This document shows, in pieces, positions 1 through 64,000 of a stretch of DNA of 64,000 nucleotides. Every line of letters begins with the position of its first letter. The stretch's first letter is position 1. Under the pieces are notes generated by a model, which was not told where the DNA came from, ran no database searches, and saw nothing but the letters and a program-made list of their open reading frames with translations. Source of the stretch: an uncultured Eubacteriales bacterium (GTDB lineage: Bacteria > Bacillota > Clostridia > Christensenellales > Aristaeellaceae); assembly GCA_900315675.1 (NCBI GenBank), contig OMZY01000003.1, forward strand, positions 124,001-188,000. The letters run 5' to 3'. The position numbers were made by a program, and so were the translations under genes.

Positions 1-905
1 TGAAGAACCTGGTCCTCGGCCTTTTCCGCCTGATCGTCATTGCGGGAATCAGCTATGTCATCCTGGCGCCGGTGATCAATATCATCACGAACTCGTTCTT
101 TTCCCGGCAGGATTCCATTAACCCTATGGTGTTCACGATCCCGATCAGCCCCACGCTGGAACGCTATAGCATGGCGCTGAAGTATCTGGATTATCTGCCG
201 ATTCTGGGCAATACGCTGCTGTACGTGACCGGGGTGACCCTGATCCAGCTGCTGATCTGCTCGATGGTCGGATACGGCTTTGCCCGCTACAGATTCCCGC
301 TGAAGGGACTGCTGTTCGGCTTTGTGCTGGTGATGATCGTCATCCCGCTGAATACGATCCAGTTCCCGCTGTATACGACGTTCCGCTTCTTTAATCCATT
401 GGGAATTGTGGGACTGTTCAACGGCGGCAAGGGAATCAACCTGCTGCAGACGGCCTGGCCGACGGTCATTATGTCCGTGTTCGGCTGCGGACTGCGCTCC
501 GGCCTGTATATCTATATTTTCAACCAGTTTTTCCGCGGCCTGCCCAAGGAGATTGAGGAGGCGGCGCTGGTGGACGGAGCCGGCACCGCCCGGACCTATT
601 TCACCATCATGATGCCGAACGCGGCGCCCGCGGTCATCACGGTCGCGGTGTTCTCCATTGTCTGGCAGTACAACGATTCATTCTTTGCCAATACCTTCAA
701 TATTTCCGATTCCATCCTGGTGACCCGGAAGCTGGAGTCCCTGATCAACGTCATCGCCAACGCGGAGAAGGTGCTGACCATCCGTGAACAGCAGCTCTAT
801 TTTGACGCCGGCGTGGTGCTGGTGCTGATGCCGGTTGTGGTGATCTACCTGGTGCTGCAGCGGCGGTTTATCGAGGGTGTGGAGCGCTCCGGCATTGTGG
901 GCTGA
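1..905 (+). CDS. Carbohydrate ABC transporter permease, MalG-like (5' end at window edge)
   Basis: Membrane subunit of a sugar importer of the CUT1 type, pairing with a second permease and an ATPase that lie outside the window. The frame is open from base 3; bases 1-2 are TG followed by AAG AAC CTG, so the true ATG probably begins one base before the window and nearly the whole protein (about 300 residues) is present. Several hydrophobic segments are visible, and near bases 550-620 lies the EAA-type cytoplasmic loop (EEAALVDGAGTARTYF) that contacts the ATPase in MalG-like permeases. It is followed on the same strand by a secreted repeat protein and a solute-binding protein, so it is probably the second permease of that operon. 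Family assignment is firm; the sugar is unknown. Confidence 0.9.
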   Translation, partial: KNLVLGLFRLIVIAGISYVILAPVINIITNSFFSRQDSINPMVFTIPISPTLERYSMALKYLDYLPILGNTLLYVTGVTLIQLLICSMVGYGFARYRFPLKGLLFGFVLVMIVIPLNTIQFPLYTTFRFFNPLGIVGLFNGGKGINLLQTAWPTVIMSVFGCGLRSGLYIYIFNQFFRGLPKEIEEAALVDGAGTARTYFTIMMPNAAPAVITVAVFSIVWQYNDSFFANTFNISDSILVTRKLESLINVIANAEKVLTIREQQLYFDAGVVLVLMPVVVIYLVLQRRFIEGVERSGIVG

Positions 906-965
906 GCCCGCTGTGAAATTGTTAATTACCCGGGATCGGGTAAAAAATAAAAGGAGGAAAGTCCC

Positions 966-2675
966 GTGAAGAAACTCATTTCCTGGTTGCTGGTTGCCGT
1001 GATGGCAATCGGTATGTGCTCCTGGGCGTCCGCCGATCCGGTGAACGTGCTTGACTTTGAGGACGGCGTGTTTGCCTTCCTCGGCGTCTCCGCCGTCAAA
1101 CCGAACGCGGATGCCGCCGCGTCCCTGGAAGTTGTGGATTACAACGGTTCCAAGGCGCTGCGCGTCGCTGCTCAGGGGATCCCCTATGTGGCCCTGAATC
1201 TGGAGGGCCTGGCCGGCGAAAAGCTGGCTGATGTTGCCGCTGTCACTTTTGACATCGGTGTTGACAAGGCCGCGGACGGAAAGTTCTACGCGGTTTCCGG
1301 CGTGGTGTACAGCTACGCCGGCGAGAACGCGGATGAGAACAAGGCTGACTGGTCTGTCTATATGGAGAAAAAGAATCCGCGCAATGTAAAGATTGCTTTC
1401 AAGGCGCCGTTTGTTGCCGGCGCGGGCAATTACATCATGATCTCCCGTGAAGATCAGGCCGGCGGCGAACCCGCCACCTTCTACCTGGACAACATCCAGT
1501 TCCTGGACGCGGAAGGCAACGCCATCGCGCTGGATCCGACTGCGGAATACGTGGCGGAAGCTTCCGAGCGGGATATGAGCAACCTCGTCGCCCTGACGAA
1601 CGCTGTTGAGTTCCCGGATTTCCATAAGTCTGCCGGCGCCTGGGCGCAGGACGGCCTGGAAATGCCGCAGGAAATCATTGACGCGCTGGTGCCCGGCTCC
1701 GTGGTGGAAGTGGAGTATGCCAGCGCGGACGGCTCCATGTGGCTGGTCATGCCCGGCGCGGCTGTCGGCTGGACGCGCGTCGCCCAGGGAACCGCTGCCC
1801 TGAACAACAGCAAGACCATTGCCCAGATTCCCTATGAGATGATCGAGGCCCTCTGCGGCGAAGACAAATCCACCTGGGGAACCGTCATGCAGTGCGAAAG
1901 CGCTTCCGACTGGGAAGTCTTCGCTGTGCGCGTGGGTCAGCGGGTCAATCAGATCGTGCTGAAGAACGCGGTTGAATTCCCCGGCTTTGCCAAGTCCGCC
2001 GCTGCCTGGGCGCAGGACGGACTGGAAATGCCGCAGGAAATCATCGACGCGCTGGTTCCCGGCTCCGTGGTGGAAATCACCTACAGCTCCGAGGACGGCG
2101 ATATGTGGCTGGTCATGCCCGGCGCGGCTGTTGGCTGGACGCGCGTGTCCCAGGGTACTGCCGTGAAGATGGGCGGCAAGGCCTATATCACCTATGAAGA
2201 GATTGCTGCGCTTTGCGGCGAGGACAAGTCCGCCTGGGGTAACATCATGCAGTGCGAAGGCTCCTCTGCCTGGGAGGTTTACGGCGTCCGCGTGGGCCAG
2301 AAGGCGGAGTTCTTCGGCCTGACCAACCTGGTTGAATTCCCCGGCTTCGCCAAGTCCGCCGGCGCCTGGGCACAGGACGGCCTGGAAATGCCGCAGGAAA
2401 TCATCGACGCGCTGGTTCCCGGCTCCGTGGTAACCATCTCCTATGAGTCCGAGGACGGCTCCATGTGGCTGGTCATGCCCGGCGCAGCCGCCGGCTGGAT
2501 GCGCGTGGGCAATGACGGCGCGGATGTGGCGGACGGCAAAATCGCGCAGGTGACCTATGAGCAGATCGAGGCGCTCTGCGGCGAGGACAAGGCCGCCTGG
2601 GGCAACATCATGCAGTGCGAAAGCTCCTCTGCCTGGAATGTTTATGCTGTGGCCGTGGGCCAGGCAATCAAGTAA
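966..2675 (+). CDS. Secreted protein with N-terminal jelly-roll-like domain and three ~117-residue repeats
   Basis: A 569-residue exported protein beginning at a GTG placed about nine bases after a strong AAAGGAGG. Residues 1-23 are a signal peptide ending ASA. Residues 24-190 look like a carbohydrate-binding-type beta domain (NVLDFEDG..., later TFYLDNIQFLD, a typical CBM edge pattern). Residues 210-326, 331-446 and 451-567 are three close copies of one unit, each with WAQDGLEMPQEIIDALVPGS, then MWLVMPGAA.GW.RV, then ALCGEDK..WG..MQCE. The copies are also nearly identical in DNA, so they arose by recent tandem duplication. It sits between the permease and solute-binding genes of a sugar importer, which suggests extracellular glycan capture. 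That role is inference; I do not recognise the repeat as a named family. Confidence 0.8.
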   Translation: MKKLISWLLVAVMAIGMCSWASADPVNVLDFEDGVFAFLGVSAVKPNADAAASLEVVDYNGSKALRVAAQGIPYVALNLEGLAGEKLADVAAVTFDIGVDKAADGKFYAVSGVVYSYAGENADENKADWSVYMEKKNPRNVKIAFKAPFVAGAGNYIMISREDQAGGEPATFYLDNIQFLDAEGNAIALDPTAEYVAEASERDMSNLVALTNAVEFPDFHKSAGAWAQDGLEMPQEIIDALVPGSVVEVEYASADGSMWLVMPGAAVGWTRVAQGTAALNNSKTIAQIPYEMIEALCGEDKSTWGTVMQCESASDWEVFAVRVGQRVNQIVLKNAVEFPGFAKSAAAWAQDGLEMPQEIIDALVPGSVVEITYSSEDGDMWLVMPGAAVGWTRVSQGTAVKMGGKAYITYEEIAALCGEDKSAWGNIMQCEGSSAWEVYGVRVGQKAEFFGLTNLVEFPGFAKSAGAWAQDGLEMPQEIIDALVPGSVVTISYESEDGSMWLVMPGAAAGWMRVGNDGADVADGKIAQVTYEQIEALCGEDKAAWGNIMQCESSSAWNVYAVAVGQAIK

Positions 2676-2707
2676 TAACCAGATTTCTGGAAAGGAGAAA
2701 CTGACTT

Positions 2708-4075
2708 ATGAAAAAACTGACTGCGATGCTGCTGGCACTGATCATGGTACTTTCCATGGCTGTAACAGCGCTGGCGGAAGATCCCCGGAATATCACCATC
2801 GGTCTGTGGTGGGACATCTACTATGACTCCAACGACGAATCCTGGGAAGACAATGAAGCCGCCACCGGCAAGGAAACCGACCTCATGCGCTTCGACAACG
2901 TGAAGAATATCGAGGACACCTACGGCGTGACCTACGAATTCCAGAACCTGACCTATGCCGGCGTGCAGGATTCCGTGAACAACTCCATCCTGGCCGGTGA
3001 ACCGGACTGCGACGTGTACATGGTCGAGCTGGGCTGGGGTGTTCCCGCTGTGATGAACGGCTATGCCATGGACCTCCGTGACGTGCTGGATCCCGACGAT
3101 CCGCTGCTCACCCATAACGACACCGTCATGAACTATGTGGCCCTGGAAAGCGGCGCTGTGTCCCTGCTGACCGTCAACGGCGCGGAGGACCAGGTGGCCG
3201 CCACCTATCCGCTGGCTTTCAACCTGCAGATGATCGAGGAAGCCAACCTGGAGGATCCCCGGGAACTGGCCGCCCGCGGCGAATGGACCTGGGACAAATT
3301 CCGGGAGTACTGCATCGCCCTGACCAAGGATAACGACGGCGACGGCGTGACGGATGTTTACGGCTACGGCGCCTGGATCACCGACTGCCTGCCCTACTGG
3401 TACATGTCCAACGGCACAACCCTGGCCTCCACCCCCAAGGAGAACCTGTCCTCTGTGGAGATGGGCGAAACCCTGAAGTTCCTGCAGGATCTGTGGACCA
3501 CGGACAAGGCTGCTTATCCGCTGCCCGAAGAAAACGGCTGGGACGTTTGCCGCTGGCTGTACCGTGACAAGAAGGTGGCCTTCACCACAACCGCCGCCTG
3601 GATCATGGCCAACTATGATGACTATAACTGGGACGGCAAGGCCGAAACCACGCTGGACTTCGACATGGTCTTTGTGGATTACCCCATCGGACCGCACGGC
3701 AATGCCGAAACGAACGCCACCAAGATCGCTGCCGGCAGCTTCTACTTCATCCCCGTCGGCATCGAGAACCCGAAACTGGTCTATGATGTTTTCCGTGCCT
3801 ATCAGAACTGGTACCATGACGATGTTGCCCTGCGGGATGATCCGGAAGAACTGGAATGGTGGTATACCACCACTTCCGACAAGCTGGATCTGCAGGAGTG
3901 GAACTTTGAAATCATGAAGAAGATGGGCGAAAAGACGGTGGTTGACTTTGCCGGCACCGTGCTGGAGCAGATGCCGCTGGTTGAATTCATCAACGGCGAC
4001 CTGACCCCCGCCCAGCTGCAGGAGGAATACAAGCAGGTGGTTCAGGATACCCTGGATCAGATCTTCGGAGCCTGA
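2708..4075 (+). CDS. Extracellular sugar-binding protein of ABC importer (family 1)
   Basis: Substrate-capturing component of the importer whose permease lies just upstream. It has 455 residues and an ATG about ten bases after GGAAAGGAG. The N-terminus is a signal peptide (MKKLTAMLLALIMVLSMAVT, then ALAED) followed by a mature region with the usual family-1 binding-protein pattern: NITIGLWWD strand, aromatic-rich hinge regions (WTWDKFREY, WYMSNG) and a helical C-terminus. No lipobox cysteine is present, although Gram-positive binding proteins are usually lipid-anchored, so the protein may be released or held by a partner such as the repeat protein. Spacing to the gene before is about 30 bp, consistent with one operon. 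Confidence 0.88.
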   Translation: MKKLTAMLLALIMVLSMAVTALAEDPRNITIGLWWDIYYDSNDESWEDNEAATGKETDLMRFDNVKNIEDTYGVTYEFQNLTYAGVQDSVNNSILAGEPDCDVYMVELGWGVPAVMNGYAMDLRDVLDPDDPLLTHNDTVMNYVALESGAVSLLTVNGAEDQVAATYPLAFNLQMIEEANLEDPRELAARGEWTWDKFREYCIALTKDNDGDGVTDVYGYGAWITDCLPYWYMSNGTTLASTPKENLSSVEMGETLKFLQDLWTTDKAAYPLPEENGWDVCRWLYRDKKVAFTTTAAWIMANYDDYNWDGKAETTLDFDMVFVDYPIGPHGNAETNATKIAAGSFYFIPVGIENPKLVYDVFRAYQNWYHDDVALRDDPEELEWWYTTTSDKLDLQEWNFEIMKKMGEKTVVDFAGTVLEQMPLVEFINGDLTPAQLQEEYKQVVQDTLDQIFGA

Positions 4076-4103
4076 TTCCGGAACCCTGTTTCCCAAAGGA
4101 AAA

Positions 4104-4137
4104 GGGAGAGTCACAGGATTGTGACTCTCCCTCTTTT
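4104..4137 (+). terminator. Intrinsic terminator between convergent genes
   Basis: A perfect 12-bp stem (GGGAGAGTCACA / TGTGACTCTCCC) with a four-base loop is followed by TCTTTT. It ends the ABC operon. The opposite strand also runs into CTTTTCC, so it may serve thrH from the other side as well. Confidence 0.85.
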
Positions 4138-4148
4138 AGTCCGTTGGT

Positions 4149-4748
4149 TTACAGTGCTTTGCGGATCTGGGCAAGCAGCTCGTCATAGGTTTCGCAGGCG
4201 GGCAGCTCCGGATAATCCTTTTTGATCTGCTCTGTGGAGCGGAACAGGATACCGGCCTTGCTGGCCTGGATCATGCCCAGGTCGTTGTAGCTGTCGCCGG
4301 CGGCGATGGTCTCAAAGCCGATACTCTGCAGGGCTTTGACGGTGGTCAGCTTGCTCTTTTCCACCCGGATGCGGTAACCGGTGATCATACCGTCTTCCCC
4401 GACCTCCAGCTCGTTGCAGAAGATGGTGGGCCATCCCAGTTTCTTCATCAGGGGAGAAGCAAACTGGGTAAAGGTGTCGGACAGAATGATCGCCTGGGTT
4501 TCGCTGCGCAGGGTGTCCAGGAATTCCTTCGCGCCGGGCATGGGATCGATGGTGGCAATGGTGTCCTGAATATCCTTCAGGCCCAGGCCGTGCTCCCGCA
4601 GGATGCCCAGCCGCCACTTCATCAGTTTGTCATAATCCGGTTCGTCCCGGGTGGTGCGCTTCAGTTCCGGGATGCCGCTGACCTGGGAAAAGGCAATCCA
4701 GATCTCAGGTACCAGCACTCCCTCAAGGTCAAGACATACAATATTCAT
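4149..4748 (-). CDS. thrH: ThrH-type phosphoserine phosphatase / homoserine phosphotransferase
   Basis: A 199-residue HAD-family phosphatase. It opens with MNIVCLDLEGVLVPEIWIAF, matching the ThrH family, where the usual HAD DxDxT is DLEGV. Further hallmarks are the TTRDEPDYD segment, ILSDTFTQF (motif II) and AAGDSYND (motif III and acid pair). ThrH proteins dephosphorylate phosphoserine and can move phosphate to homoserine, linking serine and threonine synthesis. A TTG six bases further upstream is in frame, but the ATG is the natural start. It follows a rubredoxin gene by 15 bp, so the two are co-transcribed. Why a rubredoxin is paired with it is not evident. Confidence 0.9.
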   Translation of the reverse strand: MNIVCLDLEGVLVPEIWIAFSQVSGIPELKRTTRDEPDYDKLMKWRLGILREHGLGLKDIQDTIATIDPMPGAKEFLDTLRSETQAIILSDTFTQFASPLMKKLGWPTIFCNELEVGEDGMITGYRIRVEKSKLTTVKALQSIGFETIAAGDSYNDLGMIQASKAGILFRSTEQIKKDYPELPACETYDELLAQIRKAL

Positions 4749-4763
4749 AGACAACTTTCAGCC

Positions 4764-4916
4764 TCAGACGGGAGTAAAGGCATCCTTTCCGAGACCGCAG
4801 ACAGGGCAGACCCAATCCTCAGGAACATCTTCCCAGGCAGTGCCGGGCGCAATGCCGCCTTCCGGGTCGCCGACTTCAGGATCGTAAATATAGCCGCAGG
4901 GACATTCGTACTTCAT
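4764..4916 (-). CDS. Rubredoxin, 50 residues, with a shortened first metal knuckle
   Basis: A one-iron electron carrier of 50 residues, preceded by AGGAAGAG seven bases before the ATG. The family core is clear: [18 protein letters not shown], then [20 protein letters not shown]. The second knuckle is the usual CPVCG, but the first reads ECPCG, that is C-x-C-G rather than C-x-x-C-G, so one residue is missing between the two cysteines. The codons (TGT CCC TGC) are unambiguous. All four cysteine ligands remain. It probably serves oxygen or peroxide reduction, for example with the rubrerythrin at 11.0-11.6 kb, although that link is inference. Confidence 0.92.
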
Positions 4917-5009
4917 GTGATCTCTTCCTTTCTTTTTTCTGAACGGAAACGGAAAATCCCGTTTCTCTTTCTGGCTTAATCATAAGCATTGGCGGAAGGG
5001 AAGTCAATA

Positions 5010-5038
5010 CAATTAACAATTAACAATGAACAATGAAT
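5010..5038. repeat. Solo heptamer tandem repeat tract
   Basis: Four consecutive seven-base units (AATTAAC, AATTAAC, AATGAAC, AATGAAT) lie in the gap upstream of the GTPase gene. The same tract, base for base, recurs at 20,833-20,861. It looks like an isolated end of the intergenic element family described at 14.3, 16.9, 20.8 and 60.3 kb. Confidence 0.7.
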
Positions 5039-5058
5039 ATACCGTAAGCCTTTATAAA

Positions 5059-5088
5059 TGGACAAAGACAGTAGAATGCTGGTATACT
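5059..5088 (+). promoter_or_regulatory. Likely sigma-A promoter of the GTPase-nuclease gene
   Basis: TGGACA, then 18 bases, then TATACT. Transcription would start near 5095, leaving a short leader with AAGGAGGG just before the ATG at 5137. No long leader or attenuator of the Tet(M) type is visible. Confidence 0.55.
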
Positions 5089-5136
5089 TTTAAGGATATT
5101 ATTTGACATGTACAGACAGGAAGGAGGGAAACAGCC

Positions 5137-7797
5137 ATGGCGGGAAAACTGACGGTGGGTCTGGCGGCCCATGTGGACGCGGGCAAAACCACTCTGTCCG
5201 AAGCCATGCTGTTTCTCAGCGGCGCCGTGCGCCGGCAGGGCCGGGTAGATCACGGAGACGCGTTCCTGGATACGGAACAGATGGAGAAGGAACGCGGGAT
5301 TACCATCTTCTCCAAGGAGGCCCGGCTGACCTGGGGGAAAACGGACCTGACGCTGGTGGATACGCCCGGGCATACTGACTTTGCCGGGGAAACGGAGCGG
5401 GCCATCAGCGTGATGGACGCCGCGGTGCTGGTGATCAGTGCCACGGAGGGCGTCCAGTCCCATACCAGGACCCTGTGGAAGCTGCTGGAGCGCAGCGGAA
5501 TCCCGGTGGTGCTGTTTGTCAACAAGATGGATCGGTACACCGGGGATCGGAAGGAACTGATTTCGGCGCTGGGAACACTGTCCGACCGGATTGCGGATTT
5601 CACGGGCGATCCGTCGGAAGCCGCCGCCCTGTGTGATGAAACCTGCCTGGACCTGTATCTGCGGGACGGAACCGTACCGGAAAAGCGGATCCGCTCCCTG
5701 GTCCGGGACCGGAAACTGTTTCCCTGCTTCTTCGGCGCGGCCCTGCGGAATGAGGGCGTGGAACCCCTGCTGGGCTTCCTGGCCGCCTTCCCGGAGGAAA
5801 CGGCCTGGCCGAAGGAATTCGGTGCGCGGGTGTATAAGATTGCCCGGGATCCCCAGGGCAACCGGCTGACCTTCCTGAAGGTGACCGGCGGGGAACTGAA
5901 AACCCGGGATCAGGTGACCGGCGGTACCGGGGAGAATTCCTGGACGGAAAAGATCGCCGAGATCCGGCAGTATTCCGGAGCCCGGTATACTTCGGCGCAG
6001 CGGGCGGAAGCCGGAGAGCTGTGCTGCGTCACGGGACTGACGAAGGCCATGCCCGGGGATGACCTGGGCGCGGAATATATCAGAGGGGAGCAGACCCTGC
6101 GCCCCTGCTATGCCTGCCGGGTGATTCCCGGTCCGGGGGAGGACCTGCACAAGGTGCTGGACTGCCTGAAGACGCTGACGGAAGAGGAACCGCTGCTGCA
6201 GGCAGAGTTTGTGGAAGCACGCCGGGAAATCCGGGTGCACTCCATGGGGGACGTGTACCTGGAGGTGCTCCGCCGGCAGATGAATGACCGCTTCGGTATC
6301 GAAATCACCTTCGGTGAAACCAGCGTCCTGTACCGGGAAACCATCATGTCCCCGGCGGAGGGCGTGGGCCATTATGAACCGCTGCGCCATTACGCGGAGG
6401 TGCATTTATGGATGGAACCGCTTCCCGCCGGCAGCGGCCTGGTCTTTGACACGGATGTTTCCACGGACGATCTGGCGCTGAACTGGCAGCGGCTGATCCT
6501 GACCCACCTGCAGGAAAAAGTACACCGGGGCATCCTGACCGGCGCCCCGATCACGGATATGAAGATCACCCTGATTGCCGGAAAGGCCCACCTGAAGCAT
6601 ACGGAGGGCGGAGATTTCCGGCAGGCCACCTACCGGGCGGTCCGCCAGGGACTGATGAAGGCCGGCTGCGTGCTGCTGGAGCCTTATCTGGCTCTGGAGG
6701 TGACCGTACCCCAGGAAGCCCTCGGGCGGGTGATGAACGATCTGACCCTGATGGGCGGAAAGCCGGAGGGACCGGAGGACGCGGAGGAAGGACTCCGGAA
6801 GCTCCGGGCAGTGGTGCCGGCTTCCGCCTGCCGGAACTATGCCCGGGAGCTCAGCGCGCGGACCGGTGGGGCAGGACGGATGTCCGCTTCTTTTTCCGCG
6901 TATCTTCCCTGCGCGGACGCGGAGAATGTGATCCTGGAGAAGGGCTATGATCCGCTCCGGGATGTGATGAATCCGGCAGACTCCGTGTTCTGTTCCCACG
7001 GGGCCGGGGTTTCGGTTCCCTGGGACCAGGTGGAACAGTATATGCATCTTCCCCTGAAGGAGGAACGGAAAGCAGCGGCGGAGCCTGTAACGGCAGTCCG
7101 GACGGGAAGCGCGTCCGCTTACCGGGGTTCCGCGGAGGAAGAAGAGGCGCTGCGCCTGATTTTTGAAAAAACCTACGGACCGGTGAAGGCCCGCAGGCTG
7201 ATGAACCCTGTGCCGAAGGAAACGCCGGCGGAAAGCGCGCCGGCGGAAAAACGGCAGCCGGCGCCGGAAGGGGAAATCCTGCTGGTGGACGGCTATAATG
7301 TGCTGTTTGCCTGGGATGAGTGGAAGGACCGGGTGCAGGATAATTTTGACGCGGCCCGGATGCAGCTGACAGAGCTGATGTGCGATTACGCGGGCATGAC
7401 AGGCCGGGAAGTGATCCTGGTTTTCGATGCCTATAAGGTGAAAGGTAATCCCGGCTCCGCGGAAAAATACAAGAATATCTATGTGGTCTATACCCGGGAG
7501 GCGCAGACCGCGGACGCCTATATTGAAAAAACAACCCTGCTGGCCCGGAACCGGGCGAGGGTCCGGGTGGTCACCTCCGACCGGCCGGAACAGTTGATTG
7601 CCCTGGGCAACGAGGCGCTGCGCACCTCCGCCCGGGAATTCCGCCGGGAAGTGATCGGCGTTCAGGGCAGCATTGCTGAATACTTGCAAAAAAATTACCG
7701 CCCCGGAACGGAACGTTCCCTGGAGCGGCTGTACAAGGAAGCCTGGAAAAAGAGTAAATCGGAGGAGCAGTCTACTCCGCCGAAGCAAAGTAAATGA
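5137..7797 (+). CDS. Tet(M)/EF-G-like ribosomal GTPase fused to a C-terminal YacP/Rae1-type NYN endonuclease domain
   Basis: An 886-residue fusion. Residues 1 to about 650 form a translational GTPase of the ribosomal-protection type: AHVDAGKTT (P-loop), RGITIFSKEARLTW (switch I), VDTPGHTDF (switch II), NKMDR (G4), then EF-G-like domains II-V. A linker rich in Ala, Glu and Pro (about 665-712) leads to residues 713-850, a NYN domain with LVDGYNVLFAWDEWKD, VILVFDAY, YTREAQTADAYIEK and VVTSDRPEQ, matching B. subtilis YacP (Rae1), which cleaves mRNA in the ribosomal A site. Tet(M) also works at the A site, so the fusion suggests a factor that binds stalled or drug-bound ribosomes and cuts the message. 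The domain calls are solid; the function is inference. Its 3' end overlaps the convergent gene by 26 bp. Confidence 0.9.
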   Translation: MAGKLTVGLAAHVDAGKTTLSEAMLFLSGAVRRQGRVDHGDAFLDTEQMEKERGITIFSKEARLTWGKTDLTLVDTPGHTDFAGETERAISVMDAAVLVISATEGVQSHTRTLWKLLERSGIPVVLFVNKMDRYTGDRKELISALGTLSDRIADFTGDPSEAAALCDETCLDLYLRDGTVPEKRIRSLVRDRKLFPCFFGAALRNEGVEPLLGFLAAFPEETAWPKEFGARVYKIARDPQGNRLTFLKVTGGELKTRDQVTGGTGENSWTEKIAEIRQYSGARYTSAQRAEAGELCCVTGLTKAMPGDDLGAEYIRGEQTLRPCYACRVIPGPGEDLHKVLDCLKTLTEEEPLLQAEFVEARREIRVHSMGDVYLEVLRRQMNDRFGIEITFGETSVLYRETIMSPAEGVGHYEPLRHYAEVHLWMEPLPAGSGLVFDTDVSTDDLALNWQRLILTHLQEKVHRGILTGAPITDMKITLIAGKAHLKHTEGGDFRQATYRAVRQGLMKAGCVLLEPYLALEVTVPQEALGRVMNDLTLMGGKPEGPEDAEEGLRKLRAVVPASACRNYARELSARTGGAGRMSASFSAYLPCADAENVILEKGYDPLRDVMNPADSVFCSHGAGVSVPWDQVEQYMHLPLKEERKAAAEPVTAVRTGSASAYRGSAEEEEALRLIFEKTYGPVKARRLMNPVPKETPAESAPAEKRQPAPEGEILLVDGYNVLFAWDEWKDRVQDNFDAARMQLTELMCDYAGMTGREVILVFDAYKVKGNPGSAEKYKNIYVVYTREAQTADAYIEKTTLLARNRARVRVVTSDRPEQLIALGNEALRTSAREFRREVIGVQGSIAEYLQKNYRPGTERSLERLYKEAWKKSKSEEQSTPPKQSK

Positions 7798-9649
7798 TAT
7801 CCTGGAGACGGCGGTGCTCCCGGCTTCCGCACTCATTGAGCCGGGCACCGTTGAAATAGAGCAGGGTGGAATAGCCCCCGTCCAGGTTGTAGGCGGTTTT
7901 TGCGCCCAGCGAAACGGCCAGTTCGGCCAGCTCCCGCAGGGTCATGCCGACATTGTCCTTATAGGGGCCGGCACAGCAGAGCACCAGGTACTGCAGCGGA
8001 CCCGTCTGGCAGATGCACATGCGCTGACGGGCCTTGTCCGCGGCCATGTCCAGCCAGAAATCAGCCTCATGATAGTTTTTGACCACTTCGCCGTTTTCTG
8101 CCAGGAGCGGACCGAAGGAGAAAGCATTCAGTACCCGTTTTCCGTTCAGGAGACCGGGTATTTTTCCTTCCGTGGGTTTCTTCAGGACGGTGAAATCCCC
8201 GTCCTCGTCGATCAGGAGCACGTCCATCAGGATGGAATCCCAGCTCCCGGCGGCGCCCAGGTTGTTCTGGTACAGGACGCCCTGGCGGATGATATAGCCC
8301 ATGTTCTTTTTTTCGCTGCTGTTCCAGCAGTCTCCGTTGACGGCGACAACGGCGCCGGACAGGCCGGAAAGCCGGAGCGCGTCCATCTGGCCGAAACTGC
8401 GGAAACTACCGTCCCGGCTGGCAGCCATGGTCCGGATCTGGGAAGCGTCGGTCAGCTGAATCCGGGCGTACCAGTAATCACAGGAGCCGGTGTTGCCTTC
8501 TCCGGTCTGGACGGAAATGGTGGAATCGGTATATTCGTGATCGCTGATATATCCTTCCGGCTTCGGCGCTTTGCCGGCGGAGAAGTCCACGGGCAGCAGG
8601 TAGCCTTTGTCGGAAAAATCCTGGGGAGTGTTCAGGGGAAGCGCCAGTCCTTCCGCCACGGGAGACGGGGTTTCAACCGGTACGGCTGTGCCTTCCGGGG
8701 TCCAGCTGTCCTCAAAGGGAACATACTCATACCGGGGATGCAGGTGGTCTTCCCCGAACATCTGGACGATGGCGGCATAGTGGGGATGTTTCCGGTTGCC
8801 GGAGACGTAGCGCCAGGTGCCGGTGGTGGGATGATGCACGGTATCGATCTGCGCGTCTGGAAGGGCGGCGCGGAGAGCTTCCACCGCCAGGGGATCGGGG
8901 GCTTTGTTGATCCGCTGGGAGGAGAAAAGCCAGAGACGCTGAAGCGTTTTGATGTTCTCCAGCGGGCTCAGGTCCGAAATCCGGTTGAAGCCCAGGTTCA
9001 GGTCCATCAGGTGGGGCAGGTCCTTCAGCGGCGTGATATCGGTGATTTTGTTGTTGAAAAGCTCGGCATATTCCAGGTGCTGCAGGGTGGCAATGGGGGT
9101 GATATCTGTGACCGCGTTGCAGGCCAGGATCAGCACCCGCAGGTTTGGCAGATCGTACAGGAATTCCAGGCTGTCTATCTTGTTATGGCCCACGTCCAGC
9201 GCCATCAGGTTCCAGCAGTACTTCAGGACGGAAAGATCCTCGCTGCTGTGCTTGGCGCTCTTGTTGTTGTGCAGGGTGGACCAGGACGTGGCGTCCGTGC
9301 GGATCAGGTGCTCATGGTTCCAGTTTTTGATGACCATGGTCCAGCCCCAGCGCATCCCGGGATAACGGGCGGCCAGCATGTCGCACTGACCGGAGGTCAT
9401 CCGGTTCTGCCACATGTCCACCTGGCGCAGGGCGGGCATCCGGTCCAGAAACGCGGTAAAGGCGTCAAAGTCCGTAACGACAAAATCCCCCAGGTCGATA
9501 TATTCGGCGTCCCGGGGGTAAGCGTTTCCTTCATAAATAATGGTTTCCACAGATTCAGCACCGGCCGGAAAGGCGCTGAACAGCAGCAGAAGGGACAACA
9601 GAACCAGACAGAAGAACCGTCCCCTTGTCCGGTTTTGGTTATTTGCCAT
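7772..9649 (-). CDS. Secreted leucine-rich-repeat protein with C-terminal phosphodiester glycosidase (NAGPA) domain
   Basis: A 625-residue exported protein. It starts MANNQNRTRGRFFCLVLLSL with a signal peptide ending AGAES. Residues about 130-270 hold internalin-like leucine-rich repeats (LMALDVGHNKI, LRVLILACNAV, LEYAELFNNKI, LMDLNLGFNRI). The C-terminal 250 residues form a NAGPA domain ending in AYNLDGGYSTLLYFNG, the family signature; the human homologue removes GlcNAc from phosphodiesters. Two relatives of the catalytic part lie at 18.0-20.1 kb. The ATG at 9649 overlaps the stop of a small membrane protein gene by 11 bp, so the two are translationally coupled. An action on cell-wall or teichoic-type phosphodiesters is plausible but not shown. 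Confidence 0.85.
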   Translation of the reverse strand: MANNQNRTRGRFFCLVLLSLLLLFSAFPAGAESVETIIYEGNAYPRDAEYIDLGDFVVTDFDAFTAFLDRMPALRQVDMWQNRMTSGQCDMLAARYPGMRWGWTMVIKNWNHEHLIRTDATSWSTLHNNKSAKHSSEDLSVLKYCWNLMALDVGHNKIDSLEFLYDLPNLRVLILACNAVTDITPIATLQHLEYAELFNNKITDITPLKDLPHLMDLNLGFNRISDLSPLENIKTLQRLWLFSSQRINKAPDPLAVEALRAALPDAQIDTVHHPTTGTWRYVSGNRKHPHYAAIVQMFGEDHLHPRYEYVPFEDSWTPEGTAVPVETPSPVAEGLALPLNTPQDFSDKGYLLPVDFSAGKAPKPEGYISDHEYTDSTISVQTGEGNTGSCDYWYARIQLTDASQIRTMAASRDGSFRSFGQMDALRLSGLSGAVVAVNGDCWNSSEKKNMGYIIRQGVLYQNNLGAAGSWDSILMDVLLIDEDGDFTVLKKPTEGKIPGLLNGKRVLNAFSFGPLLAENGEVVKNYHEADFWLDMAADKARQRMCICQTGPLQYLVLCCAGPYKDNVGMTLRELAELAVSLGAKTAYNLDGGYSTLLYFNGARLNECGSREHRRLQDIIYFASAE

Positions 9650-9827
9650 CCTGGTCCTGATACCTTGCACGGTTGAAATTATCCGCCAGGTCAGCCACAT
9701 TGTTCAGTGCCTGATCCGGCGTTTTGATGTCTCCTTTTTTGAAGGCCTCGCGTTTCTTCATCCAGTAACCGATGCCCGCAAGCACGGCAAGGATAACCAG
9801 AAAAGCAATCATAAATTTACCAAACAC
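9639..9827 (-). CDS. Small single-span membrane protein, upstream partner of the LRR glycosidase
   Basis: A 62-residue protein with one hydrophobic segment near its N-terminus (MIAFLVILAVLAGIGYW), a basic patch (MKKREAFKK) and a polar tail containing PDQALNNVADLADNFNRARY. I prefer the GTG at 9827 because GGGAGGTG lies ten bases before it; an ATG at 9863 is in frame but has no ribosome binding site. The stop overlaps the start of the LRR glycosidase gene. I do not recognise the family. The tight coupling suggests a role with that enzyme at the membrane. Confidence 0.65.
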   Translation of the reverse strand: MFGKFMIAFLVILAVLAGIGYWMKKREAFKKGDIKTPDQALNNVADLADNFNRARYQDQDGK

Positions 9828-9914
9828 TGTGTGACACACCTCCCGGAATTCAGAATAAGTCATTATCAGATAAGGAAGTTTCTGCTCGCATTATAAAGGA
9901 TACGACGGGGTATT

Positions 9915-10838
9915 TCAAGCTGATGCCGTACCGTTCGCCTGTTCCCGTTCTTCCTCCTTCTGATCGAGGACGTGCCGGTCGATCCGGCTCATAAACGCTT
10001 TGGCCGGATCGGACGGGTCATAGAAAACGGGGATTTTCCGGCCGATGAAGTTCTCTTTCCCGTATCTCCGGAGGAAATGGCGGGTCACGCTGGCCTGCGT
10101 TTCATAGGAGTGATCGCTGACGGTATACTGAACCGTGCAATGGAACAGGGTGACGGGATCATCGTCCAGGTCCAGGTGGGTTTCCCCGATGATCCGGGTA
10201 ATGGTTCCTTCCGTCTGGGCGGTGGCCCGGCGGCGCAGGAAGGAACGGCGGATGAGGGTAAGCAGCCGCGGCGCTGCGGCTGCCAGCAGGAGGGCGATCA
10301 GGATCGCCGCGGTGATCCGGGTTTCCCGGGAGACGCAGCGGGTCTCAAAATCCCGGAAGACCTGGCAGGCCATGAAGAAGAGAACCACACCGAAGGCAAT
10401 CCGGAGGCCGACGGCGATAGCAAGGGCTGCTTTGGAATGGCGGCGTGAGGCGAACCAGTGACTGAGCACGAGGAAAAAGATCATCATCAGGGAACCGCAG
10501 ATGATGGCCAGGGTGGCAGACAGGGCGCTGTCCGCTGGCACTGCCTCATGCTCCATATACGCGGTGATCAGCAGGCACAGGACGCCGTAGGAAAACACCA
10601 GGGTGGAAGGGCGTTTCCGGCGGCGGGCCGTATAGACCAGCCAGTTCAGGATCACGGCGGCCAGGGCGGCCAGCAGGATCAGGAAAGCGGCGGTTTCGCT
10701 CCGGCGGGCTGCTTCGCCGATGGGCTTTGAAAGGAAGACGACGCACAAAAGCGGCGCAAGGATATAGAAAAGCAGAGCCTTCGGCAGCTTTTCCAGGAAA
10801 AAGGATTTCAGGGTGCGCAGCAAGTCGGATTTGTTCAT
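9915..10838 (-). CDS. Polytopic membrane protein with C-terminal DUF3592-like beta domain
   Basis: A 307-residue membrane protein. The ATG at 10838 follows GGAGG by eight bases, and codons further upstream in frame are not needed. Five or six hydrophobic stretches (for example LLFYILAPLLCVVFL, TAAFLILLAALAAVILNWLVY, ITAAILIALLLAAAAP) occupy residues 15-205. The tail has a beta-rich segment, GTITRIIGETHLDLDDDPVTLF then YTVSDHSYETQASV and GRKIPVFYDPSDPAKAF; the last motif is typical of DUF3592-type domains. No catalytic motif is visible and the function is unknown. It stands between two other minus-strand genes without obvious coupling. Confidence 0.7.
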   Translation of the reverse strand: MNKSDLLRTLKSFFLEKLPKALLFYILAPLLCVVFLSKPIGEAARRSETAAFLILLAALAAVILNWLVYTARRRKRPSTLVFSYGVLCLLITAYMEHEAVPADSALSATLAIICGSLMMIFFLVLSHWFASRRHSKAALAIAVGLRIAFGVVLFFMACQVFRDFETRCVSRETRITAAILIALLLAAAAPRLLTLIRRSFLRRRATAQTEGTITRIIGETHLDLDDDPVTLFHCTVQYTVSDHSYETQASVTRHFLRRYGKENFIGRKIPVFYDPSDPAKAFMSRIDRHVLDQKEEEREQANGTASA

Positions 10839-10984
10839 TCCGGTGACCTCCGGTTTCTTCATACTGCAGGAATAGCTTTGATTTGTACACAGGATAGCAT
10901 GAAAGCGCGCAGGATACCACACCGGATAGAGAAAAATAGAACCTGCTTTTTTTCTTTTTCCGTGTTGTTTTTTGCAAATAAACA

Positions 10985-11013
10985 GGGCAGAACGGAACGC
11001 GTCCGTTCTGCCC
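10985..11013 (-). terminator. Intrinsic terminator of the rubrerythrin gene
   Basis: A perfect 12-bp inverted repeat (GGGCAGAACGGA / TCCGTTCTGCCC) with a five-base loop lies 21 bp after the rubrerythrin stop. On the minus strand it is followed by TGTTTATTTG, a moderately T-rich tail. Confidence 0.75.
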
Positions 11014-11033
11014 CGGTTGGGATGTATAGGAAA

Positions 11034-11576
11034 TTACTTTCCGAAGTACCGTTCCAGCAGGCCTTTGAAGGCTTTGCCGTGGCGGGCTTCGTCGCGGGCC
11101 ATTTCATGCACGGTGTCATGGATGGCGTCCAGGCCCAGCTCCTTGGCCTTCTTGGCCAGGTCGGTTTTGCCCTGGGTGGCGCCGTTTTCGGCTTCTACGC
11201 GGACGCGCAGATTTTCCTTCGTGCTGGCGGAGACAACCTCGCCCAGCAGCTCGGCGAACTTGGCAGCGTGCTCCGCTTCTTCAAAAGCGGCGGTCTTCCA
11301 GTATTCCGCGATTTCTGGATAGCCTTCGCGGGCAGCGGCGCGGCCCATAGCTAGGTACATGCCGACTTCGGTGCATTCGCCTTCAAAGTTGGCGCGCAGA
11401 CCGGCCTTGATTTCTTCCGGAACGTCCTTGGCGACGCCGATCACATGCTCGGCAGCCCAGGTCATTTCGCCTTCCTGCTTGATGAACTTGGAACCGGGAA
11501 CTTTACAGACGGGGCACTTTTCGGGCGGTTCGGGCCCTTCGTGTACGTATCCGCATACGGGACATACCCATTTCAT
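11034..11576 (-). CDS. Reverse rubrerythrin (N-terminal rubredoxin domain plus di-iron domain)
   Basis: A 180-residue peroxide-scavenging protein of anaerobes. The rubredoxin-type domain comes first (C5-PVC8-G, C21-PVC24), the reverse of classical rubrerythrin, and is followed by a four-helix di-iron domain with [31 protein letters not shown] and [12 protein letters not shown] carrying the Glu and His ligands. Reverse rubrerythrins reduce hydrogen peroxide using NADH-linked electron donors. The gene stands alone with its own terminator. The rubredoxin at 4.8 kb could donate electrons, by analogy with related systems. Confidence 0.95.
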
Positions 11577-11683
11577 AATGACTTACCTCCATATTGTAAA
11601 AATGTAATATTCGGCCGTTTGCCTGGTCAGATTATACCATTGGAACCGTTGGAAAGTAAAGAAATAAATCCGTTCGGAAAAAC

Positions 11684-11712
11684 TTGCTTTTGGTTGAAAT
11701 GTATGGTAAAAT
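11684..11712 (+). promoter_or_regulatory. Promoter of rpsB-tsf
   Basis: TTGCTT, 17 bases, TAAAAT. Transcription would start near 11719, giving a leader of about 95 bases that contains the hairpin at 11,728-11,786. Confidence 0.7.
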
Positions 11713-11727
11713 CCATCCGATTACGCA

Positions 11728-11786
11728 CCTTTTCCCTGCGACTGCTTGTGCCGCGCACCGCGGTGGCCGGCCGCACAAGGGAAAGG
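11728..11786 (+). promoter_or_regulatory. Stem-loop in the rpsB leader, possible S2 autoregulatory site
   Basis: CCTTTTCCCT at the left pairs with AGGGAAAGG at the right, and inside it TTGTGC pairs with GCACAA, with an eight-base bulge (GCGACTGC) on the left arm only. A long bulged hairpin just before the ribosome binding site of rpsB would suit autoregulation by ribosomal protein S2, as known for rpsB leaders in other bacteria. I cannot match it to a named leader family. Confidence 0.4.
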
Positions 11787-11814
11787 GGTGGAAAATAACA
11801 AGGAGGGAACCCCT

Positions 11815-12567
11815 ATGGCAGTCATTTCCATGAAACAGCTTCTGGAAGCCGGCGTACACTTCGGTCATCAGACCCGCCGGTGGAACCCGAAGATGGCGCA
11901 GTACATCTTCACCGAACGTAACGGCATCTACATCATCGACCTGCAGAAGACAGTCCGCAAGGTTGATGAAGCTTATGCTTTCGTCCGCGACATCGCGATG
12001 GAAGGCAAGAGCATCCTGTTCGTCGGCACCAAAAAGCAGGCTCAGGAATCCATCGAATCCGAAGCCAAGCGCTGCAACATGTTCTATGTCAACAACCGCT
12101 GGCTGGGCGGTATGCTGACCAACTTCAAGACCATCCGCACCCGGATTGAGCGTCTGAACCAGATCGACAAGATGGAGCAGAGCGGCCAGTTCGACGTGCT
12201 GCCCAAGAAGGAAGTTATCAAGCTGATCCACGAGCGGGAAAAGCTGGAAACCAACCTGGGCGGCATCCGTGAGATGAAGAAGCTGCCCGGCGCCCTGTTC
12301 GTTGTGGACCCCCGCAAGGAGCACATCGCCGTGACCGAAGCCCGCATCCTGGGCATCCCGATCGTGGGTATCGTTGATACCAACTGCGATCCTGACGAAA
12401 TCGACTACGTCATCCCCGGCAACGACGACGCCATCCGCGCCGTGAAGCTGATCGCCGGCAAGCTGGCTGACGCTGTGCTGGAAGGCAAGCAGGGCGAGCA
12501 GGTTGAAGCTGAAGAAGCTCCCGCCGAAGCCGAAGAAAAGCCCGCTGAGGAAGCTACCGAAGCATAA
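11815..12567 (+). CDS. rpsB: 30S ribosomal protein S2
   Basis: A 250-residue S2 protein, with [23 protein letters not shown] at the N-terminus and [31 protein letters not shown] and [19 protein letters not shown] further in. The ATG at 11815 lies eight bases after AAGGAGGG. The last 25 residues are an acidic Ala/Glu tail ([20 protein letters not shown]). It is followed by tsf, the conserved order in bacteria, but the 88-bp gap contains AATTCAG heptamer repeats. Confidence 0.98.
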
Positions 12568-12604
12568 TTCAATTCAGAATTCAGAATTCAGAATTCAGAA
12601 TGAA
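12568..12604. repeat. AATTCAG heptamer tandem repeat between rpsB and tsf
   Basis: Four perfect AATTCAG units with degenerate flanks sit inside the rpsB-tsf operon. This is the solo form of the heptamer ends that bracket larger elements elsewhere in the window. No hairpin or promoter is evident here. Confidence 0.75.
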
Positions 12605-12655
12605 TGGTTTAACCCTCTGACAAACAAATAAGTATATTAGAGAGGATTGATTGAT

Positions 12656-13582
12656 ATGGCAGCAATTACTTCCGCTATGGTTAAAGAGCTGCGCGAGCGC
12701 ACCAGCGCCGGCATGATGGACTGCAAAAAGGCCCTGGTCGAGAGCGACGGAGATATGGACAAGGCCATTGAATGGCTGCGTGAAAAGGGACTGAGCCAGG
12801 CTGCCAAGAAGGCCAGCCGTATCGCCGCTGAAGGCGTTGTGGCCCAGTACACCAACGAAGACAGCACCATCGGTGCCATCGTCGAAGTGAACTGCGAAAC
12901 CGACTTCGTTGCTAAGACCGATAACTTCATCGGCTTCGCCAACAAAGTGGCCAAGCAGGTTGCCCTGGCCAACCCCGCTGATGTGGATGCCCTGATGGCT
13001 CAGGCTTTCGTGGACGACAACAGCAAGACCATTTCCGACCTGGTCAGCGACGCGACCGTGGCGATCGGTGAGAAGATTTCCGTCCGCCGCTTCAGCCGCT
13101 ATGAGACCACCGGTGTGGTTTCCACCTACATTCACCTGGGCGGCAAAGTCGGCGTTATGGTCGAAGTTGCTGCTGACGCTGCCGGCCGTGCCAGCGAAGA
13201 CGTGAAGAACTTCGCCCATGACCTGGCCCTGCAGATTGCCGCTGCCAAGCCCGAAGCGGTCCGCCGCGAGGAAGTGGACGTTGAGAAGCTGGAGAAGGAA
13301 AAGGAAATCCTTCGCGCCCAGGCTCTGAACGAAGGCAAGCCCGAGAAGATCGTCGACCGCATGGTCGAAGGCCGGATCGAGAAGTACTACAAGGAAGTGT
13401 GCTTGCTCGAGCAGCCCTTCGTCAAGGATCCCGATAAGAACATCAAGGGTCTGATGGGCGAGATCGCCAAGGCTGCCGGCGCTGAGCTGGACGTTGTGAA
13501 GTTCAGCCGCTTCGAGCGCGGTGAAGGCATCGAAAAGCGGAAGGATGACCTGGCCGCTGAGATCGCCGCAATGCAGAAGTAA
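12656..13582 (+). CDS. tsf: Elongation factor Ts
   Basis: A 308-residue guanine-nucleotide exchange factor for EF-Tu. The N-terminal UBA-like domain ([20 protein letters not shown], then KKAL and [10 protein letters not shown]) is followed by the dimer and core domains with [16 protein letters not shown] and the C-terminal [14 protein letters not shown]. The ATG at 12656 is preferred over an in-frame TTG nine bases earlier; AGAGG lies upstream. It is co-transcribed with rpsB and ends at a strong terminator. Confidence 0.98.
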
Positions 13583-13594
13583 GATTTGAACGAA

Positions 13595-13625
13595 AGAAGG
13601 CTGTCATCAGACAGCCTTCTTTTTT
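13595..13625 (+). terminator. Intrinsic terminator of rpsB-tsf
   Basis: An 11-bp stem (AGAAGGCTGTC / GACAGCCTTCT) with loop ATCA is followed by TTTTT, 13 bp after the tsf stop. Confidence 0.92.
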
Positions 13626-13651
13626 CAAACAGGGAGAAAAGGAGAACCGTC

Positions 13652-14329
13652 ATGAAGATCGGATTGCTGATTGCCATTACCCGGGAACTGGAAGCTTTCC
13701 TGCAGAGCGGGGAGGAGAGAACCGAGGAGATTGTTGCGGGCAGAACCGTCTATAAAACCCGGATGGAAGGCCATGAAATCTATGCAGTATGCTCCGGCTG
13801 CGGGGAGATTGACGCGGCCTCGGCCACCATGCTGCTGATCGTGAAATACGGCTGTGAGCTGATCCTGAACTTCGGCGTCACCGGCGCCCTGGACAGGAGC
13901 CTGAAGGTGGAGGATCTCTTCGTGGCGGAGAAGGCCTGGCACTATGATTTTGATATCACCGCCTTCGGTGCTGCCAAAGTGGGTCAGTACGAGGAGTATC
14001 CGGATGAGTTCATTCCTCTGGACGCGGATCTGATCAGCCTGGTGACGGAAAAGATTCCCGGTATCCGGAAGATCTCAGTAGCCAGCGCGGATAAATTTGT
14101 GGAAAACCGGGAGACCAAGCTGAAACTGGCGGAGTCCGGCTGCGGCCTGTGTGAAATGGAACTGGCCGCCATTGCCCGGGTGTGTGAACGCAGCGGCGTA
14201 AAGTGCCTGTCTATCAAGTGCATCAGCGACGCGTTTGACGGAACCGGCGCGGACTTTGAAAAGAATGTGAAGCGCAGCGCGGAAAAAGCGTTCGCAGCCA
14301 TCAGGGAAGTGCTGAAAGCAATAAAGTAA
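13652..14329 (+). CDS. MTA/SAH nucleosidase-like protein (phosphorylase superfamily)
   Basis: A 225-residue enzyme that would split methylthioadenosine or S-adenosylhomocysteine into adenine and a thioribose product. It starts MKIGLLIAITRELEAFL after AAAGGAGAA. Family features include LILNFGVTGALDRSLKVEDLFVA, the CEMELAAIARVCERSGV substrate segment with the ME pair, and ISDAFDG holding the catalytic Asp (family pattern SDxxD). It lies directly behind the tsf terminator. It fits the one-carbon and methionine genes elsewhere in the window. A related purine nucleosidase with a different substrate cannot be excluded. Confidence 0.82.
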   Translation: MKIGLLIAITRELEAFLQSGEERTEEIVAGRTVYKTRMEGHEIYAVCSGCGEIDAASATMLLIVKYGCELILNFGVTGALDRSLKVEDLFVAEKAWHYDFDITAFGAAKVGQYEEYPDEFIPLDADLISLVTEKIPGIRKISVASADKFVENRETKLKLAESGCGLCEMELAAIARVCERSGVKCLSIKCISDAFDGTGADFEKNVKRSAEKAFAAIREVLKAIK

Positions 14330-15002
14330 TTCAGAATTAAGAATTCAGAATTCAGAATTAAATGTCAGCCTGAGGATTCTCCTCAGGCGACTTTTTCATA
14401 AGGATATGAATAATTCCTGAATTAAAACTGTCATCCTGAGCGCGTCGAAGGGCGAACCTCTGACGACCGCCAGTGGGCGAAGAACCGATGACCTCCATGA
14501 TGAACTGTCCAAATCTCTGATTTGGGTAACAGTTCACATACAGAGGAGTGGAGGAAATCTCATCGGTTCTGAGGTCAACTGAAAGGAAGTGGTCTCCCCA
14601 GTGGGGAGCCATGACCATTGAAGTTGCGGGAAGAAATCTCGTCAGAGGTGAGGTCAATCGAAAAGGAGTTGTCTCCACAGTGTGGAGCAACGACTATTGA
14701 GATTGCGGAGAGGTTCCTCGCCCGTATGCAATCGGGAACGTTATACGGAACACCCATACGCATTGCGGGAATATGACAGTAAGGGACGGCCCTGCGGTCA
14801 CAGCCTAATGGCCGTGACGGAAAGGGCCGTCCCTCTGTTACGTTCCCGTTTCTGCGCTCTGCAGCCTCCACATTGTCATCTTGAGCAAGGAATCCGAAGG
14901 ATTCCGCGTCGAAAGATCTCCCGGCCCGCCCACGTTCGGGAAACTGATCGGTACACCATCGCGTTAAATTGTAATTAATTCTGAATTCTGAATTCTGAAT
15001 TA
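14330..15002. repeat. Composite intergenic element bounded by inverted heptamer repeats
   Basis: This 670-bp gap has no credible gene. It begins with AATTCAG-type heptamers (14,331-14,360) and ends with the same units inverted (CTGAATT, 14,978-15,001). Inside are two copies of a ~60-bp unit (14,571-14,631 and 14,649-14,709) that share ends (GAGGTCAA ... TTGCGG) but carry different central hairpins, a nested palindrome with AGGGACGG/CCGTCCCT arms (14,780-14,836), and a module at about 14,873-14,922 (TGTCAT...GATCTCCC) also found at 20.9, 59.5 and 60.4 kb. A 25-base piece at 14,506-14,530 recurs exactly, inverted, at 59,442-59,466. Confidence 0.8.
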
Positions 15003-15035
15003 GCCTTTCCCTCTGTTTGTTTTATAAATTAAAGG

Positions 15036-15080
15036 TTGTACAGAATTTACCGGATGTGTTATACTTAATTGGTTACCAAT
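15036..15080 (+). promoter_or_regulatory. Promoter and palindromic operator of the Fe-S scaffold pair
   Basis: TTGTAC, 18 bases, TATACT (15,060-15,065), immediately followed by ATTGGTTACCAAT (15,068-15,080), a perfect odd-centred palindrome covering the expected transcription start. Its position suits a repressor. Which regulator binds is unknown; an Rrf2/IscR-type factor would suit the Fe-S context, but that is inference. Confidence 0.55.
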
Positions 15081-15122
15081 CAACATAATATTATCAACCT
15101 GAGACAGGAGGAACCGATTCAC

Positions 15123-15824
15123 ATGCAATACACCAAAGAAGTGGAAGAAATGGTCTGTGTTGCGAAGGGTCCGAATCATGGCCCCGCGCCGATTCCCGAA
15201 GAGGGAAAATGGATTCAGGCCAAGGAGATTAAAGATATCTCCGGTTATACTCACGGCATCGGCTGGTGCGCTCCCCAGCAGGGCACCTGCAAACTGAGCC
15301 TGAACGTGAAGAACGGCGTCATCGAGGAAGCACTGGTGGAGACCATCGGTTGCTCCGGTATGACCCATTCCGCCGCTATGGCCAGTGAAATTCTGCCCGG
15401 CAAAACCATCCTGGAAGCCCTGAACACCGACCTGGTCTGCGACGCTATCAACACCGCCATGCGGGAACTGTTCCTGCAGATCGTGTACGGCCGCACCCAG
15501 AGCGCTTTCTCTGACGACGGTCTGCGCATCGGCGCCGGTCTGGAAGACCTGGGCAAGGGCCTGCGTTCCATGGTCGGTACCATGTACGGCACCCGTGAAA
15601 AGGGCACCCGTTACCTGGAAATGACCGAAGGCTATGTGGTCAAGATGGCACTGGACAAGGACGATCAGGTCTGCGGTTACCAGTTCCTGAGCCTGGGCAA
15701 GATGATGGACGCTATCAAGAAGGGCATGTCCCCCAATGAAGCGTACGAAAAGAACCTGGGCACTTACGGCCGGTTCAAGGCTGAAGACGGCGCGGTCAAG
15801 TGGATTGACCCGCGTAAGGAATAA
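15123..15824 (+). CDS. Iron-sulfur cluster assembly scaffold-like protein paired with GGGtGRT protein
   Basis: A 233-residue protein that begins MQYTKEVEEMVCVAKGPNHG after GGAGGAACC. It has a NifU/IscU-like core: GWCAPQQGTCKLSLNVKNGVIEEA, then ETIGCSGMTHSAAMASEIL, with cysteines where scaffold proteins bind clusters, followed by a C-terminal part absent from IscU. It is 17 bp upstream of a GGGtGRT family gene, and this pair is a conserved arrangement in anaerobic Clostridia. No cysteine desulfurase is adjacent, so general Fe-S assembly is not implied. The biochemical role is unknown. Confidence 0.8.
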   Translation: MQYTKEVEEMVCVAKGPNHGPAPIPEEGKWIQAKEIKDISGYTHGIGWCAPQQGTCKLSLNVKNGVIEEALVETIGCSGMTHSAAMASEILPGKTILEALNTDLVCDAINTAMRELFLQIVYGRTQSAFSDDGLRIGAGLEDLGKGLRSMVGTMYGTREKGTRYLEMTEGYVVKMALDKDDQVCGYQFLSLGKMMDAIKKGMSPNEAYEKNLGTYGRFKAEDGAVKWIDPRKE

Positions 15825-15841
15825 GGGGAGGTGTGAGACAA

Positions 15842-16861
15842 ATGGCTTTGTTTGAGAACTATGAAGGCCGCATGCCTCAGCTGCAGCCTGTCCTGGACAA
15901 GTACGGATTCAAAAACTTCGAAGAGGTGAAGGCTTTCACCAACGGCAAGGGCGTTGACGCTTACTCCATCGTGGAAAGCACCCAGCCCATCTGCTTCGAA
16001 AACGTAAAGTGGGCCTATGAACTGGGCGCCGCTATCGCTATCAAGGAAGGCGCCAAGAACGCTGCTGAAGCCGCCAAGTGGATCGGCACCGCTCTGCAGG
16101 CCTTCTGCATCCCCGGTTCTGTTGCGGACCAGCGCCAGGTCGGTATCGGCCACGGCAACCTGGGCGCCATGCTGCTGGACGAGGAAACCGAGTGCTTCGC
16201 TTTCCTGGCCGGCCACGAATCCTTCGCTGCCGCTGAGGGCGCCATCAAAATCGCCCTGAACGCCAACAAGGTTCGTAAAAAGCCCCTCCGGGTTATCCTG
16301 AACGGCCTGGGCAAGGACGCCGCCATGATCATTTCCCGGATCAACGGCTTCACCTATGTGCAGACCAAGTATGACTACCTGTCCGCTGACGTGAAGGAAG
16401 ATCACGCGCTGACCGTGGTCAAGAAGACCGCTTATTCCACCGGCGACCGTGCCAAGGTTAACTGCTACGGCGCGGACGATGTGCGTGAAGGCGTTGCCAT
16501 CATGTGGCATGAAGGCGCTGACATCTCCATCACCGGTAACTCCACCAACCCCACCCGTTTCCAGCACCCCGTTGCGGGCACCTACAAGAAGGAACGCTGG
16601 GAAGCCGGTAAGAAGTACTTCTCCGTGGCTTCCGGCGGCGGCACCGGCCGTACCCTGCATCCCGACAACATGGCTGCCGGCCCTGCCTCCTACGGCATGA
16701 CCGATACCATGGGCCGTATGCACTCTGACGCGCAGTTCGCCGGTTCTTCCTCCGTTCCCGCTCACGTGGAAATGATGGGATTCCTGGGCGCCGGCAACAA
16801 CCCCATGGTCGGTATGACCGTGGCTGTGGCCGTGGCTGTGCAGGAAGCAATGAACAAATAA
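15842..16861 (+). CDS. GGGtGRT family protein
   Basis: A 339-residue protein named for its signature, here SGGGTGRTLHPDNMAAGPAS near residues 260-280. The ATG at 15842 follows AGGGGAGGTG. Other conserved-looking stretches are GIGHGNLGAMLLDEETECFA, LAGHESFAAAEGAIKIALNA and HVEMMGFLGAGNNPMVGMTV. No signal peptide or membrane segment is visible, so it is cytoplasmic. It is translated directly after the scaffold-like protein and followed by a terminator, forming a two-gene operon. The reaction is not known; the Gly-rich motifs suggest nucleotide or phosphate binding. Confidence 0.88.
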   Translation: MALFENYEGRMPQLQPVLDKYGFKNFEEVKAFTNGKGVDAYSIVESTQPICFENVKWAYELGAAIAIKEGAKNAAEAAKWIGTALQAFCIPGSVADQRQVGIGHGNLGAMLLDEETECFAFLAGHESFAAAEGAIKIALNANKVRKKPLRVILNGLGKDAAMIISRINGFTYVQTKYDYLSADVKEDHALTVVKKTAYSTGDRAKVNCYGADDVREGVAIMWHEGADISITGNSTNPTRFQHPVAGTYKKERWEAGKKYFSVASGGGTGRTLHPDNMAAGPASYGMTDTMGRMHSDAQFAGSSSVPAHVEMMGFLGAGNNPMVGMTVAVAVAVQEAMNK

Positions 16862-16873
16862 GTCCAAATGATC

Positions 16874-16904
16874 AACACTCCCGAAGCTTCTTCGGGAGTG
16901 TTTT
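16874..16904 (+). terminator. Intrinsic terminator of the scaffold/GGGtGRT operon
   Basis: AACACTCCCGAAG pairs perfectly with CTTCGGGAGTGTT across a three-base loop, followed by TTC and further T residues, 12 bp after the stop. Confidence 0.9.
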
Positions 16905-16916
16905 CATTTGGAAATG

Positions 16917-17066
16917 AATATTGAAAACTGAAGACTTAAAAATGAATAATAAGAGTGTTAGCCAGAGACCGTTCCGATATCCAATGCAATCGGAACACCA
17001 TTACGCTAAATATCTGGAACAGAGTAATCACAATTCTTCATTCTTCATTTTTCATTCTTCATTTGG
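16917..17066. repeat. Short intergenic element with heptamer-like ends
   Basis: Degenerate AAAAATGAATAAT-type units at the left face ATTCTTC/ATTTTTC units at the right (17,035-17,061), again in seven-base register and inverted. The centre contains GGAACACCATTACGCTAAAT, similar to GGTACACCATCGCGTTAAAT in the 14.3-15.0 kb element. The remaining 110 bp to the next gene hold a probable promoter region (GGTATATTAAAAT). Confidence 0.65.
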
Positions 17067-17176
17067 CGAAGCCGCTCTGCAGGCCATACTTGCGAAAAGG
17101 GAGCGGGTATATTAAAATATCCCGTGATGTGTTGTGACTCAACGGGCTTGACGGAGAAGGGCGGAGGTCGGGAAAC

Positions 17177-17998
17177 ATGAACGGACAGAAAACGGTCTGG
17201 GTAACCGGCGCTTCCAGCGGTCTGGGACTTCATACCGTTATGCAGCTGCAGAAGGACGGCTGGCGTGTGATTGCCGGCGCCCGCAGCTTTGAGGAAGGCG
17301 AAAAAGACGGCATGTACCGCCTGAAGCTGGACGTGACGGATGAAGACAGTATCCGGCGCTTCTGCGAAAAAGCCGCGGAGATCGCCCTGCCGGACGCGCT
17401 GGTGCAGTGCGCGGGTATGCTGGTGCTGGGTTCCTGTGAGGAAACCGGCACGGAGGAATTCCGCCGCGTCATCGATACCAATTACCTGGGAATGGTCCGG
17501 GTCAACCGGACGGTGCTTCCGCTGATGAGAAAGCAGGGACACGGAAAGATTGTCCTGTTTTCCTCTATTAACGGCCTGATGGGGATTCCTTTCCAGAGCG
17601 CTTATACTGCCAGCAAGCACGCAATCGAGGGATATGCGGAGTGCCTGGCCCTGGAGGTGAAACCCTTCGGCATCCAGGTGATGCTGGTGGAACCCGGGGA
17701 TCACCGGAGCGGAAGCGACAAGTACCGTCCCCACGCGGCGGCGATGAGCGATACTTCTCCCTATGCCGCAGAATATGAAAGCTCTGTTTCTGTCATTGCC
17801 CATGACGAGCATAACGGCTCCGATCCGGATATCCTGGGCCGGAAGATTGCCCGCACGCTGGACAAAAAGAAGATTCCCTTCCGGAAACGGGTTGCCAGTC
17901 CGGATCAGCACCTGGCGGTGTATGTGCACAAACTGCTGCCGGCCAGGCTGAACGCGGCAATCCTCCGTAAGTACTATATTCGAAAGAAGAAACCGTAA
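17177..17998 (+). CDS. Short-chain dehydrogenase/reductase
   Basis: A 273-residue NAD(P)-dependent oxidoreductase with a classical Rossmann start, VWVTGASSGLGLHT (residues 7-20), and the catalytic Ser130, Tyr143 and Lys147 in LFSSINGLMGIPFQSAYTASK. The usual NNAG motif reads QCAG here. The ATG follows GGCGGAGG by about nine bases. The C-terminus is basic (LRKYYIRKKKP), which may help membrane association. It ends two bases before a secreted phosphodiester glycosidase-like gene, so they are co-transcribed. The substrate cannot be told from sequence. Confidence 0.9.
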   Translation: MNGQKTVWVTGASSGLGLHTVMQLQKDGWRVIAGARSFEEGEKDGMYRLKLDVTDEDSIRRFCEKAAEIALPDALVQCAGMLVLGSCEETGTEEFRRVIDTNYLGMVRVNRTVLPLMRKQGHGKIVLFSSINGLMGIPFQSAYTASKHAIEGYAECLALEVKPFGIQVMLVEPGDHRSGSDKYRPHAAAMSDTSPYAAEYESSVSVIAHDEHNGSDPDILGRKIARTLDKKKIPFRKRVASPDQHLAVYVHKLLPARLNAAILRKYYIRKKKP

Positions 17999-18000
17999 CG

Positions 18001-18999
18001 ATGAAGATGATGAAGAAACTGACAAGCCTGCTGATGGTTCTGCTCCTCCTGCTGCCTGGCCTCTCCCTTGCGGAGGAGACGGAGAAGGACGGCTGGCACT
18101 TCGACGAAAAGGGCTTCCTGACCGGGGAGGACAATCCCGGGGAGGAGTATATCCTCGAGGACGAGGACAAGGGCGTCTGGCAGTATGCTTCCAAAGACCT
18201 GTCGATTAAAATCAACCGTTTCCGGGAACAGACGAAGAAGAAAAAGAAGCAGGAATACTGCGTAGCGGAAATCTGGACTTCTCCCGATTCCCCGCTGGGC
18301 GTGATCCAGTCCGCTCCCAAGGACAGCCTGAAGCTGAAGGGCGTGGCATACGCCGGCATGGAACAGCGCCATGTGGAGGATCTGATCGAAAAGAACCCCT
18401 CTGTGCTGGCGGTTTCCGACGATATGTACGGCCTGCGGATCATTCCTGTCGGCAAGGGAAAAACCAAGTATGATTATCATGGCGTGATCATCCGCAACGG
18501 TGAAGTGATCGCCACCAAAACCCGCAACAGTAAAAAGAAGCGCTCCTGGCCGAACCTGGATACCATGGCGGTATATCAGGACGGCAGCATGAAGACCTTT
18601 GACTGCGACGCGCTGACTGCGGAGGAGTACCTGGAACAGGGCGCAGTGCAGGTGTTTGCCTTCGGCCCCTGGCTGCTGTCGGAGGGACAGGTACATCCGA
18701 ACCTGGAAAAGATCAACAACTATTCCGAGCCCCGGGTAGCCCTGGGAATGATTGAGCCTTATCACTATATCCTGATCGTGACTGCCGGCAGACCGACGAA
18801 GAAATACCAGGGCTATAAGCTGACCTGGCTGGCGGATAAGATGCTGGAGTACGGCTGCACGGAAGCCCTGAACCTGGACGGCGGTGACACGGTAGCCCTG
18901 GCGTTCAACAACAAAATCATCATTCACGGAAACATGGAGGCCAAGAACCTCCGGAACCTTGGCAGCATGATTGCCTTCGGGGAGCGAGGTGAGCAGTGA
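18001..18999 (+). CDS. Secreted phosphodiester glycosidase-like (NAGPA domain) protein, copy 1
   Basis: A 332-residue exported protein. The signal peptide is MKMMKKLTSLLMVLLLLLPG followed by LSLAEE. The body is one NAGPA domain: CVAEIWTSPD, VSDDMYGLRI, GVIIRNGEV, MAVYQDGSMKTFDCD, VFAFGPWLLSEGQV, LGMIEPYHYILIVTAGRP and the signature EALNLDGGDTVALAFNN, where the usual GGGS/T is GGDT. The start lies two bases after the SDR stop. It is a close relative of the gene at 19,165 and, in its catalytic part, of the LRR protein at 7.8-9.6 kb. The natural substrate is unknown. Confidence 0.85.
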   Translation: MKMMKKLTSLLMVLLLLLPGLSLAEETEKDGWHFDEKGFLTGEDNPGEEYILEDEDKGVWQYASKDLSIKINRFREQTKKKKKQEYCVAEIWTSPDSPLGVIQSAPKDSLKLKGVAYAGMEQRHVEDLIEKNPSVLAVSDDMYGLRIIPVGKGKTKYDYHGVIIRNGEVIATKTRNSKKKRSWPNLDTMAVYQDGSMKTFDCDALTAEEYLEQGAVQVFAFGPWLLSEGQVHPNLEKINNYSEPRVALGMIEPYHYILIVTAGRPTKKYQGYKLTWLADKMLEYGCTEALNLDGGDTVALAFNNKIIIHGNMEAKNLRNLGSMIAFGERGEQ

Positions 19000-19130
19000 C
19001 CCTGTGGGTCATTTGCCGAAGGCAAAAGCGACACCGAACGAGTCAACCGAAACGAGCATCGAGTCCGCTCCAAGGACGAGAGGCGACGATTGAGGTTGCG
19101 GATGCGCTCCGCTTGTCATTCCGACTAAAT
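19000..19130. repeat. Intergenic repeat copy between the two NAGPA paralogues
   Basis: Bases about 19,042-19,104 are a third copy of the ~60-bp unit found twice at 14.57-14.71 kb: TCAACCGAAA at the left, GATTGAGGTTGCGGA at the right, and a different middle. A small hairpin (TTTGCCGAAGGCAAA) precedes it. No promoter stands out, so the second paralogue may be read from the first gene's transcript. Confidence 0.6.
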
Positions 19131-19164
19131 TGAAACAGAGGAACAAAGAAGAAGCTTGAACACA

Positions 19165-20145
19165 ATGAAACGCTTATCAGTACTTTTCCTGGCACTGCTG
19201 TTCGCTTTGCACGGAGTTTCCCTTGCGGAGGAAACGGCCGGGGAATGGCACTTTGACGAAAAGGGTTTCCTGACCGGAGAGAATCCCGGGGAGGAATACC
19301 TGCTGGAGGACGCGGAAAACGGAATCTGGCAGTACGCGTCGAAGGATCTGTCGGTGAAAATTACCCGGGTCCGGGAACAATATAATAAAAAGAAAATCCG
19401 GGAATACTGCGTGGCGGAGATCTGGGCTTCGGAAGATTCTCCGATGGAGGCGATCCTGACTGCACCGAAGGGGAAATGGCCGGAGGGCGTCAACCAGGTC
19501 AGCCCGGAGCTGCTGGTGCAGAAGCATCCCTGTATTTTCGCCATGTCGGACGACTACTACGGATCCCGGCAGCAGAATATCCTCCGGAAGACGAATGTGG
19601 TGCAGCCCGGGGTGATTATCCGCAACGGGGAAATCCGCTGGGAGAAGACGAAAGCAACCGGCAGCAAATACGGCCGGCACCGTCCCTGCCTGGATACGCT
19701 GGCCGTGTATCAGGACGGCAGCATGAAGACCCACATTTCGGATGAACTGACCGCGCAGGAATACCTGGATCAGGGCGCGGTGCATACCTTTGCCTTCGGT
19801 CCCTGGCTGATCCATGAGGGAAAGATCAACGAGAAGGAAGCGGCGGAAGGCTGCGGCTACTATGAACAGATGGAACCCCTCACCGGCCTGGGCATGATTG
19901 AACCCTATCACTATATTGCCATTATCGCCCGGGGACGGCCGAAGGACAAATACGCCGGCGTCCGACTGAGCTGGCTGGCGGACAAAATGCTGGAACTGGG
20001 CTGTACGGAAGCTCTGAACCTGGACGGCGGCGGGACGGCCTGCATGTTCTTCAACGGCAAGGTAGTTATCCAGGGCCAGCCCAACCTGCGGTCCATGGGC
20101 AGCATGATTACCTTCGGACTGAAGGAAGAGACGGAACAGGAATAA
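19165..20145 (+). CDS. Secreted phosphodiester glycosidase-like (NAGPA domain) protein, copy 2
   Basis: A 326-residue exported protein with the signal peptide MKRLSVLFLALLFALHGVSL then AEE. The layout matches the preceding paralogue throughout (EWHFDEKGFLTGE, GIWQYASKDLSVKI, REYCVAEIWASED), and the signature here is the more usual LNLDGGGTACMFFNG. The two are a tandem duplication that has diverged, copy 2 keeping the canonical glycine triplet. An in-frame TTG nine bases upstream is possible, but the ATG gives a standard signal peptide. No terminator separates the copies. Confidence 0.85.
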   Translation: MKRLSVLFLALLFALHGVSLAEETAGEWHFDEKGFLTGENPGEEYLLEDAENGIWQYASKDLSVKITRVREQYNKKKIREYCVAEIWASEDSPMEAILTAPKGKWPEGVNQVSPELLVQKHPCIFAMSDDYYGSRQQNILRKTNVVQPGVIIRNGEIRWEKTKATGSKYGRHRPCLDTLAVYQDGSMKTHISDELTAQEYLDQGAVHTFAFGPWLIHEGKINEKEAAEGCGYYEQMEPLTGLGMIEPYHYIAIIARGRPKDKYAGVRLSWLADKMLELGCTEALNLDGGGTACMFFNGKVVIQGQPNLRSMGSMITFGLKEETEQE

Positions 20146-20228
20146 AGATTGGCAGCGGTACACTCCGCTGCCGTTTTTGCTTGATTTATAACCGATCTTA
20201 CGGTATAATGCGCAGGCGCCTTAAGCGC

Positions 20229-20270
20229 GGTGAGTTCGAGACCTTCCTCACCTAAAACAAAACTAAAGGA
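20229..20270 (+). promoter_or_regulatory. preQ1-I riboswitch upstream of queT
   Basis: P1 stem GGTGAG (20,229-20,234) pairs with CTCACC (20,247-20,252) around the loop TTCGAGACCTTC; the A-rich tail TAAAACAAAACTAAAGG then lets CCTT of the loop pair with AAGG. This is the compact H-type pseudoknot of the class I preQ1 aptamer. The tail's AAAGGA is also the ribosome binding site of queT, so ligand binding should block translation. Confidence 0.85.
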
Positions 20271-20282
20271 TGGGAAACTGAA

Positions 20283-20771
20283 ATGAATAACATCAAAACG
20301 AAGCAACTGGTAACCGGCGGTATGATTGCCGCCATCTATGTGGTACTGACGGTGCTTGCGGCCCAGTTCAACCTGGCCAGCGGAGCAATCCAGGTCCGCT
20401 TTTCCGAAGCCCTGACGATCCTGCCGGTGTTTACCGTCGCGGCGGTGCCCGGCCTGGCGATCGGCTGCGTGCTGGCGAATCTGCTGACCGGCTGTGCTGT
20501 CTGGGACGTGGTGTTCGGCAGCGTGGCCACGCTGATCGGCGCGATCGGAACCCGTCTGCTGAAGAATAAGCCCCTGCTGGCCTGGATTCCTCCGGTGCTC
20601 AGCAATATGGCGATTGTTCCGATCATCCTGATCAAGGTTTATGCCGTACCGGACGCCTGGTGGTTCCTGGTGCTGACGGTCGGCGCCGGGGAAGTGCTTT
20701 CCTGCGGCGTGCTGGGCCTGCTCCTGTGGAGATCCCTGAAGAACATCCCGGCGATCAAAGAAATGAAATAA
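20283..20771 (+). CDS. queT: QueT-family queuosine precursor transporter (ECF S component)
   Basis: A 162-residue hydrophobic protein with five or six membrane segments that starts MNNIKTKQLVTGGMIAAIYV. It shows the QueT-family pattern AAIYVVLTVLAAQFNLASGA, then IQVRFSEALTILPVFTVAAV, PGLAIGCVLANLL and GSVATLIGAIGTRLL. It is the substrate-binding unit of an energy-coupling-factor importer for a queuosine precursor such as preQ1; the shared ECF energising module is not in the window. The preQ1 riboswitch in its leader supports both substrate and regulation. It is a single-gene unit with a terminator. Confidence 0.92.
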   Translation: MNNIKTKQLVTGGMIAAIYVVLTVLAAQFNLASGAIQVRFSEALTILPVFTVAAVPGLAIGCVLANLLTGCAVWDVVFGSVATLIGAIGTRLLKNKPLLAWIPPVLSNMAIVPIILIKVYAVPDAWWFLVLTVGAGEVLSCGVLGLLLWRSLKNIPAIKEMK

Positions 20772-20783
20772 GTTTGCTGAAAC

Positions 20784-20832
20784 AAAAACCCCCGCTTTTC
20801 CCTAAGGTCTCGGGAACGGCGGGGGTTTTTTT
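20784..20832 (+). terminator. Intrinsic terminator of queT
   Basis: CCCCCGC pairs with GCGGGGG, with an inner TTCCC/GGGAA stem, followed by seven T residues (20,826-20,832). Confidence 0.9.
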
Positions 20833-20833
20833 C

Positions 20834-21062
20834 AATTAACAATTAACAATGAACAATGAATAATTATCCGCTGCGACGGGGGAGATTTCTCGACTCCCTC
20901 CGGTCGCTCGAAATGACAATGTGGAGGCAACGGAGAAGAGAAATGTGACAAAGGGACGGGGTAAAAGTCAAACTTCGCATGACATTAACCCCGTCCCTCG
21001 TGTCAACTTCCCGCATTGCGCGATGGGGAAGACACTATATCATTGTTCATTATTCATTGCTT
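20834..21062. repeat. Intergenic element with inverted heptamer ends
   Basis: Left end: AATTAAC, AATTAAC, AATGAAC, AATGAAT units, the same tract as at 5,010. Right end: ATTGTTC, ATTATTC, ATTG units, inverted. Inside are the shared module (GGAGATTTCTCGACTCCCTC then CGGTCGCTCGAAATGACA, reverse orientation of the 59.5-kb copy) and a long hairpin with AGGGACGGGGT / ACCCCGTCCCT arms (20,955-20,999). No gene is seen. Confidence 0.75.
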
Positions 21063-21083
21063 TATCGCAAATAACGTTCCGCG

Positions 21084-22568
21084 TTATTTGTGATAAAGCT
21101 TATGGCTCTGGTATCCCGGATCGCAGGTCAGGGTGACGCCCAGGCGGCGGAAGGTGTTGTCGTCCACCGCGGGGAGAATGACAGTGGAATGGGCTTCGCA
21201 GTTCTTCAGCTTCGGCAGCTTGCTCAGGGCCCGGGCGGCGTTGTAGTTGGTCGCCGCGGAAACAGACAGGGCTACCAGCACCTCGTCGGAATGCAGTCTC
21301 GGGTTGTGGTTGCCCAGGTACTTGCACTTCAGGTCCTGTACGGGCTCGATAACTTCGGGAGAGATCAGGTGGGCTTTCTTCGGGATCCGGGCCAGCTTCT
21401 TCAGCGCGTTCAGGATCACCGCGGCGGAGGGTCCGAGCAGGTCCGTGGTTTTGCCGGTGACGATCTCGCCGTTGGGCAGCTCAATGGCCAGGGCGGGATG
21501 GCCGGTGGCTTCTGCTTTGGCGCGGGCGGCCGCCATCACGGGACGGAGTTCATTCTCATTCAGGTTCAGCTGCTTCATGAGCAGGAGAATCTTTTCCGCC
21601 TCTTCCTTCGTGGCATGGCCCTGCAGGAAGGAGCAGCGGGCGGTGTAGTACCGGCGGATGATTTCCTTTTCAGCGGCTTCGCGGCAGGCGTCGTCATCGG
21701 TGATGCAGTAGCCTACCATGTTCACGCCCATGTCCGTCGGGCTCTTGTAGGGGGATTTGCCCCACACATGCTCGAAGAGGGCGTTGAGCACCGGGAAGAT
21801 TTCGATGTCCCGGTTATAGTTGACGGTGGTCTGACCGTAGGCTTCCAGGTGGAAGGGGTCGATCATATTCACGTCGCTCAGGTCCGCGGTGGCGGCTTCA
21901 TAGGCCACGTTGACCGGATGCTTGAGCGGGAGGTTCCAGATGGGGAAGGTTTCAAACTTGGCGTAGCCGGCCTTGATGCCCCGGCGGTTTTCCTGGTACA
22001 GCTGGCTGAGGCAGGTGGCCATCTTGCCGCTGCCGGGACCGGGAGCGGTCACCAGCACCAGGGGGCGGGTGGTTTCCACATAGTCGTTCCGGCCGAAACC
22101 GTCATCGCTGACGATGTGCTCAATATTGGTGGGATATCCTTCAATGGGGTAGTGACGGTAGGTTTTGATGCCCTGGGCGTTCAGCCGCTGTTCAAAGGCG
22201 ACGGCGGCGGGCTGCCCGGCCCAGCGGGTGAGTACCACGGAGCCTACGTACAGGCCGATGCTCCGGAAGGCGTCGATCAGCCGCAGGGTGTCCAGGTCGT
22301 AGGTGATGCCCAGGTCCCCGCGGATTTTGCTGGTTTCGATGTCGTTGGCGTTGACCGCGATCAGGATTTCTTCCTTGTCCTTCATCTTCAGCAGCATCTG
22401 GACCTTGCTGTCCGGCTTGAAACCGGGAAGGACGCGGCTGGCGTGGAAGTCGTCAAACAGCTTGCCGCCCAGCTCAAGATAGAGCTTGCCGCCGAATTCG
22501 TCGATGCGCTGCATAATGCGCTCTGACTGCATCTTGGTATATTTGTCATGGTCAAAACCGAGCTTCAT
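21084..22568 (-). CDS. DUF1846 family protein
   Basis: A 494-residue cytoplasmic protein that begins MKLGFDHDKYTKMQSERIMQ, followed by RIDEFGGKLYLELGGKLFDD. The family is widespread in Firmicutes, but its biochemical activity is not established as far as I know. A phosphate-binding-type loop, TAPGPGSGKMATCLSQLY, lies near residues 175-195 and suggests nucleotide handling. The start at 22568 follows GGGGGAAAGACGG, a weak ribosome binding site; codons upstream of it are not family-like. It is transcribed alone, convergent to the 20.8-kb element and divergent from the SRP RNA. Confidence 0.88.
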   Translation of the reverse strand: MKLGFDHDKYTKMQSERIMQRIDEFGGKLYLELGGKLFDDFHASRVLPGFKPDSKVQMLLKMKDKEEILIAVNANDIETSKIRGDLGITYDLDTLRLIDAFRSIGLYVGSVVLTRWAGQPAAVAFEQRLNAQGIKTYRHYPIEGYPTNIEHIVSDDGFGRNDYVETTRPLVLVTAPGPGSGKMATCLSQLYQENRRGIKAGYAKFETFPIWNLPLKHPVNVAYEAATADLSDVNMIDPFHLEAYGQTTVNYNRDIEIFPVLNALFEHVWGKSPYKSPTDMGVNMVGYCITDDDACREAAEKEIIRRYYTARCSFLQGHATKEEAEKILLLMKQLNLNENELRPVMAAARAKAEATGHPALAIELPNGEIVTGKTTDLLGPSAAVILNALKKLARIPKKAHLISPEVIEPVQDLKCKYLGNHNPRLHSDEVLVALSVSAATNYNAARALSKLPKLKNCEAHSTVILPAVDDNTFRRLGVTLTCDPGYQSHKLYHK

Positions 22569-22732
22569 CTTCCGTCTTTCCCCCTTGTTCCGAAGAATCA
22601 AAACACAAAAGGTATTTTACGCTTTTCAGGCGTTCCCGGTCAAGGTGTATACGAATCATCAGGCAAAAAAATACAATGTAACCCGCCGGGAAAAGAAAAA
22701 CAAAAACCCTCAGGGAAAGAAGCCTCCGGCTC

Positions 22733-22761
22733 TTGCTTTTCATGGCGGAAAACGGTATACT
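22733..22761 (+). promoter_or_regulatory. Promoter of the SRP RNA gene
   Basis: TTGCTT, 17 bases, TATACT. The expected transcription start near 22,768 coincides with the first base pair of the SRP RNA terminal helix. Confidence 0.75.
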
Positions 22762-22768
22762 ATGCATT

Positions 22769-22897
22769 GCCGTTTGCGCGATGAGGATTGGGTCCTGTGC
22801 GATCCTCCGGTGTGAACCCTGTCAGGTCCTGACGGAAGCAGCAGTAAGCGCTTGCGAGGATGTGCTGCAGGGGTGCCCGGTCTGAGCGCAGGCGGTT
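22769..22897 (+). ncRNA. ffs: Signal recognition particle RNA (small bacterial type)
   Basis: The domain IV core is clear: GTCAGGTCC, a tetraloop TGAC, then GGAAGCAGCAG, where E. coli has GGAA as the loop. The ends pair as CCGTTTGCGC with GCGCAGGCGG (two wobbles), followed inward by GATTGGG/CCCGGTC and GATCCTC/GAGGATG, giving the single long hairpin of 4.5S-type RNA without an Alu domain. Eight T residues after 22,895 serve as terminator. It works with Ffh to target membrane proteins. Confidence 0.92.
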
Positions 22898-22982
22898 TTT
22901 TTTCTGTTCCGGGCATTGTATGCATATGGAAATATTGCTATACTTGCTTGGTGCAATTTTCTAGAGAGAAGGGTGATTTGCA

Positions 22983-24218
22983 ATGGAACTGGAACTGATC
23001 CGTCAGGCTGATCCTGAAGTAGCCGAGGCCATCGGGCTGGAGCTGAACCGTCAGCGGACCCATGTTGAACTGATTGCCAGCGAGAACTTTGTTTCTCCGG
23101 CGGTTATGGCGGCCATGGGTACCTGCCTTACAAACAAATACGCTGAGGGTTATCCGGGTAAACGCTATTACGGCGGATGCGAGTGCGTGGATATTATTGA
23201 AGACCTGGCCCGCACGAGAGCCTGCAAGCTCTTCGGCGCAGAACACGCCAATGTCCAGCCCCACAGCGGCGCCCAGGCAAATATGGCTGTCTACTTCGCC
23301 ATGCTCAAGCCCGGCGATACGGTGATGGGCATGGGCCTTTCCAACGGCGGTCACCTGACCCACGGCAGCCCCGTGAATATGTCCGGTTCCTATTTCAATT
23401 TCGTTCCCTACGGCGTTTCCTCTGAAACCGAGATGATCGATTATGAAGACGTGCGCCGCATTGCCCTGGAGTGCAAGCCGAAGATGATCGTCGCCGGCGC
23501 CTCCGCCTATCCCCGGGTAATTGACTTCCCGAAGCTGCGCGAGATCGCGGACGAAGTCGGCGCCCTGCTGATGGTGGACATGGCCCACATCGCCGGCCTG
23601 GTGGCCGCCGGTGAGCATCCCAGCCCCGTTCCCTTTGCTGATTTTGTGACTACCACCACCCATAAGACCCTGCGCGGTCCCCGCGGCGGTATGATCCTGT
23701 GCCGGGAAGAGTATGCCAAGGCCATCGACAAGGCCATCTTCCCCGGAACCCAGGGCGGCCCGCTGGAGCATGTGATTGCCGGCAAGGCGGTTTGCTTCGG
23801 CGAAGCGCTGAAGGAAGACTTCCGGACCTATCAGCATCAGATCATCCTGAACGCGAAAGCTATGGAAAAGACCTTCCGTGAAGAAGGCGTCCGCATGGTG
23901 TCCGGCGGAACGGACAACCACCTGCTGCTGCTGGACTTCACCGGCACGGAAATGACCGGCAAGCAGATGGAAAACCTGCTGGAGGCCGCCAACATCACGG
24001 TGAACAAGAACACCGTGCCCAATGAAACCCGCAGCCCCTTCGTGACCAGCGGTATCCGCGTGGGTACCCCCGCCGCCACCTCCAGGGGACTGAAGGAAGC
24101 GGAATTTGCGAAGGTTGCCGGCTGGATCGCACAGGTCCTGCGCGAAGGCGAAGCCGCCGTTCCGGAAATCAAGAAGCAGGTGGAGGCCATGATGGCTAAT
24201 TACCCGCTGTACGCGTAA
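22983..24218 (+). CDS. glyA: Serine hydroxymethyltransferase
   Basis: A 411-residue PLP enzyme converting serine and tetrahydrofolate to glycine and methylene-THF. Signatures are [35 protein letters not shown], and [14 protein letters not shown] with the PLP Lys at residue 228. The length is typical. The ATG follows AGAGAAGGG. It supplies one-carbon units that the metF and metH genes at 60-64 kb consume. It is a single-gene unit with a terminator, directly downstream of the SRP RNA. Confidence 0.98.
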
Positions 24219-24231
24219 GAAAGACATTCTC

Positions 24232-24260
24232 ACGGACTGCCCTTTGGCAGTCCGTTTTTT
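24232..24260 (+). terminator. Intrinsic terminator of glyA
   Basis: ACGGACTGCC / GGCAGTCCGT with a four-base loop and a T-run of six. Confidence 0.93.
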
Positions 24261-24427
24261 ATTTGTACTTTATGAATAAGTTCGTACTTTTGTTGCACAA
24301 ATGCTCCTTGCATGAAAACCGTTTAAAGCCCAAAGATGTAGATATTGTCTCGTTTTCTGCCGTTAAAGACAGGGGCAAAATCCCTGAAACCTTTTTGCTG
24401 TAAGGGGTAGCGCTTCTCCAAAAACTG

Positions 24428-24436
24428 TGATATAAT
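24428..24436 (+). promoter_or_regulatory. Extended -10 promoter of the RNase J gene
   Basis: TGATATAAT is an extended -10 element with no good -35 at the usual distance. Transcription would start near 24,443, giving a ~105-base leader before the GTG. In the 330-bp gap from glyA nothing else is recognisable apart from the glyA terminator; the leader may be a target for RNase J autoregulation, which is speculation. Confidence 0.5.
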
Positions 24437-24549
24437 GTGTCAAAGTGTGAGCTTCATAACAGCGAACCAATGAAGACACAGGGCTACTTTTATGCCTGTC
24501 GTATCTTCTGAAATTGTTGAATATTTGTACGTACGAAAGGAGGTTCACT

Positions 24550-26226
24550 GTGGGCGCAAAGAATCAGGAGAAGGAAGCATCAAGGCTGCGGATTGTCTCT
24601 CTGGGCGGTGTGGACGAAATAGGCAAGAACATGTATGTTTTTGAATATGAAGACGACATCGTCGTGGTGGACTGCGGCAGTGTGTTCCCGAAGGAAGACA
24701 TGCTGGGAGTGGACCTGGTGATTCCGGATATCACCTATCTGATGGGGAAACGGGATCATATCCGCGGTTATCTGTTTACCCATGGCCATGAAGACCATAT
24801 CGGCGCAACTCCCTATATTTTAAAACAGGCGCCTTCCCATATATACGGCACCAAGCTGACGATGGCGCTGGTGGATCTGAAACTGAAGGAATACCGGGTG
24901 GAGGGCATCCCGATGCACGTGGTGCAGCCTCGGGATACCGTTCAGCTGGGCAAATTCAGCTGCCAGTTTATTCACGTCAGCCATTCCATTGCCGGCGCGT
25001 GCGCCATTGCAATCACCTGCCCGGCGGGCACGGTCATCTGCAGCGGCGACTTCAAGGTGGACTATACCCCGATTGACGGTCAGATCACGGACCTGCAGAC
25101 CTTCGCGAGATACGGAGAGCAGGGCGTCCTGGCCTTCCTGTGTGAGTCCACCAACGTGGAGCGCTCCGGCTACACCATGAGCGAACTCAAGGTCGGCGAG
25201 ACTTTTGATAACCTGTTTGCCCAGGCGGCCGGCCGCGTGATCGTGGCCATGTTCGCCAGCAACATCCACCGTATGCAGATGATTATCGACAACGCCATCC
25301 GGTATGGCCGGCGCGTCTGCTTCATCGGCCGCAGCATGGTGAATGTCAGCCGGGTTGCCATGAGTATCGGGGAACTGAGGATCCCTGAAGGCTACCTGAT
25401 CGATATGGACGTGCTGGATGACTATCCGGACAACGAAGTATTGGTCATGACCACCGGCAGCCAGGGCGAGCCGATGGCGGGCCTGACCCGGATGGCCTAC
25501 GCGGAGCACCGGAAGCTGCAGATCCGGCAGAGCGACATGGTGATCATCTCCTCCACGCCGATTCCCGGCAACGAGAAGTTCATTTCCCGCGTGATCAACC
25601 AGCTGTACCGCCTCGGTGCGCAGGTGATTTACAGCCGGATGGCCGAGGTTCACGTTTCCGGTCACGCCTGCCAGGAGGAAATCAAGCTCCTGCACGCGCT
25701 GGTCCGGCCGAAGTACTTTATTCCGGTTCACGGTGAATACCGCATGATGTGGCAGCACGCCATCCTGGCGGAGGCCATGGGCGTGCCCAGCCAGAACATC
25801 GTCATTCCGGAACTGGGCCAGGTGATCGAGATGAACCAGGATGTGCTGGCCCTGGGCGAACAGGTGCCCGTGGGCGGCGTACTGGTGGACGGCCTGGGCG
25901 TGGGCGACGTTGGAAACGTGGTGCTGCGCGACCGGAAACACCTGAGCCAGGACGGTCTGCTGATCGTGGTGCTGGCCATCGACCGGGACGAGCAGAAGCT
26001 GGTTTCCGGACCGGATATTGTTTCCCGCGGCTTCATCTATGTGAAGGAAAACGAGGACATCATCGACAACACCCAGGAGTTGGTCCGCCAGATCCTGGCC
26101 AAGAGCAGCCTGGACGGGGACAACTGGCCGGAGCTGAAGAACATCATCAAGGACGAGGTGCACCGTTTCATCTTCGACAAGATCAAGCGGAACCCGATGA
26201 TCCTGCCGATCATTTTGGATGTGTAA
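24550..26226 (+). CDS. rnj: Ribonuclease J
   Basis: A 558-residue metallo-beta-lactamase/beta-CASP nuclease with 5'-3' exonuclease and endonuclease activity on RNA. The zinc motif is FTHGHEDHIGATPY (residues 76-89), with further ligands at HVSHSIAGACAIA, the SGDFKVDYTP segment and the beta-CASP part with MTTGSQGEPMAGLTRMA. The start is the GTG at 24550, seven bases after AAAGGAGG. Length and layout match RNase J1/J2. The next gene encodes a YlbF-family protein, also linked to RNA decay in Bacillus, so the two form an RNA-turnover neighbourhood. Confidence 0.95.
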   Translation: MGAKNQEKEASRLRIVSLGGVDEIGKNMYVFEYEDDIVVVDCGSVFPKEDMLGVDLVIPDITYLMGKRDHIRGYLFTHGHEDHIGATPYILKQAPSHIYGTKLTMALVDLKLKEYRVEGIPMHVVQPRDTVQLGKFSCQFIHVSHSIAGACAIAITCPAGTVICSGDFKVDYTPIDGQITDLQTFARYGEQGVLAFLCESTNVERSGYTMSELKVGETFDNLFAQAAGRVIVAMFASNIHRMQMIIDNAIRYGRRVCFIGRSMVNVSRVAMSIGELRIPEGYLIDMDVLDDYPDNEVLVMTTGSQGEPMAGLTRMAYAEHRKLQIRQSDMVIISSTPIPGNEKFISRVINQLYRLGAQVIYSRMAEVHVSGHACQEEIKLLHALVRPKYFIPVHGEYRMMWQHAILAEAMGVPSQNIVIPELGQVIEMNQDVLALGEQVPVGGVLVDGLGVGDVGNVVLRDRKHLSQDGLLIVVLAIDRDEQKLVSGPDIVSRGFIYVKENEDIIDNTQELVRQILAKSSLDGDNWPELKNIIKDEVHRFIFDKIKRNPMILPIILDV

Positions 26227-26249
26227 CACCCGCCGGAAAGGCCGGTTCG

Positions 26250-26318
26250 TTGCGCTTTAACGGAAAAATGGATATAATAACGGTCAGGAGGAAGCAAAAC
26301 GCTCCCCTGACCGTTATT
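26250..26318 (+). promoter_or_regulatory. Promoter overlapping a stem-loop between RNase J and YlbF genes
   Basis: TTGCGC, 17 bases, TATAAT (26,273-26,278) makes a near-consensus promoter. Overlapping it is a 10-bp stem, AACGGTCAGG (26,279-26,288) with CCTGACCGTT (26,306-26,315), followed by ATTTATT. The hairpin may end RNase J transcripts while the promoter drives ylbF-mltG; transcripts starting near 26,285 would lack most of the left arm. Confidence 0.6.
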
Positions 26319-26337
26319 TATTACGGAGGTGGATCAG

Positions 26338-26688
26338 ATGGACTATTCATCGACTTACCGCCTGGCGCAGGACATCCGCGACAGCGAGGAATATAAGACC
26401 TATCATGAGCTGAAGGAAGCTGTCATGTCGGAGGAGACCACTGCCGCCCTGGTGAAGGAATACCGGAAGCTGCAGATGACGATTCAGATGTCCGCTATGA
26501 GCGGAAAAGCGGCGGACGAAGAGGATATGCAGCGTTTTTCCGGCATATCCACCCTTCTGTTTTCCAAACCGGAGGTCAGTCAGTTCCTGCTGTCTGAAAT
26601 GCAGCTGCAGCAGGCGCTGGCGGATATCTTCAAGATCGTGACCGAGGCGGCGGACCTGGACATGGCCGTTCCGGGAATCGAGGGCTGA
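26338..26688 (+). CDS. YlbF family regulator
   Basis: A 116-residue helical protein of the YlbF/YmcA family (LAQDIRDSEEYKTYHELKEA, EYRKLQMTIQM, FLLSEMQLQQALADIFKIV). In B. subtilis YlbF and YmcA form a complex that steers RNase Y-dependent mRNA maturation. The ATG at 26338 is eight bases after GGAGG; a GTG nine bases upstream overlaps that site and is unlikely. It ends three bases before mltG. Its place next to RNase J fits an RNA-decay role. Confidence 0.85.
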   Translation: MDYSSTYRLAQDIRDSEEYKTYHELKEAVMSEETTAALVKEYRKLQMTIQMSAMSGKAADEEDMQRFSGISTLLFSKPEVSQFLLSEMQLQQALADIFKIVTEAADLDMAVPGIEG

Positions 26689-26691
26689 GCA

Positions 26692-27870
26692 TTGAGTAAC
26701 GGAAGGGACACTTACCGCAGCGTGCGGGATGAACGGGAATACGGCCTTTACTGGTACAGCGGCCTGTGGCAGATTATCCGCCCGATCCTGGTGGGGCTGA
26801 CGGTTCTCGTTCTGGTGATCGGGATCGGAATGACCGTATGGAATAAACTATACGGCAGTTTTCTTGCGCCCGTGGATCCGGAGGATCCGGCGGAATACAC
26901 CTTTGAAATCAGCAGCGGCGACAGCCTGAACAAGGTGGCCACCAACCTGGAAAGCGCCGGACTGATCCGGAGCAAGACTCTGTTCAAATACTACTGCGAT
27001 TTTGCCGGCATGAGCCAGAAAATCCAGGTAGGCACCTACTCCATGACCAAAGGTATGCAGATGACGGAGATCGCCGATCTGCTGACCACCGGCGACGGCA
27101 ACCCGCTGGTCCGGAATGTCACCATGATTCCCGGCGAGACGGTGGAGGACTTCGCGGCGCGGCTGGTGAAAAACGGCGTGCTGGAGAACACGGACCGGCT
27201 GCTGGAGATCTGCCGGGACGGCAAGGCCTTCCAGGATTATTACTATATCAAGGACGTGCTGGTCTCCGGCCAGCCTGAAAAACGGAAATACGTGCTGGAG
27301 GGCTATCTGGCTCCCAACACCTATGAAGTATACGCTTCCGCTACGGAAGAGGAGATCATCAAGAAACTGCTGAGCCAGACCGAAACGGTCTTTACGGAGG
27401 AAAACCAGGAACGGGCGGAAGCCCTCGGCCTGTCCATGGACCAGGTGCTGACCCTAGCCAGCATGATCGAAAAAGAAGCGAAGGCCAGCGATTTCACCAA
27501 GGTCAGCGCTGTGTTCCATAACCGCCTGAAGGAAGGCATGAAGCTGGAAAGCGACGTCACGATCCACTATATCACCGGTGTGCGGAAGATGGCCCTGACG
27601 GACAGCGACCTGACCCAGGACAGCCCCTACAATACCTACCGGGTGTCCGGACTGCCGGTGGGACCGATCTGCAATCCCTCTGCCGAGGCGATCCGCGCGG
27701 CGCTGTATCCGGATGAAAGCATGATCAACGAAAAATACCTGTTCTTCTGCGCCAAGGAACCGGAAAGCGGAGAGCTTTACTTCTCCAAGACGCTGGACCA
27801 GCACAAGCGCGCGGTGGAAGCCTATTCGGGTTTCTGGAAGCAGTATGACGAGAAGAGGGGGATCCAGTAA
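26692..27870 (+). CDS. mltG: Endolytic murein transglycosylase MltG
   Basis: A 392-residue single-span membrane protein that cuts nascent peptidoglycan glycan strands. The membrane segment is at residues 30-50, then a LysM-like domain (YTFEISSGDSLNKVATNLES), then the YceG catalytic domain with LASMIEKEAK, in which Glu260 matches the catalytic Glu of E. coli MltG, and VTIHYITG, YNTYRVSGLPVGPICNPS. The start codon is TTG, three bases after the previous stop. Its stop overlaps the next start (TAATG), so ylbF, mltG and the U32 gene are one operon. Confidence 0.93.
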   Translation: MSNGRDTYRSVRDEREYGLYWYSGLWQIIRPILVGLTVLVLVIGIGMTVWNKLYGSFLAPVDPEDPAEYTFEISSGDSLNKVATNLESAGLIRSKTLFKYYCDFAGMSQKIQVGTYSMTKGMQMTEIADLLTTGDGNPLVRNVTMIPGETVEDFAARLVKNGVLENTDRLLEICRDGKAFQDYYYIKDVLVSGQPEKRKYVLEGYLAPNTYEVYASATEEEIIKKLLSQTETVFTEENQERAEALGLSMDQVLTLASMIEKEAKASDFTKVSAVFHNRLKEGMKLESDVTIHYITGVRKMALTDSDLTQDSPYNTYRVSGLPVGPICNPSAEAIRAALYPDESMINEKYLFFCAKEPESGELYFSKTLDQHKRAVEAYSGFWKQYDEKRGIQ

Positions 27871-29102
27871 TGAGGATCCCGGAACTGCTGGCTCCGGCAG
27901 GGAATATGGATTCACTGCGCGCGGCGCTGCACTTCGGGGCAGACGCCGTGTACGGCGGAATGAAGCAATACGGCCTGCGGGCTTTTGCGGGGAACTTTGA
28001 TCCGGACGCGCTGAAGGAAGCGGTGACGCTGGTTCATCAGGCGGGGAAAAAGTTCTACGTGACCATGAACAGCTATCCCTTCGACGATGAGCTGGAGGGA
28101 TTTGCCGAAGCTGCCGCCCTGGCTGCGGAGATCGGCGTGGACGCGGCGATCGTTGCGGATCCGGGGGCAATCCTGACCCTGCGGAAAAAGGTGCCGCAGC
28201 TGCCGGTGCATGTGAGCACCCAGGCGAATACCGTGAATACCCCGGCGGCGGAGCTGTACCGGGACCTGGGGTGCGAACGGGTGATCCTGGCCAGGGAAAT
28301 GAGCCTGGACCGGATCCGCACCCTGCGCAAAGCCCTGGGTGACAGCATCCAGATTGAAACCTTTGTCCACGGTGCCAGTTGCATGGCCTATTCCGGACGG
28401 TGCATGCTGTCCGCCTACCTGACCGGCCGCAGCGGCAACCGCGGGGAATGTGCCCAACCCTGCCGCTGGCAGTACGCGGTGATGGAGGAAAAGCGCCCCG
28501 GGGAATACCTGCCGGTGGCGGAGGATGAAAAGGGAACCTATCTGTTTTCCGCCCGGGACCTGTGCCTGATGCCGCTGCTGCCGGATCTGTGCGAGGCGGG
28601 TGTTTCCAGCCTGAAGATTGAGGGCCGGATGAAGACGGAATACTACGTGGCCGTGGTGACCGGCGCGTACCGCCGGGCTCTGGACCTGCTTAAGCAGGGC
28701 AGGGAAGCCTTTGCGGAGAAACTGCCGGAACTGGCGGAGGAACTGCAGTGCGCCAGCCACCGGAAAAGCGATACAGGCTTTCTGCTGGGAAATCCGGAAA
28801 CACCGGGCGAAGCGGAAGGCTTCTGGCAGGCGCGGGAATATGTGGGCCGCGTGACAGAGGACGCGGGAGCGGACGGGAAAGCCCGGATCCTGCTGAAGAA
28901 CCGGTTCTTTGCGGGAGACGAGCTGGAGCTGATGACTCCCGGAGGCGTGGTGAAAATCCAGGCAAAGCCTTTTATCCGGGAAAAGACCGGAGAGACCCTG
29001 GACACGCTGGGCGTGGCCGGGGAAATCATCCGGATGGAGCTGCCGGGAAGCCGCTGCGGGGATATGCTGCGGGGACCGGTCCGCAACCATCGGAAAGAGT
29101 AA
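27870..29102 (+). CDS. U32 family peptidase-like protein
   Basis: A 410-residue protein of the U32 family. The family signature is present as ETFVHGASCMAYSGRCMLSA (near residues 168-187), followed by RGECAQPCRWQY, whose cysteines are typical of Fe-S-dependent U32 members. The N-terminus ELLAPAGNMDSLRAALHFGA also fits. Despite the peptidase name, several U32 proteins (TrhP, RlhA, UbiU/V) perform RNA or ubiquinone hydroxylation, and a TrhP-like tRNA uridine role is the likeliest here. It overlaps mltG by one base, which is common in Clostridia. Confidence 0.9.
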   Translation: MRIPELLAPAGNMDSLRAALHFGADAVYGGMKQYGLRAFAGNFDPDALKEAVTLVHQAGKKFYVTMNSYPFDDELEGFAEAAALAAEIGVDAAIVADPGAILTLRKKVPQLPVHVSTQANTVNTPAAELYRDLGCERVILAREMSLDRIRTLRKALGDSIQIETFVHGASCMAYSGRCMLSAYLTGRSGNRGECAQPCRWQYAVMEEKRPGEYLPVAEDEKGTYLFSARDLCLMPLLPDLCEAGVSSLKIEGRMKTEYYVAVVTGAYRRALDLLKQGREAFAEKLPELAEELQCASHRKSDTGFLLGNPETPGEAEGFWQAREYVGRVTEDAGADGKARILLKNRFFAGDELELMTPGGVVKIQAKPFIREKTGETLDTLGVAGEIIRMELPGSRCGDMLRGPVRNHRKE

Positions 29103-29132
29103 GCACAGGAGCACTGGAACGGAGTACTTGAA

Positions 29133-30893
29133 ATGGCAAAACTGAAACGGTATGACCTGTATGAGGGGGATGACGATCTCATCTCCAACCCTCTGCCGGG
29201 AAAACAGCCGCTGGGCCGGGATGCGGGCCTGAAAGCCCGGGATGAGTATGACCGCCGGGTGGAAGAGGAAGCCCGGAAGCGGCGCTATTTCGCGTCCAAT
29301 GAACAGGACGATGGTCTTGGTGCGCCTTCCACGCTCTTTGACGATTTTGACCGCTTTGAATCACCGGCTCCGGCGCGCAGCGCCCGTCCGAAATACAAAA
29401 GAAAAGAAAAACACCGCGGCGCCTGGGCCGCTGTGATCGTCTTCTGCCTGTTCCTACTGGCGGGAATGGCAGTTGCCGTTGTGCCCCAGCTGACGGGCAT
29501 CCGGTATAAATTTCTGCCGAACCTGGCGTTTGTGAACGGTAACCTGATCATCCAGGACGGCGGCCGCGAGGATTTCTTTGACGAATGCCGGAAAGAAGTT
29601 TACTCAGGGAAAATCTATCCCGGGATCTATATCGATAACGAGCATGTGGGCGGGCTGACAAAAGAGGAAGCCGTCCGCAAAATCGCGGGAATCAACGGTG
29701 AAGCCGCCGGAGCTTTTGACATCACTGTAGCGGTGGGCAACGAAAGCTGGCATGTGAACAACGAACGGGTGCCGGTATCCCGGAACACGGAAGAGATTGT
29801 GGAGAAGGCCTGGGCGACCGGCCGGAGCAATACACAGTCCCTGAAGGACGGCGCGGTGACGCCTTTCCAGGAGCGGGTGAGCCAGGTGGCGGCCCTGCGG
29901 ACTTCTCCGTCCACCTTTGTGACAAAACAGGATTATGACCATGAGGCGCTGCGGAACCTGACGGACGGCATCGTCAATTATGTCAACCGGGATCCGGTGG
30001 ACAGCATGGTTTACTCTTTCGATTTCAACACCAAGACCTTCACCTTTACGGACGACCAGCCCGGCGCCCGGATTGATCCGGACGACTTGTACAGGCAGGT
30101 GACAGAGGTTCTGGACGCGGGAACCACGCAGCAGGAACTGCGGGTGGTGCCGGAAAAGGTGATCGCCAATCTGACCAAGGCGGAGCTGATGAACAGCTTC
30201 GGCCTGATTTCCGCCTACACCACCAACACCACCAACAATAACAACCGGAATACCAATATCGACCTGAGCGCCAAAGCCATTAACGGCATGACCGTGCAGC
30301 CCGGAGAAACCTTCTCCTTCAACGGCGCCACCGGTGAGCGGACGGCCGCCAAGGGATACAAGCCGGCTCCCGCCATTTCCGGCGGTCAAAGCAAGGATGA
30401 GGTGGGCGGCGGCGTCTGCCAGACCAGCTCCACCCTGTTCAACGCCGTTGTGCGGGCGGACCTGGAAATTGTGGAGCGGCATGCTCACGCCTGGCCTTCC
30501 AGCTATATTGAGAAGGGGTTTGACGCCACGGTCAACTGGCCGGGCCTGGACTTCAAGTTCAAAAACAATTCGGGTCAGCCGATCTTTATTGTTGCAGCCT
30601 ACAACAAGCGCAAGGTGACCGTCAATATCTACGGCATGAGCCTTGGACCGGGCGTCAAGATTGACCTGGAAAGTGACCTGGTCCGGACGCTGCCCCAGCC
30701 GGAAGGCATCGATTATGTGATCAATACCGACCTGGCTCCGGGAGAAAGCAAAAAGACGGTGACAGGCCGGAAAGGCTATGAGGTGGACACCTGGAAGGTC
30801 TGGTACCAGGGCGACCGGGAAACGAAGCGGGACTTACTGTTCAAGACCACCTACAAGCCTTACCAGGAGACCGTCGAGTATAACCCGCAGTAA
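29133..30893 (+). CDS. VanW family protein with G5-like C-terminus
   Basis: A 586-residue membrane-anchored envelope protein. The N-terminal 95 residues are cytoplasmic and charged, residues 97-118 are the membrane span (AAVIVFCLFLLAGMAVAVV), then come peptidoglycan-binding-like repeats (about 170-350), the VanW domain (about 370-490; TNIDLSAKAINGMTVQPGET, FSFNGATGERTAAKGYKPAP, GGGVCQTSSTLFNAVVRADL), and a C-terminal G5-type segment (GESKKTVTGRKGYEVDTWKV). VanW genes occur in some glycopeptide-resistance clusters, but most are general envelope genes of unknown role. It follows the U32 gene by 30 bp, so it probably belongs to the same operon. No other van genes are present. Confidence 0.9.
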   Translation: MAKLKRYDLYEGDDDLISNPLPGKQPLGRDAGLKARDEYDRRVEEEARKRRYFASNEQDDGLGAPSTLFDDFDRFESPAPARSARPKYKRKEKHRGAWAAVIVFCLFLLAGMAVAVVPQLTGIRYKFLPNLAFVNGNLIIQDGGREDFFDECRKEVYSGKIYPGIYIDNEHVGGLTKEEAVRKIAGINGEAAGAFDITVAVGNESWHVNNERVPVSRNTEEIVEKAWATGRSNTQSLKDGAVTPFQERVSQVAALRTSPSTFVTKQDYDHEALRNLTDGIVNYVNRDPVDSMVYSFDFNTKTFTFTDDQPGARIDPDDLYRQVTEVLDAGTTQQELRVVPEKVIANLTKAELMNSFGLISAYTTNTTNNNNRNTNIDLSAKAINGMTVQPGETFSFNGATGERTAAKGYKPAPAISGGQSKDEVGGGVCQTSSTLFNAVVRADLEIVERHAHAWPSSYIEKGFDATVNWPGLDFKFKNNSGQPIFIVAAYNKRKVTVNIYGMSLGPGVKIDLESDLVRTLPQPEGIDYVINTDLAPGESKKTVTGRKGYEVDTWKVWYQGDRETKRDLLFKTTYKPYQETVEYNPQ

Positions 30894-30903
30894 ACACTTT
30901 TCA

Positions 30904-30932
30904 TTGCATCGCTCAGGGGATTATGCTATAAT
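30904..30932 (+). promoter_or_regulatory. Promoter of tRNA-Leu
   Basis: TTGCAT, 17 bases, TATAAT; the tRNA begins ten bases after the -10 element. Confidence 0.8.
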
Positions 30933-30941
30933 CCCCTCGAC

Positions 30942-31024
30942 GCCGGAGTGGCGGAATGGCAGACGCCGCGGATTCAAAATCCGTTGCCCTCAAAAGCGTG
31001 CGGGTTCAAGTCCCGCCTTCGGCA
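30942..31024 (+). tRNA. tRNA-Leu (anticodon CAA)
   Basis: Acceptor arms GCCGGAG and CTTCGGC pair with one wobble. The anticodon stem is GCGGA/TCCGT with loop TTCAAAA, giving anticodon CAA (reads UUG). A long variable arm (GCCCTCAAAAGCG) is present, as expected for class II tRNA-Leu, and the T arm is GCGGGTTCAAGTCCCGC. CCA is not encoded. The more AT-rich accessory block starts right after it, so this may have been an integration target. Confidence 0.95.
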
Positions 31025-31032
31025 CACGAAAG

Positions 31033-31063
31033 AACCCTGTAATCTCAATGGTTGCAGGGTTTT
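31033..31063 (+). terminator. Terminator of tRNA-Leu
   Basis: AACCCTGTAA pairs with TTGCAGGGTT (one wobble) and is followed by a short T-run. From here to 31,199 I see no gene; the sequence includes TTTGACCC twice, 11 bases apart. Confidence 0.65.
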
Positions 31064-31199
31064 CTGATGTCCCAGATGGCGATTTGACCCTAATTTTGAC
31101 CCTTTTTGGGATGAAATGAGTGTTCAGAAAGCCCATATTTTTCCTCGCTTTTTCAGCGATTTTGATCACTGAGCTGCTCTTTCTTCCTGAATGATGGTA

Positions 31200-32417
31200 T
31201 CAGTTTCCTTCGGAAGATAATGTGTCCAGGTTGATGTGCCAGATGATTTTTCTTCCGTCTTTAGATGTTTTGAGAAGCGGACCGGCTTCTGCGAAAATCT
31301 TCCTGGCGGTTTTTTCACTGCACTGCATAACACGTACGATCTTTGTGATATCCATAGAGGAATCACCGAACAGATCTGCCTGCAGCATATACCTGAAACC
31401 AAAGTTCTGCGTGAAGGTCAGTTTACTCATATTCTTATTCAACCAGGTTTCAAGGATCTGTGCATATTCCTGATAGAGTCTGTTTTTTTCTTCAAGCGTC
31501 TTATAGGTATCTTCAATTGCTTCTTTAAAGAAATGCAGATAACCCATCACAAACTCTGTCAGTTCGCCTCTGTTCCGTTTATCGTTGGCATTTTTGAACA
31601 GTTCATAATACTTGCTCCGGTGTTCCTTGATCACATAGGATATTCTCAGACAGGCGGACTTTGAGAAACATTTTGACAGCATATAGCTGCTGATAAACCT
31701 GGTCATTCTTCCGTTGCCGTTGTAGAAGGGATGAATATAACCAAAGAAATAGTGGAATAAAGCAACCCTGATCAGAATGTCATAGTTCTCATTATTCAGA
31801 ATAGATAATGCGGAATCCATGGCTGTAATGATCTTTGATTCAGGGTACAGGCCATCATGCATATTCTGCCCATGGCGGTTGCCGACAAAAACTGTAGAGC
31901 TGCGGAATATTTCACCATCCGGCTGGTCGGTGGGATCATCCCTGACCACTTCGTCTGCAATAAATTCATCATACAGGTTTCTGATATCCTGGCATGTTGC
32001 GAGAGGAATCTCTTTATCTGACTGCAGGATCCTGTACTTCCGGACCATGCTGACAAAACGCTTTCCATGGCGTTCCTGGCTGACAGCATCCATTGCGTCT
32101 TTTATCTCTTTGCGTGTGCTGTTCACGTTTTCTACTTCATTGCTTTGCTGGATTTCCTCTACCATTGAGGTGTCAACAAACTGATCCAGCGCAAAGGCCG
32201 GTATCTTGGCTGAAAGCAGGAAGAGCTTTTTATCCTCCTGGTAGATAGAAGAGATAAGCTTTAATAATTCCGGATTCAGCACAACAAAAGAATCAGAACC
32301 TTTAACATCAAATCCAAGGCGAAGCGTGGATTCGCCGTTATACCTTTTGCTGTACAGATCATTCGCTTCATCCGGCGATAGGTTAAAGCTGTGAATTCTG
32401 AAATCCTGGTACGGCAT
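31200..32417 (-). CDS. Fic domain protein (AMP transferase type)
   Basis: A 405-residue Fic protein. The catalytic motif HPFYNGNGRMTR spans residues 229-240 and matches HPFx(D/N)GNGR, so AMPylation of a target is expected. An N-terminal segment NSTRKEI (residues 99-105) resembles the (S/T)xxxE inhibitory helix of class II Fic proteins, although the residue after Glu is Ile. The C-terminus (MDITKIVRVMQCSEKTARKI) looks like a winged helix, as in many regulatory Fic proteins. The ATG at 32417 follows GGGAGGG by seven bases. Its lower GC content than nearby genes and its position after a tRNA suggest transfer. The upstream region carries phased repeats. Confidence 0.9.
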   Translation of the reverse strand: MPYQDFRIHSFNLSPDEANDLYSKRYNGESTLRLGFDVKGSDSFVVLNPELLKLISSIYQEDKKLFLLSAKIPAFALDQFVDTSMVEEIQQSNEVENVNSTRKEIKDAMDAVSQERHGKRFVSMVRKYRILQSDKEIPLATCQDIRNLYDEFIADEVVRDDPTDQPDGEIFRSSTVFVGNRHGQNMHDGLYPESKIITAMDSALSILNNENYDILIRVALFHYFFGYIHPFYNGNGRMTRFISSYMLSKCFSKSACLRISYVIKEHRSKYYELFKNANDKRNRGELTEFVMGYLHFFKEAIEDTYKTLEEKNRLYQEYAQILETWLNKNMSKLTFTQNFGFRYMLQADLFGDSSMDITKIVRVMQCSEKTARKIFAEAGPLLKTSKDGRKIIWHINLDTLSSEGN

Positions 32418-32455
32418 GCTTTTCCCTCCCAAGCAGGCGATATGTCCCCAAACGG

Positions 32456-32589
32456 TCCGGGAATGATCCGGGAACATTCCGGGAAAATCCCGGGGAATTT
32501 CCGGAATATACATCATTATAGATGTCAACTCGGCAAAAATCAACAAATTTACCGAGTTTATTATAATAAATAGCAATTAACTCGGTAAA
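32456..32589 (-). promoter_or_regulatory. Phased operator array and leader repeats of the Fic gene
   Basis: An 11-bp motif occurs three times: AACTCGGCAAA (32,527-32,537), its inverse TTTACCGAGTT (32,548-32,558) and AACTCGGTAAA (32,579-32,589), with centres 21 and 31 bp apart. On the minus strand a TATAAT lies between the second and third copies. Downstream in the leader, TCCGGGAA recurs at 32,456, 32,467 and 32,478, with a variant TCCCGGGGAA at 32,488, a period of 10-11 bp. Both arrays place sites on one face of the helix. Confidence 0.6.
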
Positions 32590-32746
32590 AATGGGTGATT
32601 TTACAGAACTGACGTGCTGAGATGATGCTATCCCGGGAAATTTCGGAGCAATTCCCGAGTTGATCATGCGGGATGCTTTCTGTCCGGGAAATCGGGGTGA
32701 TATTTCCATATATCATTCCGGAAACGATCCGGCAACTGCTATATGA

Positions 32747-32859
32747 TTAATTTCCTGAACACAGTGTCTCCAGGAAGGCCTGCATCCGGTTGGCGCTGTC
32801 CTTCTGCATCTGTTCATCCACGTGTCCGTATACATCCAGCGTAAAGGCTACTGTTGCAA
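32747..32859 (-). pseudogene. C-terminal remnant of a tyrosine recombinase (integrase)
   Basis: The minus strand reads PFATVAFTLDVYGHVDEQMQ, then KDSANRMQAFLETLCSGN and a stop. This is the usual end of phage or ICE integrases, including the catalytic Tyr in VYGH. The upstream part is missing: the fragment is cut at its 5' side by the 28-bp palindrome at 32,858-32,885. It shows that an integrative element once sat here. Confidence 0.8.
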
Positions 32860-32885
32860 ATGGACACTGGGGACAGTGTCCATTT
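32858..32885. repeat. 28-bp palindromic repeat, copy 1
   Basis: TGGACACT and AGTGTCCA form the arms around GGGGAC, flanked by AAA and TTT. The identical 28 bases in the same orientation occur at 36,559-36,586. The two copies bracket four plus-strand genes. It resembles a REP-type or terminator-like mobile hairpin. The remaining 125 bp to the next gene show no clear feature except a possible promoter. Confidence 0.8.
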
Positions 32886-33010
32886 CCTCTTCTTCCCGTA
32901 AAACATGTAACGTTTGAGTAACGTTTTCCGCCAAAGTATGGCGCCCGTCTTCCCCTCTGTTTATAATGGCAGTAACAAGACCGATTAGCAGCGACAGAGA
33001 GGGTAAACGC

Positions 33011-33343
33011 ATGAATCGAGATCTGGCTGATATCCGTTCACTGGATCATCTGCTGCATAGTTTATACACGATCCTCAAAAACGAAAAGGATCCGGAGACC
33101 CGGTATGCGGAACGGACAATAGGCCGAATGGGAAATAATATCGGTATTGTCTTATCAGATGAACAGACCGACTTATGTGAATTATATAAGATTCTGAAAG
33201 CAGACTACAAAAGCCTGTTTCCGCCCAGATCCGGCCTGACAGATTTTTATATCCGGCGAGAGGATGGTTCCTTTCAATGCAGGCTCAATGCTGATTATCA
33301 AAGCATTCTGGCTCAGATTGAAGCAATTCTGGACAGGCACTGA
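33011..33343 (+). CDS. Hypothetical protein, 110 residues
   Basis: A small soluble protein with no signal peptide or membrane segment. The ATG at 33011 is eight bases after GAGAGGG. It is helical at the start (DLADIRSLDHLLHSLYTILK) with a later DFYIRREDGSFQCRLNADYQ segment. I do not recognise it. It is the first gene of the module bracketed by the two 28-bp palindromes and lies about 100 bp before the zinc-ribbon membrane protein. Confidence 0.65.
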   Translation: MNRDLADIRSLDHLLHSLYTILKNEKDPETRYAERTIGRMGNNIGIVLSDEQTDLCELYKILKADYKSLFPPRSGLTDFYIRREDGSFQCRLNADYQSILAQIEAILDRH

Positions 33344-33439
33344 TAAGATCAAACCATAGACCGGAACAGGCAAAAGCGGGTAAGAAAAGAACGAGGCGGA
33401 CATAGGATCCGGTCGATTTCTGCAGGGAGGATGGAAAAG

Positions 33440-33880
33440 ATGATGAAAAATCTCCGGAACCGGGACAGAAAGGCAACGCCGAAGAATAAGATCATCAGCG
33501 GGTTTGCAGTACTGGCTGTTGGGATTTTCATGACCGCAAATGCAAGCAGCAGCAGTTTCCGTTACTCATCATTTTACCCAGGGACCAGTTCCGGGAATTC
33601 CTTTATTGTTGTTATTTTTCTGGTTGCTTTGGTGTCCGTTGCTGTCAAAGTTTTTCGCGTGGAAGAACAAGGCAGGGATGATGGACTCGGACCTGTGAAG
33701 AACGTCCCGGAACGGCTTAAGCATGAAGAAAAGTCCGCTCCGGCGCCCACTCCGGTTCCTGCAGCGGTAAACGCGGAAAAGTCCCGGGAAAAGAAGATCG
33801 TATACTGTCCGTACTGCGGCACCGCACAGAAAGAGGATTATATGGTTTGCGAAAGCTGCGGCGCTGGACGGAAAAAATAA
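33440..33880 (+). CDS. Membrane protein with C-terminal zinc ribbon
   Basis: A 146-residue protein with two hydrophobic segments (IISGFAVLAVGIFM and FIVVIFLVALVSVAV), a Pro/Ala-rich linker, and a C-terminal zinc ribbon CPYCG-x9-CESCG. The first ATG at 33431 touches GGGAGG directly, so the ATG at 33440, nine bases away, is the better start. Short ribbons of this kind occur on many envelope and regulatory membrane proteins. The function is unknown. The next gene follows by 33 bp. Confidence 0.7.
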   Translation: MMKNLRNRDRKATPKNKIISGFAVLAVGIFMTANASSSSFRYSSFYPGTSSGNSFIVVIFLVALVSVAVKVFRVEEQGRDDGLGPVKNVPERLKHEEKSAPAPTPVPAAVNAEKSREKKIVYCPYCGTAQKEDYMVCESCGAGRKK

Positions 33881-33913
33881 CGGCCGGATAAACTGTACAG
33901 GAGAAAAATCAAC

Positions 33914-35152
33914 ATGCGCAGGAGAAAAAGCACCCCGAAGGAACTGATAGCGGCTGGCATTATATTTGCCATTTGTACAATACCGTCCTTTTTCACGGTG
34001 GCCAGCCGAAAACGCGGCAACTGGCAGATGGCGATAGTATTCCTGGTTCTGGTTGAGCTCGTTGCTCTGGGCACTGTGTATGTCGGGATTATCCGGCTGA
34101 AAAGAGAAAAAGCGAAGAAAGCTGCTGAAGAGGAACCGCCGGTTTTGGACAAGCAGGCGATGACTGACCAGGTCCGGAAAGTACTCAATACTTTCCGGAA
34201 GAAGGAAGCGGTCCGGAACGCTGGGGTTTACAAAGATTATATCTATCGCTACGAGCAGCAGCTGCTGGCGCTGGAGCAGGATCTTAATAAGAATTGTATC
34301 AGCGGAGCCTGTCATATCTATTTGGATAATGATGCGTGCGACGTCAATGATCCGTTTATCGATGAGATTGGTAAGGCGGAACGGATGCTTCATGACTACC
34401 TGCTGAAGGAGGCCTCCAGGCTGAAACAGCCGGTAAAGCAGGAGACGTATCTTCCGGCCACTGCCCAGCTGGAAGTGACCGTCGACGGATCAAAGATCAC
34501 CAGCTATCAGGATTTTATCGATATAGTCCAGAAGGAACTCCAGTTTCCCGAACACTGCGGCGGCAGGGTGGACCGCTTTCTGGAGCAAATCCGGGATCTG
34601 TCCTGGCTGCCCTATAAGACCTACGTTTTTACAATCTATAACACCGCGGACCTGGAACACCGGAACAATGCGCTTCTGAAGCAGATTGTCAGTCATTTTG
34701 ACCGGAACATCATCCCGTTCTGGCATCACCAGGTGGTGTATGTTGTCGTTGACGGGGAGCCGAAGAACGTCCACCTGAACCTGATCGAAGGGGAAGATCA
34801 ACAAACCCTGACGCCGCTGGAATGCTATATCATTGACGCGCTGGCGTCGGAACTGGAGAAGGATCAACATCCGCACAGCGACCTGCTCCGGAAAGAGAAT
34901 ATTGTCTCGAAAGAGAGCACTCCCTATTATTCCTTCCTGTTCCTGCCGAGAACCATTGAGTATTCTATGGGAAAGCCGGGGCGCAGTTATCTGAATATGG
35001 AAGTATCCCTGGATCAGGGCTATCCTGTTGAGGTCATTCTGTATGAAATGAGCAGGACTTTCTCCATGATCGAGATCTATATGGCGGATTCCGGCAAGCT
35101 CCCGGAGAACCCGGTGATCACAGGCCACAAAAGACACTTCAATAAAGAATGA
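33914..35152 (+). CDS. Membrane-anchored protein with a barstar-like domain
   Basis: A 412-residue protein with two N-terminal membrane segments (LIAAGIIFAICTIPSFF and MAIVFLVLVELVALGTVYVG), a helical region (about 75-180), then residues about 188-265 that resemble barstar: VTVDGSKITSYQDFIDIVQK, ELQFPEHCGGRVDRFLEQIR, DLSWLPYKTYVFTIYN, which follows the family pattern of an initial beta strand, FP..(Y/F)G, and a D..L.DL helix. The remaining 150 residues are unrecognised (SFLFLPRTIEYSMGK). Barstar inhibits barnase-type RNases, so an immunity or RNase-binding function is possible, but no barnase-like gene is next to it. Confidence 0.65.
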   Translation: MRRRKSTPKELIAAGIIFAICTIPSFFTVASRKRGNWQMAIVFLVLVELVALGTVYVGIIRLKREKAKKAAEEEPPVLDKQAMTDQVRKVLNTFRKKEAVRNAGVYKDYIYRYEQQLLALEQDLNKNCISGACHIYLDNDACDVNDPFIDEIGKAERMLHDYLLKEASRLKQPVKQETYLPATAQLEVTVDGSKITSYQDFIDIVQKELQFPEHCGGRVDRFLEQIRDLSWLPYKTYVFTIYNTADLEHRNNALLKQIVSHFDRNIIPFWHHQVVYVVVDGEPKNVHLNLIEGEDQQTLTPLECYIIDALASELEKDQHPHSDLLRKENIVSKESTPYYSFLFLPRTIEYSMGKPGRSYLNMEVSLDQGYPVEVILYEMSRTFSMIEIYMADSGKLPENPVITGHKRHFNKE

Positions 35153-35202
35153 TCCGGCTGTGGTTCCGCCGCGGATCATGAATCTGAAATGAGGGCACTC
35201 AA

Positions 35203-36558
35203 ATGGGCGCGTCGTTCTGCAACCTGTATTGCAAAAATGAGCATACGGACAGCCTGAAGGAAAGGCTGCCTAAGGAAAGCCGTCTGCTGACCGGATACGG
35301 GGACTGGTCTGTGCTGCTCCTGCAGGAGTTCAACACCCGGAAACTCATGTACCTGGCCCGGTTCATTCCCGGCGACGTGCTGATCTTTTATCTCTATGAT
35401 GACGAGGCTTTCGGCCTGTATTACTACCGTGACGGGAAAAAGCTCTCCTATCTGGACTGTGGCGAATACAACCAAAAGGTCAGGAAGGTGGCGGAAAACC
35501 TTTTCCCGGAGGATCCCCTGGCCCTGAAGAAGCTGTGGGCTATCAAACGCGGGGTGTCGGTGGATGAAAAACTGGCTTTACTGGAGGAAACCTTCGGACT
35601 GCCTTTTGACGCCGCCTACGAGCAGGAAGAAATTCCTCCGGTGCTCAAAAGCTCAGAAACCTACGACCGGATGAACGCGCGGGCCAAGGCCCTGCGCAAC
35701 CGGCCGAACCGTTATCAGCCGGAACTGCTGCCCCGGGAGGAGTGGCCGGTGAGCCTGCGGAAAAATAACGGTAAAGGGCTTCTGGGAAATGCAGAGCCCC
35801 GGACGCTCATGACGAATTTCGGGAGCTGCAGGATCTCTTACCGGAATGAGGGAGAGATTGTCTGCCTGGATGATCAGGGACAGGAACGATGGTCTTTCAG
35901 GGCGGACTGGGGCCCGCAATACTTTACATATAATTCGATCGTCAGCCGGGACGGGATCGTCGTAATCCAGGGCGACCGGATGGACAGTCAGCACGACATG
36001 GTATGGCGGCTGTCGCCGGAGGACGGATCCGTCCTGGCGCAGCGCGAGTATACCGATGATTATCTCGGGTGTTTGTGCTGGAGGGAAGATCTGGACTGCT
36101 TTGTGTATTACAGCTGCAAAGCGGGCGCGTTCGTCTTCCTGGACAGGGATTTCAATGAAATCCGGAGGACTGTGCCGGGAAAAACCCTTGGTAGTTCTTA
36201 TGTCGGCCGGTATATCGGACAATATACCTATACACCCAATGAAACAAAAGATCACGGCTGGGAGATTATCCGGACGGACATCTTCAGCGGCAAGGTGAGC
36301 CGGATCCGGCTGGAGCTTCCGCTCTACCCGCACCATATGATTCTTTCAGGGGCATGCCTCTGCTGTGGTGTGGCAGGCTTCACCTATGATTCGATTGTTT
36401 TCTTTGGCTGGGACGGCAAGGTGATTTCCCGGCACCACCTGGAGCACATCTGGAACATCTGGGAAGAAGCCGGAAAACTGTATGGCGTTGCGAGGGATGA
36501 CGCCACCCAAAACATCACCGGCGTCTACCTCTTCCGGGAAAAAGCAGCGATCGGATAA
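35203..36558 (+). CDS. Hypothetical protein with C-terminal beta-propeller-like region
   Basis: A 451-residue soluble protein. The ATG follows GAGGG by seven bases. Residues 1-190 contain MGASFCNLYCKNEHTDSLKE and a mixed alpha/beta region with YLYDDEAFGLYYYRDGKK. From about residue 205 there are repeating beta-strand patterns with Trp and Asp-Gly turns (CLDDQGQERWSFRADWGPQY, DGIVVIQGDRMDSQHDMVWR, FVFLDRDFNEIRRT, SIVFFGWDGKVISRHHLEHI) that look like PQQ-type propeller blades. I cannot name the family. It closes the module between the two 28-bp palindromes and lies 50 bp after the barstar-domain gene. Confidence 0.65.
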   Translation: MGASFCNLYCKNEHTDSLKERLPKESRLLTGYGDWSVLLLQEFNTRKLMYLARFIPGDVLIFYLYDDEAFGLYYYRDGKKLSYLDCGEYNQKVRKVAENLFPEDPLALKKLWAIKRGVSVDEKLALLEETFGLPFDAAYEQEEIPPVLKSSETYDRMNARAKALRNRPNRYQPELLPREEWPVSLRKNNGKGLLGNAEPRTLMTNFGSCRISYRNEGEIVCLDDQGQERWSFRADWGPQYFTYNSIVSRDGIVVIQGDRMDSQHDMVWRLSPEDGSVLAQREYTDDYLGCLCWREDLDCFVYYSCKAGAFVFLDRDFNEIRRTVPGKTLGSSYVGRYIGQYTYTPNETKDHGWEIIRTDIFSGKVSRIRLELPLYPHHMILSGACLCCGVAGFTYDSIVFFGWDGKVISRHHLEHIWNIWEEAGKLYGVARDDATQNITGVYLFREKAAIG

Positions 36559-36586
36559 AAATGGACACTGGGGACAGTGTCCATTT
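36559..36586. repeat. 28-bp palindromic repeat, copy 2
   Basis: Base-for-base identical to 32,858-32,885. It begins right after the TAA stop of the preceding gene and is followed by TTTGATC, so it could also act as a terminator. Confidence 0.8.
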
Positions 36587-36598
36587 TTGATCATACAC

Positions 36599-37378
36599 TC
36601 AGCGGAAGAAATCTTCCGGCTTTACTTCCCGGAACATAAAAGCCTGGTGGTTCATATCCACGCCCAGGATCATACTTGTCATGCTGTTGACGGAAACCAT
36701 ATACCACCGGTCCCCGTACCGGGCCACGGTGGGCATGCACAGAATCGTTCCGTCGCTGATCAAAGCCACGGCCACCACATTGACCACCTCGTCCGCCCCG
36801 TACTGGGCTGTCTGCTTCTTGAGGTTCTCCTGGTTTATTTCAAGGGAAAACTTGTTATCTGTTACTGAATCCGGCGTCAGGAAAATGATATCCGACATAC
36901 CGGTCAGCGCTTCAAGCCTGCTGTTGTTATACTTCTGCAGAAAAGCTTCCACATCTCCTTCTTCCTTCAGGGGGATTGTTTTTCCGTCCGGGTAATCCTC
37001 GCCCAGGATGTATGCTTCCAGGGAATTGTATATCATCCTGATCTCCGCGGCACGGAGGGAATGAAGCGTTGCGGAAACCATAAAATCATTGGCGGCGGGC
37101 ATTCTGACATAGCTTGTCGGGATATAGGCCTTTATCCTCTGAAGGAACTTCTCCACCGAATAATGGCTGGCCAGGGTTTCCCAGGCATAGGCGCTCAGCA
37201 TCTGTTCAAAGTCCAGGTTTTTCAGGCCGTTCATATAGCAGGCAACCGCGTCTTCCGGGGTATCGAAACCGGCGCCCTCATAGCGGATGGCGGAATTGGC
37301 GGCAGGCTCCTCCGCAAAGGCGCAGGAGGCGGCCAGCAGGATGGTCAGGGCCAGGAAAAAGGATATGAGTTTCTTCAT
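36599..37378 (-). CDS. Secreted protein of unknown function
   Basis: A 259-residue exported protein. The ATG at 37378 follows AAAGGAGTG by eight bases. The signal peptide is MKKLISFFLALTILLAASCA followed by FAEEP; a cysteine in LAASC may alternatively be a weak lipobox. The mature part starts with DTPEDAVACYMNGLKNLDFE, a pattern seen in small NTF2-like or DUF4878-type secreted domains, and ends with a beta-rich segment containing VARYGDRWYMVSV. It has no coupled neighbours. A structured 5' region lies upstream (37,505-37,625). Confidence 0.75.
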   Translation of the reverse strand: MKKLISFFLALTILLAASCAFAEEPAANSAIRYEGAGFDTPEDAVACYMNGLKNLDFEQMLSAYAWETLASHYSVEKFLQRIKAYIPTSYVRMPAANDFMVSATLHSLRAAEIRMIYNSLEAYILGEDYPDGKTIPLKEEGDVEAFLQKYNNSRLEALTGMSDIIFLTPDSVTDNKFSLEINQENLKKQTAQYGADEVVNVVAVALISDGTILCMPTVARYGDRWYMVSVNSMTSMILGVDMNHQAFMFREVKPEDFFR

Positions 37379-37504
37379 GAGGATCACTCCTTTCATAGCT
37401 GCTATGTATTTTATCATATTGCCAAATTGTATAACAATATTCTGGTTCAGATTACAGCAATTTCTGACAGACATTGACTCATATCTTGTATCGCGGTTTG
37501 ATTC

Positions 37505-37625
37505 CATAACAGAAAACCTGAGGAGTAATTTCCTCAGGTTTTCTGTTATGGAGTGTATCTGGTTACGGAGGCAGGAACCGTAACCCCCCGATTCCGGCCC
37601 CTGCCTCCTTCCCGGTAAGGGAATC
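37505..37625. repeat. Perfect 20-bp inverted repeat and overlapping alternative stems
   Basis: CATAACAGAAAACCTGAGGA (37,505-37,524) has a perfect inverse copy at 37,531-37,550, loop GTAATT. Just beyond, GGTTACGG pairs with CCGTAACC (37,561-37,585) while the overlapping GGAGGCAGG pairs with CCTGCCTCC (37,567-37,610), and GATTCC with GGAATC (37,589-37,625). The first two of these cannot form together. The block lies in the gap upstream of the 36.6-kb minus-strand gene. Confidence 0.6.
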
Positions 37626-37765
37626 TTAGTAAGGATGGGTAGTGGTGTTGTTTTTCTGAACCACACAAAGCATACACAAAGATTACTGCAATTGCCACCG
37701 GTTCTGCAAAACTGGTTCGTTTTTCTGCAAAAACGGTGTTGCATCAAGAAATATAATGACTGAAA

Positions 37766-37793
37766 ACGGACTGCCTCAGAGGAGGCAGTCCGT
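37766..37793 (-). terminator. Terminator of the M16C peptidase gene (copy 1)
   Basis: A 12-bp perfect stem (ACGGACTGCCTC / GAGGCAGTCCGT) with a four-base loop. The minus strand continues into GTTTTC and the plus strand into CTTTTT, so it may work in both directions. Confidence 0.8.
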
Positions 37794-37812
37794 CTTTTTG
37801 ATTGGGAAAGGA

Positions 37813-40800
37813 TCAGTTGCCGGCAAGCTGGACGAACAGATCCGCCAGGTCCGCACGGGTAACGGCGGCGTCCGGGGTTTCTGTGGTCATCTCGGCACCG
37901 ATGGCAGTCAGGAGATCGCAGAGCAGATCTTCATGCAGTTCCGCGTTCAGATCCTGATCCTCGGCAACCAGGCCGTATCCTACCAGCGTCTCCTTGCAGG
38001 CGTCGGGATCATTGGAACCGCCGCCGATCAGCAGGAACAGGCCGCCGAAGAGGTCGCCGACAGTGGCGGGTTCATCCGGCGCGAAGAGGCCTTCTTCCTT
38101 CGGCAGCATCATGCCGCTGGTGAAGGCGGCATAGATGGCGTCATGGTGTTCATTGTCTTCCGCCACATCGGAGAAGGAAACCTGGGACAGGTCTTCGGTG
38201 TGGAAGGGGTTCTGGATCGCGTCATACAGGTCGCTGTTGGCCTGCAGGGTGCCGATCGGTCCCACGGTGCCGCGGCAGCCTTTTTCCATCAGCTTGGCAT
38301 AGGCTTCGGCGGCGGCCTTCACGCTTTCGGGCGTCACGCTCTTGTAGGCGCGCATCTGCTGCAGCTTTTCATCCGCGGGCCTGCGGTGCAGGATATTGGT
38401 CATCGCGGTCACGGCGCCGCCCAGTTCGCCTGCGGGTTTTGCCAGGCTGGAATACTGCTGCATGATATAGCCGTCGATCTGTTCCTGGGTCAGCTCCATG
38501 GCAGCGAGCTTTTCCGGAATGGAATCATACAGGTCGAAGGTAGCCTTGACGTTGGGGTCCCGGTAGGAGATCAGGTACATGGCGTAATCGCCGTCCGTGC
38601 CGCACCAGACGGAGTAAGCGCCCATCTGGTCCCGCAGGACGGGAATGAGCAGCTGGTCCGCGATCAGGGAACCGATGACATTCAGGGAATAATCCGGTTC
38701 GACGCCGATCTGACTGAAGGCGGCGCAATTGCAGTTGAACTGGATATTGCCGTCCACAGAAACAGCTTCCCGGATCGGGGCAACCGGCAGGTCATAAACC
38801 GGGTACTCCCGCTCTTCGGATGCGATATCTGCGAAGAAGGTATCCACCAGAGGCGCGTTCACCGCGATGGAAGCTTCGTTGCCGGCAAAGGTGGCGACAG
38901 CGCCGCTGCGGTTGGCAAAGAAGGACTGGATGTTCTGCAGGCGGGCAACCACCGTTTCCGGTTCAGAGGCCATCTGCGCTTCCAGCTCTTCCAGGAAAGC
39001 ATAATAGGCGGTGTAGTTCAGGTAGTCATAGTACCTGCTTCTGGGATCGCCGACGCCTTCCTGGCGGGCATAGAGAGCAACGTAGGGACTGTTGTTGATG
39101 GTGTTGCGTACAAAGGCTTTCTGGGCGGTGATCCGTTCGGAAAGGGTCTGGATGTCCGTAAACTGAGTGTGGAACAGGATTTCCTTCATCAGGTCATAAC
39201 CGGCGGCGAGATCGTCGTCCAGCGCGACCCATTCAGCGATCAGGTAAGCAATGACGTCATCCTTTTCCGGTGTATCGCAGGTATCCACACCGATGGTGCG
39301 GCTCATCAGGTAACGCTCCATCAGGACGGCCAGTTCTTCCTTGCTGTGGGCGTCGGTGTCCAGCTGGCCCAGCAGACGGGTGAACAGGCGCAGGTAATGG
39401 ATATCCTCCTGGGGAAGGGTACGGGCGTCAAAGTACAGGTCCACTTTGCCCACGCCGTCCACACCGGCCACGGCGTTCATGCGGCGGACGCCGTCCGCAC
39501 CGGTTTCATCCGTGATGGCGTATTCGCGGACTTCTTCGGGCAGGTCCGCCACGGTAACGGGGGTCAGGGCAGCGATCATTTCGGCGTTTTCGTCTTCCTC
39601 GGGTTCGGCGTGGGTGGCGTCGATGATCGCCTGTTTTTCCTCGTCCGTCATGCCGGCCTTGATCTCCGCCAGCTTTTCAGCCAGGGCGGCATCCTGCTTT
39701 TCCTTCAGGCCGGGTTCGGGGTAGGTGGTGGTCAGGGTATACAGCTCGGGATCCACATACCAGTCGGAGATGGCGGCGGTCAGCAGGCCCTGGGCATTTT
39801 CGTCCATGATATTGGCCTGGTCTTCCGTGGACTCGACATAATCAAAGGGGTTGCCGGTGACGGCGTAATCATACGCCAGGTTCATGATGACGGAATCAAC
39901 AGGCTCCCCGTTTTCCAGCGCCAGCTTGTTGTTCAACAGCTGGGCGGTCACGATGGAATCCAGCTGAACCGGATCAAAACCGTCCTGCGCAATCTGCTTC
40001 AGGGAGTCGTTGACCACTGTGCGGAACGCTTCCGCGTCTTCCTTGTTGACATTGTGTGCCACAAAGACGAGGGCGTCATCCGGGGCGGCCAGCTCGCGGC
40101 CGCAGGAGAAGGAACCGGAGGGGAAGGCTTTCTTCAGGTTCTGCATGAGCAGGGAACCGTTGTTGCCCAGCAGCTCCCAGACGTGGTCCGCGGCACGCTG
40201 CTGCGCCTTGTTTTCCTTCAGGCCGGGGCAGATGATGTAGTAGTAGACAGTGGACTGGTTGGCGGTGTCGGTGCCTTCCGCCACAGCGTAGGGAACGCTG
40301 GTAACTACAGGCTCGGTGATCCGGGTATAACCGCTGTCGGTGAAGGAGAATTCCTTCTTCTCATAGGGGCTGAAGGCTTCGTCCAGCAGCTTCAGGAAGA
40401 CGGTGTAATCCTCAAAGGAACCGTACAGATAAGCGATACAGTTGGACGGATGGTAATAGGTGTCGTGGTAGTTCTTCAGGGCGTCCCAGGTCATGTCCGG
40501 GATCGCTTCAGGCTTTCCGCCGTAGTTAAAGGTCAGGGCGGCGCCGGGGAAGGTGACCAGGTTGGCGTTGTCCAGGGCGCTTTCCTGCAGGTCCAGGGCG
40601 CCGGTCATCTCGCTGTACACGGTACCGTTCAGCGTCAGGGGGCTGTCCATGTCCTCCATTTCATAGCGCCAGGCTTCCGTGCGGTAGATATCCTCCCGAT
40701 CCTTGACGATGGGATGCAGGCAGCAGTCCGTATAGAAGTCCGCCAGGGCGAGCAGCTGCTCTTCGGACAGGGAAGCCACCGGATAGCTGGTCATGGCGTC

Positions 40801-41208
40801 CATGGTATAGGCGTTCATGTAGGTCTGGTAGGATTGATAGCTGAGGTTGAACCATAGTCCGGTGCTGGGATACTTTGCGGAACCGGACAGGGTGCTGTGT
40901 TCAAATACATGGGGCAGGCCGGTGTTATCAATCGGCCGGGTGGGGAAGGTCAGCTGGAAGGCACGGTTGGTATCCTCATTGGCGATATAGAGGAGCTTCG
41001 CGCCTGTCTTCTGATGCTCAAACAGCACCAGATCCGCGCCGACCATCTCAAAAGGCCGGATTTCCTTGACTTCAAAGCCTTCGACTACATCGCCGACGGC
41101 GGGCAGACCCGCGGCTTCGTCAGCGTCGGCAGGAGCCGGCTCCGCGATCGCGGGCAGGACGCTGACAAACAGAGCCAGCGCAAGCAACAGGGATAACAGT
41201 TTTTTCAT
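37813..41208 (-). CDS. Secreted M16C (PreP-like) metallopeptidase with SLH-like C-terminus, copy 1
   Basis: A 1131-residue exported zinc peptidase. The signal peptide is MKKLLSLLLALALFVSVLPA followed by IAEP. The inverted zinc motif is LPHVFEHSTLSGS with His100, Glu103 and His104, and a third ligand Glu200 in GTVYSEMTGAL; the 96-residue gap matches presequence-protease PreP. Two M16 halves follow (PreP-like linker near residue 520-570, rich in charged helices). The last ~118 residues resemble an S-layer homology domain (SFSDVAEDNEHHDAIYAAFT, GLFAPDEPATVGDLFGGLFL, VTRADLADLFVQLAG). PreP-type enzymes degrade unstructured peptides, so this copy probably digests peptides at the cell surface. A close paralogue of the same length lies at 47.5-50.9 kb. 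Confidence 0.9.
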   Translation of the reverse strand: MKKLLSLLLALALFVSVLPAIAEPAPADADEAAGLPAVGDVVEGFEVKEIRPFEMVGADLVLFEHQKTGAKLLYIANEDTNRAFQLTFPTRPIDNTGLPHVFEHSTLSGSAKYPSTGLWFNLSYQSYQTYMNAYTMDAMTSYPVASLSEEQLLALADFYTDCCLHPIVKDREDIYRTEAWRYEMEDMDSPLTLNGTVYSEMTGALDLQESALDNANLVTFPGAALTFNYGGKPEAIPDMTWDALKNYHDTYYHPSNCIAYLYGSFEDYTVFLKLLDEAFSPYEKKEFSFTDSGYTRITEPVVTSVPYAVAEGTDTANQSTVYYYIICPGLKENKAQQRAADHVWELLGNNGSLLMQNLKKAFPSGSFSCGRELAAPDDALVFVAHNVNKEDAEAFRTVVNDSLKQIAQDGFDPVQLDSIVTAQLLNNKLALENGEPVDSVIMNLAYDYAVTGNPFDYVESTEDQANIMDENAQGLLTAAISDWYVDPELYTLTTTYPEPGLKEKQDAALAEKLAEIKAGMTDEEKQAIIDATHAEPEEDENAEMIAALTPVTVADLPEEVREYAITDETGADGVRRMNAVAGVDGVGKVDLYFDARTLPQEDIHYLRLFTRLLGQLDTDAHSKEELAVLMERYLMSRTIGVDTCDTPEKDDVIAYLIAEWVALDDDLAAGYDLMKEILFHTQFTDIQTLSERITAQKAFVRNTINNSPYVALYARQEGVGDPRSRYYDYLNYTAYYAFLEELEAQMASEPETVVARLQNIQSFFANRSGAVATFAGNEASIAVNAPLVDTFFADIASEEREYPVYDLPVAPIREAVSVDGNIQFNCNCAAFSQIGVEPDYSLNVIGSLIADQLLIPVLRDQMGAYSVWCGTDGDYAMYLISYRDPNVKATFDLYDSIPEKLAAMELTQEQIDGYIMQQYSSLAKPAGELGGAVTAMTNILHRRPADEKLQQMRAYKSVTPESVKAAAEAYAKLMEKGCRGTVGPIGTLQANSDLYDAIQNPFHTEDLSQVSFSDVAEDNEHHDAIYAAFTSGMMLPKEEGLFAPDEPATVGDLFGGLFLLIGGGSNDPDACKETLVGYGLVAEDQDLNAELHEDLLCDLLTAIGAEMTTETPDAAVTRADLADLFVQLAGN

Positions 41209-41527
41209 TTTTTTCCCTCCGTTATAGTGTGTATACTGCCCCGGGACGCGGAACAGTCAGAAGAGCGGGAACGCTCTTGCTGCGCGGAAAACAAATGGCT
41301 CATTGCCCGGATCCCAGCTCAAAACACCGGAATGGATCCGGCCGGAAATGAACCCTCCTCTATTCAGAAACTATGAACAGTGTAATACAACGGAGCAATA
41401 TTTGCAACTTGTATGCAGCTTTGTGCACATAGTGAGCAGAAAGCGGTAAACTGCCGGGAAACCGACAGGAAAGGATGACGATGCCGTGTTTTCCGGCGGA
41501 CGCGAAAAGAACGGGCAAAAGAACAGC

Positions 41528-41550
41528 CCTGTGAACCAACCGTTCACAGG
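41528..41550 (-). terminator. Probable terminator of the creatininase-MerR operon
   Basis: CCTGTGAAC / GTTCACAGG with a five-base loop; the minus strand continues GCTGTTCTTTTG. The rest of the 41,209-41,575 gap holds the upstream region of the peptidase gene and no gene. Confidence 0.6.
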
Positions 41551-41575
41551 ACTGCTGCAGATTCGGCGGGAATGC

Positions 41576-42310
41576 TTAAAGTATGGGATAATACACGTCC
41601 GCAGACAGGTCCTTGTTATATACCTCACAGGCTCTGTCGGCCAGGCTGATCCGGTTTTCCTCAGCGTATTTCCGGATGATTTCATGCGCCTTTCCGATCT
41701 TCGAAAAACCCCCGGTGAAATGCAGATGCAGGCATTTTGCTTCAGAGACCCTGGTCAGGGTTTTTCCGTCACCGCCGGAAACCGGCAGACAGGTCCGCAT
41801 GGAAAACTTCTCTTCACTGTTCAGGTTTTCATAGAGGACAAAATGGCTTCCCTGGGCGGAAAGTCCCTCCCGGGCTGCCTGCTCATACAGTTTGCCTACG
41901 GATATCCCCAGGTCTTCTTTTTCCACATTTTCATCAATATACAGGCAGGTTTTGCATTCAAACGGCCGGATGTCCGGAACGGCGTCACAGGCGGTTTCCT
42001 CTTCCTGCTCCCTGCCGGCGGCCAGCTCTTTGACAGCCTGAAGCTGCTCGTCCAGCTCCGTGATCCGGCCCCGGACGACCTCTTTTTCATCTGCTTTTCC
42101 TTCCAGCACCTGCCGGATTTCAAAGAGGGACAGGCCGATGCTCCGGAGTCTCCGGATCTTTTCCAGAACCGCGAGCTGTTCCTCCGCATAATAGTGATAA
42201 CCGTTTTCTTCGTTGATATAGGCCGGAACCAGCAGCCCTTCCTCATGATACAGGCGAAGGGCTTTTCTTCCTACTTTCCCGATTACGGCAAACTGACCTC
42301 TGGAATACAT
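41576..42310 (-). CDS. MerR family regulator with GyrI-like effector domain
   Basis: A 244-residue transcription factor. The N-terminal MerR helix-turn-helix reads MYSRGQFAVIGKVGRKALRL, then YHEEGLLVPAYINEENGYHY and a long coiled coil (IGLSLFEIRQVLEGKADEKE). The C-terminal 150 residues are a GyrI/BmrR-type ligand-binding domain, usually for hydrophobic or cationic compounds. Its ATG overlaps the creatininase stop as TGATG, so translation is coupled. Such regulators usually control their own operon and a transporter; the ligand is unknown. Confidence 0.88.
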   Translation of the reverse strand: MYSRGQFAVIGKVGRKALRLYHEEGLLVPAYINEENGYHYYAEEQLAVLEKIRRLRSIGLSLFEIRQVLEGKADEKEVVRGRITELDEQLQAVKELAAGREQEEETACDAVPDIRPFECKTCLYIDENVEKEDLGISVGKLYEQAAREGLSAQGSHFVLYENLNSEEKFSMRTCLPVSGGDGKTLTRVSEAKCLHLHFTGGFSKIGKAHEIIRKYAEENRISLADRACEVYNKDLSADVYYPIL

Positions 42311-43176
42311 CAGTCTTTCTCCTTTCTGCTTTTCGCTCTTCTGACTTTCCTGAGAAATCCGAGATGGAGCGGGAGAATGCTGTATAAAGCGTAGTGCGTA
42401 TACGGCGCATAGCCGCTTCTGCGGTAAAATTTTACTACCGCGTCGCAGAGAGAGGCAATACAATTCTCGTTCAGCTGCCGTCCCAGCGCTTCGGTCGCGA
42501 GGCGGGGCGTCCCGATATGCCCGTATTCACCCATGGCCGCCAGCTGCTTTTTCCGGAAGATCATGTCCCGGTCCGTGATCCGGGCGTCCGGCAGATCCCG
42601 GTAGCCTTCCCGGACAAGGGAGGGATCCATATCCAGCAGGCTGGCCGTTTCCACCCAGCCCGCGTGGTAATCATCCGGGTGCTCCGCCTGGAAGCTTTTC
42701 AGTTCCTCCGGCTCTTCGACACCGGCGCCCATAAAGATCGGCCCCATGGGGGCGATGACGCGGATTCCGTATTTCCGGTTGACCTTCCGGACGGCTTTCT
42801 CAACTGCAATCTGATGCTGCGGATCCGCATGGGACGCAATGACAACGATATGCTGAAATCCCATGCAGCACAGGCTTTCCAGTATTTCCCGGGCAACGGC
42901 ATACGTTGTCTTCATGGAAAAATGGATGGAGCCGTAGAATTCGTTCACTGACGCGGCGGCCACGGGAAAGGCCGGCAGGTAAAAGCATTCCGCGTCCAGC
43001 TCCTCTTCCGCCCGGGCCAGGGCGCCCCGGCTCCAGTGTTCTCCCTCCAGCAGATCGGTTGCCAGGGGAAGATGCCATCCGTGCTCCTCAATCGGCGCCA
43101 GCACAACGGAGACAATACTTTTATCCTTGTCCAGCGCCTTGATTTCCTTCCAGGTTAACAGGCTCAGATCCTTCAT
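42310..43176 (-). CDS. Creatininase family protein
   Basis: A 288-residue amidohydrolase-type metalloenzyme. The signature is VLAPIEEHGWHLPLATDLLE (about residues 28-47), carrying the Glu, His and Asp metal ligands, followed by GFQHIVVIASHADPQHQIA and HAGWVETASLL. Members include creatinine amidohydrolase, MftE-type mycofactocin peptidase and ArfB-type enzymes in deazaflavin synthesis, so the substrate cannot be read from sequence. The ATG at 43176 is seven bases after AAAGGAGG. It is coupled to a MerR regulator. Confidence 0.88.
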   Translation of the reverse strand: MKDLSLLTWKEIKALDKDKSIVSVVLAPIEEHGWHLPLATDLLEGEHWSRGALARAEEELDAECFYLPAFPVAAASVNEFYGSIHFSMKTTYAVAREILESLCCMGFQHIVVIASHADPQHQIAVEKAVRKVNRKYGIRVIAPMGPIFMGAGVEEPEELKSFQAEHPDDYHAGWVETASLLDMDPSLVREGYRDLPDARITDRDMIFRKKQLAAMGEYGHIGTPRLATEALGRQLNENCIASLCDAVVKFYRRSGYAPYTHYALYSILPLHLGFLRKVRRAKSRKEKD

Positions 43177-43351
43177 AATCCGTCCTCCTTTCATTTACGG
43201 GGCAAAGCATAAACCTGGCCGCAACGGCCAGGTCAATACCCCGGGAAAGAAAAAATGCGGGAAGGACCCTGCGGTTTTTCTGAAATAAAACGGCAGGGTG
43301 CGTCGTTCTATTATCAGAACGGAAAGAGACGAAGGAACAGGACAGGGGGCG

Positions 43352-44725
43352 ATGAAAGTGCGGAAACCGTTCAGGAGGATGATATGTGCCATACTGGCTG
43401 CTTTCCTGCTGCTTTCCGCCCTGCCGGCCCCGGCGGAGGGAACGGATATCAAAGCTCTGCAGGAGCGGCTGATTGCCCTTGGATTTGAAATCGGCAAGGC
43501 GGACGGAATTCCCGGAAAGAAAACCACCGCGGCCATCCTACAGGCCCAGACGATTCTGGCGGAGGCGGGGATGGACGTGCAGCCCACCGGCATCCCGGAC
43601 GCGAAGACGGCGCAGCTGATCCTGCAGGAGCAAAACAGCGGGCTGCTGCGGACCCTGCAGAAGGGCAGCTGGGGAAGCCGGGTAAAGGAAGTCCAGCAGC
43701 AGCTGATCGGCCTGAACCTGCTGAAGGATAAGGCGGACGGGCAGTATGGCGGAAACACGGAAAACGCGGTGAAGGCTTTTGAGGAGCATATGGCAGCGCG
43801 GGAGCCGGAGAAGATTCAGCCGGACGGAAAACTGTCGGAAGCGGAATATCTGCTGCTGACGGGTGATCTGAAGGACTTCGGCTTTGAGGCGCCGCTCTGC
43901 TTTGACGACGCGCAGCCGGAAACGCTGACGGGCGCATACCTTTACGCTGAAAAAGCCTGCCTGATCAACGCCTCCACCGGGGAAGTGCTGCTGGAAAAGG
44001 CGGCGGATGAACCGGCGGAGCCGGCCAGCACAACGAAGATCATGACGCTGCTGACCGCGCTGGAACTGTGCGATCCGGAGAAAAAAGTGGTCATCCCGGA
44101 GGCGGCGAAGGAGGTCCCGAAGGACAGCACCCTTGTGCCGGTCACACCGGGGGAAACCATGGTGATGCGGGATCTGCTCTACGGTATGATGATCCGCTCC
44201 GGCAATGACGCGGCCAACGCGGTGGCGGTGCTCTGCTCCGGAAGCCCGGAGGCCTTTGCGGAAAAGATGAATGCGACAGCGGAGAAACTGGGAATGAAGC
44301 ATTCCCGCTTTGTGAATCCCCACGGTTATACGGCGGCCGGGCATTACACCACCGCGCGGGACCTGGTGACGGCAGCCCGTTACGGCCTGACGCAGCCCCT
44401 GTTCCGCGAGATTGTGACCTGCCTGAAATACACCCTGCCGGCAACAGAAAAAAGGGGAGAACTGCCGGTTACCGTGAAATGGGAACTCTTCAACCCCCTG
44501 TCCCAGTACTATATTCCCCATGCGGCGGGCGTGAAGAGCGGCTATACCTCCACCGCCGGATTCTGCTATGTGGGCGCTTACCAGGAGAACGGCGTGACCC
44601 TGATCGCCGCCGTCATGGGCGGCCAGACCCGGAACATGGCCTGGACTGACCTGAAGAGGCTGTTTGCCTACGGCATGGCAAAAGAGACTCCGGATGCAGA
44701 CGAGGATGACCCCCCTCAGGGATAA
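43352..44725 (+). CDS. D-alanyl-D-alanine carboxypeptidase with two peptidoglycan-binding domains
   Basis: A 457-residue exported penicillin-binding-type enzyme that trims the terminal D-Ala of cell-wall peptides. The signal peptide comes first (MICAILAAFLLLSALPAPAE). Two PG_binding_1 repeats follow (IKALQERLIALGFEIGKADG and VKEVQQQLIGLNLLKDKADG). The peptidase S11 domain has Ser226-T-T-Lys229, SGN at 283-285 and KSG at 395-397 (family KTG). The ATG at 43352 is chosen because it gives a short basic n-region; the ribosome binding site is weak (GGGGG). It stands alone with a terminator. Confidence 0.93.
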   Translation: MKVRKPFRRMICAILAAFLLLSALPAPAEGTDIKALQERLIALGFEIGKADGIPGKKTTAAILQAQTILAEAGMDVQPTGIPDAKTAQLILQEQNSGLLRTLQKGSWGSRVKEVQQQLIGLNLLKDKADGQYGGNTENAVKAFEEHMAAREPEKIQPDGKLSEAEYLLLTGDLKDFGFEAPLCFDDAQPETLTGAYLYAEKACLINASTGEVLLEKAADEPAEPASTTKIMTLLTALELCDPEKKVVIPEAAKEVPKDSTLVPVTPGETMVMRDLLYGMMIRSGNDAANAVAVLCSGSPEAFAEKMNATAEKLGMKHSRFVNPHGYTAAGHYTTARDLVTAARYGLTQPLFREIVTCLKYTLPATEKRGELPVTVKWELFNPLSQYYIPHAAGVKSGYTSTAGFCYVGAYQENGVTLIAAVMGGQTRNMAWTDLKRLFAYGMAKETPDADEDDPPQG

Positions 44726-44748
44726 ATGATGAGCGATCATACAGCAAA

Positions 44749-44776
44749 GGCGCGGATCCAACGATCCGCGCCGTTC
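44749..44776 (+). terminator. Terminator of the D,D-carboxypeptidase gene
   Basis: GGCGCGGATC / GATCCGCGCC, loop CAAC, then GTTCTT. Confidence 0.75.
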
Positions 44777-44827
44777 TTGTATGATGAAACCGGCCTTCAA
44801 CCGGTATATTTGATATGAGCTATATCC

Positions 44828-44986
44828 TTACAGGAAGAAGCTGATCGCGTCCCATATGGCGGAGATGATGCCGCCGATGGTTCTCTCCTTGCGCTTCTCA
44901 GCTTTCTGAAACTCTGCGAATTCCTCATCGGTGAGGGGCTTGCAGTCCGTGTCTTCGGGAGTCAGTTCATCCTTGCTGCTGTCCAT
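44828..44986 (-). CDS. Small acidic/amphipathic protein, 52 residues
   Basis: MDSSKDELTPEDTDCKPLTD starts the protein after a clear GGAGGAAAG; a charged helix follows (EEFAEFQKAEKRKERTIG), then a hydrophobic end GIISAIWDAISFFL that could insert into the membrane. It lies 43 bp downstream of the SH3 protein gene and is probably in its transcript. I do not recognise a family. Confidence 0.7.
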   Translation of the reverse strand: MDSSKDELTPEDTDCKPLTDEEFAEFQKAEKRKERTIGGIISAIWDAISFFL

Positions 44987-45029
44987 ATGCTTTCCTCCTG
45001 CTGCAGGAGACAATGGGTCATTGTTCTTC

Positions 45030-45584
45030 TCAGTTCTTCTGGATGTAGTCGTTGGCCACATAGCCGGTTTTGCGGGTCTGCAGGTCCACAACCTTGCTCC
45101 AGACCTTGCCGCGGGCAATCACCTGCAGCTGATCTCCGGCGGTCAGCCGGCGGATGGCCTTGGAGGTCTTGTTGGGCTTCTCGCGCAGGCCGACGCTGCT
45201 GTTATCCTTGGTGCCGCGGGCTTTCGCGGTAACCAGGTAGGGGTTCTTCACGGTCTTGAAGTCATCGTCCCGCTCGGTGATTTCATATTTGCCGGGCTTC
45301 TGGCTGACCAGGAACTTCGCCTGCACATAACCGGAGAAGTGGTAGTCGCTGATGGCAACCCAGCCGTTTCCGCAGCTGTAGTCCACATGCACTTTGGTGC
45401 CGCAGTCCAGCCGGACGATGATGCCGCTGTCAGTGCTGGGAGTTTCCCGGACGTTCAGGCGCTTTCCGTTTTCGCAGTTGACCCACATGTCCATTCCGCC
45501 GGCTTCTTCCGCAGAGGCGAAGGCGGGGATCATCAGGGCAAGAACGGTCATCAGGACCAGGGCGAAGCTGAGAATCTTTTTCAT
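45030..45584 (-). CDS. Secreted protein with two bacterial SH3 domains
   Basis: A 184-residue exported protein. The signal peptide is MKKILSFALVLMTVLALMIP followed by AFASAEE. Two SH3b domains follow: one with KRLNVRETPSTDSGIIVRLD (about residues 40-90), one with VGLREKPNKTSKAIRRLTAG (about 130-184). SH3b modules usually bind peptidoglycan. No enzyme domain is attached. The ATG is preceded by AAGGAAGG. It heads a two-gene unit with the 52-residue protein. Confidence 0.88.
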   Translation of the reverse strand: MKKILSFALVLMTVLALMIPAFASAEEAGGMDMWVNCENGKRLNVRETPSTDSGIIVRLDCGTKVHVDYSCGNGWVAISDYHFSGYVQAKFLVSQKPGKYEITERDDDFKTVKNPYLVTAKARGTKDNSSVGLREKPNKTSKAIRRLTAGDQLQVIARGKVWSKVVDLQTRKTGYVANDYIQKN

Positions 45585-45839
45585 GGGGTTTCCTTCCTTT
45601 CAGCGCCGTATCAGGCGGGACTTTCTTTTCTTCAGCCGGCGGTTATCATCGCAGGCACCTATTCATACGCATCACCGGAACCGGATGGCAGTAATGAGTA
45701 TTATTATTATCAAACAAATTGGGGAGGGCAGGGGAAAATATCGGCGGACGGCCTTTTATCCTCAGCCTTTTTGCTGTAGAATGGATTTATCAGAAAAGAT
45801 GTATATCAACAGCAGAAACTCCCTTCGGAGGTGGAAAGA

Positions 45840-46958
45840 ATGTCGGATTACTTCGGAAAGGATACACCCAAGCTGGGTTTCGGCCTGATGCGCCTGCCCC
45901 GGAAAGGTCTGGGTATCGATGTGGAACAGGTGAAGCAGATGGTGGATCTGTTCCTGGAATCCGGATTTACCTATTTTGATACCGCCTATGTCTACCTGGG
46001 ATCGGAAAATGCCGCCCGCAAGGCGCTGGTGGAACGCTATCCCCGGGAAAGCTACACCCTGGCCACCAAGATCAACGCCGCTATGGCGCCTACGGAAAAG
46101 GCCGCGAAACAGCAGTTTCAGACCAGCCTGAAGCGCACCGGCGCGGAGTACTTTGATTACTACCTGCTCCATGCCCTGATGGAAAACAACTATACCCGGT
46201 ATGATAAGTTCCACCTGTGGGACTTTGCCCAGGAGCAGAAAGCCAAGGGACTGATCAAGCACGTGGGCTTTTCATTCCACGCGGGACCGGAACTCCTGGA
46301 CAAACTCCTGACTGCCCACCCGGAGGTGGATTTCATCCAGCTGCAGATCAACTACGCGGACTGGGAGAATCCTTCTGTGGCCTCCCGGGCAAACTATGAG
46401 GTGGCCCGGAAACACGGCGTATCCGTCACCGTCATGGAGCCGGTGAAGGGCGGCACCCTGGCCAACCCGCCGAAGGAAGTGAAGGAACTCTTCCGGGCTT
46501 ACCACCCGGACATGTCCTGCGCCTCCTGGGCCATCCGCTTTGTGGCTTCCCTGGACGGGATCATTACCGTCTTGTCCGGTATGTCCAACATGGAGCAGAT
46601 GCGGGATAACCTCTCCTATATGAAAAACTTCCAGCCCCTGAACGAAGAGGAACAGCATATTATCCAGCAGGCCCAGCGGATCCTGGGCAAATCCTCCACC
46701 ATCCCCTGCACCTCCTGCCATTACTGCACGGAAGGCTGTCCGAAGGGCATCCTGATTCCCGATATCTTTGCCGCCATGAACAAACAGCTGGGCAACGGCC
46801 AGATGCAGGAAGCCAGGGACGCCTATAACGCCGCGGCCCAGCCCGGGCACAAAGCCTCTGACTGTATCACCTGCAGGCAGTGCGAAAAAGCCTGTCCCCA
46901 GCATATCCCAATCACGGATAATCTGAAGAAGGCAGCGGAGATGTTTGAGGAATCATAA
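45840..46958 (+). CDS. Aldo/keto reductase with C-terminal 4Fe-4S clusters
   Basis: A 372-residue oxidoreductase. The AKR barrel shows KLGFGLMRLP, FDTAYVYLGSE (Asp/Tyr), LATKIN (Lys) and DYYLLHAL (His). The C-terminal 100 residues carry two ferredoxin-type clusters, CTSCHYCTEGCPKGI and CITCRQCEKACPQHI. Such AKR-ferredoxin proteins are common in anaerobes, with unknown physiological partners. The ATG at 45840 is eight bases after GGAGG. It is a monocistronic gene. Confidence 0.92.
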   Translation: MSDYFGKDTPKLGFGLMRLPRKGLGIDVEQVKQMVDLFLESGFTYFDTAYVYLGSENAARKALVERYPRESYTLATKINAAMAPTEKAAKQQFQTSLKRTGAEYFDYYLLHALMENNYTRYDKFHLWDFAQEQKAKGLIKHVGFSFHAGPELLDKLLTAHPEVDFIQLQINYADWENPSVASRANYEVARKHGVSVTVMEPVKGGTLANPPKEVKELFRAYHPDMSCASWAIRFVASLDGIITVLSGMSNMEQMRDNLSYMKNFQPLNEEEQHIIQQAQRILGKSSTIPCTSCHYCTEGCPKGILIPDIFAAMNKQLGNGQMQEARDAYNAAAQPGHKASDCITCRQCEKACPQHIPITDNLKKAAEMFEES

Positions 46959-47014
46959 AATTGATTTGCTGTTTCTGTACCCCGGCGGGCCTTTCCGGTG
47001 AGCACTCTGTGCCT

Positions 47015-47170
47015 GCGGCGGTTTGCCGCAGGGTTGAAAAGGTACCTTGCTCTGTACAGTATAATTATAATATCCTTTATATAGTATTATTATATATTAT
47101 ATATATAGGATAAAGCGGCGGATTGCCGCAGGTTGCCGCCAATTGCCGCAAAACGCGGCATGAATTGCCC
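47015..47170. repeat. AT-rich core between 18-bp GC-rich direct repeats, plus TTGCCGC iterations
   Basis: GCGGCGGTTTGCCGCAGG at 47,015-47,032 recurs with one change at 47,115-47,132, exactly 100 bp apart. Between them is a very AT-rich stretch with an imperfect hairpin (TATCCTTTATATA ... TATATATAGGATA). After the second copy TTGCCGC repeats several times up to about 47,170. The remaining gap to 47,363 shows no gene or clear promoter. Confidence 0.6.
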
Positions 47171-47363
47171 CGCCAGGTTTCCAAAGCGCACACTCACAAT
47201 TCATATATTATTCACATACTCATAAGCTACAGATAAGGTTGGCGGTTTATGATGTCATTGTCAAAGGGAGACGCGGCCGGCTCCCGCCAACGACGAACAT
47301 CATCCCGCCGGGAAACCGGCAGTGATGTTTTGAATATAGATGTTTACACCCATCCCTTTCTTG

Positions 47364-47391
47364 CGGTGCTGCACCATGCAGCACCGTCTTT
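47364..47391 (+). terminator. Orphan terminator-like hairpin
   Basis: CGGTGCTGCA / TGCAGCACCG with loop CCA, then TCTTTTT. No plus-strand gene lies directly upstream; it may end read-through from the reductase gene 400 bp away. Confidence 0.6.
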
Positions 47392-47412
47392 TTGTTCCGA
47401 ACCTGCGAAAAA

Positions 47413-47436
47413 GGGACCGCCCTTGCGGGCAGTCCC
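47413..47436 (-). terminator. Terminator of the M16C peptidase gene (copy 2)
   Basis: GGGACCGCCC / GGGCAGTCCC (one mismatch) with loop TTGC; on the minus strand TTTTTC follows directly. Confidence 0.85.
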
Positions 47437-47455
47437 TGGGTATACCTGGGTTATC

Positions 47456-50400
47456 TTATTTGCCGGTGAGCTGGGCGAACAGCGCGGCCAGTTCGGCACG
47501 GGTGACGGTTGTATCGGGTGCTCCGGAGTTGCCGGGGACGCCCAGGGCGGTCAGGACGGTTCCGAGGAGGCCTTCCGTCAGTTCAGTGTTCAGATCCAGA
47601 TCCGCGGGGATCAGGCCGTTGGCGCTCAGGGCTGCCTTGCAGGCTTCCGGATCATTGGCTCCGCCGCCGATCAGCATATACAGTCCGCCGAGAAAATCGC
47701 CTGCGGTGGCGGGTTCATCCGGCGCGAAGAGGCCTTCTTCCTTCGGCTGCATCAGGCCGCCGGCAAAGGCGGCGTAGATTGCGTCGTGAAGTTCACTGTC
47801 TTCCGCTACGTCGGAGAAGGAAACCTTGGACAGGTCATCCGTATGGAAGGGATTCAGGATCGCGTCATACAGATCGCTGTTGGCCTGCAGGGCACCGATG
47901 GGGCCGGCAGTGCCGCGGGCGCCTTTTTCCGCCAGCAGTGCATAAGCTGCCGCAGCATTTTTCACGGTTTCAGGCGTTACGCTCTTATAGGCGCGCATCT
48001 TCTGCAGCGTTTCGTCCTCGGGACGTCCCTGCAGGACCGCGTTGAGCTTATAGATGGCTTCCATCAGTTCGCCGGCAGGCGTCGCGATGGCGGAATACTG
48101 GCGCATGATATAGCCGTTGATCTGGTCCTGGGTCAGTTCCATGGAGGCCAGCTTTTCCGGGATGGAGTCATACAGGTCAAAGGTGGCCTTTACGTTGGGA
48201 TCCCGATAGGAGTAGATCATCAGGCCGGTGTCGCCGTTCATGCCGCAGGAGACGCTGTAGGCGCCCAGTTGGTCCCGCAGGATGGGAATCAGCACCTGGT
48301 CGGAGATGACCGAACCGATGACGTCAAAGGCATAATCCGGTTCAATGCCGAGCTCCCGGAAGGAAGCGGTCAGGCAGTTGTACTGGATGTTGCCGTCTAC
48401 GGAAAGACCTTCCTTCCTGTCGGCTGCCGGCAGGTTATAGGCGGGATACTCCCGCTTTTCATCGGGGAGATCCGCGAAGAAAGCATCCGCCAGAGGCGCG
48501 TTGAGCGCGATGGAGTCCTCATTGCCGGCATAGATGGCCATGGCTCCGCTGCGGTTGGCCAGGAAAGACTGGACCGCCTGCAGGCGGGCGACAACCGCTT
48601 CCGGTTCTGCTGCCATCTGCTGCTCCACGCTTTCCAGGAAGGCGTAATAGGGGGTGTAGTTCAGGTAGTCCTGCAGCCTGGACTGGGGATCGTCAATCCC
48701 CGCCTGGCGGGTGGTAACCACCATAAAGGGAGCAGCGGAAATGGTGCTGCGGACGCTGGACTTCAGGGCTGAAATCTTTTCGGTAAGCGCCGGGATGTCC
48801 GTGAACTGCGTATGGAACAGGGTTTCCTTCACCAGGTCATAGCCGGCGGCCAGGTCCTTGTCCAAGGCAATCCACTCGGCAGCCAGGTAAGCGGTAACGT
48901 CGTTCCTGTCAGCTGTATCGAAAGACATGATTTTGTAGCTTCCGCCCGTCAGATAACGGCCCATGAGCAGGGCCAGCTCTTCCTTAGTATGGGCGTCGGT
49001 GTCCAGCTGACCCAGCAGTTGGGAGAAAAGACGCGCATACTGCAGGTCTTCCTGGGAGAGCCCGCGGACGTCCAGGAACAGGTCGATCAGTCCGACTTCG
49101 TCCACGTTGGCGGTCATGTTCATCCGGCGGACGCCGTCGGCGCCGGTTTCATCCGTATACCGGATTTCGCGGACTTCTTCGGGAAGGTCAGCCACGGTGA
49201 CAGCCGTCAGGGAGGCGACCATTTCAGAGGTGTCTTCCTCTGCGGGTTTCGTGTTGGTGGCGTCGATGATGGCCTGCTTTTCCTCTTCCGTCATGCCGGC
49301 TTTGATCTCCGCCAGCTTTTCGGCCAGGGCAGCGTCCTGCTTTTCCTTCAGGCCGGGTTCGGGATAGGTGGTGGTCAGGGTATACAGTGCCGGATCTGCC
49401 AGCCATTTTTCAATAGCGGCAGTGAGGAGGCCCTTGTCGTTTTCCTCCTGGATATGGGCCTGGGCTTCCATCTTTTCGCAGTATTCAAAGGGATTGCCGG
49501 TCTGGGCATAGCTGTCGCAGATTTCACCGACGACGCCCTGGATCGGGCTGCCGCCTTCCATGATCAGCTTACCGGTCAGCAGCTGGCGGGTCGCGGTCGC
49601 GTCCACCTGCACAGGATCAAAACCGTCCTGCACAATCTGCTTCAGGGAGTCATTGACGATCTTCCGGAATGTTTCCGCGTCATCCTTGTTGACGTTGTTT
49701 GCCGTAAAAAGCACCGCGTCATCGGGTCCGGCGGGTTCACGGGAGCAGGTGAAGCTTCCGGCAGGGAAGGCTTTTTTCAGGTTTTCCATCAGGGGAGAAC
49801 CGGTGGTGATCAGCATGAGATCCGCGTGATCCACGATCCGCTGCTCTTCCTTGTTTTCCCTCAGGCCGGGGCAGAGGATATAGTAATTGACGGTGGACTG
49901 ATTGGTGGTATCCGTGCCTTCCGCCACCGCGTAGGGAACGCTGGTGACCACGGGCTCCGTGATCCGGGTATAGCCGCTGTCGGTGAAGGAGAAGTCCTGC
50001 TTTTCATAGGGAGCGAAGGCTTCATTCAGCAGCTTCAGGAAAGCGGTGTAATCCTCAAAGGAGCCGTACAGGAAAGCAAGGCAGTTGGACGGATGATAGA
50101 ACCGGTTGTGGTATTCCTTCAGGGAATCCCAGGTCATGTCCGGAATGTATCGGGGAATGCCGCCGGAGTTATAAGCCGCCACGGAACCGGGGAAGGTGGC
50201 AGTTCTCGCGTTGTCAGTGGCGCTTCTCTGCAGCGTAAGGGCACCGGTCATTTCGCTGTACACGGTACCATTCAGCGTCAGGGGGCTGTCCATGTCCGCC
50301 ATTTCGTACCGCCAGGCTTCCGTACGGTAGATGCTTTCATCCGTCATGATCATCGGATGCAGGCAGGAGTCTGTATACAGATCCGCCATGGCAAGCAGCT

Positions 50401-50851
50401 GCGCTTCGGAAAGGGAACCCACCGGATAACTGGTCATATAGTCGGCGGTATAGGCGTTCACGAAGGTGGTATAGGACTGATAAAGAAGGTTGAAAAACAG
50501 GGATTTGCTGGGATACTTCTCCGAGCCCGACAGGGTACTGTGTTCAAACACATGGGGCAGGCCGGTGTTGTCGATCGGCCGGGTCAGGAAGGTCAGCTGG
50601 AAGGCGCGGTTGGTATCTTCATTGGCGATGTAAAGAAGCTTCGCACCTGTCTTCTGATGCTCAAAGGACACCAGGGTCGCGCCGATCATGTCAAAGGGAC
50701 GAATTTCTTTCGCTTCGAAACCTTCGACCACATCGCCCACGGCGGGCAGGCCGGCCGCTTCGGCAGCGTCTGCCGGAGCCGGTTCCGCCAGGGCGGGCAG
50801 CGTGCTGACTGCCAGCGCCAGTACAAGGAACAGGGACAGTATTCGTTTCAT
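47456..50851 (-). CDS. Secreted M16C (PreP-like) metallopeptidase with SLH-like C-terminus, copy 2
   Basis: A 1131-residue paralogue of the protein at 37.8-41.2 kb, exactly the same length and alignable throughout. The signal peptide is MKRILSLFLVLALAVSTLPA followed by LAEP. The zinc motif is again LPHVFEHSTLSGS (His100, Glu103, His104), with Glu200 in GTVYSEMTGAL. The SLH-like tail reads SFSDVAEDSELHDAIYAAFA, GLFAPDEPATAGDFLGGLYM and VTRAELAALFAQLTGK. The ATG at 50851 follows GGAGG. The most different regions lie in the second M16 half, so the two copies may differ in substrate. It is a separate transcription unit, 6 kb away on the same strand. Confidence 0.9.
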   Translation of the reverse strand: MKRILSLFLVLALAVSTLPALAEPAPADAAEAAGLPAVGDVVEGFEAKEIRPFDMIGATLVSFEHQKTGAKLLYIANEDTNRAFQLTFLTRPIDNTGLPHVFEHSTLSGSEKYPSKSLFFNLLYQSYTTFVNAYTADYMTSYPVGSLSEAQLLAMADLYTDSCLHPMIMTDESIYRTEAWRYEMADMDSPLTLNGTVYSEMTGALTLQRSATDNARTATFPGSVAAYNSGGIPRYIPDMTWDSLKEYHNRFYHPSNCLAFLYGSFEDYTAFLKLLNEAFAPYEKQDFSFTDSGYTRITEPVVTSVPYAVAEGTDTTNQSTVNYYILCPGLRENKEEQRIVDHADLMLITTGSPLMENLKKAFPAGSFTCSREPAGPDDAVLFTANNVNKDDAETFRKIVNDSLKQIVQDGFDPVQVDATATRQLLTGKLIMEGGSPIQGVVGEICDSYAQTGNPFEYCEKMEAQAHIQEENDKGLLTAAIEKWLADPALYTLTTTYPEPGLKEKQDAALAEKLAEIKAGMTEEEKQAIIDATNTKPAEEDTSEMVASLTAVTVADLPEEVREIRYTDETGADGVRRMNMTANVDEVGLIDLFLDVRGLSQEDLQYARLFSQLLGQLDTDAHTKEELALLMGRYLTGGSYKIMSFDTADRNDVTAYLAAEWIALDKDLAAGYDLVKETLFHTQFTDIPALTEKISALKSSVRSTISAAPFMVVTTRQAGIDDPQSRLQDYLNYTPYYAFLESVEQQMAAEPEAVVARLQAVQSFLANRSGAMAIYAGNEDSIALNAPLADAFFADLPDEKREYPAYNLPAADRKEGLSVDGNIQYNCLTASFRELGIEPDYAFDVIGSVISDQVLIPILRDQLGAYSVSCGMNGDTGLMIYSYRDPNVKATFDLYDSIPEKLASMELTQDQINGYIMRQYSAIATPAGELMEAIYKLNAVLQGRPEDETLQKMRAYKSVTPETVKNAAAAYALLAEKGARGTAGPIGALQANSDLYDAILNPFHTDDLSKVSFSDVAEDSELHDAIYAAFAGGLMQPKEEGLFAPDEPATAGDFLGGLYMLIGGGANDPEACKAALSANGLIPADLDLNTELTEGLLGTVLTALGVPGNSGAPDTTVTRAELAALFAQLTGK

Positions 50852-51043
50852 CTTTCTTCCTCCGTTTTGTTTTTCCGTTTTCCCGGATGCGGGAAAACGG
50901 TTATACGAAGACAGCTGATCTTCCTCCGGCCGGAAGCCGGAAGAGAAACCAGATGCCGACGAATCTTTCATTGGTTTTTCGGGAAGATATGTCAGGGCAG
51001 GTCTTCTCGAATAGTTATCGGAACAGCGACGATCGCAGCATTC

Positions 51044-51667
51044 TTAATTCTGCATTTGGTATTGCCGTGCAATGCCATTGGCTCTTTGCTTCAGTGTGTA
51101 CAGGACGTCTTCAATCCTTTCGGACAAGGCGTCAATCCGGGCACGGCCGTCGTTGATTTTCTGCTGTACCAGCAAATCGCTGAAGAAGTTATCGCAGAAG
51201 ATATCCAGCATGGTGACCAGGGATCCGGTATCGATCTGCAGGTCCTCGCCGTCCACATCCCGCAGCTCCTTCGCGAAGCAGCGCAGGTCCCGGTTGGCCT
51301 GATCCATCCATTCATTGGCCTGGTCGATTTTGCTGTGCTTGATCATGCTGGAGATCAGGCCGCCGCCGATCATGTCATAGATGCCCCAGTTCCGGGCGGA
51401 GTTCAGCTGGTTCTTGGCTTCCCGCAGGCTGTCCAGGGCCCGCTCGCCGGCGCGGATCGCCTCGTCAATTTCCTGGATCGCCGCGTTGGGATCTGTGTTC
51501 CGGGGCTCTTCATAAGAAAGGTTCCGGGTCGGGTATACGGGTTCCCGGGGCTCGAACCGGGCCTCTTCCTCATAATCATCGTCATAGTCTTCTTCGCGGT
51601 TTGCGCGGTTTTTCCGGTACAGGGCATACCCTATACCAATCCCTATAATGACGGCTAAGAATTCCAT
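51044..51667 (-). CDS. Membrane-anchored coiled protein of unknown function
   Basis: A 207-residue protein. Residues 1-17 form a membrane segment (MEFLAVIIGIGIGYALY), followed by a charged linker (EEDYDDDYEEEARFEPREPV) and helical segments with AAIQEIDEAIRAGERALDSL and a recognisable stretch NWGIYDMIGGGLISSMIKHS, then KIDQANEWMDQANRDLRCF. The GIYDMIGGG..S..KHSKID pattern recurs in several Firmicutes proteins that I cannot name with certainty. The ATG follows AAGGAGG. It lies upstream of, and on the same strand as, the M16C gene, but 190 bp apart. Confidence 0.7.
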   Translation of the reverse strand: MEFLAVIIGIGIGYALYRKNRANREEDYDDDYEEEARFEPREPVYPTRNLSYEEPRNTDPNAAIQEIDEAIRAGERALDSLREAKNQLNSARNWGIYDMIGGGLISSMIKHSKIDQANEWMDQANRDLRCFAKELRDVDGEDLQIDTGSLVTMLDIFCDNFFSDLLVQQKINDGRARIDALSERIEDVLYTLKQRANGIARQYQMQN

Positions 51668-51745
51668 TTCTGTATCCTCCTTGGGGAGAAGTGCCTCCCG
51701 ATGCTCACATCCTAATCCACCGCAAAGACAGAAAAAAGGCCGGAT

Positions 51746-51850
51746 GCGGAGAAATAACCGCCGCTATTTCTCCGCGTCCCGGCGCCCTGCGGGCTGGATG
51801 CGTTATGCTTCAACGCTGCAGGCGCAAAAAAGTATTTACATTTTTTGCGC
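51746..51850. repeat. Two perfect hairpins in a 400-bp intergenic region
   Basis: GCGGAGAAATA / TATTTCTCCGC (51,746-51,775) and GCGCAAAAAA / TTTTTTGCGC (51,822-51,850, nine-base loop) are both perfect. The second has T-runs on both strands and could terminate in both directions. They lie between a minus-strand gene and the antiporter promoter. Confidence 0.55.
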
Positions 51851-51880
51851 GTTTCTATGATTCTAACACAATTCACTCCC

Positions 51881-52072
51881 TTGACAGTCCCGTTTTCGGG
51901 AATATAATAAGTGCCGAACAAAGGAACAGCGATCCAACCAATTACCGTCCCTGTGCTCGAGGAGACATCACCAACGGATGGGCGGCAGACCGCTGGATCA
52001 GACAGAACGGCATCACGGCTCATCATGGATACATGGTGGGCCTTTTCATATGAAAGGATGCGATCAATACTT
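51881..52072 (+). promoter_or_regulatory. Consensus promoter and ~155-base structured leader of the antiporter gene
   Basis: TTGACA, 16 bases, TATAAT is a full consensus promoter, with a start near 51,915. The leader up to the ATG has possible long-range pairs: GATCCA (51,940 region) with TGGATC (51,992 region), and CCGTCC with GGATGG. A long leader before an ion transporter is typical of riboswitch control, but I cannot match it to a known class. Confidence 0.6.
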
Positions 52073-53389
52073 ATGCAAACGCTTCTGCTGATTGCGGTTG
52101 CCCTGTTCTCCGGACTATTGATGACTCGTCTGTTTGATAAGTTTCATCTGCCGGACGTCACTGCCTACCTGGTAACCGGCGTGCTGATCGGCCCCTGCGT
52201 CCTGGGACGGCTGGGGGTTCCATGCCTGGGTTTCAACACCTTTGAGCAGGTGGATTCCCTTTCGATGATCTCGGATGTGGCCCTGGGCTTCATTGCCTTT
52301 GCCATCGGCCATGAGTTCCGTCTTTCCGCCCTGAAACAGACCGGGAAGCAGGCGACGGTGATCGGTATTATCCAGGCCTGCTTCGCTACCCTGTGCGTGG
52401 ACGCGGCGCTGATTGCCCTGCACTTTATCATGCCGGACCTGCTGCCTATGCCTGTGGCTGTGACCCTGGGCGCGATCGCGGCGGCTACCGCCCCGGCTGC
52501 CACCCTGATGGTGGTCCGCCAGTACAAGGCTAAGGGGCCGGTGACGGACGTGCTGCTGCCGGTGGTTGCCCTGGACGACGCGGTTGGCCTGGTCATCTTT
52601 GCCATCTCCTTCGGCATTGCCCAGTCCCTGAAAGACGGGGATACCAACCTGGCAGCTCTGATCCTGGAGCCGCTTATGGAGGTCCTTCTGTCCCTTGCCT
52701 TCGGCGGACTGGTGGGCCTGGCACTGACCTGGCTGGAGCGGTTCTTCCATTCCCACCGGAACAGGAACGCCCTCATTGTCGGCAGCGTGATCCTGACGGT
52801 TGCCGTCAGCCAGCTGAAGATTCCGGTGGGTCCTTTTACCTTCGGGTTTTCCTCCCTGCTGGTCTGCATGATGCTGGGCACCGTTTTCTGCAATTTCTGC
52901 CCCCTCAGCGAGGACCTGATGCTGCAGGCGGACCGCTGGTCCGGCCCGGCCGTGACCCTGTTCTTTGTGCTCAGCGGCGCGGCGCTGAAGTTTGAGGTCT
53001 TCGGCGATCCTGCCGTGCTCCTGATCGGCGTGGTCTATATTGTCGCCCGGTCCCTGGGCAAATATCTGGGCGCCGGCCTGTCCTCCTCCATGGTTCACAG
53101 TCCCGAACCGGTCCGGAAATACCTGGGCATCACGCTGCTGCCTCAGGCCGGCGTGGCCCTGGGCATGTGCGCCACAGCCTACCGGGTGCTGGGCGGCACG
53201 GACGGTACGCTGGTCCGGAATATTGTGCTTTTCTCCGTGCTGGTCTATGAGCTGGTCGGCCCGAGCCTGACCAAGTGGGCTCTGACCAGGGCCGGGGATA
53301 TCCGGAAAATGCCGGACGAGGTTGCTTCCCGCCGGGAAAAGGAACTGCAGGAGGCTGCCAAACCGGTGCCCGCCGCCTTCCGGAAATAA
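52073..53389 (+). CDS. Cation/proton antiporter, CPA2 type
   Basis: A 438-residue protein with about 12 membrane segments starting MQTLLLIAVALFSGLLMTRL. Family features are LPDVTAYLVTGVLIGPCVLG, DVALGFIAFAIGHEFRLSAL, TAPAATLMVVRQY, and the LLPVVALDDAVGLVIFAISF segment with the conserved Asp pair of CPA2 exchangers. There is no C-terminal TrkA-N domain. It would exchange Na+ or K+ for protons. The start is uncertain: ATG 52058 lies directly on AAAGG and ATG 52073 is 15 bases from it; I choose 52073 because it gives the usual family N-terminus. A terminator follows. Confidence 0.87.
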   Translation: MQTLLLIAVALFSGLLMTRLFDKFHLPDVTAYLVTGVLIGPCVLGRLGVPCLGFNTFEQVDSLSMISDVALGFIAFAIGHEFRLSALKQTGKQATVIGIIQACFATLCVDAALIALHFIMPDLLPMPVAVTLGAIAAATAPAATLMVVRQYKAKGPVTDVLLPVVALDDAVGLVIFAISFGIAQSLKDGDTNLAALILEPLMEVLLSLAFGGLVGLALTWLERFFHSHRNRNALIVGSVILTVAVSQLKIPVGPFTFGFSSLLVCMMLGTVFCNFCPLSEDLMLQADRWSGPAVTLFFVLSGAALKFEVFGDPAVLLIGVVYIVARSLGKYLGAGLSSSMVHSPEPVRKYLGITLLPQAGVALGMCATAYRVLGGTDGTLVRNIVLFSVLVYELVGPSLTKWALTRAGDIRKMPDEVASRREKELQEAAKPVPAAFRK

Positions 53390-53535
53390 CCCGGCTGATT
53401 TATCTCGGCATGGCGGCGCTGAACGTTGTGACGGATTTCCGGGCATGGTTTTCTGTGAAACTGCTGAAAAGCATTTCGGGAAAGCCGGACCGGCGCGGAA
53501 AGATTGGGCTGAAACTTCGTATAAGCGACAAGAGA

Positions 53536-53574
53536 CAAAGCGGACCGGGAGTTTATCCCGGCCCGCTTTGTTAT
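53536..53574 (+). terminator. Terminator between antiporter and Crp/Fnr gene
   Basis: CAAAGCGG / CCGCTTTG with inner CCGGGA / TCCCGG, followed by TTATTCC. It lies between convergent genes, overlapping the 3' end of the regulator gene. Confidence 0.7.
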
Positions 53575-54233
53575 TCCTGCTGTTCCAGAAGGATAAAATG
53601 TTTTTTCCTGGTGGAGATCAGGCCTTCCTTCTGCATCTTTCCCAGTTCCTTGGACAGGGCGCTTCTTTCCACATTCAGATAGTCGGCAAGCTGCTGGCGG
53701 TCAAAGGGGATATCGAAGGAAACGCTCTTTTTTTGAAGCGACAGTGTGTTGAGGTAGGACATGACCCTGCCGCGAATACTCCTGGACGAAGTGTGAAAAC
53801 TGCGACCGGAAAGGTGAAGGTTTTTCCGTGATGAGATTATCAGCAGGTTCCGGATCAGCAGCGCCTGCCATGCGCTCCGGGCGGAATCGTCCGGAACGGC
53901 AAGATCCAGGAAAAGGATCCGGCTTTCTTCGTTGGCTGAAACATCAACCAGCATAGGTTCTGTCCGCAGGAAGGCATATGTCTCGGCAAAGAATTCACCG
54001 GGGCCTATGTGGCTCAGAATGGTGCGGTTGCCCCAAAGGTCATTGCTTTCAATGGTGACGCTTCCTTCCAGAACAAGCCCCATCCTGGAGGTGGTGTTTC
54101 CGGCCTGCAGGATGACCTGCCCTTTCCGGTATTTCCGTTCTTCAGCACAAAGGCAGCGGAGCGCTTCGTCTGTTTCAGCCTGAGTCATGCCATGAAAAAT
54201 GACTGCGCTGCGGATTAACGGTTCAGATAACAT
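53571..54233 (-). CDS. Crp/Fnr family transcriptional regulator
   Basis: A 220-residue regulator. The N-terminal cyclic-nucleotide-binding-type domain has ILQAGNTTSRMGLVLEGSVT and ILSHIGPGEFFAETYAFLRT; the C-terminal helix-turn-helix is FDRQQLADYLNVERSALSKE, then LGKMQKEGLI. Only Cys27 and Cys29 lie near the N-terminus, so an FNR-type 4Fe-4S sensor is not expected; a haem or small-molecule sensor is possible, as in HcpR-like proteins. The ATG follows CCGGAGG. It is divergent from a ferredoxin-type gene with a perfect 18-bp palindrome between them. Confidence 0.92.
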   Translation of the reverse strand: MLSEPLIRSAVIFHGMTQAETDEALRCLCAEERKYRKGQVILQAGNTTSRMGLVLEGSVTIESNDLWGNRTILSHIGPGEFFAETYAFLRTEPMLVDVSANEESRILFLDLAVPDDSARSAWQALLIRNLLIISSRKNLHLSGRSFHTSSRSIRGRVMSYLNTLSLQKKSVSFDIPFDRQQLADYLNVERSALSKELGKMQKEGLISTRKKHFILLEQQE

Positions 54234-54260
54234 TGGGAGTCCTCCGGATAAATGGTCAAA

Positions 54261-54304
54261 ATGTGGTTATAACCACATATTTTTCTCCTTGATCATACTA
54301 TACT
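54261..54304 (+). promoter_or_regulatory. Crp/Fnr-type operator and promoter of the 4Fe-4S protein gene
   Basis: ATGTGGTTATAACCACAT (54,261-54,278) is a perfect 18-bp palindrome with TGTG/CACA half-sites. The -10 TATACT (54,299-54,304) puts the start at about 54,311, so the palindrome is centred at -41.5, the classical class II activator position; no good -35 element is present. The divergent Crp/Fnr protein is the obvious binder. Confidence 0.75.
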
Positions 54305-54330
54305 GTGCCTGTGAAAACAAGAAGGGAGCA

Positions 54331-55119
54331 ATGAAGATGATCAGGCAGATTATCCGGATAGATGAGGGAAAATGCAATGGCTGCGGGCTCTGCGCCAGGG
54401 CGTGTCATGAAGGCGCTATTGAAATGGTGAACGGGAAGGCAAAGCTGGTACGGGAGAACTTCTGCGACGGCTTCGGTGATTGCCTTCCCGGCTGCCCGAC
54501 GGGGGCCATCTCCTTTGAGAACCGGGAAGCGCCGGAATATGATGAGGCGGCCGTAAAAGCCGCAAAACAGAAAGAAAAACCGATGGGTGTGGAAGAGATT
54601 ATGAAAATCGAGGATGAAGCAAAACGCAGGGAGGCAATGATGGCGCATCTGGCAGCCGGGGGAGAACAGCCGGCGGGCGGCTGCCCCGGCTCCAGAATGA
54701 TGCAGTTTAACCGACCGGAGGATGAAGAACCCGCTGCCCGGGATTTCCGTCCGGTTTCCCGGCTGAATCAATGGCCTTGCCAGATTAAACTGGTGCCCGC
54801 GCAGGCTCCGTTCTTCCAGGGGGCAAAGCTGCTGATCGCTGCCGACTGTACCGCTTACGCCTACGCCAACATGCATGAGGAATTTATGCGGGGAAAGATC
54901 ACCGTCATCGGTTGTCCCAAGCTGGACGATGTGGATTACAGCGAAAAACTGACCGCCATCATCCGGGAGAATGAAATCAAAAGCGTAACCATTGTCCGGA
55001 TGGAGGTACCCTGCTGCGGAGGCCTGCAGAGGGCGGCGGAAACGGCGCTGAAAAGCAGCGGGAAGTTTATTCCCTGGCAAGTGATTACGATATCCAGGGA
55101 TGGCCGGATTCTGGATTGA
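54331..55119 (+). CDS. 4Fe-4S ferredoxin-type protein divergent from Crp/Fnr
   Basis: A 262-residue iron-sulfur protein. The N-terminal dicluster region has CNGCGLCARACHEGAI and then CDGFGDCLPGCPTGAI, the second with a C-x5-C-x3-C pattern. The middle is a charged helix (GVEEIMKIEDEAKRREAMM), then a CPGS segment and a C-terminal domain with LLIAADCTAYAYAN, VIGCPKLDDVDYSEKL and VPCCGGLQRAAETAL, whose cysteines could bind a further cluster. Proteins of this layout accompany HcpR/Crp-type regulators in anaerobes and are linked to nitrosative stress or redox. The ATG at 54331 follows AAGGGAG; an ATG six bases later is also possible. Confidence 0.88.
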   Translation: MKMIRQIIRIDEGKCNGCGLCARACHEGAIEMVNGKAKLVRENFCDGFGDCLPGCPTGAISFENREAPEYDEAAVKAAKQKEKPMGVEEIMKIEDEAKRREAMMAHLAAGGEQPAGGCPGSRMMQFNRPEDEEPAARDFRPVSRLNQWPCQIKLVPAQAPFFQGAKLLIAADCTAYAYANMHEEFMRGKITVIGCPKLDDVDYSEKLTAIIRENEIKSVTIVRMEVPCCGGLQRAAETALKSSGKFIPWQVITISRDGRILD

Positions 55120-55227
55120 CAGGGATTTCCGGCAAGCCTGCCGGAAAGGGATACAAGGCGACAGGGTTACTCCTGCCGCCTTTTGATATGCCCTGCCGGG
55201 TTAGATGTGGATTCGGATATTTCAGCA

Positions 55228-55285
55228 TTGCTTTTCGGGCTGCTTGGTATATAATACACATGTCAATATTAGCTATAACTAATAT
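55228..55285 (+). promoter_or_regulatory. Promoter with overlapping palindromic operator
   Basis: TTGCTT, 16 bases, TATAAT (55,250-55,255), followed by ATATTAG-N6-CTAATAT (55,266-55,285), a perfect inverted repeat just past the expected start. This looks like a repressor site of MarR or TetR type controlling the ATC hydrolase-like operon. Confidence 0.6.
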
Positions 55286-55319
55286 GCGGCAGACAGAAGT
55301 CAAGGAAAGGTGACGGAGT

Positions 55320-55924
55320 ATGACAGCGGCAGAACAGATCATGGAAAAGAAAGGCCTGATGAAAGCAGAACTGGACCTGCGGACCGGAAAGAGCGATGAA
55401 CTGTGGAAGAAGGCGACGGAAAAGCTGGCGCGCATCCTGGATGAGCATGGTTCGCGCCCAAAGGGCGTACGCATTCATACGGACAGCCGGATCTTTCCTG
55501 CGGCGGCTGTATATCTGACCGTGAAAGAGGAGCTTGGTGAACAGGAAGCCTATGCGGTTGTTGAGGACGCAGCCGTGAAAGGCTGCGCCGGAACCGCGAA
55601 GAGCCTGATCAGGATGATGAAAATCCCGGGCATGCGGAGCCTGTTTGTGAAATTCTGGGATCCCATGACTAAGAAAATCTTCGGATCGAACAGCGGATTT
55701 TCGAATGTATTTTATCCGAAGGAAAAAGGGGCGTACCGCATGGACGTAACCTCCTGCCCTTATAACCGGTATTTAACAGAGCTGGGCTGTCCGGAACTGA
55801 CGAAGATCTTCTGCGAGAACGACGAACGGATATATACGGTAACCTGCCGGGGCTGAAGTTTGAACGCAAAGGCACCATCGGCAAAGGAGCTGCCTGCTGC
55901 GATTTCTATCTGAGAAAGGTGTAA
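55320..55924 (+). pseudogene. L-2-amino-thiazoline-4-carboxylic acid hydrolase-like protein, frameshifted
   Basis: The first 170 codons encode an ATC-hydrolase-family protein (MTAAEQIMEKKGLMKAELDL, then FGSNSGFSNVFYPKEKGAYR, MDVTSCPYNRYLTELGCPEL). After NDERIY the frame reads VTCRG and stops at 55,856. In the frame two bases on, the expected end is present: GNLPGLKFERKGTIGKGAAC then CDFYLRKV and a stop at 55,924. A TATATA tract (55,831-55,836) carries two extra bases relative to an intact gene. It may be a real inactivation, a phase-variable tract, or a sequence error. The next gene's ribosome binding site lies in the restored tail. Confidence 0.8.
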
Positions 55925-55930
55925 AAGAAT

Positions 55931-56422
55931 ATGTTCCTGAAAATCCTGATCGAAGGTCTGATCCTGGGCCTGCTGCTGTATCTTTACTGCGCCGTCGGTA
56001 TCCGCAACGGCGCTGTGAACATGGTGTTCCTGTATCATAAGGACGTGCAGGAGAAAAGCGTCCGCAGCGGCCTGATTACGGAAGAAAAGATAAAGAAAAA
56101 CCAGGCTGTATTCAAAATCCTCGGATTATCGACCTATTTCCTCTATGTTCTTGTGTGCGCCTACGCCGTTAACGGCGCGAGGGGCTTCTGGCCGGGCTTC
56201 TGGCAGATGTTTGCTATCCTGTCCATTGTCAATGTTATTGACAGGCTGCTGATTGACGAATACTGGGTCTGCCACACAAAGGCCTGGGATATTCCGGGAA
56301 CGGAAGAGATGAAGCCGTATATCAACCGTCAGGATAAGATCGGAAAATGGCTGGCGGGGACGGTGGGCTATGCGGTGCTGTGCGCAGTACTGGCCGGAAT
56401 CATGACATGGGTGGTGAAATAA
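55931..56422 (+). CDS. Small polytopic membrane protein
   Basis: A 163-residue protein with four hydrophobic segments (MFLKILIEGLILGLLLYLYC, FKILGLSTYFLYVLVCAY, GFWQMFAILSIVNVIDRLLI, LAGTVGYAVLCAVLAGIMTW) and the conserved-looking motif DRLLIDEYWVCHTKAWDIPG, then TEEMKPY. I do not recognise a named family. It starts six bases after the restored stop of the ATC hydrolase-like gene and ends one base before the next gene, so the three are an operon. Confidence 0.75.
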   Translation: MFLKILIEGLILGLLLYLYCAVGIRNGAVNMVFLYHKDVQEKSVRSGLITEEKIKKNQAVFKILGLSTYFLYVLVCAYAVNGARGFWPGFWQMFAILSIVNVIDRLLIDEYWVCHTKAWDIPGTEEMKPYINRQDKIGKWLAGTVGYAVLCAVLAGIMTWVVK

Positions 56423-56423
56423 G

Positions 56424-57337
56424 ATGCAGGTGTTTACAGCAGAAAAAGACGGGTTTATCGGCGCGTATTATGGCGGCCCTGCGGGCAGCAAAAAAGCGGT
56501 GATCCTGATGCTGGGGATTCCGCGGCGGATTATATGGCCAAACGCGGTGCCGGATGGATGATCCGGAATGGATGCCACGCGCTGACGATGTCCGCGGGAA
56601 AGAAGGATTACGGCCACCATAATTATCCGCTGGAACGGTTTGGGAAAGCCATTGAATTCCTGAAGGGAAAAGGAATCGAAAAGATCGGCATCGCCGGAGC
56701 TTCCACGACCGGGATGCTGGCCCTGATTGCCGCGTCCTATTATCCGGAGATCACCCTGACCATTGCGATGTCGCCCTCTGATTTTGTGATGGAAGGGTTT
56801 TACCGTGACGGAAAGGACGGTATGGAGGAGAGACCGGGGGATCATGAGTCCACTGTCAGCTGGCAGGGAAAACCGCTTCCGTATCTTCCCTTCGCGTATC
56901 GGCATCCTGAGTATTGGCTGAAAATCCAGGAAGCTTCAAAGGCCGGCGGGGACAAAATCGCTTCCCGGCCGATGTTTGACGAGTCGGAGCGGCTTCATCC
57001 GGTGCAGGAGGAAGAAAAGATCAAAGTGGAACGGATACGGGGACAGATTCTCTTTGTCGGCGCGGAAGACGATGTGCTGTGGGATACCTGCAAGTATATC
57101 CGACGCATGGAGGAAAGGCTGAACAGCCTTCCGCATGAGTGCGTATGGGAATCCCTGCTCTACGAACACGGCACCCACTTTGTATTCCCGGAGTCCCTGC
57201 TGAAAAGTATGCTGCCTGTCGGCTCCGGCCTGCTGGTGAAATACATGTTCAGGGCCGGGAGAGAATACCCGAAGGAATGCAGGGAAACCCGGAAAGATAT
57301 TGATCGCGGGCTGCAAAAGGCGCTGCGGGAATGGTAG
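56424..57337 (+). pseudogene. Alpha/beta hydrolase of the acyl-CoA thioester hydrolase/BAAT C-terminal type, frameshifted
   Basis: The gene starts MQVFTAEKDGFIGAYYGGPA at 56,424, but after VILMLG the frame fails: the tract GGGG at 56,513-56,516 appears one G short. With one more G it would read LGDSAADYMAKRGAGWMIRN and run on to 57,337. The intact remainder has the nucleophile elbow IGIAGASTTGMLAL, the acid region ILFVGAEDDVLWD and the His in YEHGTHF, all as in BAAT_C hydrolases. The downstream part could still be made from an internal start at 56,534. Either a real single-base deletion or a sequence error. Confidence 0.75.
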
Positions 57338-57366
57338 ACGGCTGAACAGTCTGAGAAAAACGAATG

Positions 57367-57395
57367 AAAAAACCGCCTTCCGGAATGGAAGGCGG
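57367..57395 (-). terminator. Terminator of cysK
   Basis: On the minus strand CCGCCTTCC, a five-base loop and GGAAGGCGG are followed by TTTTTT. It also separates cysK from the convergent hydrolase gene. Confidence 0.9.
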
Positions 57396-57412
57396 GATTT
57401 CAGATGGACTGC

Positions 57413-58342
57413 TTACACGCCGAAGAGGGGCGTGGAATAATAGCGCTCGGCGGTGTCGGGAAGCACGGTGACCACGGTTTTGCCGGGCCCGAGCTTCTTG
57501 GCCAGCTTCAGGGCGGCGGCCACGTTGGTGCCGCTGGAGATGCCGCAGACCAGGCCTTCTTCCCTGGCGAGGCGGCGGGCGGTTTCCAGGGCTTCCGCGT
57601 CGGTAACCACATAGATATCGTCATAGATTTCCCGGTTCAGGATATCCGGGATGATGCCGTCGCCGATGCCCATCTGGATATGGGTGCCGATGGTGCCTCC
57701 GGCGAGGATGGCGGCGTTTTCCGGTTCCACTGCCCAGATCTCGAGATCCGGATACTGGGCCTTGAGCACTTCTCCGATGCCGGTGAGGGTGCCGCCGGTG
57801 CCGATGCCGCTGCAGTAGCCGTGGATCGGGCCGGCCACCTGGGCCATGATTTCCAGCGCGGTATGCTTTTTGTGGGCCAGGGTGTTGTTGGGGTTTTCGA
57901 ATTGCTGGGGAACGAAGACCTTCGGGTTCTTTGCCTTCATCTCCATGGCGCAGTTGAGGCATTCCTCCATGCACTTGCCGATGTCCCCGGCGTCATGGAT
58001 CAGCTTGACTTCCGCTCCGTAATGGCGGATGAGCTTGCGGCGCTCTTCGCTCACGGAGTCCGGCATGATGATGATCGTCCGGTAGCCCTTGACTGCGCCG
58101 ACCAGCGCCAGGCCGATGCCCTGGTTGCCGCTGGTGGGTTCCACGATGATGCTGTCCGGGGAGAGCTTGCCTTCCTTTTCCGCCTGCTCAATCATATTCA
58201 GCGCGGTGCGCGTCTTAATGGATCCCCCAACGTTCAGCGCTTCCACCTTGACCAGGATTTCCGCACTGCCTTCCTCCGGCATCCGGTTCAGCCGGACCAT
58301 GGGCGTATTGCCCACCGCTTCCAGAATTGTGTTATATACCAT
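57413..58342 (-). CDS. cysK: Cysteine synthase (O-acetylserine sulfhydrylase type)
   Basis: A 309-residue PLP enzyme that makes cysteine from activated serine and sulfide. The N-terminus is VYNTILEAVGNTPMVRLNRM, with PLP Lys43 in GGSIKTR, the phosphate loop SGIGTGGTLTGIGE, and the C-terminal LPDTAERYYSTPLF. The substrate loop reads TSGNQG (residues 70-75) where classical CysK has TSGNTG, so the preferred serine donor may differ (acetyl- or phosphoserine). The ATG at 58342 is preceded by GGAGGTG. It is a single-gene unit. Confidence 0.92.
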   Translation of the reverse strand: MVYNTILEAVGNTPMVRLNRMPEEGSAEILVKVEALNVGGSIKTRTALNMIEQAEKEGKLSPDSIIVEPTSGNQGIGLALVGAVKGYRTIIIMPDSVSEERRKLIRHYGAEVKLIHDAGDIGKCMEECLNCAMEMKAKNPKVFVPQQFENPNNTLAHKKHTALEIMAQVAGPIHGYCSGIGTGGTLTGIGEVLKAQYPDLEIWAVEPENAAILAGGTIGTHIQMGIGDGIIPDILNREIYDDIYVVTDAEALETARRLAREEGLVCGISSGTNVAAALKLAKKLGPGKTVVTVLPDTAERYYSTPLFGV

Positions 58343-58469
58343 AACCGTTTCACCTCCGGGAATTACCCTGAAACATGTAGGGTTATTATACAAAAGTGAT
58401 GGGATTTTGTATACAGAAATTATTCGTGATATACTCTTTTAGAACAAAAACAAAAGGAGGATGTCCCGC

Positions 58470-59381
58470 ATGAAAGGGAGAACCGGATGGATCCTGCGGA
58501 CTGCTGCGGCGCTGCTGGCAGCAGTGTTGCTGCTGCCCTGCGGAACGGGCCGGGCGCAGCGGGAACCCTCCGATCTGATCGAGGCAGCCTTTGAGCTGCT
58601 GGAGGACGGAAATCCTTTTGTCCGGCGGTATGAGGAACAGACGGGTAGAAAGATTGAGCCGCTGTTTCCCTACGGCGTGCCGTATTTTTACGGCGGCCTG
58701 AGCGGCGCGAAGGGAAACGGCTGGTTTTACATGGCCTATCCGGATTACTTTGTGAAGCTGTGTGAAAAGGGTTCCGGCTATTTCCAGAAGGGGAAGAAAT
58801 ACTTTTACGGCCTGGACTGCACCGGGTTTACACGGCATGTGTACAAGGCCTGCGGCCTGGAGGCACATCCCAGCCTGTCGGACATCATGACGCAGTGGGA
58901 ACAGAAACAGTATCACGTGTATGATTCGCGCAAGGGACACGAAGCGCCGCCCTATGAGCAGCTGAAGGATACCCTGCGGATCGGCGACCTGCTGGTGATC
59001 AAGCATGAGAAAACCAAATCCCGTCATGTGATGATGTACATCGGTACCCTGAAGGAGTTTGGCTATACCGCGGAGCAGGAGCCGGCGCTGGCTGCCTGGC
59101 TGGACTATCCGCTGGTGATCCACTGCGGACTGAGTCCCTTCTACGGGGAGCGGTTTCAGAAGGTGATTGAGGAGTATCCGGAAAAGTACGGTCAGTGCCT
59201 GACGACAGACGGCGGCGTGGCTGTGTCCATCCTCGGCGTGCCGCGGGAGGAAGCGCCGGCGCACGGGCATGTGCAGAAAACGGACTATGACTGGTTTGAA
59301 ATGAACGATGGAGGATATGTGCTGAGCCTGATCAACCTGAAAGATGTAAAGTACTATGCGTGGTACAGAAGCAATTCATAA
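58470..59381 (+). CDS. Secreted NlpC/P60-like cysteine peptidase
   Basis: A 303-residue exported protein. The signal peptide is in MKGRTGWILRTAAALLAAVL, then LLPCGTGRAQ. The NlpC/P60-like core shows the nucleophile in YGLDCTGFTRHVYKACG (Cys117), then RIGDLLVIKHEKTKSRHVMM with His186, which follows the family order Cys then His. These enzymes cut peptide stems in cell walls. The first ATG at 58461 abuts AAAGGAGG, so the ATG at 58470 is the better start. Overall similarity beyond the core is weak. Confidence 0.8.
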   Translation: MKGRTGWILRTAAALLAAVLLLPCGTGRAQREPSDLIEAAFELLEDGNPFVRRYEEQTGRKIEPLFPYGVPYFYGGLSGAKGNGWFYMAYPDYFVKLCEKGSGYFQKGKKYFYGLDCTGFTRHVYKACGLEAHPSLSDIMTQWEQKQYHVYDSRKGHEAPPYEQLKDTLRIGDLLVIKHEKTKSRHVMMYIGTLKEFGYTAEQEPALAAWLDYPLVIHCGLSPFYGERFQKVIEEYPEKYGQCLTTDGGVAVSILGVPREEAPAHGHVQKTDYDWFEMNDGGYVLSLINLKDVKYYAWYRSNS

Positions 59382-59399
59382 TTTTGCGATCGCCGTTAC

Positions 59400-59670
59400 C
59401 AAAGTGCCTATTGGCACTTTGACGGCTGTAGCATGGCAGTTGTTACCCAAATCAGAGATTTGGACAACTGCTCAACAATTCAGAATTAACAGCAATGTGG
59501 GCGTATGGAATAATCCATAGCGTGCACGTTGTCATTTCGAGCGACCGAAGGGAGTCGAGAAATCTCCCAGCCCGCATACGTTCGGGAACGCAATAGGGAC
59601 AGAGCGGTGTTCAGTTCAGAGTGATGAGTGATGAGTTTATAGTGAAAAGTGAAGAGTTCAGAGTTTGGAG
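59400..59670. repeat. Intergenic element with shared module and heptamer tract
   Basis: Contains the 25-base piece shared (inverted) with 14,506-14,530, an AATTCAG fragment (59,473), the module TGTCATTTCGAGCGACCGAA then GGGAGTCGAGAAATCTCCC (59,530-59,568), CCCGCATACGTTCGGGAA, and a long run of seven-base units of the AGTGATG/AGTGAAG/AGTTCAG type (59,620-59,670). No gene is seen. Confidence 0.7.
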
Positions 59671-59694
59671 TTGCGGCTTCCGGCGAAGCCGCTG

Positions 59695-59723
59695 TTGTCA
59701 CCGCGGCAACTGTATGATATGAT
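59695..59723 (+). promoter_or_regulatory. Promoter of the H1-like protein gene
   Basis: TTGTCA, 17 bases, TATGAT, 31 bp before the start codon. Confidence 0.7.
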
Positions 59724-59754
59724 ACAGACAACAAAAGGAAAGGAAGGGACGTTC

Positions 59755-60129
59755 ATGCCTGCGAAGAAAGAAACCGTCAAGAAAGAAGCTTCCAAAACTG
59801 AAGCTGAAAAGAAGACCGTGAAGAAAGCCGCGGCAAAGGCGGCTCCCAAGGCTGCCGTGAAGGCCGCCAAGACCGCTGTGAAAGCTGCGGAAAAGGCTGT
59901 GAAGGCTGCTGCTCCCGCCAAGAAAGCTCCGGCCAAGAAAGCCGCACCCGCCAAGAAGGCCGCCAAGACCCCTGAAGTGATCATCCAGTCTCCCCTGGGC
60001 GGAATCATCACCCCCGAAGAGATCCTGAAGAAGGTCGGCAAGGTGGACAAGGTGTACGTCCGCGTGGACCAGAACAAGGCTCACTGGGTCCGCGGCGATG
60101 AAATCGGCAGCGTTGATCTGTGGGACTAA
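59755..60129 (+). CDS. Histone H1-like Lys/Ala-rich protein with C-terminal DUF6465-like domain
   Basis: A 124-residue protein. Residues 1 to about 75 are almost wholly Lys, Ala, Pro and Glu (AAAKAAPKAAVKAAKTAVKA, APAKKAPAKKAAPAKKAAK), like the DNA-binding tail of histone H1 and bacterial HU/Hc1-type proteins. The last 50 residues are a compact domain, TPEVIIQSPLGGIITPEEIL and KVYVRVDQNKAHWVRGDEIG, that I take to be the DUF6465 type found in Clostridia. The ATG follows GGAAGGGACG. It likely binds nucleic acid; that is inference from composition. Confidence 0.8.
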   Translation: MPAKKETVKKEASKTEAEKKTVKKAAAKAAPKAAVKAAKTAVKAAEKAVKAAAPAKKAPAKKAAPAKKAAKTPEVIIQSPLGGIITPEEILKKVGKVDKVYVRVDQNKAHWVRGDEIGSVDLWD

Positions 60130-60151
60130 GGCATTAAACGACTGGCAAATG

Positions 60152-60178
60152 CCGCCGGAGTGAACACTCCGGCGGTAT
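60152..60178 (+). terminator. Terminator of the H1-like protein gene
   Basis: CCGCCGGAGT / ACTCCGGCGG with loop GAAC, then TATTTCT. Confidence 0.8.
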
Positions 60179-60296
60179 TTCTATGAGTGCAGAAGGAACG
60201 AGAGAAAGACAGGATGCGGGCTTCCGGAGAATTGTGTACCGGCATTTCACAATGTATAATAGAATAGCAATGATAGTGGCATCGCAAAGCGATGCC

Positions 60297-60512
60297 AAAT
60301 GCATAATGCATAATGCAGAATGCAGAATGATATAGTGTTTCCGCCTGTCACTTTGAAAACGGTGTAGTTCCGATTGGGTTCCCGAACGTGGACGGGCTGG
60401 GAGATTTCTCCACGCAGAATCCTACCGGATTCTTTGGTCGAAATGACAGTGTGGAGGCGGCGAATAATCCATTGCATTTTGATCATGTTAATTCTGAATT
60501 CTGAATTGAAGA
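60297..60512. repeat. Intergenic element with inverted heptamer-like ends
   Basis: Left end: GCATAAT, GCATAAT, GCAGAAT, GCAGAAT units. Right end: AATTCTG, AATTCTG, AATTGAA units, inverted. The centre holds the shared module in reverse (GGGAGATTTCTCC ... GGTCGAAATGACA, about 60,399-60,448) preceded by TTCCCGAACGTGGACGGGCT. The right end lies 20 bp before metF, with no room for a riboswitch; no SAM or cobalamin riboswitch is recognisable here. Confidence 0.7.
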
Positions 60513-60532
60513 TTACGAGAGGACGCTGAACG

Positions 60533-61414
60533 ATGAGGATACTGGACACGATCCGGAGCACGGATCTGACGCTTTCCTTTGAGGTGTTTCCGCCAAAGAC
60601 GGACGCGACCTTTGAGGAAGTGCTGAAGGCGACGGAAGAGATTGCGGCGCTGAAGCCCTCCTTTATTTCCGTGACCTATGGCGCGGGCGGCAAGGGCGGA
60701 AAATACACCCTGGAAATCGCACGGACGCTGCAAAACACGGACGGGGTGGAGACCCTGGCTCACCTGACCTGCGTGGGAGCAGGCCGGGAGGACATCAGCG
60801 CCTACCTGAAGACCCTGAAGGACGCGGGCATCCGGAACATTATGGCGCTGCGGGGCGACCTGCCGGAAGGCATGACGCCGGAGGATATGAAGAACAGTCC
60901 CTTCCCGCATGCATCCGATCTGATCCGGGAAATCCGGAAGGCGGGAGACTTCTGCATCGGCGCGGCCTGCTATCCGGAAGTGCATCCTGAAAGCAGCGTG
61001 CAGGCGGAGGACCTGCGCTACCTGAAGGAGAAGGTGGAGGCGGGCGCGGACTTCCTGACCACCCAGATGTTCTTTGACAATAACCTTTTGTATAATTTCC
61101 TGTACAAGCTGCGGGAGGTGGGCGTCACCGTGCCGGTGGTGCCGGGTATCATGCCCATTACCAAGGCAAACCAGGTCAAGCGTGCGCTGAAGCTGTCCGG
61201 CAGCTTCATGCCCCGGCGGTTTACCAGCCTGGTGGACAAATTCGGTTCCTCGCCGGAGGCGATGCAGCGGGCCGGCATCATCTATGCTTGCGACCAGATT
61301 ATTGACCTGTTTGCCAACGGAATCCGGCATGTGCATGTGTACACGATGAACAAGCCGGATGTGGCGGCGGCGATCCAGGATCACCTGTCCGGCATGCTGG
61401 GGAGGACCTTCTGA
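60533..61414 (+). CDS. metF: Methylenetetrahydrofolate reductase
   Basis: A 293-residue flavoprotein that reduces methylene-THF to methyl-THF, the methyl donor for MetH. Signatures are LSFEVFPPKTDA, FISVTYGAGGKGG, LTCVGAGREDI, NIMALRGDLPEG, ACYPEVHPES and FLTTQMFFDN. The ATG follows GAGAGG. Its stop overlaps the next start (TGATG), so it is the first gene of a translationally coupled methionine operon with the activation-domain gene and metH. Confidence 0.97.
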   Translation: MRILDTIRSTDLTLSFEVFPPKTDATFEEVLKATEEIAALKPSFISVTYGAGGKGGKYTLEIARTLQNTDGVETLAHLTCVGAGREDISAYLKTLKDAGIRNIMALRGDLPEGMTPEDMKNSPFPHASDLIREIRKAGDFCIGAACYPEVHPESSVQAEDLRYLKEKVEAGADFLTTQMFFDNNLLYNFLYKLREVGVTVPVVPGIMPITKANQVKRALKLSGSFMPRRFTSLVDKFGSSPEAMQRAGIIYACDQIIDLFANGIRHVHVYTMNKPDVAAAIQDHLSGMLGRTF

Positions 61415-62025
61415 TGAAGGAAGGACTGCGGCTGGCCGAACTGGGGGAAATCCCCTTTGACGAAAAAGAAATCCTGCGTTACGCGATGCTGCCCTCCTTC
61501 GCGCCGGCTCCCGAGGAGCTGCCGCTGAAGGAAAGCCTGGAAGCAGCGAAGGGCGCGGTGCAGTGCCGGGCGGTCTGGTGCCGGTATCCCCTGAAGCGGG
61601 ACGGGGAGGAGCTGGACCTGGGTTTTGCCCGGACAAACTCCCGGGGGCTGAGAGAGCACCTGGAGGGCTGTGACGAGATCATCTTGTTTGCCTGCACGGC
61701 GGGGGCGGAAATGGACCGCCGTATCGCGCGGGCAAAGCTTTCCTCCCCGGCAAAGGCGCTGCTGATGCACGCCATCGGGGCACAGCAGGTGGAGGGCGGC
61801 TGCGACCGGCTGTGCAGGCAGCTGGCGGAGCAGTTTCCGGACAAACAGCTGACGGACCGGTTTTCCCCGGGATACGGGGACCTGCCGCTGGAAATGCAGA
61901 AGGATGTTATGACTGCCCTGGACTGCGGGCGGACGGTAGGGATTACCCTGACGGACAGCCTGCTGATGACGCCGAGCAAGAGCGTGACGGCAATCATCGG
62001 AATGAAAGAGAGAAAGCCTGAATGA
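61414..62025 (+). CDS. Free-standing B12-dependent methionine synthase activation domain protein
   Basis: A 203-residue protein matching the C-terminal AdoMet-binding activation domain of MetH. Hallmarks are LFACTAGAEMDRRI, LLMHAIGAQQVEGGCDRLCR, DRFSPGYGDLPLEMQKDVM and TDSLLMTPSKSVTAIIGMK. In E. coli this domain is part of MetH and binds S-adenosylmethionine for reductive reactivation of cobalamin. Here it is a separate gene, one base overlapped with metF and overlapping metH by ATGA. A split MetH with a separate activator is known in Clostridia and Thermotoga-type bacteria. Confidence 0.92.
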   Translation: MKEGLRLAELGEIPFDEKEILRYAMLPSFAPAPEELPLKESLEAAKGAVQCRAVWCRYPLKRDGEELDLGFARTNSRGLREHLEGCDEIILFACTAGAEMDRRIARAKLSSPAKALLMHAIGAQQVEGGCDRLCRQLAEQFPDKQLTDRFSPGYGDLPLEMQKDVMTALDCGRTVGITLTDSLLMTPSKSVTAIIGMKERKPE

Positions 62026-64000
62026 AACTGAAGGAATTGCTGCAAAAGGGCCCGTTCTTCCTGGACGGGGGCATGGGTACGCTGCTGCAGGCAAGAGGCC
62101 TGAAACCGGGTGAGGCGCCGGAAAAATGGGGGATGTCCCATCCGGACGTGATCACCGAGATCCAGCGGAGCTATTATGAAGCGGGCAGCGATATGGTGCT
62201 GACCAACACCTTCGGGGTGCATCCGCTGCGCTATAGCGTGGAAGAGTGCGGGGAAATGGTCCGGGCGGCCATTGCCTGCGCGGACAAAGCCCGGAAGGCC
62301 ATAAGCGACGGGAAGGAGCGGTTCATTGCCCTGGACCTCGGCCCCTGCGGGAAACTGCTGAAGCCGCTGGGGAACCTGGACTTTGAGGAAGCGGTGCAGG
62401 ACTTTGCGGAAGTGGTACGCTTCGGCGTAAAGTACGGAGCGGACTGCGTGTTCATTGAAACCATGAACGACAGCGCGGAAGCCCGGGCAGCCCTGCTGGC
62501 CGCTAAGGAAAACAGCGACCTGCCGGTGATGGTTTCCTGTGCCTACGGCGCGGACGGCAAGCTGATGACCGGCGGCACGCCGGAATCGGTGGTGGCCATG
62601 CTGGAAGGCCTGGGTGCGGACGCGGTGGGCGTTAACTGCTCCCTGGGACCGGACGCGCTGGCTCCGATTGTGGAACGGTATCTGGCGGCGGCATCGGTTC
62701 CGGTGCTGATGAAGCCCAACGCCGGTCTGCCCCAGGAGCAGAACGGAAAGACGGTCTATAACGTGGGGCCGGAAGAATTCTCCGCCGATATTGTCCCGCT
62801 GATCGAAAAGGGCCTGCGGATCATCGGCGGCTGCTGCGGCACGACGCCGGACTTTATCCGCACTGTGAAGAAAGCCGCGGAAGGAAAGATTCCTCCGGCC
62901 ATCGAGCCGAAGAATCATACCGTTATCGCTTCGCGGGGACACACGGTTGAACTGGGAAAAGATCCGGTGATCATCGGCGAACGGATCAACCCCACGGGCA
63001 AGAAACGGCTGCGGAAAGCCCTGGAAGAGGGCGACATGGCCTATGTGCTGAACGAGGCCATTGTGCAGGAAGAGCACGGGGCTGAAGTACTGGACGTGAA
63101 CGTGGGTACGCCGGGCGTGGACGAACCGGCCCTGCTGGAACAGGCGGTGCAGGAGCTGCAGGCAGTGACAGACCTGCCGCTGCAGCTGGACACTTCCGAT
63201 CCGGAGGCGATGCGGCGGGCTCTGCGGGTATATAACGGCAAGGCCCTGATCAACTCCGTGAACGGCAAGCAGGAAGTTATGGACGCGATCTTCCCGCTGG
63301 TGAAGAAATACGGCGGGGCTGTGGTTGCCCTGACGCTGGACGAGGGCGGAATTCCCGGTACGGCGGAAGGCCGGCTGGCCATTGCCGAAAAGATCCTGAA
63401 GGAAGCTGCGAAGTACGGGATCCGCCCGAAGGATATCCTGTTCGATACCCTGACAATGACGGTGAGCACGGACGGAAACGCGGCCAGGGTGACCCTGGAC
63501 GCGCTGAAGATGATCCGGAAAAAGACCGGGTGCGGCACGGTGCTGGGCGTCAGCAACGTTTCCTTCGGCCTGCCGGTGAGGGAAGTGCTGGGCAGCGTCT
63601 TCCTGACGCTGGCGCTGGAGAGAGGACTGTCCGGCGCAATCATGAACCCGCTGAATGAGCGGATGATGGGCGCGATGATCAGTTTCCGGACCCTGACGGG
63701 CCGGGATGAAAACTGCGCAGCTTATATTCAGTATGCCAATGATCTGCCCACCATGCAGGCGGTAACGCCGGCGGCCGGCGCGGCGGGCGGCGCAAAGGAG
63801 ACCGAGGCAAAGGGTCTGCGCCGCGCGGTGGTGAAGGGACTTTGCAAGGAAGCAGCCAACCTGACCTGCAGCGCGCTGGAGGAAGGGCGGGACAGCCTGG
63901 ATCTGGTGAAGGAAGAGATTATTCCGGCACTGGACGAGGTGGGCCAGGGTTTTGAAACCAAGAAGATTTTCCTGCCCCAGCTGATGATGAGCGCGGAAGC
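62022..64000 (+). CDS. metH: Cobalamin-dependent methionine synthase, 3' end outside the window
   Basis: Methionine synthase moving a methyl group from methyl-THF to homocysteine through cobalamin; 659 residues are visible and the frame runs off the window. Residues 1 to about 290 are the homocysteine domain (FFLDGGMGTLLQARGLKPGE, zinc ligands in GVNCS and GGCCGTTP). Residues about 305-560 are the methyl-THF domain (VIIGERINPTGKKRLRKALE, DVNVGTPGVDE, LDTSDPEAMRRAL). From about residue 590 the helical cap of the B12 domain begins (EEIIPALDEVGQGFETKKIF, LPQLMMSAE). The activation domain is expected to be absent because it is a separate gene upstream. Confidence 0.95.
   Translation, partial: MKLKELLQKGPFFLDGGMGTLLQARGLKPGEAPEKWGMSHPDVITEIQRSYYEAGSDMVLTNTFGVHPLRYSVEECGEMVRAAIACADKARKAISDGKERFIALDLGPCGKLLKPLGNLDFEEAVQDFAEVVRFGVKYGADCVFIETMNDSAEARAALLAAKENSDLPVMVSCAYGADGKLMTGGTPESVVAMLEGLGADAVGVNCSLGPDALAPIVERYLAAASVPVLMKPNAGLPQEQNGKTVYNVGPEEFSADIVPLIEKGLRIIGGCCGTTPDFIRTVKKAAEGKIPPAIEPKNHTVIASRGHTVELGKDPVIIGERINPTGKKRLRKALEEGDMAYVLNEAIVQEEHGAEVLDVNVGTPGVDEPALLEQAVQELQAVTDLPLQLDTSDPEAMRRALRVYNGKALINSVNGKQEVMDAIFPLVKKYGGAVVALTLDEGGIPGTAEGRLAIAEKILKEAAKYGIRPKDILFDTLTMTVSTDGNAARVTLDALKMIRKKTGCGTVLGVSNVSFGLPVREVLGSVFLTLALERGLSGAIMNPLNERMMGAMISFRTLTGRDENCAAYIQYANDLPTMQAVTPAAGAAGGAKETEAKGLRRAVVKGLCKEAANLTCSALEEGRDSLDLVKEEIIPALDEVGQGFETKKIFLPQLMMSAE

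Follow-up and report, generated by a model that had tools for sequence, protein, structure and literature searches.

A chromosomal fusion of a Tet-like translational GTPase with a Rae1/YacP-type NYN nuclease, likely of single origin, that usually stands in for free YacP

Translational GTPases, Tet proteins included, bind a common region at the ribosomal A site (PMC4770234). The tip loops of Tet domain IV contact and dislodge the drug (PMC4342817), and the C-terminal extension of Tet(M) contains a helix important for function (PMC4750697). Rae1 is an mRNA endonuclease that performs ribosome-dependent cleavage in the A site (PMC12320835, PMC10100781); a role in rRNA and tRNA maturation has also been proposed for the NYN domain (cited in PMC4342817). 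The two protein types were connected in 2015, when one sentence stated that Tet proteins of ten clostridial species had acquired a YacP-like NYN domain and suggested a possible novel resistance mechanism involving RNase activity (PMC4342817). This was the sole paper on the fusion found by our literature search, the main Rae1 and TetM structure papers lying outside its reach.

By description, and by description only, those proteins (Tet-like GTPase and YacP NYN domain in one chain) are the same fusion as the one analyzed here. The fusion as such is thus already known; the sequence-only reading of this locus had named the combined mechanism as one not known to be characterized. Beyond the accessible part of PMC4342817, the present analysis adds that the GTPase is a separate subfamily with an unfused precursor, that the fusion likely arose once and nearly excludes free YacP, that the yacP slot has been emptied, and that the catalytic sets are conserved. 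Neither the class of the fusion nor its likely single origin nor its replacement of free Rae1 was mentioned in the accessible text of the literature searched; these are the additions made here.

In the window, i.e., the whole stretch of 64,000 nucleotides analyzed, an 886-codon frame without internal stop encodes both parts together: residues 6-594 form an EF-G/Tet-like translational GTPase, which is followed by a C-terminal extension and a flexible linker, and residues 713-853 form a Rae1/YacP NYN nuclease. The features of the gene are as follows.

5137..7797, + strand: fusion gene, 886 aa, open reading frame without internal stop
5152..5784, + strand: G domain with AHVDAGKTT, RGITIF, DTPGH and NKMD (Pfam, alignment)
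5818..6315, + strand: EF-G-like domains II and III (Pfam, fold of the model; domain II slightly under the Pfam cut-off)
6325..6663, + strand: domain IV (Pfam; 57 of 113 columns at least 95% identical in 80 fused proteins)
6361..6405, + strand: domain IV tip loop with GHYEPLRHYAE (alignment)
6580..6645, + strand: domain IV tip loop GKAHLKHTEGGDFRQATYRAVR, which differs from Tet (YYSPVSTPADFR) and from EF-G (alignment)
6670..6918, + strand: domain V, EFG_C (Pfam)
6919..7056, + strand: C-terminal extension, SVFC.HGAG..V.W....YMH (alignment), the end point of 25 of 26 unfused relatives
7057..7272, + strand: linker with a conserved short helix (alignment, model; mostly low model confidence)
7273..7695, + strand: NYN nuclease domain of Rae1/YacP type (Pfam, solved-structure match, fold)
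7708..7773, + strand: extra C-terminal helix, weakly conserved (model, alignment)

Pfam assigns GTP_EFTU to residues 6-216 (1.9e-49), EFG_III to 323-393, EFG_IV to 397-509 (1.1e-19), EFG_C to 512-594 (4.4e-16) and NYN_YacP (PF05991) to 715-872 (4.9e-43, 147.4 bits vs. a cut-off of 24.6), while EF-G_D2 at residues 228-310 falls slightly short (26 vs. 27). All GTPase and NYN motifs quoted from the letters alone were found in the frame, and the claim that a ribosomal GTPase and a Rae1/YacP-type NYN domain share one chain is borne out by the single frame with Pfam modules in both parts: the gene encodes a genuine two-module fusion protein. In the full-length structural model (pTM 0.71), the predicted position of the NYN domain relative to the GTPase body is uncertain, and the linker is of low confidence outside a conserved helix at residues 666-680 (D.EL..IFERTYG, nucleotides 7129-7182).

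A scan of genome contigs provided relatives for comparison; 80 loci were kept among the matches listed (598 of 599 stretches confirmed). Both modules lie in one open frame in 79 of the 80 relatives fetched from these matches (L063 was unparsed), which rules out an assembly artefact or a join in the linker; the fusion therefore extends beyond this assembly, a point on which the sequence-only reading had made its claim depend. An alignment of 80 fused proteins of 845-949 residues, the window protein included, revealed 12 GTPase positions (H12, D14, K17, T18, T19, T56, D75, G78, H79, N129, K130, and D132) and seven NYN positions (D718, N721, D764, T791, D793, E797, and D815), each identical in 80/80. 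The acidic residues D718, D764, D793, E797 and D815, possible absence of which had been the other reservation, are thus present in all 80, and the neighboring S814 and E818 are identical in 78/80 and 79/80, respectively. Within the fused proteins alone domain IV is the best-conserved domain, with 57/113 columns at least 95% identical vs. 65/216 in the G domain and 39/126 in NYN. The linker varies from 62 to 112 residues (median 78, n = 80). One fused protein bears the annotation "translation factor GTPase family protein."

Rae1 is by far the closest match to the NYN part in both fold and sequence; in a sequence comparison with solved structures the match was B. subtilis Rae1 (5mq8, 8.2e-28). 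Rae1/YacP (PDB 5mq8, 5mq9) and the fusion share the NYN fold, PF05991, and the conserved acidic set, present in the alignment. The difference is in architecture and location: free Rae1-type proteins have about 170-190 aa and are encoded beside rlmB in the loci compared, whereas here the domain ends an 886-aa GTPase encoded elsewhere in the genome. One known target of Rae1 in B. subtilis is yrzI/S1025.

The GTPase part had been called Tet(M)-like, which is correct at the superfamily level but no closer. The EF-G-like five-domain body with intact GTPase motifs is present (domain II slightly under the Pfam cut-off), the modeled body aligns with the EF-G/Tet fold over residues 1-628, and the likeness to Tet(M), Tet(S) and Tet(O/W/32/O) also includes residues after domain V and the domain IV loop residues H412, E414, P415, G482, D493, and R495. 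The best NCBIfam model is tet_protect; however, the window protein scores 393.8 bits, below the curated cut-off of 775, and mean identity to the three Tet proteins in the fused alignment is 29-31%. The C-terminal extensions of the fusion and Tet(M) differ in sequence. The domain IV tip differs as well: nearly all 80 fused proteins have GH[FY]EPLRHYAE and G[RK]AH.KHTEGGDFR in the two loops, with AH.KHT where Tet has YYSPVST. Position 485 is histidine in 79/80 fused proteins and in the EF-G rows, but tyrosine in Tet. Among 57 fused and unfused rows, histidine occupies position 485 in 56 and position 488 in 55 (tyrosine and valine in Tet), and the Tet-type tip of the three Tet rows occurs in 0/57; the tip is partly or largely altered in a few rows, most in L176, L186, and L187. 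In the 63-row tree the three Tet rows group by themselves (100/100), apart from the fused and unfused rows, being few and on a long branch that meets that of EF-G. The fusion differs from EF-G and EF-G2 too, by a shorter first tip loop, by its own motif and by a score of 282 bits against the EF-G model TIGR00484 (cut-off 659.4). On the tests applied here (identity of about 30%, the sub-cut-off score and the nearly invariant tip of its own), the fusion GTPase does not belong to the Tet proteins.

Profile A1, composed of domains IV-V and the extension, was run on 293 genomes of the window's class and gave 125 matches of 1e-40 or better in 123 genomes: 97 have a clear fusion, defined by a frame of at least 780 codons together with PF05991 in the same genome; in 6 the fusion is broken or cut by a contig end, and in 20 the gene is unfused and usually about 650 codons long. 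The NYN frame was listed for 83 of the 97, always with at least 780 codons; a further four, the window's among them, were inspected directly, and the remaining ten were assigned from the GTPase frame. In a sample of the phylum, 26/299 genomes match, 20 with fused and 6 with unfused length (part of the loci opened). Database names of the unfused relatives include "TetM/TetW/TetO/TetS family."

The unfused proteins end where the linker of the fused ones starts: 25/26 stop at or shortly after S.[FS]C..G....V......H, the exception (L185) lacking the motif. In the maximum-likelihood GTPase tree of 63 rows, in which the long Tet and EF-G branches meet and the bootstrap was unsettled, all 31 fused rows group in a single clade (100/100), adjoined (90/93) by the NYN-less L160 and L161, the other 24 unfused rows lying outside. 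The NYN tree places 36/37 fused rows together (95/100) with one free YacP, L099 of genome G209; fused row L177 is outside the main group, and L176 and L177 are long-branched and of unsure placement. The end of the unfused proteins at the linker start and the single clade of the fused rows are most simply explained by one fusion event, and a single origin is likely from the sequences. Neither tip nor NYN has been retained in every lineage, as several variants demonstrate: L160-L162 have no NYN domain and their genomes no PF05991 match, with L160 and L161 retaining the tip motif; L186 and L187 have lost most of the tip motif and retain the NYN motifs and the fusion; in G209 the GTPase is unfused, and a free NYN of the fused type is encoded at a site away from rlmB.

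Whether fusion genomes lack a free YacP had been raised as a question, and nearly all of them do. The only PF05991 match in the window genome (95.66% complete) is the fusion itself, and 93 of the 97 clear-fusion genomes have no second NYN_YacP, the four with one being G120, G174, G208, and G284. In the whole class sample PF05991 is found in 192/293 genomes (191 above cut-off). Among 189 non-fusion genomes, 59 have a short free YacP frame and 29 more have a match with the frame unlisted (weak in G261); G156 was set aside from this count, as its 313-codon frame, the NYN row of which (L110) groups with the fused ones, was read as a cut fusion. Fisher's test of fusion against free YacP gives 2e-8 for the 59 genomes and 2e-15 for all 88, with kin species non-independent and genes missing from incomplete genomes counted as absent. 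Where the GTPase is unfused, 13/20 genomes encode a free YacP and 7/20 lack a PF05991 match, a frequency of free YacP not significantly different from other non-fusion genomes (Fisher 0.10, G156 counted as free). GTPase and YacP are thus not obligate partners, as these 7/20 and the 4/97 fusion genomes with a second copy demonstrate.

The rlmB locus gives a similar picture; rlmB was assigned by TIGR00186 matches, and MrnC, SigH and YacP labels there are short script motifs. Free yacP adjoins rlmB in 10/10 unfused-GTPase genomes tested, with SigH recognized beyond in seven, and also in G284, which has both forms, hence in 11/11 loci with a known free copy. In the window genome (L215) a SigH-like gene follows about 30 bases after rlmB and the yacP slot is empty. 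Of 17 other fusion genomes, six (G018, G022, G120, G174, G191, and G238) have rlmB-SigH without yacP, with gaps of up to about 590 bases and remnants possible; G291 probably has the same arrangement, nine have different rlmB neighbors, and G284 keeps yacP. The fusion usually stands in for the free Rae1/YacP of its relatives.

We consider it about evenly balanced whether the protein is a chromosomally encoded, ribosome-associated factor that arose by attachment of a Rae1-type endoribonuclease to the C-terminus of a distinct Tet-like GTPase, replaced free Rae1 and cuts mRNA in the A site. A shared site of action is likely, because translational GTPases bind the A-site region and Rae1 attacks the A site, and cutting of the message there by the fusion is plausible by homology. 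The C-terminal extension of TetM is located at the decoding centre, so the linker start of the fusion would be near the A-site codon. The GTPase body would bind paused ribosomes, or ribosomes with a blocked A site, on their A-site side, with domain IV extending into the decoding region; GTP hydrolysis would then release the body, and the tethered NYN domain, via its linker of about 60-110 residues, would cut mRNA in or beside the A site, leaving the complex open to tmRNA rescue. Judging from its length, the linker should allow NYN to reach the A site after domain IV departs. By analogy with the parent proteins we infer ribosome binding, A-site cleavage, the order of events and the link to rescue, as well as the coupling of cleavage to GTP hydrolysis; the order would be a guess, since domain IV and NYN, if both need the A site, exclude each other.

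A stronger version, which we regard as a tentative possibility, is a GTP-gated A-site ribonuclease: the GTPase would clear a blocked or stalled A site and the tethered Rae1 domain would then cut the exposed message, so that Rae1-type decay in a large part of Clostridia would be under translational-GTPase control and the unfused GTPase would be an uncharacterized A-site factor in other Firmicutes. In a rather doubtful alternative, the protein is Rae1 with a docking arm, the GTPase only delivering NYN or sensing the state of the ribosome, with regulatory cleavage of a few mRNAs, no GTP-driven clearing of the A site and no general rescue. The near replacement of free YacP in fusion genomes, the long linker, and the NYN motifs retained in L186 and L187 despite a decayed tip motif are consistent with it. 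However, 12 GTPase positions conserved in 80/80 and a domain IV conserved above all others exceed the needs of a mere arm, and unfused forms in genomes without any PF05991 match (7/20) suggest that the GTPase also has an independent function.

The sequence-only reading had also proposed an antibiotic-response role. The surroundings of the gene, which bear on it, contain the following features.

4149-4754, opposite strand: HAD hydrolase, upstream of the fusion gene
4764-4916, opposite strand: rubredoxin, upstream of the fusion gene
5059..5088, + strand: promoter-like site TGGACA-18-TATACT with TG before the second box (10/12 consensus matches)
5121..5128, + strand: ribosome binding site AAGGAGGG (sequence reading)
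7772-9700, opposite strand: leucine-rich-repeat protein with a phosphodiester glycosidase domain, downstream of the fusion gene

The fusion gene stands alone, as both flanks are opposite-strand genes. With transcription from the promoter-like site, the 5' leader would measure about 40-45 nt and could not accommodate a leader peptide of the type annotated before tet(M) in L116; the folding of the window leader is no better than that of shuffles (z 0.42), and Rfam gave one match over 4000-10000, far under the gathering score. Upstream stretches of at least 300 nt were available for 75 of the 80 fused proteins: 27/75 match a promoter well, and in 23 of those the -10 box is located 20-75 nt upstream of the start. 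A terminator-like hairpin ending 8-150 nt before the start was found in 12/75 (shuffles 0-2 in ten rounds; other strand 0) and in none of the other 63. In 10 of the 12 the hairpin follows, at a distance of 6-48 nt, the end of a same-strand frame of at least 90 codons, the exceptions being L039 and L052. The hairpin of L039 is directly before the ribosome binding site and that of L054 ends 23 nt before the start; from sequence, L039, and perhaps L054 and L052, may have attenuators. In the unfused set hairpins occur in 2/27 stretches, and two on the other strand. A family-wide attenuator was not found in the 75 upstream stretches of fused genes, nor were conserved neighbors in 44 long loci, where the largest cluster comprised 10 loci at scattered positions. 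Both results argue against a gene dedicated to drug-induced resistance, and the fusion gene looks like a housekeeping gene rather than a drug-induced cassette.

A mobile resistance gene was considered and rejected: 1383 plasmid records match, and only two cover at least 80% of the query. Among the best 30 of the 1383, a 518-kb replicon of Monoglobus carries the fusion, and the other matches are Tet, EF-G, TypA, LepA or unannotated proteins of 26-40% identity. Of 116 matching phage records two cover 80%, both unannotated fecal scaffolds that are probably bacterial DNA. A defense system was also rejected, the match being a weak one of LeoA to the G domain.

These data bear on dedicated antibiotic target protection, i.e., a chromosomal protein displacing tetracycline or another A-site drug, with NYN adding an RNase step as in the 2015 proposal (PMC4342817, in its accessible part). 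The tet_protect model, the loop residues common with Tet, the predicted EF-G/Tet fold and the possible attenuators of L039 and L054 agree with it, but the score of 393.8 bits vs. 775, the AH.KHT tip in place of YYSPVST, the short leader, the 63/75 upstream stretches without a hairpin, the upstream frame before 10/12 hairpins and near-absence from plasmids, a further difference from Tet(M), Tet(S) and Tet(O/W/32/O), make it improbable; the antibiotic-response role is unsupported, though not disproved. That the RNA cut by NYN on the ribosome is rRNA or tRNA rather than mRNA, making the protein a shut-off or RNA-processing enzyme, is very improbable, since its closest relative by far, Rae1, is an mRNA endonuclease, the proposed maturation role of the NYN domain (accessible part of PMC4342817) notwithstanding.

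The fusion is present in many gut and rumen bacteria; culturable carriers include Caproicibacter fermentans EA1 and Intestinimonas butyriciproducens. If the GTP-gated A-site ribonuclease is the right reading, it would be a bacterial nuclease licensed by a translational GTPase, and would help to explain how stalled ribosomes are recognized before the message is cut. The single-copy replacement, the unfused precursor, and the natural variants with NYN absent or the tip decayed make the question directly testable. Moreover, "TetM/TetW/TetO/TetS family" naming may overcount tetracycline resistance in gut bacteria.

Next to the gene for the fusion, the window encodes a 642-aa protein that unites two parts in one chain:
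7772-9700, minus strand, leucine-rich repeats and a phosphodiester glycosidase (NAGPA) domain.

Searches with PF00009 and PF00679 in the assembly that contains the window brought up no complete canonical EF-G or EF-Tu, and this absence is probably due to an assembly gap. An 18-residue stub, scoring below the cut-off, is located at a contig end (contig C19, bases 3-56), and in the only EF-G-like gene among these matches (contig C48, near 169600-171600) the P-loop is atypical, reading GHGSEGKTT.

Matches also came from plasmid and phage records. The matches on Ligilactobacillus salivarius plasmids (H49 and H51-H57, records of 213-530 kb) are unfused relatives that share 38-39% identity with the query, L165; they are annotated either as members of the TetM/TetW/TetO/TetS family or as translation factor GTPases. 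Two unannotated faecal scaffolds from a phage collection, MT835563.1 and MT835514.1, match 94-97% of the length of the fusion; although filed as phage, they are probably bacterial DNA.

In two fused proteins (L186 in genome G372 and L187 in G503) the motif at the tip of domain IV has decayed, KHTEGGDFRQA being replaced by NKYTD..., yet the GTPase motifs are retained and the NYN motifs mostly so.

The two modules also occur apart. Three GTPases (L160, L161, and L162) are unfused, while other genomes of their families (f61 and f17) carry the fusion; PF05991 had no match in the three respective genomes (G288, G178, and G068). These lineages have either lost the NYN domain or never acquired it. 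In another genome, G106, the unfused GTPase is present twice (L170 and L171). Finally, G209 encodes an NYN of the fused type as a free gene (L099) together with an unfused GTPase (L174). The free gene is located away from rlmB, its neighbours, as judged by eye, including an aspartyl-tRNA synthetase-like gene. Such an arrangement could have arisen by fission of the fused gene or by gene transfer.
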